From NCBI GenBank assembly GCA_009885845.1, contig VFJW01000046.1, forward strand, positions 1 to 36,109: DNA of 36,109 nt, read 5' to 3'. This document shows, piece after piece, positions 1 through 36,109 of this stretch (its first letter is position 1; each line of letters opens with the position of its first letter). The DNA is from Geobacter sp. (GTDB taxonomy: Bacteria; Desulfobacterota; Desulfuromonadia; Geobacterales; Pseudopelobacteraceae). Position numbers and translations under genes: made by a program. The notes beneath the pieces are model-generated. The model searched no databases. It was not told the DNA's origin and worked only from the letters and a program-made list of their open reading frames with translations.

Positions 1-1
1 A

Positions 2-490
2 GAAGGAAAAGGAACAACCTTCACAGTAGTCATTCCTGTGCAGGCGTCTAAAACAGTTTCGGATTCGCCTGATTCCAACGAAAACCGGAAGAAAAGCGTG
101 GGCACCATCCTGATAGCCGAAGACGATCCTATCAACCGGAAGGTTTTAAAAGAGATGTTAAATATATACGGTTACATCGTTTTGGAAGCGTCCAATGGCG
201 TAGAAGCGGTTGCGACTTGGAAATGCGGCCACCCCGATGTTACACTTATGGATGTGCAGATGCCGGAAATGGACGGGCTCGAAGCCACCCGGACCATCCG
301 TGACCATGAGATTGGACTCGGTCGGGAACGGTCAGTGATTTACGGGCTCACCGCTCATGTCCATAAAGATGATATCAATCGCTGCCTGACTGCGGGGATG
401 TCGGGACACATCGGCAAACCGATAGATTTTAAACTGCTGAGTCAGACAATCAAAAAGCATTTTGAGGGCGATCAAGGGGAAAAGGCATGA
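2..490 (+). CDS. Hybrid sensor histidine kinase, 3' end (partial)
   Basis: The gene enters from the left edge. The first codons read EGKGTTFTVVIP, the G2 box at the end of a HATPase_c domain, so this is a kinase tail and not a free-standing response regulator. A linker of about 20 residues follows, then a complete receiver domain: acidic pair in TILIAEDD, phospho-acceptor Asp in LMDVQMPEMDG (codon 251-253), Thr in GLTAH, Lys in GKPI. The family autophosphorylates on His and passes phosphate to such a C-terminal receiver. Sensor, HisKA and most of the ATPase domain lie outside the window, so the signal is unknown. The stop overlaps the next start by 4 bases (ATGA), so the two are translationally coupled. 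Confidence 0.9.
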   Translation, partial: EGKGTTFTVVIPVQASKTVSDSPDSNENRKKSVGTILIAEDDPINRKVLKEMLNIYGYIVLEASNGVEAVATWKCGHPDVTLMDVQMPEMDGLEATRTIRDHEIGLGRERSVIYGLTAHVHKDDINRCLTAGMSGHIGKPIDFKLLSQTIKKHFEGDQGEKA

Positions 491-1101
491 GCAAACCTGC
501 AAAAAAGACTACGAGTAAACTGATCGAGGCTGCCATGGCGCTTGAAGAGGAACTGCGGCGCATGGGGGGAGTGGCTAAAGAAGCACTGCGGTTGCCGCTC
601 GATTCGGAACGCAACCTTGAACGCACCCAGGAAAAACTGGCCGAGCTCGGCACCGTGGACGACAAGATGCAACCCCTGGTCAACGGACTCATGAGTGCTG
701 TAAACGAACTGGTCCAGGAACAGCAGGCGCAGGCCGCTGCCATCACGGAGCGCGCCGAGGAGTTCCAGCGCCGCAGCGAATTGTTTCAGCAGCTCATGGT
801 GCGCTATGCCGGGCTTGGGCAGGCATCCCAGGAGCTGAACAATATCGTCAAGGCATTCGCCAATCTGGCAAAGCAAAGTGACGATACATCTGCCCCTGCT
901 GAGGCGCCCTCGCTCGATAAGATCCAGGAGTTGATGGCTCTGCTCGTCGAAAACGCGAAAGAATTGTTTCAGGCGGCGCGAGCTGAGGGATTCGAGGAAA
1001 TCGCCCGTCAGTCCGACCAGCTTCGCCAGCAGTTCCTTTCGGCACGCAACAAGCTGACCATGGTGACTGTTCCCTATAATCAGTCGAGCATGGTTCCCTA
1101 A
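487..1101 (+). CDS. Hypothetical helical/coiled-coil protein coupled to the kinase
   Basis: A 204-residue protein with no family I recognise. It is almost wholly predicted helix, rich in Glu, Gln, Ala and Leu, with heptad-like stretches (EEELRRMGG onward, and the Gln-rich segment around residues 75-105). It has no signal peptide or membrane segment, so it is probably cytoplasmic. The start overlaps the kinase stop by 4 bases, which points to a shared transcript and possibly a shared signalling role (inference). Function cannot be assigned from sequence. Confidence 0.75.
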   Translation: MSKPAKKTTSKLIEAAMALEEELRRMGGVAKEALRLPLDSERNLERTQEKLAELGTVDDKMQPLVNGLMSAVNELVQEQQAQAAAITERAEEFQRRSELFQQLMVRYAGLGQASQELNNIVKAFANLAKQSDDTSAPAEAPSLDKIQELMALLVENAKELFQAARAEGFEEIARQSDQLRQQFLSARNKLTMVTVPYNQSSMVP

Positions 1102-1533
1102 TTCAATTTTATAATCAGGTTATTGTTTATTTCATCACTCAGGATGTTTCTCAAGCCATGGACTCGGTTCTCTATATCCACTCATCAATATTCTTGTTTA
1201 TTGCCTGATTCTTGGTGCATTGCTTTTCAAGCGATTTAGGCATGAAGATATTTTCTAAATCTCAACTCAAGCTGTATTTCTGGTCAACGTGCAACACACT
1301 GATTGGAGCATCTTCTCGGGTGTCCAAAATTACACGAGTGGCACAGGTTTTACACCATGGATAGCGACTATCATCGGAATACAGGCGACGCTTAGAGAAG
1401 CCGCTACATATCTTGGGCGATGTGAAGTAACTTTATGAAATTAGCATCAAATCTAAATGCTCTGTCAAACCGTTAAAATATCTGATACTATCAAACGGTA
1501 AATGAGAAATTTTTTGTGAGCGTGCTTCGGAGT
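1102..1533. other. Intergenic region, no confident gene
   Basis: AT-rich stretch of about 430 bases between the kinase operon and the toxin-antitoxin module. An open frame on + from 1259 to 1438 (about 59 codons, no good start or ribosome site) could be a gene remnant, but I recognise no family. A short inverted repeat (ACCGTT / AACGGT) lies near 1470-1500, just upstream of the promoter-like sequence at 1534. Confidence 0.5.
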
Positions 1534-1561
1534 TTGACTGATAAGATTCAGATTCTATGAG
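1534..1561 (+). promoter_or_regulatory. Sigma70-like promoter for the toxin-antitoxin pair
   Basis: TTGACT at 1534-1539, a 16-base spacer, then TATGAG at 1556-1561. It sits about 30 bases ahead of the antitoxin start, with GGAGG at 1581-1585 between. Read from sequence only. Confidence 0.45.
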
Positions 1562-1592
1562 CATCACTGTTTTTTTGTACGGAGGTTACGCA

Positions 1593-1787
1593 ATGGCAAC
1601 ACTACATGCGGAAGTACCACAGCAGCTTTGGCAGCAGGCGCAAAATATGGTTGATCGTGGCTGGGTAAGTAACCTTGATGCACTGGTCTCGGAGTCTCTG
1701 CAACGGTATCTCGAATCACATCAAGAAGCCATGACTGAGCAATTTATCCGGGAAGATGTTGAATGGGGCTTGCGTGGTCATGATTGA
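1593..1787 (+). CDS. RHH-like antitoxin of a type II TA module
   Basis: A 64-residue protein starting MATLHAEVPQQLW. The start at 1593 is chosen over an upstream in-frame ATG at 1557 because GGAGG (1581-1585) is spaced correctly before it. A short beta-type N-terminus followed by helices (residues 8-40, including LVSESLQRYLESH) resembles ribbon-helix-helix or VapB-type antitoxins. The acidic, flexible C-terminus would bind the toxin. It overlaps the downstream PIN gene by 8 bases, the usual antitoxin-first layout. The RHH assignment is inferred from size, order and pattern. Confidence 0.7.
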   Translation: MATLHAEVPQQLWQQAQNMVDRGWVSNLDALVSESLQRYLESHQEAMTEQFIREDVEWGLRGHD

Positions 1788-2304
1788 CCAACCAACTGCT
1801 AGCGTGGTTGTGGTGGCCGATGCTGGCCCATTGATACATCTGGATGAACTTGACTGTCTTGACCTGTTGAATGACTTCAAACAGATTATGGTTCCTGACG
1901 CAGTTTGGAGAGAAGTTCAGCTTCATCGACCAGCAGCACTTCAAACTTCAAAAGCAATTCTCCTCCGTAGTATTGTTCCCAACTCATCACCTACAATTGA
2001 CGCATTAACACCATTGTATAGTTTGCACAGCGGTGAGCGAGAAGCTTTAATACTCTGCTCGGCGGCCCCCTTGAGCATTCTGTTCACCGATGATACCGCT
2101 GCACGCTTGGCAGCTAAAACGCTTGCTATCCCTGCGCACGGTACGATCGGTATTTTGATCCGCGCTATTCGACGACGTTTGCGTACCAAGACCGAGATAC
2201 TGGAGTTGTTATCATCTATTCCTCGATGCACCACACTGCATGTACGCCCTGCTTTTCTTGCCGAAGTAATCCGAGATCTTGAACAAAAGGCAAAAAATTT
2301 GTAG
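1780..2304 (+). CDS. PIN-domain (DUF3368-type) toxin
   Basis: About 174 residues from ATG 1780, which overlaps the antitoxin end; another in-frame ATG at 1756 lies deeper in the antitoxin and is less likely. VVVADAGPLIHLDELDCLDLL is the typical N-terminus of DUF3368 PIN-fold proteins. Conserved acidic residues are visible in DAGP, SGEREA and TDDTAAR, forming the metal site of a ribonuclease. Family members are VapC-like RNases neutralised by the upstream antitoxin. The C-terminal helices (IRAIRRRLRTKTEILELL) are also typical. The target RNA is unknown. Confidence 0.8.
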   Translation: MIDQPTASVVVVADAGPLIHLDELDCLDLLNDFKQIMVPDAVWREVQLHRPAALQTSKAILLRSIVPNSSPTIDALTPLYSLHSGEREALILCSAAPLSILFTDDTAARLAAKTLAIPAHGTIGILIRAIRRRLRTKTEILELLSSIPRCTTLHVRPAFLAEVIRDLEQKAKNL

Positions 2305-3146
2305 CTGAAGTAAGATGGTTGTTTCGATCCAATTTTCAAATCAGCACTCGACCGGGCTGGCGATCTGATTGTTTTAAAGTTCGGTGTCCTTCATTCTTAG
2401 TTTTTCGGAAGGTGAGCGGCACCGCTATGAAAAAACCGTAGAACTTTATGACCCAGCACCACTACGGGACGGCTAAATCCACATTTCATGCAGTACAAAC
2501 GAAAGGTTCAGGAACTGGAAGGTATTACAACGAAGCCACTTCCTTCTCCTCCAGCGTGTTGCCAAGTTTAATCACTAAAGTCATGTTAAGTCCCGTGTTT
2601 ACTCTTTTATACCCATAACACTTGGCCGTTGCTAGAACATTTGAGAGCGGCTCTTTTTGGATCTTTTTACTGTTATAGAACTTAGTTATATGTTAGAGTA
2701 ATTTAACTTTCTTCCGGTACACCGGATTAGTACACCAACCGGTACACCTCTGGTGAATTCATTTCATCAATGGATTTTAGCGATACCTGTGTTCTTTTAT
2801 ACTTCAATAGTTTACTGGATTAAATACCGAGTAACTTATGGAGCGTTTCAATGCTCCTCATCGATTTTGAACGGTGATCAGATGAAAGCTTCGTTGATTC
2901 CATCGCTGCACGTTCTGTTGAAGTTGATTATTGCCGGCTATACCAAAACAGGTGAATTTTTTATCCGTACACTGTTTTCATTGTTTATTTTAGCATGGAG
3001 CGTGCCAATACCGTAATACACATATAAAACAGTCAATTGCATAGTTTAATCAGTTTTGCCAGTGGCATTAAACGCTGATTTTACCAAAGGAGTGATTAAT
3101 TATTAGACATGATTGCTGAATAAATAACGCCCGGGAATATGAACAA
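2305..3146. other. Long intergenic region without a confident gene
   Basis: About 840 AT-rich bases. An open frame from a GTG at 2753 to 3016 has no ribosome-binding site and no recognisable family, so I do not call it. The only structured signal is a cluster of three GTACACC words at 2717-2748. The stretch after a TA module with no conserved gene may be remnant accessory DNA (inference). Confidence 0.5.
2714..2748. repeat. Three iteron-like GTACACC direct repeats
   Basis: GTACACC occurs at 2717-2723, 2730-2736 and 2742-2748, a spacing of 12-13 bases. The outer two copies extend to CCGGTACACC (2714-2723 and 2739-2748, 25 bases apart). This phasing would put sites close to one helical turn apart on DNA. 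No gene for a cognate binding protein is evident next to it. Confidence 0.4.
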
Positions 3147-3175
3147 TTGACGGAAATGATTTAATTGAGTAAATT
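3147..3175 (+). promoter_or_regulatory. Sigma70-like promoter for the Rieske-cls pair
   Basis: TTGACG at 3147-3152, a 17-base spacer, then TAAATT at 3170-3175, some 30 bases before the Rieske start. Spacing is optimal and both boxes are close to consensus. Confidence 0.6.
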
Positions 3176-3208
3176 TAGTTACCGTTAATTTCAGGCAGAG
3201 GGGGGCGT

Positions 3209-3508
3209 ATGGTTAACGTCGCAAAAATAAGTGAGGTGCCGAATTTCGGGAAAAAGGTCGTTTCAGTTTCCGGAAAGGTAATTTTGCTTGTTAACATCAA
3301 AGGGGCCATTTATGCCGTCGAGAACGAGTGCCCGCACCAGGGGAGTCCTTTGGGGGCTGCCGTTGTGAAGGATGGGTATATATCCTGTCCCCGGCACGGT
3401 TACCGGTTTAACCTGACGGATGGTTCCTGTGCGGAACATCCGGATTATATACTTGCGACGTTTAAAGTGCAGTTGAGTGGTGATGATATACTGGTAGATC
3501 TGAGCTGA
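3209..3508 (+). CDS. Rieske-type [2Fe-2S] ferredoxin
   Basis: A 99-residue single-domain Rieske protein. Cluster ligands are Cys41 and His43 (ECPHQGSPLG) and Cys60 and His63 (SCPRHGYRF), with the usual GYR-FN segment after the second pair. There is no signal peptide or transmembrane anchor, so it is a soluble electron carrier like NirD or dioxygenase ferredoxins. A strong AGGGGGG ribosome site precedes ATG 3209. It is followed after 3 bases, in the same frame, by cardiolipin synthase, so the two are co-transcribed. The redox partner is not evident nearby. Confidence 0.88.
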   Translation: MVNVAKISEVPNFGKKVVSVSGKVILLVNIKGAIYAVENECPHQGSPLGAAVVKDGYISCPRHGYRFNLTDGSCAEHPDYILATFKVQLSGDDILVDLS

Positions 3509-3511
3509 CCT

Positions 3512-4945
3512 TTGGACAATCTACTGATTGCATGCCTTATCATCGCTTCCAGCCTGCTTTCACTGGGTACAGCCGGCCACGCACTTCTGCTCAAGCGAGA
3601 TTCCCGGTCGGCACTGGTATGGGTGAGCCTAACTCTCACCATACCGTTAATCGGACCTTTTCTTTATTGGTGCCTCGGCATCAATCGAATCTCACGCCGT
3701 GCTCGAAGCTGGCACGACAGCGGCCGCCGAATCAGCGGCACATCCATCTACCCGCTTGATGATACTCTTGAGTCACCTGTTCAACTTCCAGTTGATGCTG
3801 CTCATCTTCACGATCTCCGCATTCTGGGCGACCACGTCGTCACGACTCCGTTACGGAGCGGGAACCTTATAGTCCCGCTCGAAAATGGTGACAACGCCTA
3901 CCCTGCCATGCTCGCCGCCATCCGGGGAGCACAAACGAGCATTAATCTTTCCAGTTATATCTTTGATGCCGACGGGATAGGTTCAGTTTTTGTAGAATTG
4001 CTTATTGAAGCTGCTAATCGTGGTGTAGCAGTTCGGGTAATCATTGATGCGCTCGGCGAAAAATACAGCAGAGTCTCACCCGCAAAAGCCTTCAGGGGAT
4101 CTCCTGTTCGATTTGAGTATTTCCTGCCGCTTCTTCGCGGCGCCTATATCAATCTGCGCAACCATAGAAAGCTGCTGATTATTGATGGGCGTGAAGCCTT
4201 TACCGGCGGCATGAATATCCGCGGAAAACATGTTCTGGCTACGTCAACACCAGGTCAGGCACATCTCGACCTTCACTTTTCTGTCTGCGGCCCGCTCGTT
4301 GCAGATCTGCAGCGTACTTTTCTCGAAGACTGGTTCTTTGTCACCGGTGAACGTCTCGATTCACATCTGTTTTTTCCGCAGCTGGATTCTCCGGGAAGTG
4401 CTGTTATGCGCTGCGTCAGTGATGGTCCCGACAAGGAGTTCCGTAAACTGGAACAGCTCATCATGGGGGCGCTTTCCTGCGCGGAACATACTGTCCGTAT
4501 CATGACTCCCTACTTCATTCCTGATCGACCCATGACCACTGCATTAATAACGACGGCACTCCGGGGAGTTGATGTGCTCATCATACTGCCGGGATGCAAC
4601 AATCTCCCTTTTGTGCAGTGGGCCAGTCAGTCTTTGTTGTGGGAGCTCGTCGCCAACGGCATCAAGATTTATTACCAACCACCCCCCTTTGTTCACACCA
4701 AACTTTTGCTGATTGATGACGTCTGGACGTTGATCGGATCAGCCAATCTGGATGCCCGCAGTTTGAAATTAAATTTTGAACTGAACCTGACCGTTTTTGA
4801 TACAGTTTTTGCCTCCCGCATGAGACTTCTTTTTGATCGTGCTGTTATTCCGACTCAGCAAGTTACGCTGCACAAGCTTGAAAACAGGTCGTTACCGGTC
4901 AAATTACGGGACAGCTTCTGCCACCTCTTTGCGCCGTATCTGTAA
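3512..4945 (+). CDS. cls: Cardiolipin synthase (phospholipase D family)
   Basis: 477 residues, normal for bacterial Cls. Two N-terminal membrane segments (about residues 3-27 and 34-57) precede two phospholipase D domains. HKD motif 1 is NHRKLLIIDG (His218, Lys220, Asp225) and motif 2 is VHTKLLLIDD (His395, Lys397, Asp402), each followed by the usual G-(G/S)-x-N segment (GGMN, GSANLD). The enzyme joins two phosphatidylglycerol molecules to make cardiolipin at the inner membrane. The start is TTG at 3512; the Rieske stop lies in the same frame just upstream, so no earlier start exists. Confidence 0.9.
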   Translation: MDNLLIACLIIASSLLSLGTAGHALLLKRDSRSALVWVSLTLTIPLIGPFLYWCLGINRISRRARSWHDSGRRISGTSIYPLDDTLESPVQLPVDAAHLHDLRILGDHVVTTPLRSGNLIVPLENGDNAYPAMLAAIRGAQTSINLSSYIFDADGIGSVFVELLIEAANRGVAVRVIIDALGEKYSRVSPAKAFRGSPVRFEYFLPLLRGAYINLRNHRKLLIIDGREAFTGGMNIRGKHVLATSTPGQAHLDLHFSVCGPLVADLQRTFLEDWFFVTGERLDSHLFFPQLDSPGSAVMRCVSDGPDKEFRKLEQLIMGALSCAEHTVRIMTPYFIPDRPMTTALITTALRGVDVLIILPGCNNLPFVQWASQSLLWELVANGIKIYYQPPPFVHTKLLLIDDVWTLIGSANLDARSLKLNFELNLTVFDTVFASRMRLLFDRAVIPTQQVTLHKLENRSLPVKLRDSFCHLFAPYL

Positions 4946-4972
4946 AAACAATAAAAGATCGTTTTTATCCTA

Positions 4973-5001
4973 TTGACAAGAGGCATATTGGCTGGTATTA
5001 A
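4973..5001 (+). promoter_or_regulatory. Sigma70-like promoter for the peroxiredoxin
   Basis: TTGACA at 4973-4978, exactly 17 bases, then TATTAA at 4996-5001. It lies 45 bases before the peroxiredoxin ATG, with AAGGAG around 5030 as ribosome site. Confidence 0.65.
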
Positions 5002-5045
5002 ACATTCCATAAGCTTTTACTTCAATTTAAAAGGAGAATATATTC

Positions 5046-5642
5046 ATGTGCCTTACAACTCTCGTAACCCAGCAAGCACCCGATTTTACCGCCAACGCAG
5101 TAATGCCCGACAACAGTATTGATACCATCACCCTTTCGACGCTGAGAGGCAAATATGTAGTGCTGTTTTTCTATCCGCTGGACTTTACCTTTGTCTGCCC
5201 TTCCGAAATTCTTGCCTTTAATAAAAAAGTTTCCGTATTTAAAGAAAAAAACTGTGAGCTTATCGGCGTTTCGGTCGATTCAAGATTTACACACCTTGCA
5301 TGGAAGAAAACTGCCATCGAAGATGGCGGCATCGGCAGCATTCAGTATCCGCTCATTGAAGATCTTAACAAGGAGATCGCAAAATCCTACGGCATCCTCC
5401 TTAACGGTTCTGTTGCTCTCCGGGGACTGTTCCTTATCGACACAAATGGTGTCGTTCGTCACTCTGTAATCAACGACCTGCCTCTGGGCCGCAACGTTGA
5501 CGAAGCTCTCCGCATGGTTGACGCTCTCCAGTTCCACGAAACTCACGGTGATGTCTGCCCCGCCAACTGGAAACAGGGCGATGAGGCCATGAAGCCTACC
5601 GCAGAAGGTGTCGCTTCATACCTTGCCAAACATTCGAAATAG
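5046..5642 (+). CDS. Typical 2-Cys peroxiredoxin (AhpC/TSA family)
   Basis: 198 residues, the usual length of an AhpC/Prx1-type enzyme that reduces hydrogen and organic peroxides in the cytoplasm. The peroxidatic cysteine is Cys51 in FYPLDFTFVCPSE and the resolving cysteine is Cys171 in HGDVCPANW. Both are plain Cys here, unlike the selenocysteine at 31587. It has its own promoter at 4973 and stands alone, with no AhpF or thioredoxin reductase beside it, so the reductant is encoded elsewhere. Confidence 0.93.
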   Translation: MCLTTLVTQQAPDFTANAVMPDNSIDTITLSTLRGKYVVLFFYPLDFTFVCPSEILAFNKKVSVFKEKNCELIGVSVDSRFTHLAWKKTAIEDGGIGSIQYPLIEDLNKEIAKSYGILLNGSVALRGLFLIDTNGVVRHSVINDLPLGRNVDEALRMVDALQFHETHGDVCPANWKQGDEAMKPTAEGVASYLAKHSK

Positions 5643-6029
5643 ATGCCTATTGAGAAAACATCTGAAATAAGTCATTGCAATAATCACAGTAAATTGTTCA
5701 CTGATCTCAAGTCGAAAGGCTGGTGGTCCTTTACCTAAGGTTTAGGGCCGTGGCAGTGGTCGGCGACACGTTGTTGTTTTGACTTGATAAGGCTCATGGA
5801 AATATCGGGTCGAGCAGGGTTTTTAGTGAAGAAAGTGAGGTCTGTTTGCATGATGGCTCCAAAAGAACCCAGTAGATGCTTAAAATTGAGCATTCATAAC
5901 AGATTCAGCAAGTATAAGCCACCGGAAACCTTCTTCATTAAAGTGATAGCAGCAGCTGTTGGACTGTTCAAGAATATATCATAAGCCTATGACGGAATAT
6001 GTCATGTTGACGGCCATCAAACGAAAAAA
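5643..6029. other. Intergenic region, nothing recognised
   Basis: About 390 bases between the peroxiredoxin and the terminator of the opposite-strand exporter. A 66-codon open frame at 5784-5984 lacks a ribosome site and family resemblance and is not called. Confidence 0.5.
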
Positions 6030-6048
6030 GGCCGGCACATAGCCGACC
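6024..6048 (-). terminator. Intrinsic terminator of the ABC exporter
   Basis: On the minus strand GGTCGGC - TATGT - GCCGGCC forms a 7-bp stem (one G-U pair) followed directly by six T. It lies about 70 bases past the exporter stop. Confidence 0.75.
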
Positions 6049-6118
6049 ATTTGAGTTTTTTTTAGATCGAAGACTTCCGGTTCGTATTACGCTGGTCACA
6101 GAGTTCAGGATAGTTTCA

Positions 6119-7855
6119 TCACGATGTTATCTGTGCATTTTGTTGTCTGCGACATATTTCCGTGTATAGTCCCCCTTTTTGCAGCAATTCGGCAGGGGGC
6201 CCCTGTTCGGCAATCGCTCCCGATTGCAGGACAATGATCCGGTCGCAGTCACGAAATGCGGAGACTCTCTGCGAGACAATCAGCACAGTACGTCCGGTAT
6301 AAAATTTCCCCAGTTCGTTGAGGATCTCCTCCTCACGTCCGGCATCTACCGCTGAAAGCGGGTCATCAAGCAGCAGGAGCGGCGGATTACCGGCTACGGC
6401 CCGGGCTATGGCAAGCCGTTGTTTTTGTCCGCCGGAAAGAGTCACTCCCTTTTCACCGACCTGTGTTTCGAATCTGTCCGGGAATGCTTCAACATCCTCA
6501 AGAAATCCGGCCTGAGCGGCTGCTGTTGAAACGGCAGCAGCCGTGTGCTCACCCAGAATTCCGTAACCGATATTGTCGGCAATGGTACGAGAAAACAGGA
6601 ACGTTTCCTGCGGCACATACCCGGTCAGAGAACGAAGGCTTGCTGTTGTTATATTGTTGGTGTCGCGCCCATCGACAAACAACATCCCTTCCGGTATCGG
6701 CAGCAGTCGTGCGATCAGTCGCAGCAGAGTGGTTTTACCGCTTCCTACCTCTCCGGTTATGCCCACTGTTTCTCCCGCCCTGATATAAAAAGAGACCCCC
6801 TTGAGAATGTCAGCGTCGCCATAACTGAAACTGAGGTCACGAGCTTCGATACCCTGCTGCAGTGTGCTTATTGTTTGAGCGTCCGGGTGATCAACCACCG
6901 TTGACTCAGCCCCCAGTATTCCTGCCAGGCGTGTCATGGAGGCTGCCCCACGTTGAGCAAGAGTCAAAATCCAGCCCATTACCGCGGTCGGCCAGACCAG
7001 CATCGCCAGATAACCACTGAAAGCAACAAAATCTCCCAATGTGATTATGTTTGAAATGACCAGACGACCGCCCATGAAAAGGACGACGAGGGTTCCTGCA
7101 CCGGTGGCGGTTGCCATAACCGGGATAATAAGACCGCGCAATCGTGCCAGTCGCAGGTTGTGTTTGAGATAGCGCCCGGCGGTTTTTTCAAACTCTCCTT
7201 GGAAATGCTCTTCCCGACAGTAGGATTTTATCAGTCGTACCGCTGATACAGATTCTTCAGCCTGACTGGAAAGATGTGCCAACTCCTCCTGAGCCAGTAG
7301 GGAACGATGAAAGAGACGGTGACTGACTTTTTTGACGATCAGTATCATGATCGGGAAGGGGAAAATTGCCCAGAAGGTGAGCCAGGGATGAATCCGGATC
7401 ATCATCGTTACCGCGGCAAAATATATCAGCACGGTATTAATGGCGCTCATGGAACCAAAGCCGGTCAGCATCCGGACGTTGGTCAGGTCATTGGAAAAAC
7501 GGGACAGAATGTCTCCGCTTCGACTGGTCGAAAAATAGCTAAGGTCAAGCATCGTCAGGCGCTGGAACAGGTCGTTGCGGATGCGGAACTCAATGACGCG
7601 GGCGGCATTCAGGATCAATGTCCGGGAGAAAATACGGGTGATGCAGTGTAATACCGCCAGAAGGACTATTATCTGTGCACAGGCGGACGGAGAGAAGCGT
7701 GCGCCGTGCGGATACTGAAGTGCTTCTACCGCCAGTTTCATGAACCAGGGGATTAACAGCGCAAAGGCGTTGGTTAGAAGAAGAAATATCGCTCCGCCGG
7801 CATACCGCCAGCGGAGCGAAGTCAGGTAGGGAATGAGTCGGGCAAGATCTTTAAT
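6119..7855 (-). CDS. ABC exporter half-transporter (membrane domain fused to ATPase)
   Basis: Type I ABC exporter with a fused six-helix membrane domain and nucleotide-binding domain. Walker A is GEVGSGKTT (Lys374), signature LSGGQKQR, Walker B LLLLDDPLSA, and SQR takes the place of the usual switch His region. The first ATG (7739-7741) would cut off the conserved N-terminus IKDLARLIPYL and the first helix (GGAIFLLLTNAFALLIPWF). No ATG, GTG or TTG exists between it and the in-frame TAA at 7877-7879. An ATT codon at 7855-7853, 7 bases after AGGA, restores a normal 578-residue exporter, so I place the start there. Substrate unknown; exporters of this build often pair with a second half, but none adjoins. 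Confidence 0.88.
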   Translation of the reverse strand: MKDLARLIPYLTSLRWRYAGGAIFLLLTNAFALLIPWFMKLAVEALQYPHGARFSPSACAQIIVLLAVLHCITRIFSRTLILNAARVIEFRIRNDLFQRLTMLDLSYFSTSRSGDILSRFSNDLTNVRMLTGFGSMSAINTVLIYFAAVTMMIRIHPWLTFWAIFPFPIMILIVKKVSHRLFHRSLLAQEELAHLSSQAEESVSAVRLIKSYCREEHFQGEFEKTAGRYLKHNLRLARLRGLIIPVMATATGAGTLVVLFMGGRLVISNIITLGDFVAFSGYLAMLVWPTAVMGWILTLAQRGAASMTRLAGILGAESTVVDHPDAQTISTLQQGIEARDLSFSYGDADILKGVSFYIRAGETVGITGEVGSGKTTLLRLIARLLPIPEGMLFVDGRDTNNITTASLRSLTGYVPQETFLFSRTIADNIGYGILGEHTAAAVSTAAAQAGFLEDVEAFPDRFETQVGEKGVTLSGGQKQRLAIARAVAGNPPLLLLDDPLSAVDAGREEEILNELGKFYTGRTVLIVSQRVSAFRDCDRIIVLQSGAIAEQGPPAELLQKGGLYTEICRRQQNAQITS

Positions 7856-7960
7856 GGCTGAGTCCTGGATGGGTTTTTATGGTCTGGATAAAAAAACTAC
7901 GTCTTTATCCGGTCATGATAAGCCATCTTATCAGCAATCACGAATCAGTGCCAAGTTGAA

Positions 7961-9118
7961 TCAACGGGAGGCGGTAATGAAAGCCTCGGACATATTGAAA
8001 TGGGCACGTACGGCATCGGAAGTGCCGGCATCAGCCAGCAGTCCATTGTCGCGCATGACGGTGTCAGGATTCACAACTGCAGCGACGGTGACCGGTACAT
8101 TGTAGCCCGTAACCTGCACCGGATAGGTGCTGCCATCCAGAGAAATTCCGTTACCCCACTGTCCGGTTCCCGCGTCTCCCCAGGCCCATACCGCATCATT
8201 CTTTGCTATGGCAATGGTATGTCCGACGGATGCAGTTATGTCGGTAATATTTTTGAGTCCCTGAACCTGCACTGGGGATAAGCTGTAAGAAACTTTCGTT
8301 CTGCCCAACTGGCTGGCGTGATTACTGCCCCATGCCCAGACGGAACCGTCGTGTTTGAGAGCAACCACGTGCCAGTCGCCGGCGGCAATGGCGTGAACAT
8401 CGTCAAGTCCGGCAACAAGAACCGGAGTGCTGCTGCGCTCTTTACCACCATTACCAAGCTGTCCTTTCCCGTTAAATCCCCATGACCACATGCTGCCGTT
8501 TTTTTTCAGGGCTGAAGTGTTAAATGATCCGGCGACAATTGAGGTTATATCCTGAAGCCCGGCAACTTGAGCGGGTGACATGCAATCCTGATATTCACCA
8601 TTTCCGACCTGACCGGAATGGTTGCCACCCCATCCCCATACCGTACCGTCCTGTTTCAGAGCGATGATGTGACTGCTTCCGGTCGCGATCGCTTTGACAT
8701 TACTGATCCCTTCAACTTTGTAAGGAGTTGGTGAGTGCTGAGTCGTGCCGTCTCCGATTTGCCCCGAGCCGTTAAATCCCCATGCCCAGACAGTTCCATC
8801 TTTTTTCAGCGCGACGGAGTGGTTACCACCCGCAAGTACTGCGATAACGTTACTCATCCCGGGGACTAGATTCGGTTCGTGTGTTTCGCCCCCAAATGTA
8901 CCATTCCCGAGCTGTCCGTATGTGTTGCCGCCCAGTGCCCATACGTTACCGTCTTCAGTGAGCGCCAAGGTATGATCCCTGCCATGTGAGTACCATGGTG
9001 TGGCAGCCAGTGAGGCGACCGGAAGCGCCAGCAGAAATGAAACCAGACCCAGAGTGAGTAACCGTCGACTTTTTTTCCAAACTCGTGTGATTGATGCCTG
9101 CTTGTGCGTTGTTTTCAT
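7961..9118 (-). CDS. Secreted RCC1-repeat (beta-propeller) protein
   Basis: 385 residues from ATG 9118, preceded by GGGAG; an in-frame ATG at 9217 would run into riboswitch sequence and is rejected. A signal peptide with Arg/Lys start and hydrophobic core LLTLGLVSFLLALPVASLAA ends around residue 40. Six RCC1/ALG-type repeats of about 50 residues follow, each with the pattern G-x-x-H-x-x-ALK-x-DG-x-VW-x-WG-x-N-x-x-GQLGNG. Such repeats fold as beta-propeller blades. The roughly 45-residue C-terminal tail is not repeat-like. The role is unknown; its tandem second-messenger riboswitch control suggests an extracellular or surface function tied to lifestyle (inference). Confidence 0.88.
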   Translation of the reverse strand: MKTTHKQASITRVWKKSRRLLTLGLVSFLLALPVASLAATPWYSHGRDHTLALTEDGNVWALGGNTYGQLGNGTFGGETHEPNLVPGMSNVIAVLAGGNHSVALKKDGTVWAWGFNGSGQIGDGTTQHSPTPYKVEGISNVKAIATGSSHIIALKQDGTVWGWGGNHSGQVGNGEYQDCMSPAQVAGLQDITSIVAGSFNTSALKKNGSMWSWGFNGKGQLGNGGKERSSTPVLVAGLDDVHAIAAGDWHVVALKHDGSVWAWGSNHASQLGRTKVSYSLSPVQVQGLKNITDITASVGHTIAIAKNDAVWAWGDAGTGQWGNGISLDGSTYPVQVTGYNVPVTVAAVVNPDTVMRDNGLLADAGTSDAVRAHFNMSEAFITASR

Positions 9119-9188
9119 AACAGTTCTCCCTTCGTAGCTGTGAAAAATGCCCCTTGGTAGCTGCGGGCCAATTATCACGCGACATTTC

Positions 9189-9259
9189 GGCAACCCGGCT
9201 ATCTCTATGAGACCCAATAGGTTTTCCGCCCCATCCTCACGGATGGTTTAGTATTATCG
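9189..9259 (-). ncRNA. GEMM-I riboswitch aptamer, proximal copy
   Basis: Read on the minus strand it has ATACTAAACC, a short stem capped by a GNRA loop (GTGA), GGGGCGGAAAACC, a second stem with CTC-ATA-GAG, and the 3' block AGCCGGGTTGCC. These follow the GEMM-I layout in order. It lies about 70 bases ahead of the RCC1 gene start. Compared with the distal copy the core carries G for A before CGG and AACC for AGCC. No strong terminator follows, only a weak hairpin with a T-run near 9140-9170, so it may act on translation or a weak terminator. Confidence 0.85.
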
Positions 9260-9348
9260 TCTGCCACGAGGTTGCCTGGCTTATACCGCCATTCGATATA
9301 AGCATGTACTGCACCAGCCGGTTACAACTCCTTTCACAAAATACCCAC

Positions 9349-9400
9349 AAAAAAGCCGGGTCGCCTGAATATCGAACATTCGATATTTCGGCGACCCGGC
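9349..9400 (-). terminator. Riboswitch-controlled intrinsic terminator
   Basis: On the minus strand GCCGGGTCGCC (9400-9390) pairs perfectly over 11 bp with GGCGACCCGGC (9365-9355), with a further internal ATATCGAA/TTCGATAT stem, then six T at 9354-9349. The 5' arm is the 3' end of the distal aptamer, so aptamer folding and terminator formation compete for the same bases. Confidence 0.85.
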
Positions 9401-9460
9401 TATCTCTATGAGACCCAATGGGCTTTCCGTCCCACCCTCGCGGATGGTTTAGTATTATCG
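9389..9460 (-). ncRNA. GEMM-I riboswitch aptamer, distal copy
   Basis: Minus-strand order: ATACTAAACC, stem with GCGA (GNRA) tetraloop, GGGACGGAAAGCC, the CCC-ATT-GGG and CTC-ATA-GAG stems, then AGCCGGGTCGCC. It matches the GEMM-I consensus closely, including the A that stacks between the ligand bases. Aligned on AAACC to the well-known Vibrio Vc2 aptamer, the position of Vc2 G20 is A here. In Geobacter this is the mark of the 3',3'-cGAMP-responsive GEMM-Ib class. The promoter lies just upstream at 9504-9532. Confidence 0.88.
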
Positions 9461-9503
9461 TTATCTAGTTTAAAGTCAGATTCTCTTCTCTTTTAGTGTG
9501 GTA

Positions 9504-9532
9504 AAGATATGTCATCAATATTTATAAGTCAA
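9504..9532 (-). promoter_or_regulatory. Sigma70 promoter of the riboswitch-RCC1 transcript
   Basis: Minus strand TTGACT (9532-9527), 17-base spacer, TATCTT (9509-9504). It starts transcription about 40 bases before the distal aptamer, giving a leader of roughly 380 bases containing both aptamers. Confidence 0.7.
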
Positions 9533-9616
9533 CAAAAAAATGATAACGTTGTTATTGTTGTCAAATATATGAAAATAAACAGTTATTTATGTCATGTAAA
9601 TGTAAGATATGATTAT

Positions 9617-10042
9617 TTAAAACGGTATGTCGTCATCCTGAAAAGGAGGCTCCTCGTAGCTTGAGCCACTGTTTTTTGGAGCTGATGAAGTGTCTCCTCC
9701 ACTCTTTTCGCCTTTGGCAGAGAGAAACTCCATCTTGTCTCCCACGATTTCCGTAGAATAATGGGTGACACCATCCTTGTCATACTTTCTCGTCTGGAGT
9801 CTCCCCTCGATATAAACTGTTTTCCCTTTTGACAGATATTCACCGGCAAGCTCGGCAAGTTTGCCCCACAGGGTCACCTTGTGCCATTCGGTTCGTTCCA
9901 CCCATTCACCGGATGTCTTGTCCTTGAATTTTTCGCTGGTTGCCAGACTGAAGCTGGTTACGGCCTGACCGGATGCGGTAAAACGTACTTCAGGGTCTTT
10001 ACCCAGGTTTCCGATAAGCATTACCTTGTTAAGACTTGCCAT
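9617..10042 (-). CDS. ssb: Single-stranded DNA-binding protein
   Basis: 141 residues. An N-terminal OB fold ([21 protein letters not shown] start, [23 protein letters not shown]) is followed by a short Gly/Ser/Pro-rich linker and the acidic tip DDDIPF, which binds partner proteins in replication and repair. It acts as a tetramer on ssDNA. AAGGAG precedes the start. It is monocistronic here; the next minus-strand gene downstream belongs to the separately promoted riboswitch unit. Confidence 0.96.
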
Positions 10043-10230
10043 GATGTGACTCCTTGTCCTGTTATGATGAGATAATTTTCGAACCTGTTAAAGCCGTCGT
10101 ATGTTTTTCGGAATTGAAACAATACCTCAGAAGGTATGCTTTCTCAACATCAAAAAACGGATGCCGTAGATTCTCAAAACTGATAGAGTACACTAGTTGG
10201 TACGATTTCAATTTATGGAGCTTATTTATT

Positions 10231-11370
10231 ATGCAATCTTATCAGGGATTCGAGCAGGGACCGATCAGGCCGCCCAGTGAAGCCGACAGTCTGCTGCTTC
10301 GCGTGACCCGCAACTGTCCCTGGAACCGCTGCACCTTTTGTTCTGTCTACAAGAAGCAGAAATTTTCTACCCGCCCGGTGGCAGATGTTATTGCGGATAT
10401 CGACAGTATTCACCGTTTTATTACGCAGATGCAGGAGGGTCACGACTCCCGGATCGAGCCGGCAGAGAATCTTTCTCCGTCCGAATGGTCGGCCTTCGTT
10501 GCGGCCCGAAATTGGCTGGCAGAAGGAATGCACTCGATTTTTTTGCAGGATGCCGACAGTCTTGTTATCAGACCTGAAAACCTGACAGCCATCCTGCGTC
10601 ACATCAAAATGCGTTTTCCGCAGGTGGAACGGATTACCTCCTATGCCCGTTCCGAGAGCGTAGCCCGAATAAGCGACGGCAATCTGGCGGAGATCGCCGC
10701 GGCCGGACTAAACCGGATCCATATCGGGATGGAAACGGCATCAGATACAATTCTGCAGATGATAAGCAAGGGGGCTTCGAAGGGAATCCATGTCTCTGCT
10801 GGATTGAAAGCGAAAGCTGCGGGAATAGAATTGTCGGAATATGTGTTAATCGGGATAGGGGGGCGCGAATTTTCACGGGAACATGCCATTGAAACAGCTG
10901 ATGCTCTCAACCGCATCAACCCCGATTTTATCCGTTTCAGAACACTGCACCTGATGGATTCCGTCAACCTGTTCGCCGGCAGTGAAGATTACAGCTATCA
11001 ATGGACTCAGGATACCGTTCAGGCGGAGGAAATACTGCTTCTGCTCGAAAAACTTGAGGGCATAACCAGTACCGTCAAAAGTGATCATTCCTATAATCTG
11101 TTACAGGAGATAGACGGGACCTTCCCGAATGATAAATTGCGCTTGCTGGCAATTCTGCAGCATTTTACCGGTATGTCACCGCGTGACCGGACCATATTTC
11201 AGGTAGGTAAACGCTCAGGGCATTTTATCCGGTTGAGTGATATGGAAAATTCCGGCAGATGGAAACAGGTTGAAGAAATGTGTCGTCAATCAGGTATTAC
11301 GCCTGAAAACGTTGACGAGAAACTCCATGAGATGATTCAGGAACGGATGAGAAGAGGAATGTTTTTTTAG
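10231..11370 (+). CDS. Radical SAM protein with a CX4CX2C cluster motif
   Basis: 379 residues from ATG 10231, preceded by GGAG. Upstream in-frame codons to 10054 look non-conserved and are excluded. The cluster motif is NCPWNRCTFC (Cys29, Cys34, Cys37), with four rather than three residues between the first two cysteines. A TIM-barrel-type body follows (SIFLQDADSLV, RIHIGMETASD, SEYVLIGIGG). There is no B12-binding domain. It resembles the broad YgiQ/Elp3-like COG1032 grouping, so a radical reaction on SAM is expected. Substrate unknown, and neighbours give no hint. Confidence 0.85.
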   Translation: MQSYQGFEQGPIRPPSEADSLLLRVTRNCPWNRCTFCSVYKKQKFSTRPVADVIADIDSIHRFITQMQEGHDSRIEPAENLSPSEWSAFVAARNWLAEGMHSIFLQDADSLVIRPENLTAILRHIKMRFPQVERITSYARSESVARISDGNLAEIAAAGLNRIHIGMETASDTILQMISKGASKGIHVSAGLKAKAAGIELSEYVLIGIGGREFSREHAIETADALNRINPDFIRFRTLHLMDSVNLFAGSEDYSYQWTQDTVQAEEILLLLEKLEGITSTVKSDHSYNLLQEIDGTFPNDKLRLLAILQHFTGMSPRDRTIFQVGKRSGHFIRLSDMENSGRWKQVEEMCRQSGITPENVDEKLHEMIQERMRRGMFF

Positions 11371-11399
11371 TTCGTTGGTGCCGTATTCCGAAATAATTT

Positions 11400-11678
11400 T
11401 CAGGCGTTGTTGACGGCGTCCTTAAGAAGTTGACTCGGCTTGAAACTGAGAATTCTACGTGCGGAGATCTCCAGAGTTTCTCCCGTCTGTGGATTCCTGC
11501 CGCGGCGGGAATTTTTCTGTTTGACTTCGAATTTCCCGAATCCGGATATTTTCAGATCCTCTCCCGATTCCAGACAGCCCTTGATCAGAGAAAAAACGCA
11601 CTCAACAAGCTCGGACGATTCTTTTTTTGAAAAGCCGCATGAACCGGAAACAGTTTCAATAATATCTGCCTTTGTCAT
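11400..11678 (-). CDS. ihfA: IHF/HU family DNA-bending protein
   Basis: 92 residues from ATG 11678, which has GGAGG upstream; the longer frame to 11720 is rejected. MTKADIIE start, helical dimer core, ISGFGKFEVK, then the DNA-inserting arm GRNPQTGE and the ISARRILSFKPSQLLKDAV C-terminus. ISARR and the length favour IHF-alpha over HU, but the separation is by eye. The protein bends DNA at promoters and recombination sites. The symbol is tentative. Confidence 0.85.
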   Translation of the reverse strand: MTKADIIETVSGSCGFSKKESSELVECVFSLIKGCLESGEDLKISGFGKFEVKQKNSRRGRNPQTGETLEISARRILSFKPSQLLKDAVNNA

Positions 11679-11856
11679 AAGTTGCCTCCGCTTGAATTTC
11701 AGGGAACCATACACGTTCATTGCCGGTTATGCAAGCAACTCAATCGGGCAGTGTGTCTGAATATATCAATTAATTCATTCCGCGCATTCAATCCCACAAG
11801 AAATACCTGTCTAAAAAACGTTGACCACTCACCGTTACGGGTCATATAAAGAACGT

Positions 11857-13209
11857 ATGCAGATGTCATCGTTCCCATTTTTAACCTCATCATCAAAACC
11901 GGTCTCCATTCGCCGCAACGTTCTTCGTCTCTCTCTTCCGGTTCTGCTTTCGTCGCTTTTCCAGCGTCTCGTATCGATTGTCGACGTTTTTCTCACCGGT
12001 GGACTGGGTGCCTCTGCGATTGCCGCCACCGGCCTCGGTCAACTCCTGATGGTCACAACCATGACGGTGTTCTGGGGGCTCTCGACCGGTGTCACCGTGG
12101 TGATCTCACATCTGTGGGGAGCCGGGCGACGGGAGGATGCCGGGCGTGCGGCGTATGTGGCCTGTCTGGCAGGTCTGGTCATGACGGTGGTCTGCTCGCT
12201 GGCCGGTTCCCGCTGGGGGGGTGACATCGCACGATTGATGGGAGCGGCGCCGAATGTTCAGGAATTATCTGCAGAATATATCCGACTGATTTTCCTCTGG
12301 ATGATCTGGACGACCGGGCTGAATCTGCTCTCGGCGATCATGCACGGCACCGGCGACACCCGTACCCCTATGGAGGCGATCATTCTGGTCAATATCCTCC
12401 ATGTCCTGATCGCCTGGCCGCTTATTTACGGTAAATTCGGGATGCCGGCGCTGGGGGTGAAAGGTGCGGCGATCGCTATCAACAGTTCGGAGTTTATCGG
12501 ATTTGCATATCTTTTGATTCAGGCGCTGCGCAAACGGTATATCACCTTCAGCCGCCCCGATTTCGGACTCTTCGGAAGAATATGGAAAATCGGCTGGCCG
12601 GTGGCACTGGAGCGCATTGCCCAGCAGAGCGGCCAACTGTTCTATTCCAGTTTCATCATCGCCTATGGAACTACCGCCTACGCCGCACATCAGATCGGCC
12701 TTTCGATTGAATCGCTCTCGTTCATGCCGGGTGCCGGTATGGGGATCGCGGCGGCGACACTAATGGGGCAATCACTCGGTGCCGGTAAAATCCGGCGGGC
12801 CCGGATCAGCCACAATGAGGCGCTGCGGCTGGCGGTCGGTGTGATGACCGTCATGGCGCTGCTGTTTTTCTTTGCCCCGCATCTCCTGATCGGGCTTTTC
12901 AGCAGTGATCCGGATGTGATTGAAAAGGGGAGCATGTTTCTGAAGATGGTGGCTTTTGCCCAGGTGCCGCTGGCGATATCGTTTGTCTACGCCGGGAGTC
13001 TGCGCGGTACCGGAGATACCTTTTATGTCTTTATCGTCACTCTGGTGGCCATGTGGGGAATACGGGTAGCGCTGTCGTGGGTGGCGGCCAGCTGGCTGCA
13101 TCTCTCACTGTATGCCGTATGGGCGGTCTTTCTGATAGACTGGTATTTCCGTGGTGCGGCGTTTGCGTGGCGGTATCACCGGCGTGATCTGCATTCAATT
13201 GTTTTGTAG
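11857..13209 (+). CDS. MATE family multidrug/cation efflux protein
   Basis: About 450 residues with twelve hydrophobic segments in two homologous halves, as in NorM/DinF transporters that expel drugs or metabolites using Na+ or H+ gradients. Typical stretches are LRLSLPVLLSSLFQRLVSIVDVFLTG near the start and SLRGTGDTFYVFIVTL in the second half, matching the MHGTGDTRTPM of the first half. The start is uncertain: ATG 11857 is preferred, but TTG 11821 or ATG 11863 are possible, and no strong ribosome site is seen. Its stop lies 2 bases from the convergent pcrA stop. Confidence 0.9.
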   Translation: MQMSSFPFLTSSSKPVSIRRNVLRLSLPVLLSSLFQRLVSIVDVFLTGGLGASAIAATGLGQLLMVTTMTVFWGLSTGVTVVISHLWGAGRREDAGRAAYVACLAGLVMTVVCSLAGSRWGGDIARLMGAAPNVQELSAEYIRLIFLWMIWTTGLNLLSAIMHGTGDTRTPMEAIILVNILHVLIAWPLIYGKFGMPALGVKGAAIAINSSEFIGFAYLLIQALRKRYITFSRPDFGLFGRIWKIGWPVALERIAQQSGQLFYSSFIIAYGTTAYAAHQIGLSIESLSFMPGAGMGIAAATLMGQSLGAGKIRRARISHNEALRLAVGVMTVMALLFFFAPHLLIGLFSSDPDVIEKGSMFLKMVAFAQVPLAISFVYAGSLRGTGDTFYVFIVTLVAMWGIRVALSWVAASWLHLSLYAVWAVFLIDWYFRGAAFAWRYHRRDLHSIVL

Positions 13210-13211
13210 TA

Positions 13212-15473
13212 CTACGCCCGTTCCAATCCGGCGAACCGCAGCATAAGTTTTTTTGGTCCGACCGAGTTGAACCAGACGATCACCTTCTGACTTTCACCCT
13301 CTCCATCGACTTTCCGGATGGTGCCGACCCCGAACTTGCCGTGCCGTACTTTCATACCGATGTAGACTCCATCCTGTTCATCAGACGGTTCAGGAATCAT
13401 TTCTATTTCTTCGGTAAAAGCACCGGAGATGGCAGCCAGGTTGTGTGTTGCTGTCTCTGTAGGGGCGACCCGGTGGGTCGCCCGATCTGTTGATTGAATA
13501 TTTCTTAAATCCGGGCGAGGCACCGCCTCGCCCCTACGATAATCCTCGTTCCCGGTTCCGTCATCCAGTAGTTCCCCTGGGATATCCTTCAAAAAACGTG
13601 ACGGCGGGTTACTCTGTTCCTGCCCGAACAGGTATCTGCGACGGGCGTTCAGCAGATAGAGCCGTTCCCGGGCGCGGGTCATGCCGACGTAACAGAGGCG
13701 CCGTTCCTCCTCCATGCCATCAAGATCATCGAGTGAGCGAACATGGGGAAAGAGCCGCTCCTCCATGCCGATCATGAAAACGGTCTTGAATTCAAGCCCT
13801 TTGGCAGCGTGCAGAGTCATCAGGGTGACGGATGGCTGACCGGTCTCTCCCTGTTCAAGGTCGGAAACCAGTGACACCTGCTCGAGAAATTCGGACAGCC
13901 CCGACTCGTGGTTTTTCTCGCTGAATTCCTCGATTGCAGCCAGAAGCTGCTCAAGGTTCTCTAGTCGCTCAGCATCGTCCACGTCGCGACTGTTCTTCAG
14001 TCGGTCCAGATAGCCGCTTCCCTGCATGACTGCCCGGGCCAGTTCCGCAAGACTGCTGCTGGCGGCGGTTTTGCTAAAACCATCCAGCAGCGTGACAAAG
14101 GCGGCGACCTTGCCGCGCGGACCGGCGCTCAACAGGCCATCCCTGCCGGCGTCCTGCAGAGCATCAAAAAAAGTGCCCCCCAGTCGGGCAGACTGCAGGG
14201 AGATTTTGTCTACGGTTGTGTTGCCGATACCCCGTGCCGGTACGTTAATGATGCGCTTCAGTGAAACTTCATCGGCCGGGTTATCCAACACCCGCAGGTA
14301 GGCCAGAATATCCTTGACCTCCAGGCGGGAATAGAAACGGACTCCGCCGACGATATGGTAGGGAAGCGCGCTTCCGACCAGTGCCTCCTCGATCAGGCGC
14401 GACTGGGCATTAGTTCGGTAGAAGACCGCCATCTCTTCGAGCGGATCGCCACTGTTTCTCAGCCGTCCGATCTCGCGGCTGACGAAGCGGGCTTCCTCCC
14501 GGTCCGATTCGACCCGTTCGTATCGGATCGGCTCCCCTTGCGGGTTTTCCGTCCAGAGAGTCTTTCCTTTGCGCCCGAAATTCTGTTTGACGACTTCACC
14601 TGCTGCCGTCAGGATGGTGGCGGTGGAGCGGTAGTTCTGTTCCAGCCGGATTATTTTGACTCCGGGGAAATCTTTCTCAAATTCGAGGATGTTACGGATG
14701 TCGGCTCCGCGCCACGAGTAGATCGACTGATCATCATCCCCTACCACACAGAGATTTTTGCGCTCCCCGGCCAGCAGGCGGATGAGATTGTACTGCACCG
14801 GATTGGTATCCTGATATTCGTCCACCAGCAGCCACTGAAAGCGATCCCGATAGAAGCTCGCAACCTCAGGAAAACGGGTCAGGAGGCGCACGGTCTGGAT
14901 CATCATGTCGCCGAAATCGAGGGCGTTGCACTTTTTAAGGCGTTCCTGATAGGCGCCGTAAATTTCCACAACTTTCTGATTGTAGGCATCGCCGGGGGGG
15001 ATGGAGCCGATATCCTCCGGAAAGAGGCCCCGGTTTTTGAAGTCGTCGATCCGGGCGGAGACCGCTTTGGCAGCAAAACGTTTTTCATCCAGATCCATTT
15101 CGGCGATGACATCCTTGAGCAGACGATCGCTGTCGCGGTCATCATAAATGGCAAACGATGACTGGAAACCGAGATGGTGGATGTCGCGGCGCAGTATGCG
15201 GCCGCAGGCGGCGTGAAAGGTGGAGATCAATGGCAGCTCTCCTCCGCCCAACAGTTTGTTGACTCGTTCGGCCATCTCCCGGGCGGCCTTGTTGGTGAAA
15301 GTGACCGCCATGATGTTCCAGGGGCGTACGCCAAGCTCACGAATAAGATGGGCGATGCGGTGGGTGATGACGCGTGTCTTGCCGGAACCGGCGCCGGCCA
15401 GGATCAGCAGCGGTCCTTCGCCGTGGAGCACGGCTTCTTTCTGCGGGGGGTTGAGATGGTAGAGGAGGTTCAT
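13212..15473 (-). CDS. pcrA: UvrD/PcrA-type DNA helicase
   Basis: 753 residues, superfamily 1A 3'-5' helicase used in repair and in clearing replication blocks. Visible motifs: Q-motif LNPPQKEAV, Walker A AGAGSGKTR (Lys32), LLVDEYQDTN, GDDDQSIYSWRGA, LEQNYRS, LMTLHAAKGLEF, YVGMTRARERLYL. The C-terminal part after about residue 640 is a linker and then a tudor-like end (IGMKVRHGKFGVGTI). Residues of about 646-672 are encoded by a REP doublet (13459-13537), so the linker has been expanded by a repeat without breaking the frame. No strong ribosome site precedes the ATG. pcrA versus uvrD cannot be settled by eye. Confidence 0.94.
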   Translation of the reverse strand: MNLLYHLNPPQKEAVLHGEGPLLILAGAGSGKTRVITHRIAHLIRELGVRPWNIMAVTFTNKAAREMAERVNKLLGGGELPLISTFHAACGRILRRDIHHLGFQSSFAIYDDRDSDRLLKDVIAEMDLDEKRFAAKAVSARIDDFKNRGLFPEDIGSIPPGDAYNQKVVEIYGAYQERLKKCNALDFGDMMIQTVRLLTRFPEVASFYRDRFQWLLVDEYQDTNPVQYNLIRLLAGERKNLCVVGDDDQSIYSWRGADIRNILEFEKDFPGVKIIRLEQNYRSTATILTAAGEVVKQNFGRKGKTLWTENPQGEPIRYERVESDREEARFVSREIGRLRNSGDPLEEMAVFYRTNAQSRLIEEALVGSALPYHIVGGVRFYSRLEVKDILAYLRVLDNPADEVSLKRIINVPARGIGNTTVDKISLQSARLGGTFFDALQDAGRDGLLSAGPRGKVAAFVTLLDGFSKTAASSSLAELARAVMQGSGYLDRLKNSRDVDDAERLENLEQLLAAIEEFSEKNHESGLSEFLEQVSLVSDLEQGETGQPSVTLMTLHAAKGLEFKTVFMIGMEERLFPHVRSLDDLDGMEEERRLCYVGMTRARERLYLLNARRRYLFGQEQSNPPSRFLKDIPGELLDDGTGNEDYRRGEAVPRPDLRNIQSTDRATHRVAPTETATHNLAAISGAFTEEIEMIPEPSDEQDGVYIGMKVRHGKFGVGTIRKVDGEGESQKVIVWFNSVGPKKLMLRFAGLERA
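13459..13537. repeat. REP doublet (two palindromes) inside pcrA
   Basis: Two perfect 9-bp hairpins with 3-base loops: GGGCGACCC-GGT-GGGTCGCCC (13463-13483) and GGGCGAGGC-ACC-GCCTCGCCC (13513-13533). The outer ends form an inverted repeat, GTAGGGGCGA (13459-13468) against TCGCCCCTAC (13528-13537). This is the architecture of intergenic REP/BIME-like elements spread by RAYT transposases, but here it lies within a reading frame. Confidence 0.85.
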
Positions 15474-15532
15474 GGTTATGGGGTCTCATTTTTCAAACGC
15501 TGAGTGCAAACAAATTATTGCGAAACTTTTTG

Positions 15533-15802
15533 TTAATGCCTTCTCCCTGAGTACCCGCAGGGCCTAAAGGAGAAGGTGGCCAAAGGCCGGATGAGGGGGG
15601 AAAGCCTTTCACTCTTTAGCAGAACAGTCATCAATTGAGCATATATTTCTTCCAGCACTTCTTCCAAAGAGTTGAGAACATCATTGTTCCAGAATCTTAC
15701 AACACGTATGCCCGCAGACCTAAGAATTTTAGCGCGCTCTTCATCATATAAACGTTGCTCTTGCCCAACGGCTTTTAAATCACAAGCAAGCGAAGCGTAG
15801 TC
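15533..15802 (-). pseudogene. Remnant of a DUF559 endonuclease-like gene
   Basis: The minus-strand frame reads LYDEERAKILRSAGIRVVRF and then WNNDVL, the C-terminal signature of DUF559 proteins (Vsr/restriction-fold, usually about 120 residues). The frame is closed by TAA at 15805-15803 and lacks the N-terminal half and the usual LDG-QH catalytic segment, so it is truncated. Its 3' end runs into the palindromic repeat at 15539-15588, adding a non-family tail. The coordinates give the open stretch, not a functional CDS. Confidence 0.7.
15539..15588. repeat. Palindromic repeat next to the DUF559 remnant
   Basis: CCTTCTCC (15539-15546) pairs with GGAGAAGG (15569-15576), and GGCC-AAA-GGCC follows at 15578-15588. 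Sequences of the form CCTTCTCC...GGAGAAGGTGGCC...GGATGAGGG recur in many proteobacteria near DUF559 genes (general knowledge). Confidence 0.55.
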
Positions 15803-15839
15803 TTAGTTCATTTTTCTGGTTATGCCCTTTGTGGCGGAA

Positions 15840-15902
15840 CTCGTTGATCACCGGTTCACGTGCGCGCGTGAACCGGTGATCTTCCCAAATGGAACATTTA
15901 TC
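15840..15902. repeat. Palindromic element, copy 1
   Basis: GATCACCGGTTCACG (15846-15860) and its exact complement at 15867-15881 form a 15-bp stem with a 6-base loop. CTCGTTG precedes it and TTCCCAAATG follows, both shared with the copy at 19021. No T-run follows on either strand, so it is not a plain terminator. It sits just past the stop of the minus-strand PIN toxin gene. Confidence 0.75.
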
Positions 15903-15928
15903 ATTTGTACAAATGAGATGTGCGTGGA

Positions 15929-16339
15929 TTAACACGCCTGACGCACTTCCAGTCGTAATCCCTCAATCTTCTCAAAATCACGCCGGTTAGTGGTAATAAC
16001 CGTGTAATCCAGAGAAATGGCTGTTGCCGCAATAATCAGATCGTGCGCCCCTGCCGTAAAGCCTCGCCGCACCAGTGATGCCCATATCCTGGCGTAGATG
16101 CGGGCCGCTCCGATTTCAAACGGCAACACCGGAAACATTTCGATCACCTTTTCCACAAAGGCCTGACGTCTGATTCTTCGGGCTTCATTGTCAGCCCGCT
16201 CAACTCCATGAAGAAGTTCTGCCACCGTTACCACGCTGATGCCGAACTGCTCGTCTTCGCGACCAGTCACCAGGCTCTGGACCGCCCCCCGATTTCTTTC
16301 CAGTGCAATGATCTCGCTGGAATCAAGTATTACTCCCAT
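15929..16339 (-). CDS. vapC: VapC-type PIN ribonuclease toxin
   Basis: 136 residues, normal for VapC. Start VILDSSEIIALER carries the first acidic residue, VTVAELLHGVERA the conserved Glu, and AHDLIIAATAISLDYTVITTNRRDFEKIEGL the later Asp residues and C-terminal PIN signature. The metal-dependent RNase is held in check by the overlapping upstream antitoxin (10-base overlap). It is followed by a palindromic repeat and a broken DUF559 gene, typical accessory surroundings. Confidence 0.88.
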   Translation of the reverse strand: MGVILDSSEIIALERNRGAVQSLVTGREDEQFGISVVTVAELLHGVERADNEARRIRRQAFVEKVIEMFPVLPFEIGAARIYARIWASLVRRGFTAGAHDLIIAATAISLDYTVITTNRRDFEKIEGLRLEVRQAC

Positions 16340-16611
16340 GACAGAGCCTCGGGCATTGCAGGCTGTGAACCTGCCGCAGCTATAACATCAGCTTCAAATG
16401 AGGAATCACTCCTGTCGAGACGGGGGAAGGCTTGCACAATCCTGGGCAGGTCAGCCAGAGTAGCACCAACACGGATTGGTTCCACCGGGATCAGAGATGC
16501 CGCTGGTTTCCCGCCGCGGATCACAGTATACCGGTCTCCCCGGTATTTAATATTGTTGAGCAGATCCGAAAAATTCCTGACCGCTTCGGTTGAGCTAATT
16601 GCTGTCTGCAT
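16330..16611 (-). CDS. Phd/YefM-type antitoxin
   Basis: 93 residues with the Phd/YefM opening MQTAISSTEAVRNFSDLLNN, then RGDRYTVIRGGKPAASLIPV, the DNA-binding and dimer domain of this family. The C-terminal half is acidic and flexible, as expected of the toxin-binding part. GGAGG precedes the ATG. The 25-base palindrome at 16622-16646 overlaps the promoter, as expected for autorepression by the toxin-antitoxin complex. Confidence 0.85.
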   Translation of the reverse strand: MQTAISSTEAVRNFSDLLNNIKYRGDRYTVIRGGKPAASLIPVEPIRVGATLADLPRIVQAFPRLDRSDSSFEADVIAAAGSQPAMPEALSWE

Positions 16612-16621
16612 AGCAACCTCC

Positions 16622-16667
16622 GTAAAATATGATAATCATATTTTACATCTTTTGTTGGCTCTGGCAA
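16622..16667 (-). promoter_or_regulatory. Promoter and palindromic operator of the Phd/VapC module
   Basis: Minus strand TTGCCA (16667-16662), 16-base spacer, TAAAAT (16645-16640). The -10 box is embedded in a perfect inverted repeat of 12 bp around one central base (16622-16646, half-site GTAAAATATGAT). This lies directly upstream of the ribosome site, a position that would block transcription when bound. Confidence 0.7.
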
Positions 16668-16767
16668 TATATTTAATCAGAATCTGACCCTGTAAAAATA
16701 AATTGCACTTAGTTCATAAGGTCAAATACCGTTTATGTTACATTCACCAGAGAAAGTAGTCGTTTAC

Positions 16768-18159
16768 TCAGCAGATTTGGGAGAGTATGGCGGTGCCGTG
16801 CTCAAGTCCGCTGCCATTCATCCCGCCGAAGCCGAGCAGCAATGTTGTCACTTCGGGTTGGTCATTGACGTGAAAATCAGAAAACGGGTACAGCCTGATT
16901 CCTTTTTGTAGTGCCCGGTCCAAGATCTCCGCTTCGCTGTGTGGTGTTTCAGGGAGCATCAGAACAACATGGAGTCCGGCGCCTTGGCCGATAACAACCG
17001 CCCGTGTGCCGAAATGAGATTCAACTGATCGCAGCAGGATATCGTGTTTCTTTTTATAGATCATGCGCATCCGCCGTATATGCCGCTCCCAGTGCCCCTG
17101 CACCATGAATGTTGCCATTGTTCGCTGCTCCAGCAGTGACACTGAGGGGAAATAATCCCGGTAACGTTGGCGGTAAGTTGCAAGTAATGAGTAGGGTAGC
17201 ACCATGTAGCTCAAACGGAGTGCCGGGGAGAGAATTTTTGAGAATGTTCCCGAATAGATAATGTTTCCGGTCGGGCGCAGCCCTTGTAAAGAGGGAATGG
17301 GCTTCCCATGGTAGCGAAGTTCGCTGTCATAATCGTCTTCGATGATGAACTTGCCTCCCGATTCCGCCCATTCAATCAGTGCAAGCCGGTTTGCGACCGG
17401 CATCACATAACCGAGGGGCAGCTGGTGTGACGGGGTGACGTAGACGATGGTGCTGTTACTGGTTTTGAGAGCGTTCAGATCTATCCCGTCTCGTTCGACA
17501 GGGACGGGGCAGATAGTGTATGAATGACTCTGGAAAACAGAACGCGGCAGGTGGTACCCGGGATTCTCGACAGCTACTACGGAGTGGCTCTCCTTCAGTA
17601 TATTCGAGACAATATCGAGGCTCTGCTGAAGTCCGGCGCAGATAACAATCTGATCCGGGTCGCAGAGGACGCCGCGTGATCGTTCCAGGTAACTTTGGAT
17701 AGAGCAGCGTAATCCCCAGTCTCCTTGGGGATCGCCATACTGGACAAGCTGCTGGCTGTTTCGGCGGAGACTATCAACAAAACATTTTCGCCAGAGTTCC
17801 GTGGGAAAACTTTCCGGATCAAGTCGAGCGGGATGGAAGTCATAGGTAAAGTTAGATGGCGGTCCCGGAAGGTAGTCGCATTTACCAGGTTTACCGGATG
17901 TAGTTTGCGGTGCAACATCCCGGTCAAGTGCCGACACGAAATGCCCGCTGCGAGGTCTGCTGTAGATGTATCCTTCTGCGAAAAGCTCTTGGTAGGCCCC
18001 ATCAACCGTATTACAACTGGCTGAAAGTTCGATGGCCATATGCCTGACCGACGGGAGCTTGGAATCGGCAGGCAGCTTACCTGTCAGGATCTGCTCTCTG
18101 ATCTGATTATAGAGTTGTTTGTATAACGGCACAGGATCACTGTTATTCAGGATGAACAT
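16768..18159 (-). CDS. MocR-type regulator (GntR winged helix fused to aminotransferase domain)
   Basis: About 463 residues from ATG 18159 (an alternative in-frame ATG lies at 18174). Residues 8-75 form a GntR winged helix (PLYKQLYNQIREQILTGKLP, LPSVRHMAIELSAS). The remainder is a fold-type I aminotransferase domain with the PLP lysine Lys308 in SGTFSK and the ring-nitrogen Asp in IIEDDYDSE. MocR/PdxR proteins use PLP as an effector rather than for catalysis and often control vitamin B6 or amino-acid genes. It is divergent from an FMN-binding split-barrel protein of the pyridoxamine-phosphate-oxidase-like fold, the likely target. Confidence 0.9.
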   Translation of the reverse strand: MFILNNSDPVPLYKQLYNQIREQILTGKLPADSKLPSVRHMAIELSASCNTVDGAYQELFAEGYIYSRPRSGHFVSALDRDVAPQTTSGKPGKCDYLPGPPSNFTYDFHPARLDPESFPTELWRKCFVDSLRRNSQQLVQYGDPQGDWGLRCSIQSYLERSRGVLCDPDQIVICAGLQQSLDIVSNILKESHSVVAVENPGYHLPRSVFQSHSYTICPVPVERDGIDLNALKTSNSTIVYVTPSHQLPLGYVMPVANRLALIEWAESGGKFIIEDDYDSELRYHGKPIPSLQGLRPTGNIIYSGTFSKILSPALRLSYMVLPYSLLATYRQRYRDYFPSVSLLEQRTMATFMVQGHWERHIRRMRMIYKKKHDILLRSVESHFGTRAVVIGQGAGLHVVLMLPETPHSEAEILDRALQKGIRLYPFSDFHVNDQPEVTTLLLGFGGMNGSGLEHGTAILSQIC

Positions 18160-18373
18160 ATCGCCCCCGGTCATCTCGACGAAGTTTAGCAGCTTTTTTA
18201 AGTTTGAATTTTGTAATCACGCTGTACCGACCCTCTCTGTGTACTCGTAAATCACACAATCTGCTACCATAAAATAAATAAAAACTGCCACTATGAATGG
18301 TTGCAAGCATGGCATATGGTGGTGCCACTGAAGTTAAATCAGGTAACACAACAAAACATAGGAGGTATTTACA

Positions 18374-18745
18374 ATGATCCCGGAAATTTTGCGTGAAATC
18401 ATGAAACAGGATGGAGTGGTTGCAATTGCAACATTGGGTGAGGATGGGCCGCATATGGTTAATACCTGGAACAGTTATCTGGGAACCACCGAAGATGGCC
18501 GTCTGTTGATCCCTGCCGGTTACATGCATCGCACCGAAGCGAACATCGCCTTCAACCCGGAAGTATTAATAACGCTGGGGAGCAGTAAAATCAAAGGCCT
18601 GTATGGACCGGGTGCAGGTTTTCTGATCAAGGGGAAGGCCGCATTTGTAACATCAGGCTCGGATTTTGATGTTCTCAAGGCAAAATTCGAATGGCTGCGT
18701 GCCACGATTGCCGTCACCATCGACTCTGCCACTCAGACGTGGTAA
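18374..18745 (+). CDS. FMN-binding split-barrel protein (PNPOx-like)
   Basis: 123 residues, same size as and closely resembling the FMN-binding protein known from Desulfovibrio (EGVVAIAT-like start, HMVNTWNSYL, MHRTEANIAFN, LGSSKIKGLYGPGAGFLIKG). The fold is a dimeric split barrel binding one FMN per subunit. The physiological electron partner in the family is poorly defined. AGGAGG (18360-18365) precedes the ATG. It lies divergent from the MocR regulator and upstream of a 58-residue winged-helix protein, probably co-transcribed. Confidence 0.87.
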   Translation: MIPEILREIMKQDGVVAIATLGEDGPHMVNTWNSYLGTTEDGRLLIPAGYMHRTEANIAFNPEVLITLGSSKIKGLYGPGAGFLIKGKAAFVTSGSDFDVLKAKFEWLRATIAVTIDSATQTW

Positions 18746-18803
18746 CGTTGACTGCAGCGGGAATTTGATTTAGTACCGTCACTCAAACAATAAGGAGTAT
18801 GAA

Positions 18804-18980
18804 ATGGATATCGCAGAAAAAGTATTAGAAGTTTTGAGAGTTGAAGGGCAACCCCTCAATGCAGGAAAAATCGCTGAACTCGGTGGTCTTGATCGTAAGG
18901 ATGTCGACAAAGCAATGACGAAGCTGAAAAAAGAGGGAAAAATAGTTTCGCCAATTCGTTGTTATTGGACACCGGCTTAG
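18804..18980 (+). CDS. Small winged-helix-like protein
   Basis: A 58-residue protein with AAGGAG (18792-18797) well placed before ATG 18804. It begins [19 protein letters not shown], then [20 protein letters not shown], then [11 protein letters not shown] and a C-terminal CYWTP. This is a complete helix-turn-helix and wing: three helices, with the [11 protein letters not shown] strand turn typical of minimal MarR/Z-alpha-like wHTH folds. No partner domain is present. About 60 bases separate it from the FMN-binding gene on the same strand. It could be a DNA-binding regulator; the family is not named with certainty. Confidence 0.75.
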
Positions 18981-19020
18981 AATAGGTGGTTTGATGAGTC
19001 GTCTTGACGCTCTCACATGC

Positions 19021-19085
19021 CTCGTTGTTAACCGGTTCGCACGCGTGCGCGTGAACCGGTTAATTTCCCAAATGTATCATATATC
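19021..19085. repeat. Palindromic element, copy 2
   Basis: TTAACCGGTTC (19028-19038) pairs with GAACCGGTTAA (19053-19063); the loop holds GCACGCGTGC, itself a palindrome. Flanks CTCGTTG and TTCCCAAATG match copy 1 at 15840. Where the stems differ (GATCACC versus GTTAACC) both arms have changed together. It sits past the stop of the minus-strand DUF362 gene. Confidence 0.75.
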
Positions 19086-19109
19086 CTTAGGCATCAGGCC
19101 GGTGACTCC

Positions 19110-20213
19110 TCACACCTTCACCAACTCATAGCTCCTGCTCCCCAGACCGATCTTCTCCCCATGCTCCAACTGCACCTCCCACGGTATTTCCGGCCAGCAC
19201 CCGCGGAATTTGTCACCACCCGGTTCATGGCCGCTCTGCAGGGCAGAACCTTCATTGCCGCGTGCACCGTTAACCAGATCGGCGCAGGCCTGATCGATCG
19301 CCACCGGATCGGTTGAGACGCAGATGCCGATGTCATTGACGATCGGGGCGTCCGAATGGCCGTAGCAGTCGCAGGCGGGTGACACCTGGGTGATGAAGTT
19401 GATGTAGATCGCCTTGCCACCCTTGCCGGTCAGTGCTCCCAAGGCATATTCGGCCATCTTGCGCATGACCAGGTCGGCGGCCTCGTTCCACTGGATGTTG
19501 ATCGCCTTGACCGGGCAGACCGTGATGCAACGTGAACAACCAGCGCATTTCTTCGGATCGATACACGCTTTGCCGCCGCTAATGACGATGGCATCGTGAG
19601 CGCAGGACTTCGGGCAGATACCGCAACCGGTACACCCTTTCTGTGATACCACGGGGGCGACGGTGGAGTGCTGCACCAGTTTCCCTTTGCGGCTGGCACA
19701 CCCCATGCCGATATTCTTGATGGCACCGCCGAACCCGGTCAGTTCATGGCATTTGAAATGGGTGATGGCGACAATTGCATCGGCTTCAACGATTTCTGTG
19801 CCGATGTAGGTCTTTTTCAGCAGTTTACCTTCGATAGTCACTTCAGTCTCGGTAACGCCGCGCAGACCATCGCTGATGATCAGCGGCGCGTTGACACAGG
19901 AATAGTCAAAACCGTTCTCGATCGCACAGATCAACGCCGAGACCGCCTCCTTGCGCTGTCCGGGATACAAAGTCGAGGAATCGGTCAGAAAGGGCATAGC
20001 CCCGATTTTCTTCAACTCCTCAACAACCCTGCGTGCGAAAACCGGCCGGATATAGGTGTGATTTCCCTTTTCGCCGAAATGAATCTTGACCGCAGTCAGA
20101 TCCCCCTCCGCAACCGTGTGGGGGAGACCGGCCAGCGTCAGAAGGCGGGCAATCTTGTCGAACAGATTTTCCTTATGTCCGGTACGCATGTCGCAGAAAA
20201 AGACTTTTGACAT
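19110..20213 (-). CDS. DUF362 protein with two [4Fe-4S] ferredoxin motifs
   Basis: About 367 residues from ATG 20213, preceded by AGGAG; the frame to 20291 is a non-conserved extension. The N-terminal DUF362 domain includes AVKIHFGEKGNHTYIRP and THFKCHELTGFGGAIKNIGMG. Two bacterial ferredoxin clusters follow: Cys194/197/200/204 in CTGCGICPKSC and Cys223/226/229/233 in CAGCSRCITVCP. The C-terminus completes the DUF362 domain. There is no signal peptide. Members are putative iron-sulfur electron carriers of unknown reaction. It is divergent from hcp with an FNR-type site between them, so co-regulation in nitrosative or anaerobic stress is plausible (inference). Confidence 0.88.
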   Translation of the reverse strand: MSKVFFCDMRTGHKENLFDKIARLLTLAGLPHTVAEGDLTAVKIHFGEKGNHTYIRPVFARRVVEELKKIGAMPFLTDSSTLYPGQRKEAVSALICAIENGFDYSCVNAPLIISDGLRGVTETEVTIEGKLLKKTYIGTEIVEADAIVAITHFKCHELTGFGGAIKNIGMGCASRKGKLVQHSTVAPVVSQKGCTGCGICPKSCAHDAIVISGGKACIDPKKCAGCSRCITVCPVKAINIQWNEAADLVMRKMAEYALGALTGKGGKAIYINFITQVSPACDCYGHSDAPIVNDIGICVSTDPVAIDQACADLVNGARGNEGSALQSGHEPGGDKFRGCWPEIPWEVQLEHGEKIGLGSRSYELVKV

Positions 20214-20240
20214 CGAAATTCTCCTGTAAATATGTTTTTT

Positions 20241-20280
20241 TTGACAACAGTCAAGTAATGATACGAAAAGATGGTATATT
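20241..20280 (+). promoter_or_regulatory. FNR/HcpR-type operator and hcp promoter
   Basis: TTGAC-AACA-GTCAA at 20241-20254 is a perfect palindrome of the CRP/FNR type. A -10-like TATATT at 20275-20280 predicts a start near 20287, placing the operator centre at about -40, the position of class II activation. hcp genes in related bacteria are controlled by the CRP/FNR-family regulator HcpR (established knowledge); which regulator binds here is inference. Confidence 0.6.
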
Positions 20281-20352
20281 CCTCTTAACACGAAATCAAA
20301 AAAATCTCACCACACGAGTTTAATCGCTCGAACAACGAAAAGGAGAAAACAA

Positions 20353-21954
20353 ATGGAAATGTTCTGTAATCAATGCGAGCAGGCAGCAAACGGCACCGGT
20401 TGTAACATCTCAGGTGTATGCGGCAAAAAACCGGAGGTCGCGATACTGCAGGATCACCTGCTCTACGGACTGAAAAGCCTGGCTCTCTACGCCGATAAAC
20501 TCGGCCGCAACGCCGAGATTGATCGATTCACCATCGAATCACTCTTTACCACCGTAACAAATGTGGATTTTGAGCCGGCCCGTATCGGCGGCATGATCAC
20601 GCGCTGTTACGAATTGAAAGAGAAGGCTAAGGCTTCTGCCAGCGTAACTCTCTCCGGCCCTTTCGCCGACTGGAAACCGGCGGCTGATCTAGCTGGAATG
20701 ACAACGCAGGGTGAACAGTACGGCATCAATCGGCAGCATGTGAACGAAGATATCCGTTCTGTGATTGAAATTCTGATGTACGGTCTGAAGGGTATGGCTG
20801 CATATATGGATCACGCAATGATTCATGGCAAAACTGATGATGAAGTTATGGCGTTTTTCCAGAGAGCGCTGGCAGCCACAACTGACAGCAGTCTGGGTCT
20901 GATGGATTACGTCGGTCTTGCCATGGAGTGCGGCAAACAGAATCTGACTGTTATGGGGCTGCTCAACGCTGCCAACACTGATGCATATGGTCATCCGGTC
21001 CCAACTGCCGTACAGCTCGGCACCAAGGCGGGTAAAGCCATTCTGGTTACCGGCCACGACCTGAAGATGCTGGAGGAACTGCTCAAGCAGACTGAAGGTA
21101 GGGGCATCAACATCTATACTCATGGTGAGATGCTTCCGGCTCACGGGTATCCCGGCCTCAAGAAGTATGCGCATCTGGTCGGGAACTTCGGCGGTGCATG
21201 GCAGGATCAGGCCAAAGAGTTTCTGCACTTCCCCGGTGCAATCATCTTTAATACCAACTGCATTCAGAAACCGTCTGACAGCTATAAAGACCGCCTCTAT
21301 ACCTGGGGTCTGGTCGCCTGGCCTGATGTAAAGCATGTTGACGGCTGGGACTTTTCGGCGGTCATCAACAAGGCTCTTGAACTCCCCGGTTTCCCTGACA
21401 ATCCTGGCCAGGAAATTCTGACCGGCTTCGGTCACAATGCCGTGCTCGGTCATGCTGAAAAAATAATTGCTGCCGTCAAGTCCGGCGACATCAAGCACTT
21501 CTTCCTGATCGGCGGCTGCGACGGCGCCAAATCAGGACGTAACTATTACACCGAATTTGCCGAGAAGCTCCCCCAGAATACTGTTATTCTGACACTGGCA
21601 TGCGGAAAATTCCGCTTCAACAAACTCGAGTTTGGCGATATCGGCGGCATCCCACGTCTGTTGGATGTCGGTCAGTGTAACGATGCCTATTCTGCAATCC
21701 AGATTGCCGTGGCTTTGGCCGGTGCTTTTGAGTGTGGCGTCAACGATCTGCCGCTCTCGATGATCCTTTCCTGGTATGAGCAGAAAGCAGTTGTCATTCT
21801 TCTGACCCTGTTCCACCTCGGCATCAAGAACATCAAGCTCGGTCCGTCACTGCCGGCTTTCATCACTCCGAACGTCCTCAACTTCCTGGTTGAGAACTTC
21901 AACATCGCTCCGATCACTACGGTTGAAGCTGATATGAAGGCCATTCTCGGATAG
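20353..21954 (+). CDS. hcp: Hydroxylamine reductase / hybrid cluster protein, class I
   Basis: 533 residues. The N-terminal cysteines Cys5, Cys8, Cys17 and Cys23 (CX2CX8CX5C) match class I Hcp, which carries a [4Fe-4S] cubane, rather than the enterobacterial CX2CX11CX6C class. The rest bears the hybrid cluster domain (HGEMLPAHGYPGLKKY, IIFNTNCIQKP, TGFGHNAVLGH, FFLIGGCDGAKSGRNYY, LACGKFRFN). Hcp handles nitric oxide or hydroxylamine in anaerobes. AAGGAG precedes the ATG. It has its own terminator and probable FNR-type promoter. Confidence 0.96.
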   Translation: MEMFCNQCEQAANGTGCNISGVCGKKPEVAILQDHLLYGLKSLALYADKLGRNAEIDRFTIESLFTTVTNVDFEPARIGGMITRCYELKEKAKASASVTLSGPFADWKPAADLAGMTTQGEQYGINRQHVNEDIRSVIEILMYGLKGMAAYMDHAMIHGKTDDEVMAFFQRALAATTDSSLGLMDYVGLAMECGKQNLTVMGLLNAANTDAYGHPVPTAVQLGTKAGKAILVTGHDLKMLEELLKQTEGRGINIYTHGEMLPAHGYPGLKKYAHLVGNFGGAWQDQAKEFLHFPGAIIFNTNCIQKPSDSYKDRLYTWGLVAWPDVKHVDGWDFSAVINKALELPGFPDNPGQEILTGFGHNAVLGHAEKIIAAVKSGDIKHFFLIGGCDGAKSGRNYYTEFAEKLPQNTVILTLACGKFRFNKLEFGDIGGIPRLLDVGQCNDAYSAIQIAVALAGAFECGVNDLPLSMILSWYEQKAVVILLTLFHLGIKNIKLGPSLPAFITPNVLNFLVENFNIAPITTVEADMKAILG

Positions 21955-21980
21955 TCGTCTGACAGTACGTCGCTGAACGC

Positions 21981-22014
21981 AAATGCCCCCTTTGGATTTT
22001 CAGAGGGGGCATTT
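21981..22014 (+). terminator. Intrinsic terminator of hcp
   Basis: AAATGCCCCCT pairs with AGGGGGCATTT (11 bp) around a 12-base loop, 27 bases past the hcp stop. The A/T-rich outer base pairs supply the U-tract and make it bidirectional. Confidence 0.8.
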
Positions 22015-22084
22015 GTATTTGAAATTGGTATAAGCTTAGAATAAGTTTGCAATTACTGTAGGCGATAATGTACAAAATGCCGCT

Positions 22085-23329
22085 ATGAGATATCACTTTA
22101 TGTGCCTTAAATATGGCATCAGTCTGCTGTTGATACTTATCAACGCTCTGTTATGGAGCGCAATTTCTGCTGTTGCAGATGTCAAAGATGATGCAGAATC
22201 GGCGCTTTTGAACCTACAGCAGAATGTTGTCGCCAAAAAATTGATGTATGATATGAAAAGCCTCGATCTCGTGATTGAGGCGGCCCGCGGATATTATCAG
22301 CAAAACGACCGGAAAACCGGAGACAGATTTTACCTGCTGGCACTACAAAAGTCTCAGATTATAGAGATGATGCTAAAAACCTCTGAAACGGTGCCTTTGC
22401 CGGTAATGGCTCCAGTTTCCTCAGCGGTGAATGTACCGCCAGAACCTGACCAGGATCGCTTGATTGAGGCGGTTGAATCTGCCCCAGATCCGAACGAAGA
22501 AATCGACTCGTTCCGGATGGTCGGTTCAAAAGGTTCCTATACGGTTGTGAAAGCTGACAGTATCTCTCTTGTTGCGGCAAAGCTGGGGGTCTCCCAGCAA
22601 CACCTTCGTCGTATGAACGGACTGGATACCCGGGGGTATCTCAAGATAGGGCAGCAGCTTGTCTATGATAACCGTAAAATCATACCCCAACGGATCAAGG
22701 ACGGCATTATCATCAATATTCCCGACCGGACACTTTACTATTTTCAGCAAGATATTCTGGTCGCATCACTTCCGGTAGCACTCGGTTCGGCTACAAAAAA
22801 TGAAAAATATGTCTGGCAGACACCGGTTGGGAAATTCAAAGTCACGGCAAAAATGAAAGATCCGACCTGGACGGTACCACCTTCGATTCAGACTGAAATG
22901 GAAGAGCAGGGGAAGGAGGTTATTGAGAGCATTCCACCGGGTCCGGAGAACCCGCTCGGAAAATACGCGATCAGGACTTCAATCCCCGGCATTTTGATCC
23001 ACAGTACGATCAAACCGGCGTCTATATACAGCTTCTCCAGTCACGGATGTATCCGTATTTCACCCGAGCGGATGGAAGATTTTTTCCCAAAGATACTGAT
23101 TGATACCAGAGGTGAAATTATTTACCAGCCGGTCAAACTGGCAGTGACCGGCAATGGCCGGGTCTTTTTAGAGGTGCATCATGATGTCTACAAGCGGAGT
23201 TCGAGTCTCATTTCTGAAGCCCGACAGATGATCGAAAACCAGAAGCTTTCGGAGATGGTTGATTGGGAAAAAATCAAGTCGGTAGTGAAACAGAAAAGCG
23301 GAGTTGCCGAGGATATTTCTTTGAATTAA
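22085..23329 (+). CDS. LysM and YkuD L,D-transpeptidase
   Basis: 414 residues. A hydrophobic N-terminal segment (SLLLILINALLWSAISAVA) exports it to the periplasm. A low-complexity Pro/Val/Glu stretch (about 100-145) leads to a LysM domain (YTVVKADSISLVAAKLGVS, LKIGQQLVY) that binds peptidoglycan. The YkuD domain has HSTIKP and the catalytic SHGCIRIS (Cys322). The enzyme cross-links peptidoglycan 3-3 or anchors proteins. ATG at 22100 is an alternative start. It is convergent with PBP1A, the two stop codons sharing TTAA. Confidence 0.9.
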   Translation: MRYHFMCLKYGISLLLILINALLWSAISAVADVKDDAESALLNLQQNVVAKKLMYDMKSLDLVIEAARGYYQQNDRKTGDRFYLLALQKSQIIEMMLKTSETVPLPVMAPVSSAVNVPPEPDQDRLIEAVESAPDPNEEIDSFRMVGSKGSYTVVKADSISLVAAKLGVSQQHLRRMNGLDTRGYLKIGQQLVYDNRKIIPQRIKDGIIINIPDRTLYYFQQDILVASLPVALGSATKNEKYVWQTPVGKFKVTAKMKDPTWTVPPSIQTEMEEQGKEVIESIPPGPENPLGKYAIRTSIPGILIHSTIKPASIYSFSSHGCIRISPERMEDFFPKILIDTRGEIIYQPVKLAVTGNGRVFLEVHHDVYKRSSSLISEARQMIENQKLSEMVDWEKIKSVVKQKSGVAEDISLN

Positions 23330-25638
23330 TCATACGAAGTAGGTTCCGTCCCTTTTATAAAACATTCCATCACCGCCCCCGCCGTATTGTCTTTGGCCAA
23401 TTTCCCTGTTCTCGGATTTATCAGAACAAATGAAACATTTTCCGGTGCAGTGAAATCTTCGGCCGGCAGTGATAAAATCGCTTTTTGCATGTACTCACTC
23501 CAGATTGGTGCAGCCGCCTGGCCACCGGTTCCCCCGATTCCGAGGGATCGCTCCTGATCATATCCGACCCAGACCCCGGTAACGAGTTGTGGAATGTAGC
23601 CGACAAACCAGGCATCCTTTGCCCCGTTGGTTGTACCGGTCTTTCCGGCAACCGGGCGTCCGACAATAGATGCACGATGTCCGGTGCCGCTGGAAACGAC
23701 ACTCTGCATCAGATTGGTTATAACGTACGCAGTCTCAGGCGAAATAACCGGTATTGGTACGGAAGGGGTTGCTTCCTGAAGTACTCTGTTATCAGTATCC
23801 GTTACCCTGTTGATAAAATAGGGAGGGGTCAGAACACCTTTGTTGGCAAAAACGGTGTACGCAGTTGTCAGTTCCATAGGGGATATTGATGCTGCTCCCA
23901 GAGCTAATGCGAGATTAGGTGGAATCGGAGAGGTAAACCCCAGTTTCAGTGCGTATTCTGCGGCGTATTGTGCTCCGATCTGCTCCATGATCTTCACGCT
24001 GACTATATTGATCGAATAGGTAAGAGCCTCACGCATGGTTACCCGGCCGCGAAATTCATGGTCATAGTTTTGTGGTTTCCAGATACCGCCGGCGCCGTCT
24101 GGATATTCGACCGGCGCATCTTCAATGATCGTTGCCGGGGTCAGCCCTTTATCAAGTGCCGCAGCGTATATTATCGGCTTGAACGCCGACCCGCCGTTTC
24201 TTTTGGCTTGCATCGCACGATTAAACTGGCTCTTTTTAAAATCATATCCACCTACCATCGCTTTGACACCGCCGGTGCGGGGATCAATGGAAACCAACGC
24301 CGCCTGTACTTCGGGAGTCTGATCAAGAGCAAACTGGGCCCCTTCAAGATTCACCTCAGGAGTCACCACTGAAACCTCGATGACGGAACCGAGTGTCAAT
24401 CCCTTACTCCCTTTTTCCGGTTTGCCGTAGCGGTTGGTCATGGTGATTTTGCCGCCCCACTCCATGTTTTTCCGGGAAAGAATGCCCTTGCGTTCCCCGA
24501 CTCTGATCCTGGCCTCACCTTTTTCAGGAATGAATCCGACCACAACACCCTGATATGTTTCACCGCTCTTCAGCGTGACGGAATCAATAGAATCCTCAAC
24601 TTTAGTGCAAAAAGCGTCAACATCTGTTTCGTTCAGATATTTTACCGGACCACGGAAGCCCTGACGTTTGTCCACCTCCTTCAGCCCCTTGCGAAGGCTT
24701 TCATAGGCCGCCCGCTGCATGGCAGCGTTCATGGTTGTGTATATTTTCAATCCACCTTTATAGAGCTGCTCCTCGCCGTATTTCTGCTCCAGCTGGATTC
24801 GCAGAAATTCAAGATAGTAGGCGGACTGTTCGTTGTTAACCTTTTTCAGTGGTTGAAGGAGTATGGGTGTCTTTTTGGCATGGTCAGCTTCGGCCGGTGT
24901 TATATATCCCTCCTTGGTCATGCGGTCGAGCACATACGCCTGCCGCTCCCGGGCTTTTTCAAGATGTTTGATAGGAGAGTAGGCGTTAGGTGCCTTCGGG
25001 AGACCCGCCAGCATCGACATTTCGGCCAGATTAAGCTGCTCGACGTTTTTACCGAAGTAGGTTTCGGCGGCCGCCTGGACTCCGTAAGAACCGCTTCCGA
25101 GGTAAATCTGATTCAGGTACAGATAGAGGATTTCGTCTTTGGACAGCCGTTCCTCCATCCGCTTGGCAAGAATTGCCTCCTTGATCTTCCGGGAAAACTT
25201 TTTCTCCGGCGACAACAACATGGATTTTGTCACCTGCTGGGTAATAGTCGATGCCCCCTCTTTCTTACTCAGGGAAATCACGTTTTTAAAGGCAGCACGC
25301 AGAATCCCCAGATAGTCAATTCCTTTATGAGAATAGAAATTGGAATCTTCAGCTGCGACAAAAGCCTGAATCAGCTTGCGAGGCATTTTATTGACCGGCA
25401 CCACGATGCGTCGCTCCAGATAAAACTCTCCAACCAGAATGCCGTCATCGCCAAAGACCTGTGAGACTATGGGGGGTTTGTAGTCAGCCAGTCGATCGAC
25501 CCGGGGAAGCTTTGCCAACAGGTAAAAAACGTAGCCGGATACGCCAAGAAGAGTAACAACAGCCAGTGTCACCACAAGCAGAAGTGCTGTTGACCAGAAA
25601 CGATTTTGCGTGAGGTGCGACGGCAGCTTTCTTTCCAT
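23326..25638 (-). CDS. mrcA: Penicillin-binding protein 1A
   Basis: 770 residues, class A bifunctional PBP. After a membrane anchor (about residues 15-37) comes the GT51 glycosyltransferase (catalytic Glu in AAEDSNFYSHKGID, then GASTITQQVTKS, RKIKEAILAKRMEE), then an OB-like insert and the transpeptidase. Ser484 in GGSAFKP is the acylated serine, followed by SIN in TYSINIVSVK and KTGTTNGAKDAWF. It polymerises and cross-links peptidoglycan from lipid II. AGGAAGG precedes the start. Divergent from glmS, which supplies the amino-sugar precursor. Confidence 0.94.
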   Translation of the reverse strand: MERKLPSHLTQNRFWSTALLLVVTLAVVTLLGVSGYVFYLLAKLPRVDRLADYKPPIVSQVFGDDGILVGEFYLERRIVVPVNKMPRKLIQAFVAAEDSNFYSHKGIDYLGILRAAFKNVISLSKKEGASTITQQVTKSMLLSPEKKFSRKIKEAILAKRMEERLSKDEILYLYLNQIYLGSGSYGVQAAAETYFGKNVEQLNLAEMSMLAGLPKAPNAYSPIKHLEKARERQAYVLDRMTKEGYITPAEADHAKKTPILLQPLKKVNNEQSAYYLEFLRIQLEQKYGEEQLYKGGLKIYTTMNAAMQRAAYESLRKGLKEVDKRQGFRGPVKYLNETDVDAFCTKVEDSIDSVTLKSGETYQGVVVGFIPEKGEARIRVGERKGILSRKNMEWGGKITMTNRYGKPEKGSKGLTLGSVIEVSVVTPEVNLEGAQFALDQTPEVQAALVSIDPRTGGVKAMVGGYDFKKSQFNRAMQAKRNGGSAFKPIIYAAALDKGLTPATIIEDAPVEYPDGAGGIWKPQNYDHEFRGRVTMREALTYSINIVSVKIMEQIGAQYAAEYALKLGFTSPIPPNLALALGAASISPMELTTAYTVFANKGVLTPPYFINRVTDTDNRVLQEATPSVPIPVISPETAYVITNLMQSVVSSGTGHRASIVGRPVAGKTGTTNGAKDAWFVGYIPQLVTGVWVGYDQERSLGIGGTGGQAAAPIWSEYMQKAILSLPAEDFTAPENVSFVLINPRTGKLAKDNTAGAVMECFIKGTEPTSYD

Positions 25639-25862
25639 TGAACGAACCTTCCTGATTGACTTGCGTTACCACAATAGTTGCTGCTTTCCGGCTGCAGCAA
25701 AATAACATATCATTTCAGGAATTCAAACATATTCAGATCGGGAAACAGGCGCAGAATACTGTTAAACCATCTGTGCCAACAAAAAAATCGTGCCAGAGAG
25801 AGTATGTTTATGGTATTACGTTCATATTTATTGCGTGTCAGTACAATTTTTGAGGTGAATAT

Positions 25863-27692
25863 ATGTGCGGTATTGTTGGATATATTGGTGAGCAGCAGGC
25901 AACCCCGATCATTCTGGAAGGTCTTAAAAAACTGGAGTATCGCGGCTACGATTCAGCCGGAATTGCAACTTTAGGGGATGGCGAGTCAGCCATCCGCAGA
26001 AGCCAGGGCAAGCTGGTTAATCTTGAACAGATGCTGCGTGATCAGCCGCTCGCCGGAACGGTCGGCATTGGCCATACCCGCTGGGCGACGCATGGAAAGC
26101 CATCTGAAATCAATGCCCATCCACACAAAGCCGGGCCGGTTATTCTGGTGCATAACGGTATCATTGAGAATTATCTGCAGCTTAAGGAGTTTTTGAAGCA
26201 GGCCGGGCATTCATTCAAGAGTGAGACGGATACTGAAGTTATCGCTCACCTGATCGAAGAATCCCTGAAAACAGAGACTGATTATGAAAAGGCGGTCAGG
26301 AAATCGTTGGCGCAACTGCGTGGTGCCTACGCAGTTTGTATCCTCAACGAAAAGTATCCCGACTGCCTGATAGCCGCCAAGTTCGGATCGCCGATGGTGG
26401 TCGGTCTTGGCGAGGGGGAGTTTTTTGTTGCATCAGATATCCCCGCCATCCTGGCCTATACCCGCGAGATGGTATTTATGGAAGATGGTGAGCTGGTGGT
26501 TTTCAGAGATGATGCCGCTTATTTCTCTACTATTGCAGGGGCTCCTCTGGATAAAAAAGCGCGCCATATTGACTGGTCGCCCATGATGGCCGAAAAAGGG
26601 GGATATCGGCACTTCATGCTGAAGGAGATCCACGAACAGCCGCGTGCGGTACGTGATACTATTGCCGGGCGACTGCTTGAAGGAGAGGGGGATGTGTACC
26701 TTGAAGATCTTCAGTTCAGTGATCGCCAGCTTGCCGCTGTCAAGCGGATTGTCATCATCGCCTGCGGCACCTCCTGGCATGCCGCTCTGGTCGGTAAATT
26801 CTATATCGAGGGACTCTGCCGCATTCCGGTTGAGGTCGATATTGCATCAGAATTCCGTTACCGCAATCCGGTTGTTGATGAACACACACTGGCGATAGTT
26901 ATCTCGCAATCCGGTGAAACCGCCGATACGCTGGCAGCCCTTCGAGAAGCCAAGTCACGCGGTGCGATGAACATGGCGATCTGCAATGTGGTCGATTCAT
27001 CCATAGCCCGCGAGTCTGCAGGCGTCATCTACACCCATGCCGGTCCGGAAATAGGTGTCGCCTCGACAAAGGCGTTTGTCACCCAGTTAACTGCACTATA
27101 TCTCTTCACGATCCGGTTAGGGCGTGCCAACTGTACAATTGATGTTGTCCATGGGCAGCGGATGATTGCAGCCCTCAAAAAAGTTCCGGCGCTGCTGGAA
27201 GAGTCTCTGAAGCTGAACGAATATACCGAAAAAGTGGCAAAAAAATACATGCATGCCCGGGATTTCCTGTATCTCGGCCGGGGTAAAAACTTTCCTATCG
27301 CCCTTGAGGGGGCACTTAAACTCAAGGAGATTTCCTACATCCATGCTGAAGGGTATCCGGCGGGAGAGATGAAGCATGGTCCGATTGCCCTGATTGATGA
27401 AGATGTGCCGGTCGTCGTGCTGGTGCCGAAAGGGAGCTCGTATGAAAAGACCCTTTCTAATATGGAGGAGGTCATTGCGCGGAGCGGTCGTGTGATTGCC
27501 GTCTGTTCGGCCGGTGATGACGAGGTGCGCAGTCGGGCGGAAACAGTTATTGAAATTCCGCACCTCGACGAAGATCTCGATCCGCTGCTGCTGTCGGTAC
27601 CGCTGCAGCTTCTCGCCTACCACATTGCCGTATTGAAGGGGACTGACGTTGATCAGCCGAGGAACCTGGCGAAGAGCGTAACGGTGGAGTGA
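25863..27692 (+). CDS. glmS: Glutamine-fructose-6-phosphate aminotransferase
   Basis: 609 residues, full length. Cys2 after Met (MCGIVGYIG) becomes the N-terminal nucleophile of the glutaminase. [14 protein letters not shown] and HNGIIENY follow. Two SIS sugar-isomerase domains contain [33 protein letters not shown] and the end [11 protein letters not shown]. It makes glucosamine-6-phosphate, the first step of UDP-GlcNAc synthesis for the cell wall. The leader of about 220 bases to PBP1A has no obvious glmS ribozyme core. Confidence 0.97.
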
Positions 27693-27738
27693 CCGGAAAT
27701 TCTGTAATCAGAGCATGATCCACATAGTCGTTCTTTCC

Positions 27739-27776
27739 GGAATATCCCGCGGCCTTGTTGCGGGATATTCCGCTTT
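27739..27776 (+). terminator. Intrinsic terminator of glmS
   Basis: GGAATATCCCGC (27739-27750) pairs perfectly with GCGGGATATTCC (27760-27771) around a 9-base loop, followed by GCTTTT. Confidence 0.85.
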
Positions 27777-27877
27777 TAACGATTCAGCCTTCACAAGATC
27801 CGATGGCATGCTATAATAGGATCAGAAACGTCCTTTATTTGTTTTGTTCCTCCGCATTCAAAAGCGAGGTGGTCACA

Positions 27878-28483
27878 ATGAAAAACATGTCACGTTTTCT
27901 TATATTCACTTCTCTTCTCTTGATTTCCTTTCAACAAACTGCGGCAGCTGCCTCTGAAAAAGCGATTTTTGCCGGCGGGTGCTTCTGGTGCATGGAGGCT
28001 CCCTTTGATCAGCTTCCCGGGGTTGTTTCTGTCACCTCCGGGTATACCGGTGGAAACAAGAAGAACCCGACTTACCGGGAGGTTTCTGCAGGCGGGACCG
28101 GACACGCCGAAGCGGTTCAGATCGTCTACGACCCGTCAAAAATCAGCTATGACAAGCTTCTGACGGTCTTTTGGCATAATATTGACCCGACGGTTACGAA
28201 TCGCCAGTTCTGCGATACGGGAGATCAGTACCGGAGTGCCGTATTTTTTTCCTCAGAAGGGCAGCGTCGTGCCGCCCTTCAATCGAAGGCGGTTCTTGAA
28301 AAGAGCAAACCCTTCAAGGAGTCGATCGTAACCGAAATAACCCCTGCCGGTGAATTTTATCCGGCCGAGGAGTACCACCAGCAGTACTACCGGAAGAACC
28401 CGATCAGATATGCGTATTACCGTAACGGCTGCGGCCGCGACCAGCGACTTAAACAGTTGTGGGGCAGCACGGCAGGTCATTGA
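27878..28483 (+). CDS. msrA: Exported peptide methionine sulfoxide reductase A
   Basis: 201 residues from ATG 27878, with GAGGTGG upstream; the frame to 27755 overlaps the glmS terminator and is rejected. A signal peptide (hydrophobic FLIFTSLLLISF, then AAAA) precedes the MsrA domain. Catalytic Cys35 lies in AGGCFWCM. TSGYTGG, GTGHAEAV and QFCDTGDQYRS are family signatures. The enzyme repairs the S form of methionine sulfoxide, here probably in the periplasm. msrB follows 19 bases later, making a complete Met-SO repair pair. Confidence 0.93.
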   Translation: MKNMSRFLIFTSLLLISFQQTAAAASEKAIFAGGCFWCMEAPFDQLPGVVSVTSGYTGGNKKNPTYREVSAGGTGHAEAVQIVYDPSKISYDKLLTVFWHNIDPTVTNRQFCDTGDQYRSAVFFSSEGQRRAALQSKAVLEKSKPFKESIVTEITPAGEFYPAEEYHQQYYRKNPIRYAYYRNGCGRDQRLKQLWGSTAGH

Positions 28484-28502
28484 AGGTTCATAGGAGACAA
28501 CC

Positions 28503-29063
28503 ATGATCTCACGAAGATTATTTATTATCGGTGGTTTGGGTACTATAATTCTGGCCTGTAACAGAAAGGGGTCAATCACGGCAGCAACAGCGACACCGGT
28601 TGCTGGCGGAGCGGCACGGACATCAACGGTGAGGCTGTATTCCGCAGCTTCGAAAGGATACATCATGAGCGACAAGGTCGTAAAAACCCCTGAGGAATGG
28701 CGCAAACAACTGACTCCCGAACAATATCACGTAGCCCGTGAGCAGGGAACGGAGAGGGCCTTCACCGGGGCTACGTGGAACAATCACGAGGTCGGCACAT
28801 ACCGGTGCGTCTGTTGCGGTAACGATCTGTACCGTTCGGAACACAAGTATGAATCCGGTACCGGATGGCCAAGTTTCTGGCAGCCGATTGCACCGGAAAA
28901 TATCACCACCCGTGCCGACAACAGCCTGTTCTCACGGCGGACAGAAGTCGTATGCACCCGTTGTGACGCCCATCTGGGTCATGTATTTGATGATGGGCCG
29001 AAGCCGACCGGTCTTCGCTACTGCATGAATTCGGCTGCTATGACATTTGTGAAGACGCCGTGA
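28503..29063 (+). CDS. msrB: Peptide methionine sulfoxide reductase B, membrane/lipoprotein-like
   Basis: 186 residues. The N-terminus has MISRRLF and a hydrophobic run ending IILAC, an imperfect lipobox suggesting a lipoprotein or membrane-anchored protein. The MsrB domain starts near [20 protein letters not shown]. Zinc is bound by RCVCCGNDL and [10 protein letters not shown]. The catalytic cysteine is in RYCMNSAAM. It reduces the R form of methionine sulfoxide and complements MsrA upstream. Its stop overlaps the next start (GTGA), so the genes are coupled. Confidence 0.92.
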
Positions 29064-30583
29064 CATCCCTGCTTCGTGTGCTGCCGGACACTCCTGAAAA
29101 CCGGGAGCTGACGGAAAATGTACATCCTGCTGCCTGGGTCAACCCAGATCCGGCTCCCTGCTACAATCTGGTGGTAATAGGTGGTGGTACTGCAGGTTTA
29201 ATCTGCGCCGCAGGTGCGGCAGGGTTGGGTGCAAAGGTTGCCCTTATTGAGCGTCACCTGCTGGGGGGCGACTGTCTGAATGTGGGGTGTGTGCCCTCAA
29301 AGGGGGTCATCAGTGCATCCCGCGCAGTCCACCATGCCCGTAACTCTGCTGAATCCGGAGTATTGGATGGCAAAAGTCTTGGCTTCGACTTCGGGACGGC
29401 CATGGAGCGTATGCGCCGCTTACGGGCTGATATCAGCTACCACGACTCAGCTCGCCGTTTCCGCGACGATCTGGGTGTCGATGTTTTTATCGGACAGGGG
29501 CGCTTCAGCGGTGCAGACACGGTTGAGGTTGCGGGCACAACACTGCGCTTCAAAAAAGCCGCGGTCTGCACGGGTGCCCGTGCCGCAGCACCGCCCATAC
29601 CCGGGTTGGAAGAGGCTGGGTATCTGACCAACGAGACGGTTTTCTCCCTTACTGGACTGCCACTCCGTCTGGCGGTGATCGGTGCCGGACCGATCGGCTG
29701 CGAACTGGCGCAATCCTTTGGCCGTTTTGGCAGCGCGGTAACCCTGATTGAACAGGGACCGCATATTCTTGGGCGTGAAGACTCCGATGCCGCTGAAGTT
29801 CTGCATGGTGCCTTTATCCGTGAAGGTATTGATCTACAGCTTGGAGCGAAAATCCTCGCCGTGGAAAAACGGGGAAACGAAAAAATTCTGCGCATGGAAC
29901 GGGATGGAACAACGCTCGAAGTCGTGGTGGACGAGATACTGGTCGGAGTTGGGCGCGCCCCGAACATCAACGGGCTTGGACTGGAGAAGGCAGGCATAAA
30001 GTTTGACCGTTCAGGCGTTCTGGTTAGTGACAATCTGCAGACTTCAAACCCGAATATTTATGCCGCAGGCGACATCTGTTCCCCTTTCAAGTTCACCCAC
30101 ACAGCTGATGCTCTGGCCCGTATTCTGATCGCCAATGCCCTCTTCATGGGAAGGCAGAAGGTTTCTGCTCTGATCATTCCCTGGTGTACCTATACTGATC
30201 CGGAGATCGCCCATGTTGGAATGTATGAAAGTGATGCAGCAGAAAAAGGAATTGAACTGACCACACTCACCGTCCCGCTGTCGGATATTGACCGGGCTGT
30301 CCTTGACGGCGAAACGGAAGGGTTTGCCAGGGTCCATCTGCGTAAGGGGAGTGACAAGATTCTCGGTGCCACGATTGTCGCCCGTCATGCAGGGGAGATG
30401 ATAAGCGAGTTTTCGCTTGCCATTACTAATGGTCTCGGCATTTCAGCCATCGGCAAGACGATTCACCCCTATCCAACTCAGGCCGAGGTCATCAAACGTC
30501 TGGCTGATGTCTACAACCGTACGCGGCTGACGCCGTTTGTGAAGCGACTGCTGAATGGATGGTTGAAATGGCAGAGGTGCTAA
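29060..30583 (+). CDS. MerA-like FAD/NAD(P)-disulfide oxidoreductase
   Basis: 507 residues, GTG start overlapping msrB by 4 bases. After about 35 extra N-terminal residues comes the FAD motif [13 protein letters not shown], the redox-active pair [14 protein letters not shown], an NAD(P) Rossmann motif ([17 protein letters not shown]), IYAAGDI, and the dimer-interface end [12 protein letters not shown]. There is no heavy-metal HMA domain and no C-terminal vicinal cysteine pair of true MerA, so it is a mercuric-reductase relative and not a proven mercury enzyme. It is co-transcribed with msrA and msrB, which suggests a role in thiol redox supply (inference). Confidence 0.88.
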
Positions 30584-30595
30584 AGCAAGGGATGT

Positions 30596-30735
30596 AATAA
30601 CACGGAGCAACTGAGCAACTGAGTAAAACAAAAGAAGAGTGCATTTATGTCAGGTACGATAATACGCACACGTTTTTTGCAGTTTCTCTTGTTTTTAGCA
30701 TTGACATTCTCCGTTGCTCAGTTGCTCCGAGTTAT
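30596..30735. repeat. 140-bp element with long terminal inverted repeats (MITE-like)
   Basis: The ends AATAACACGGAGCAACTGAG and, at the right as complement, AATAACTCGGAGCAACTGAG match over 28 bp with only two differences. Inside, TAAAACAAAAGAAGAGTGCA faces an imperfect complement offset by about 11 bases. The AGCAACTG word repeats directly. No transposase is present and no target duplication is obvious. It lies between the MerA-like and TVP38 genes. Confidence 0.65.
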
Positions 30736-30774
30736 TCTCGTTGTTTGATTTGAGCAGTACGAAAAGGATTCCAG

Positions 30775-31467
30775 GTGAAGCCACAGAAAATCATTATATT
30801 TGGAACTGCTGCCGCCTTAATTGCCCTGTTTTTTTTCTTCGATCTGCAACACTTTCTGACGCTTGCAGCGCTCAAGGCAAACCGCCAGACGTTGCTCGAT
30901 TACTCCGCAGCACACAAGTTGATCATGATAGCCGGTTTTATGGCCATATACATTATCCAGACCGCATTGTCGCTTCCGGGTGCCGCTATCCTCTCGCTGG
31001 CAGCGGGTGCCATATTCGGTTCAATAATGGGTACGCTCTACGCCAATATTGCCGCCACGATCGGCGCGACACTAGCTTTTCTGGTGACCCGTTATCTGCT
31101 GCGTGATGTCGTGTTAAACAGGTTCGGGGGCAAGCTGGAAGGGATGAACCGGGAGTTGGAGGAGCGAGGTTTCAGTTACCTCCTGTTTCTCCGTTTGGTG
31201 CCGCTTTTCCCGTTTTTCCTCATCAATCTGGCTGCCGGCCTGACCCGCCTGCCGCTGAGGACGTTCTTCTTCGGCACCATGCTCGGTATTATTCCGGGGG
31301 GCTTTGTCTTCGTCAACGCCGGCGCAAGCCTGGCAACCATTGATTCACTCTCCGGCATAGCCTCGCCCCGTGTACTCGGCTCGTTTGCGCTGCTGGGACT
31401 TTTTGCGCTGATTCCGGTGCTGTACAACAAGTTGAAAAAGAGGAAGGAAACCGAGGTGCAACTGTGA
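30775..31467 (+). CDS. TVP38/TMEM64 (DedA-like) membrane protein
   Basis: 230 residues, GTG start with AAGGA upstream. Several membrane segments; the family core is GAIFGSIMGTLYANIAATIGATLAFLVTRY-like (positions about 75-105), then YLLFLRLVPLFPFFLINLAAG, the conserved F-x-x-x-x-R-x-x-P-x-x-P motif. SNARE-associated/DedA proteins act in lipid scrambling or solute export. This subfamily often neighbours MerA-like and ArsS-like genes (general knowledge). The stop overlaps the selenoprotein start (GTGA). Confidence 0.87.
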   Translation: MKPQKIIIFGTAAALIALFFFFDLQHFLTLAALKANRQTLLDYSAAHKLIMIAGFMAIYIIQTALSLPGAAILSLAAGAIFGSIMGTLYANIAATIGATLAFLVTRYLLRDVVLNRFGGKLEGMNRELEERGFSYLLFLRLVPLFPFFLINLAAGLTRLPLRTFFFGTMLGIIPGGFVFVNAGASLATIDSLSGIASPRVLGSFALLGLFALIPVLYNKLKKRKETEVQL

Positions 31468-32000
31468 GTAACTTGACAGGTAAACCTGCGGTGCATTTTG
31501 CCATTCATGACAGTAATGGCGACCTGCATACTCAGGAAGAGTACAAGGGAAGTTGGCTTTTATTGGTCTTTCACCGGCATCTTGGCTGACTCCCCTGCCG
31601 CGCGCACATCACGCAGTTGCGTGATACGGAAGATAAACTCAAAAGGCTGAATGTAAAAGTGGTTGTTGTTACCTTTGAAAACGACTTTCTTGCCCGTTGT
31701 TATGTTGAAGATACGGCACTTACGTGGCCGATTCTTATTGATACTGCTCGAGAAGTTTACAAAGGTTATGGAATGCTCGCCGCATCTTTCTGGGATGTCT
31801 GGGGTTACAAGACATGGTGGGTTTATTTCAAGGAGCTGTTGAAAGGGAATAAACCAAAGAAGTCAGATGGGGATGTGTACCAGCGAGGTGGCGATGTGCT
31901 TATCGATCCGAATGGGGTTGTACGGTTACATCACATCGGTGAAGGTCCGGCTGATCGGCCATCTGTCGAGCATATTTTAAAGGTGATAAACGCAGGTTGA
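31464..32000 (+). CDS. Selenocysteine-containing peroxiredoxin-like protein (PRXL2/AAED1-type), TGA read as Sec
   Basis: GTG at 31464 overlaps the TVP38 stop and has GAGGTG before it. The frame stays open to 32000 except for one TGA at 31587-31589. Around it the protein reads VFHRHLG-U-LPCRAHITQLR, so the TGA sits at the first position of a UxxC redox motif where peroxiredoxin-like AhpC/TSA2 relatives have Cys (CxxC). A hairpin 31608-31625 follows. Reading through gives 178 residues with typical family features after it (VVVVTFENDFLARCYVED, WPILIDTAREVYKGYGM, DVLIDPNGVVRLHHIGEGP). Calling the gene from the ATG/TTG downstream (31617) loses the active site. A rarer alternative is a nonsense mutation. 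Confidence 0.85.
31587..31625 (+). promoter_or_regulatory. Selenocysteine UGA and bacterial SECIS-like hairpin
   Basis: UGA at 31587-31589. A hairpin ATCACGC (31608-31614), loop AGTT, GCGTGAT (31619-31625) begins 18 bases past it. The stem is 7 bp with a 4-base loop, the loop lies about 25 bases from the UGA, and a G is among its first two bases. These fit the bacterial SECIS rules (loop 16-37 bases downstream, G in the first two loop positions). Confidence 0.75.
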
Positions 32001-32036
32001 GTAAAAATCACGTCTTCGCGATCACGGGGTAGCAGA

Positions 32037-32894
32037 ATGTCAAATGGTGTGTCCTTTGCCCTGTTGAGCATGATCTTCGCCGGCATCTATGATGTCGTGT
32101 GCAAGAAATATTCTGCCAAGGAAAGATCTCGGGGCATGTACGTTCTTGGGATTGGACTGACCTGGGCTGTGATGCAGCTGTTCTGGATGCGGCTGAATGA
32201 TATCCCGTTTCATGCAGAGACCGCAACCATCAGTTACGGTCTAATTGCCGGAGTACTTCTGACGCTCTCTAATCTGTTACTTATTGAGGGGCTGACGCAT
32301 ATCAATGTCAGTCTCGGTTCAACAGTCTATCGTTTGAACACTATTGGTGTCGTACTCCTGTCATATCTGGTTCTGCACGAGTCCGTCGGCAAAATAAAAC
32401 TCGCCGGAATCATTTTCGGAATCATTGCTGTTCTGCTGATGTACGGTGCTGGCAAGACAGCAAATACACATGGAAAATCCGCGCTCTTTTTCTGGATAGT
32501 TGTTTGCGCCTCCCTCTGCAGGGCGCTCTATGGCATCGTTTCAAAAGCCGGCCTGTCCGCACAAGCTGACGCTCAGTCGATGCTTCTGATTGTCGCATTA
32601 TGCTGGGTAATCGGTGGGGCTTTTTATGCTAAATTTATCGAAAAGAGATTCATCGTTACACAGAAAAAAATCGCCTACTCAGTTCTGTCCGGTTTTCTGG
32701 TGTTCTGCATCGTAAATTTTCTGATCCAGGGGCTGAAAACAGGACTGGCAAGTGTTGTCATACCGATTGCAAACATGAGCTTTCTCGTTGCTCTGCTGGT
32801 TTCCGCAGTGTTGAAAATAGAAAGACTGACGGCAAGAAACACAGTTGCTGCAGCTCTTGCGTTGGTGTCAATACTGTTGCTGTTCAATGCCTGA
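32037..32894 (+). CDS. DMT (EamA-type) transporter
   Basis: 285 residues with ten hydrophobic segments in two EamA-like halves, e.g. GLIAGVLLTLSNLLLIEGLTHIN, VGKIKLAGIIFGIIAVLLMYGAG and RNTVAAALALVSILLLFNA. The first half ends with the typical glycine-rich repeat. Drug/metabolite transporters move small organics across the inner membrane; substrate unknown. It follows the selenoprotein by 36 bases and precedes arsS by about 50, so it probably belongs to the same unit. Confidence 0.88.
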   Translation: MSNGVSFALLSMIFAGIYDVVCKKYSAKERSRGMYVLGIGLTWAVMQLFWMRLNDIPFHAETATISYGLIAGVLLTLSNLLLIEGLTHINVSLGSTVYRLNTIGVVLLSYLVLHESVGKIKLAGIIFGIIAVLLMYGAGKTANTHGKSALFFWIVVCASLCRALYGIVSKAGLSAQADAQSMLLIVALCWVIGGAFYAKFIEKRFIVTQKKIAYSVLSGFLVFCIVNFLIQGLKTGLASVVIPIANMSFLVALLVSAVLKIERLTARNTVAAALALVSILLLFNA

Positions 32895-32945
32895 AGAGGA
32901 TGAAATTAGTCCAAAATAACTATAAAAAAGGGGTAAGCTCAGCAC

Positions 32946-33905
32946 ATGGTACCATCATTCAAAGAACGTCTGCAGACGGTAAATTCGGAGTACGAAACAT
33001 TTGAAAACCTGCAGACCCTGCAGGTCAACCTTGGCAACCTCTGCAACTTGCAGTGTAACCACTGTCATGTCGATGCCTCAAGTCGTGGTACGGAAATAAT
33101 GGGAATAGACGTCATGGATCAGATTGCCGGATTTCTCCGGTGTCATCCCGCTCTTACCCTGGATATAACCGGCGGTTGTCCGGAGATGAATCCCAACTTC
33201 CGTTATCTGGTTGAAGAGACGGAAGGGTTGGCCGCACGCCGAATGCTGCGCAGCAATCTTGCAATTATGGCTGAGCATGGATGGGAGTGGCTTCCCGAGT
33301 TTTGCTGTAACCAGGAGCTGATCATCGTAGGTTCGCTCCCCTGTTATCTTGAGGAGAACGTTGACGGGCAGCGGGGTAACGGAGTGTACAAAGAGAGCAT
33401 TCAGGTGTTGAAGAGGCTGAATTCCATTGGGTATGGAAAAGAACTGGAGCTCGATCTGGTGTACAATCCGGGGGGTGATTTTATCCCCGGCAGTCAGCAG
33501 GGTTTGGAAACAACGTACAAGGCAGAGCTGTCAGCGAGGCACGGGATAGTATTCAATCATCTCTTCACCATAACGAACGCGCCGATCGGGCGTTTCCGGG
33601 AACATCTCGAAACCACCGGCACGTATGCTGATTATCTGCACATGCTGGCAGGGCGTTTCAATCCCGAGGCTGCGGGCAATATCATGTGCCGAACTCTGAT
33701 TAGTGTCGATTGGCAGGGGAAGATTTATAATTGCGATTTCAATCAGGCGCTTGGAATGGCTGTTATAGCGGAAGATGGTTCTGAAATAACGATTTCCGAA
33801 CTGGATAATGCGGGAATGAGCGGAAAACAAATTGACCTTGCACAGCACTGCTATTGCTGCACAGCAGGCGAAGGGTCAAGTTGCACCGGCGCTCTGGCCC
33901 CCTGA
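32946..33905 (+). CDS. arsS: ArsS-like radical SAM/Cys-rich protein
   Basis: 319 residues. The cluster motif is LCNLQCNHC (Cys33, Cys37, Cys40), followed by LDITGGCPEMNPNFRYL and an unusual Cys-rich C-terminus ending HCYCCTAGEGSSCTGALAP. This is the pattern of the radical SAM/Cys-rich (rSAM_SeCys, DUF3641) family, now called ArsS because of its role in arsenosugar formation. Some members have selenocysteine in the C-terminal block; here the codon in GSSC is TGC, so Cys. The mid part has a further Cys (CRTLISVDWQGKIYNCDFNQ). It probably acts with the downstream glycosyltransferase. Confidence 0.88.
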   Translation: MVPSFKERLQTVNSEYETFENLQTLQVNLGNLCNLQCNHCHVDASSRGTEIMGIDVMDQIAGFLRCHPALTLDITGGCPEMNPNFRYLVEETEGLAARRMLRSNLAIMAEHGWEWLPEFCCNQELIIVGSLPCYLEENVDGQRGNGVYKESIQVLKRLNSIGYGKELELDLVYNPGGDFIPGSQQGLETTYKAELSARHGIVFNHLFTITNAPIGRFREHLETTGTYADYLHMLAGRFNPEAAGNIMCRTLISVDWQGKIYNCDFNQALGMAVIAEDGSEITISELDNAGMSGKQIDLAQHCYCCTAGEGSSCTGALAP

Positions 33906-33926
33906 AATGCATGCTTCGGAGGAGCC

Positions 33927-34229
33927 ATGACGAGGCCGTTTTATTCGTGGGAGGGTGACGTTCTGGTACTCAACATCCTCGGAACACCCAACGCCAAAAA
34001 AGATGCCATCGGCAAAGTCAAGGGGCATCAGCTCTGCGTCAGTGTCAAGGCGGAACCGCGGGCGGGCAAGGCAACCGATTATATGGTGCGCTTTCTGGCG
34101 GAGGAGTTTAACGTCGCGAAGGGTGATATTCAGGTTGTTTCCGGCAGAATGAATGTCAACAAGGTGCTGCGTATCAAGGCGCCGAAGCGATTGCCGGCTG
34201 TCATCGGGCAGCAGGAGCTGATGCTGTGA
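33927..34229 (+). CDS. YggU/DUF167 family protein
   Basis: 100 residues. Typical DUF167 features are LNILGTPNAKKDAIGKV, LCVSVKAEPRAGKATDYMVRFLAE and VVSGRMNVNKVLRI. The fold is a small alpha/beta domain conserved across bacteria and eukaryotes; biochemical function is unknown. It follows arsS by about 20 bases and its stop overlaps the next ATG by one base, so it sits in the operon as a passenger. Confidence 0.9.
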   Translation: MTRPFYSWEGDVLVLNILGTPNAKKDAIGKVKGHQLCVSVKAEPRAGKATDYMVRFLAEEFNVAKGDIQVVSGRMNVNKVLRIKAPKRLPAVIGQQELML

Positions 34230-34882
34230 TGAAACGAATCATTATCTTCTGCGGCATTCTCGCGGGAATGCTGACATGCTCGGCTCCGGGGAGGGGTGCG
34301 GAGCTTCCGGTCAGCAGTTTTACCACCGAGGGTCTTGCCGGCTGGGAGCCGCAAAAATTCAAGAGCGTTACTGAATACCGGATTATCAAAGAAAATGGCC
34401 GGTCTGTAGTAAAGGCGGTCAGCAATGCCTCTGCTTCAGGTCTGGTAAAAAAAATCAGGTTTTCCCCCGCAACATACCGGTATCTGCGCTGGAGCTGGAA
34501 GGTCGCCCACACGGTCAGGGATGGTGACGAGAAGACCAGAGCCGGCGATGACTACGCCGCCCGGGTATATGTCCTGTTCCCCGGCACATTCTTCTGGCAG
34601 ATGAAGGCGATCAATTACATCTGGGCGAACAAGCTTGTCAAAGGGGAGTCCGTTCCCAATGCATATACCGCAAACGCGAAGATGATTGCGGTCGAATCCG
34701 GAAATGAAAAAGCGGGTCAGTGGCTGATGGAAGAACGAGACCTGCGTGCAGATTATCTCGCCCTGTTCGGAACCGAGCCTCCGGAAGCAGCAGCTGTTGC
34801 AATCATGACCGATACTGATAATACCGGCGGGACGGCAGAAGCGTGGTACGGGGAGATTGTCCTCTCCTCGGAGGGGAAATAA
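34229..34882 (+). CDS. DUF3047 family exported protein
   Basis: About 217 residues, ATG 34229 overlapping the yggU stop by one base (an in-frame GTG lies 3 bases earlier). A short signal peptide (IIIFCGILAGMLTCSAPGRGA) precedes a DUF3047 domain: LRWSWKVAH, GDDYAARVYVLFPG, INYIWANK, EERDLRADYLALFGTEPP, VAIMTDTDNTGG. The fold is probably jelly-roll, lectin-like. Function is unknown. Its place between YggU and the arsenosugar-type glycosyltransferase suggests an accessory role (inference). Confidence 0.85.
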   Translation: MKRIIIFCGILAGMLTCSAPGRGAELPVSSFTTEGLAGWEPQKFKSVTEYRIIKENGRSVVKAVSNASASGLVKKIRFSPATYRYLRWSWKVAHTVRDGDEKTRAGDDYAARVYVLFPGTFFWQMKAINYIWANKLVKGESVPNAYTANAKMIAVESGNEKAGQWLMEERDLRADYLALFGTEPPEAAAVAIMTDTDNTGGTAEAWYGEIVLSSEGK

Positions 34883-34888
34883 CCCCCG

Positions 34889-35950
34889 ATGCCCGGCACA
34901 CTTCAGGTTACGCTTTCGGTAATTATCCCGACTCTCAATGAAGCTGAGCATCTGCCGATGCTTTTGGCTGATCTGGCACGACAGCAGAATATCTCCCTCG
35001 AAATTATAATTGGTGATGGAGGTTCCAGCGACGCGACCGGTGCAGTGGCTGCGAAGTTCAGTGCACTCTTCGTAATAGCACCGCGCGGCAGGGGAGCGCA
35101 GATGAACGCCGCAGCGGCGGTGGCTTCGGGAAAATACCTGCTGTTTCTCCATGCCGACTCTACGCTTGACGATCCCCTTCTTCTCAGCAATGCGGTTTAT
35201 GCCATTATGGCAGAACCGGAGGAAGAATGCCGCCGCGCCGGGCATTTCCCACTGCGTTTCACCCGTATTTCGGCCCGGAATGCGCTGGCGTATCGCTACG
35301 CCGAGGAAAAGACAGCCTTCAACAGGATTAATACCACTAACGGCGACCAGGGGTTGCTGCTGAGGGCTGTTTTTTTTCACAGCCTCGGCGGATTTGATGA
35401 GCGCTTACCTTTTCTGGAGGATCAGCGGATTGCCGAGAAAATCCGGGCCGAGGGGGAGTGGATTACCCTGCCGGGGCATCTTGAAACATCAGCCCGCCGC
35501 TTTGAAAAGGAAGGTTTCCACCGTCGCTACATACTAATGAGTATGATGATGGGGCTGCACTCTGCCGGAGTTGATGAGTTTCTTGCCTGCGCACCGGGGG
35601 TATACCGGACCCAGCAGGATACCGGTAGGTTGCTCTTGTCGCCGTTTTTTGCCCTTATCCGGCAGATGATGCGGGAAAAGTGGCGGGTAGGCGGGACGAT
35701 TCGGGTTTTCTATCTTTTAGGGCGGTATATCCGTCAGAATTCATGGCAGATGTTTTATTTTTTTGATATCTGGTCCCGGCCGCTGCTGGGAGCGGGGCGA
35801 TATCCTTTTCTCCGGTTCCATGACCGGGTGTTTGCCCCCTGTACGGACTTCAGGTTCTTCGATGCTCTGGCTGGATTGCTCTGTTTTGTCTGGTTTATGG
35901 GGGTACTGGCGCCGTATTTCCAGTTTGTGGAGAGTAAAAAGCAAAGCTGA
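34889..35950 (+). CDS. Family 2 glycosyltransferase, rSAM/selenodomain-associated type, with C-terminal extension
   Basis: 353 residues. The N-terminal 230 match the TIGR04283-like glycosyltransferase: LSVIIPTLNEAEHLPMLLADL, IGDGGSSD, GRGAQMNAAAAVASGKYLLFLHADS, GDQGLLLRAVFF, FLEDQRIAEKIR. These enzymes accompany ArsS-type radical SAM genes. The usual length is about 230 residues; here another 120 or so follow, including repeated Arg/aromatic segments and a final membrane-like helix (FDALAGLLCFVWFMGVLAPYF), which may anchor it. It starts 6 bases after the DUF3047 stop, at the end of the run. Confidence 0.87.
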   Translation: MPGTLQVTLSVIIPTLNEAEHLPMLLADLARQQNISLEIIIGDGGSSDATGAVAAKFSALFVIAPRGRGAQMNAAAAVASGKYLLFLHADSTLDDPLLLSNAVYAIMAEPEEECRRAGHFPLRFTRISARNALAYRYAEEKTAFNRINTTNGDQGLLLRAVFFHSLGGFDERLPFLEDQRIAEKIRAEGEWITLPGHLETSARRFEKEGFHRRYILMSMMMGLHSAGVDEFLACAPGVYRTQQDTGRLLLSPFFALIRQMMREKWRVGGTIRVFYLLGRYIRQNSWQMFYFFDIWSRPLLGAGRYPFLRFHDRVFAPCTDFRFFDALAGLLCFVWFMGVLAPYFQFVESKKQS

Positions 35951-36012
35951 CCTGCCCGGGAGGATTTGCATGCGTGCACTGTAGATTATTTCTCCCCTTT
36001 TTCATTTTTGAT

Positions 36013-36041
36013 TTGACAGTATTTTATTTGCTGTGTTAAAA
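36013..36041 (+). promoter_or_regulatory. Promoter-like sequence at the right edge
   Basis: TTGACA at 36013-36018, a 17-base spacer, then TTAAAA at 36036-36041. It would serve a gene beyond the window; no gene lies between 35951 and the end. Confidence 0.35.
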
Positions 36042-36109
36042 AGCGAGTCCCTTTTTGATCGTTATTTTTCGGGGTGCCTGAAAAAAAAGATTATTGTTTG
36101 TAAAATAAT

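Follow-up and report, generated by a model that had tools for sequence, protein, structure and literature searches.

SelL carries a UxxU motif, with selenocysteine (Sec) at its first position. The active site of a typical peroxiredoxin (Prx) is PxxxT/SxxC. SelL (selenoprotein L) has been termed a Prx-like protein (PMC2398784), and a family named Prx-like thiol:disulfide oxidoreductase has been reported from Geobacter species (PMC1794560). A family so named (PF00578, UxxC/UxxU; representative WP_010940744.1) has a row in Table 1 of PMC13188914, and the motif of Sec-containing peroxiredoxins is given in that paper as PxxxTxxU. The bSECIS rules set out there are a loop of 3-9 nt, a stem of 4-16 bp, a G in the first two loop positions, a distance of 16-37 nt from the UGA and an MFE of at most -7.5. 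The NCBIfam family NF040769 ('SelL-related redox protein') is absent from the domain identifiers in Table 1 of PMC13188914 (2026, 119 selenoprotein families), where the PF00578 or PF08534 UxxC rows may cover it. Our literature searches returned nothing under SelL-related, SelL_rel_redox or NF040769, and nothing on misannotated selenoproteins tied to UGA and PGAP. Here we describe a member of this family whose gene is interrupted by an in-frame UGA.

Locus and reading frame

The window is the whole stretch of DNA analysed, 36,109 nucleotides of a Geobacter sp. assembly (3.27 Mb in 179 contigs, 99% complete). A first-pass annotation, made from the letters of the window, had claimed a single frame broken only by a TGA at 31587, at the start of a UxxC motif. 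The coordinates agree: the frame 31464..31997 (+) runs from a GTG at 31464 to its true stop, the TGA at 31998-32000, and its sole interruption is the TGA at 31587..31589 (+), within HRHLG-U-LPC. Read as Sec, this UGA opens ULPC and gives a 178-aa SelL-related redox protein of about 20 kDa with Sec as residue 42; Cys45, its UxxC partner by translation and alignment, is encoded at 31596..31598 (+). A GAGG lies 7 bases 5' of the start. The claimed 4-base overlap with the upstream gene is the GTGA at 31464..31467 (+), in which the selenoprotein start meets the stop (31465-31467) of a VTT-domain gene.

The frame had also been said to be under selection, as is seen on both sides of the TGA. When the window was compared with five relatives (L009-L012 and L029), pN/pS was 0.17-0.20 over the 39 codons 5' of the TGA and 0.09-0.19 after it. 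The low upstream values indicate that the part before the TGA is constrained coding sequence.

Family and domain assignment

The best curated family for the read-through protein, as judged from its sequence, is the SelL-related family NF040769, matched over residues 8-174 with 194 bits against a curated cut-off of 120. PF00578 is matched over residues 6-154, across the TGA, with 62.1 bits for the joined protein versus 25.8 for the unjoined one, so that only the joined protein passes the cut-off of 26. The two halves lie in one PF00578 and one NF040769 domain. The first-pass annotation had seen a domain of AhpC/TSA2 (PRXL2/AAED1) type across the TGA; a domain does span the join in the form of PF00578 and NF040769, but PF13911 (AhpC-TSA_2, PRXL2/AAED1-type) covers residues 51-160 only, all 3' of the TGA. 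Its score of 43.9 bits (cut-off 27), lower than that of PF00578, is practically that of the 3' ORF alone (43.4), and because the match lies wholly after the TGA it is uninformative on the join of the two halves.

Database searches were made with the read-through protein plus one extra C taken from the true stop codon (P0001); the same query found no match in a plasmid collection. The window's own database entry, P0003, has 113 aa and begins with MVVVTF, i.e. at 31659. The expectation that a gene caller would report only the 3' part was right, although the entry is this shorter form and not the 127-aa ORF from 31617 that had been foreseen. Of 609 relatives, the 120 best were examined: their most frequent length is 127 aa (39/120), and 115 of them are missing the motif together with everything encoded 5' of the TGA, their alignments covering no more than 75% of the query; some of the 115 may have been cut by contig ends. 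A redox selenoprotein family is in this way stored mostly as fragments without its catalytic residue, and correct gene calls would alter selenoproteome counts in Desulfuromonadales-type bacteria.

The Sec/Cys column in relatives

Of the 141 genomes searched within the order, 89 gave a match of some kind. Sixteen matches are strong (236-414 bits, the window's own included); the rest of those listed score no more than 29.7 bits and represent other members of the family. Exactly one in-frame TGA, never TAA or TAG, occurs in all 16 strong matches. TGA also stands at the column in 11/11 loci from named GTDB genomes, which are MAGs labelled Desulfuromonadales, Geobacteraceae, Deltaproteobacteria, Oryzomonas and others, several of them overlapping the order set. 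Some match was found in 200 of the 395 genomes of the phylum search; nine exceed the NF040769 cut-off, our own among them, with one TGA in eight and none in G225. When the column was read by eye in 30 phylum loci, the window included, 21 had Sec (TGA) and nine had Cys; the Sec loci divide into ULPC (8), UPFC/UPYC (6), U without a second Cys (6) and ULFC (1). No Cys/Sec residue of the protein other than Sec42 and Cys45 is conserved, the sole other cysteine, Cys79, being variable.

Natural Cys forms are present in the protein database (P0031, P0038, P0123, P0125, P0126 and P0127), and two of them, P0031 and P0125, are single uninterrupted proteins. They bear on a two-gene reading of the locus, in which a 41-residue peptide would stop at the TGA and a protein of 113-127 aa would have a start of its own. 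Starts are on offer for the 3' ORFs at 31617 and 31659, the database calls have just these lengths (113 aa in the window, 127 aa most often among the best 120 relatives), and the 3' ORF by itself suffices for a PF13911 match. Against this, the split would fall inside the UxxC motif, the Cys forms are not split, and PF00578 passes its cut-off with the joined protein only. We regard two genes as very improbable, and one selenoprotein gene as the preferred reading.

The predicted Sec or Cys was thus found at the homologous column, except in five metagenomic entries with Trp (P0002, P0004, P0094, P0124 and P0128), all on contigs of 1.2-2.1 kb, which we take as translation artefacts: a TGA read with code 4 would probably account for the Trp. 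Such a Trp in place of Sec could serve as a cheap flag for hidden selenoproteins.

The phylum loci include further variants. Six of them (L074, L075, L077, L078, L079 and L086), all under the NF040769 cut-off, have the TGA in FLRHFG-U-[MIV]F[AS] with no second Cys, a Sec-only variant. Another six (L088-L093), whose open frames span 109-158 aa and whose TGA lies in RGF-x-UPFC/UPYC, apparently form another UxxC selenoprotein branch. L094, a CPFC protein, has an in-frame TGA elsewhere, close to its N-terminus (APUIEL).

SECIS hairpin

A SECIS-like hairpin at the right distance had been proposed at 31608..31625 (+), and conservation and the published rules speak for it. Positions 31608-31614 pair with 31619-31625 in a perfect 7-bp stem under an AGUU loop. 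With a loop of 4 nt, G as its second base, 25 nt between the UGA and the apical loop and -9.8 kcal/mol, it agrees with every bSECIS rule. The folding energy itself is modest: in four stretches z was -1.31 (24/200 shuffles as good), -1.07 (25), -0.47 (59) and +1.15 (179). An equally long stem occurs at a SECIS-like position for 24 of the 1470 TGA trinucleotides of the window. Random synonymous recodings gave a stem as long in 74/5000 cases and an energy as good in 687/5000.

Conservation is what places the hairpin above chance, not energy. Synonymous conservation over codons +7 to +11 is 0.91, rank 1 of the 90 five-codon windows scored, versus a mean of 0.44 outside codons +6 to +12; the sets of 21 and 26 sequences behind these statistics consist of TGA forms only and were picked by motif. 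The 26 TGA sequences of the larger set are all distinct; phylum loci L067, L068 and L070, which duplicate the window, L015 and L036, were left out. In it, codons +8, +9 and +10 show the same synonymous choice wherever the amino acid is the same, and Leu +10 is TTG in 26/26, a codon that accounts for 36 of the 343 Leu codons in ten ORFs of the window. In the alignment of the 26, 96.7% of 182 pair cells are paired, and the outermost pair of the stem (columns 22-39) is broken in 6/26. Nine cells have changed on both sides (A-U to G-C, U-G or C-G), a number reached in 0/500 shuffles, kinship being known to inflate such tests. At pair 25-36, L017, L019 and L040 have G-C. The covariation of 0.172 exceeds the 0.000-0.090 of slid versions; only two pairs show two-sided change, which 170/500 shuffles reach. 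Conserved over 26 sequences, this element would lend itself well to tests of SelB recognition; SECIS elements of bacteria can differ in a species-specific way. No SECIS family of Rfam is matched at the locus, only one chance snoRNA. In the whole window the only Rfam matches at gathering scores are two tandem c-di-GMP-I riboswitches, at 9186-9262 (-) and 9387-9463 (-).

The conserved hairpin also weighs on the idea of a pseudogene or a sequencing error, in which the TGA would be a nonsense mutation or a miscall in a decaying gene. A single stop in an otherwise intact frame, and the 3' part alone in 115 of the best 120 relatives, could be read in this sense; the restriction to TGA in 16/16 strong order matches, the low pN/pS on both sides and the hairpin make it so improbable that we set it aside in favour of the selenoprotein.

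Selenocysteine machinery

The first-pass annotation had suggested searching the genome for selA, selB, selC and selD, and the first three are there. Contig C7 carries SelA (609 bits), SelB (376 bits) and tRNA-Sec (selC, 70.9 bits against a cut-off of 47), and in addition a molybdopterin gene of the formate dehydrogenase type, whose matched part contains a single TGA, in RI-U-HSAT. No in-frame TGA was seen in the five other molybdopterin genes that exceed the cut-off. The fourth gene, selD, was not found in a profile search of the 179-contig, 99% complete assembly. Weak selD matches turned out to be ThiL (321 bits) and HypE (425 bits). Two relatives, L096 and L097, have selD directly upstream of yedF, and contig C55 of the present genome stops inside yedF, at about residue 30. 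The absence of selD from the assembly looks like a gap at the end of C55, since this contig breaks in the neighbour of selD. SelD is over the cut-off in 36 of 39 genomes of the genus. Genome G085 has a SelD match with one TAG in frame. Another genome, G081 (96% complete; loci L009/L026 and L098), contains the TGA orthologue, with no SelA, SelB or SelD over the cut-off; a mis-binned contig, gaps or a recent loss of the Sec trait could each account for this.

Readthrough of the UGA with another amino acid, for instance Trp by near-cognate suppression, could appeal to the five Trp entries, but these stand on short contigs where a code-4 gene caller would be expected to print W for TGA. Together with the conserved SECIS, the use of Cys as the natural substitute and the presence of selA, selB and selC, this leaves the reading with a negligible probability.

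None of the three outcomes named beforehand as contrary to a selenoprotein (homologues without Cys/Sec at the column, a genome without Sec machinery, halves from different families) came true, and the selenoprotein reading is supported. Sec insertion at UGA 31587 is strongly supported at the level of sequence. We are highly confident that 31464-31997 encodes a 178-residue thioredoxin-fold, SelL-related selenoprotein with SelB- and hairpin-driven Sec at UGA 31587 and a predicted Sec42-Cys45 redox pair. Reading UGA, UxxC and hairpin from raw sequence proved right here.

Gene neighbourhood

The selenoprotein gene stands in the order MsrA, MsrB, FAD disulfide oxidoreductase, VTT, selenoprotein, EamA, ArsS, DUF167, DUF3047 and TIGR04283. 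MsrA (methionine-S-sulfoxide reductase) corresponds to a TTG-start ORF at 27755..28483 (+), whose true start may be further in, and is followed by MsrB (28503..29063, +; domain match) and a MerA/lipoamide dehydrogenase-like FAD-containing disulfide oxidoreductase (29060..30583, +; NF004991). Domain matches identify the VTT-domain membrane protein (30775..31467, +) and an EamA-type transporter (32037..32894, +); beyond them lie the radical SAM protein ArsS (32946..33905, +; TIGR04167), with no in-frame stop, and an arsenosugar-type glycosyltransferase (34889..35950, +; TIGR04283). Within flanks of about 0.2-6 kb, VTT adjoins the selenoprotein gene in 5 (L009-L012 and L029) of 26 other loci (25 distinct), and ArsS lies 3' of it in 4/26 (L009-L011 and L029), all of one genus. 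Our literature search found nothing linking arsenosugar or ArsS with a selenoprotein. It is a speculative and rather unlikely idea that the ULPC proteins of NF040769 make up a separate selenoprotein subfamily, mostly hidden by truncated calls, which in this genus would have joined an arsenosugar-type gene cluster (ArsS, TIGR04283, MsrA/MsrB, FAD disulfide reductase), where its dedicated role would be to reduce an organoarsenic or oxidised-thiol intermediate.

Proposed activity and comparison with known systems

In alignments, Sec42 corresponds to the Thr of TxxC in Bcp peroxiredoxin and to the first Cys of the ResA CxxC, and Cys45 to the peroxidatic position (Ser in the aligned Bcp chain) and to the second Cys of the ResA CxxC. 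The Prx motif PxxxT/SxxC is not found in FHRHLGULPC, which has U at the Thr position and R at the Pro position. The protein has the AhpC/TSA fold; the 'peroxiredoxin-like' reading made at first needs one refinement, as the Sec is not peroxidatic in position. With Sec off this position peroxidase activity is not implied; it is possible for such a sequence, and 'thiol-disulfide oxidoreductase-like' would be the safer label. The chemistry is likely to be a CxxC-type exchange with Sec as nucleophile and a selenenylsulfide intermediate. SelB with Sec-tRNA(Sec) would bind the hairpin and so insert Sec at the UGA, as the conserved anatomy and the machinery genes suggest. Sec42 would then attack a substrate in oxidised form (disulfide, selenenylsulfide or peroxide), the adduct may be resolved by Cys45 through a selenenylsulfide, and the pair would presumably be reset by a reductant of the thioredoxin type.

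The window protein is a further selenoprotein of an already known kind. Its likeness to NF040769 consists in a score over the cut-off and in the same UxxC/CxxC column, with no difference among the features tested. With the Prx-like thiol:disulfide oxidoreductase of PMC13188914 it shares the Pfam domain PF00578 and the UxxC motif, the two points on which they are likened. Sec-containing peroxiredoxins (TxxU) and AhpE/Bcp differ from it, in that its Sec42 is at their Thr, its Cys45 at their peroxidatic position and an Arg replaces the Pro of PxxxT. SelL differs by its UxxU, as opposed to a UxxC with a single Sec, and the Sec that comes first in the motif is common to both.
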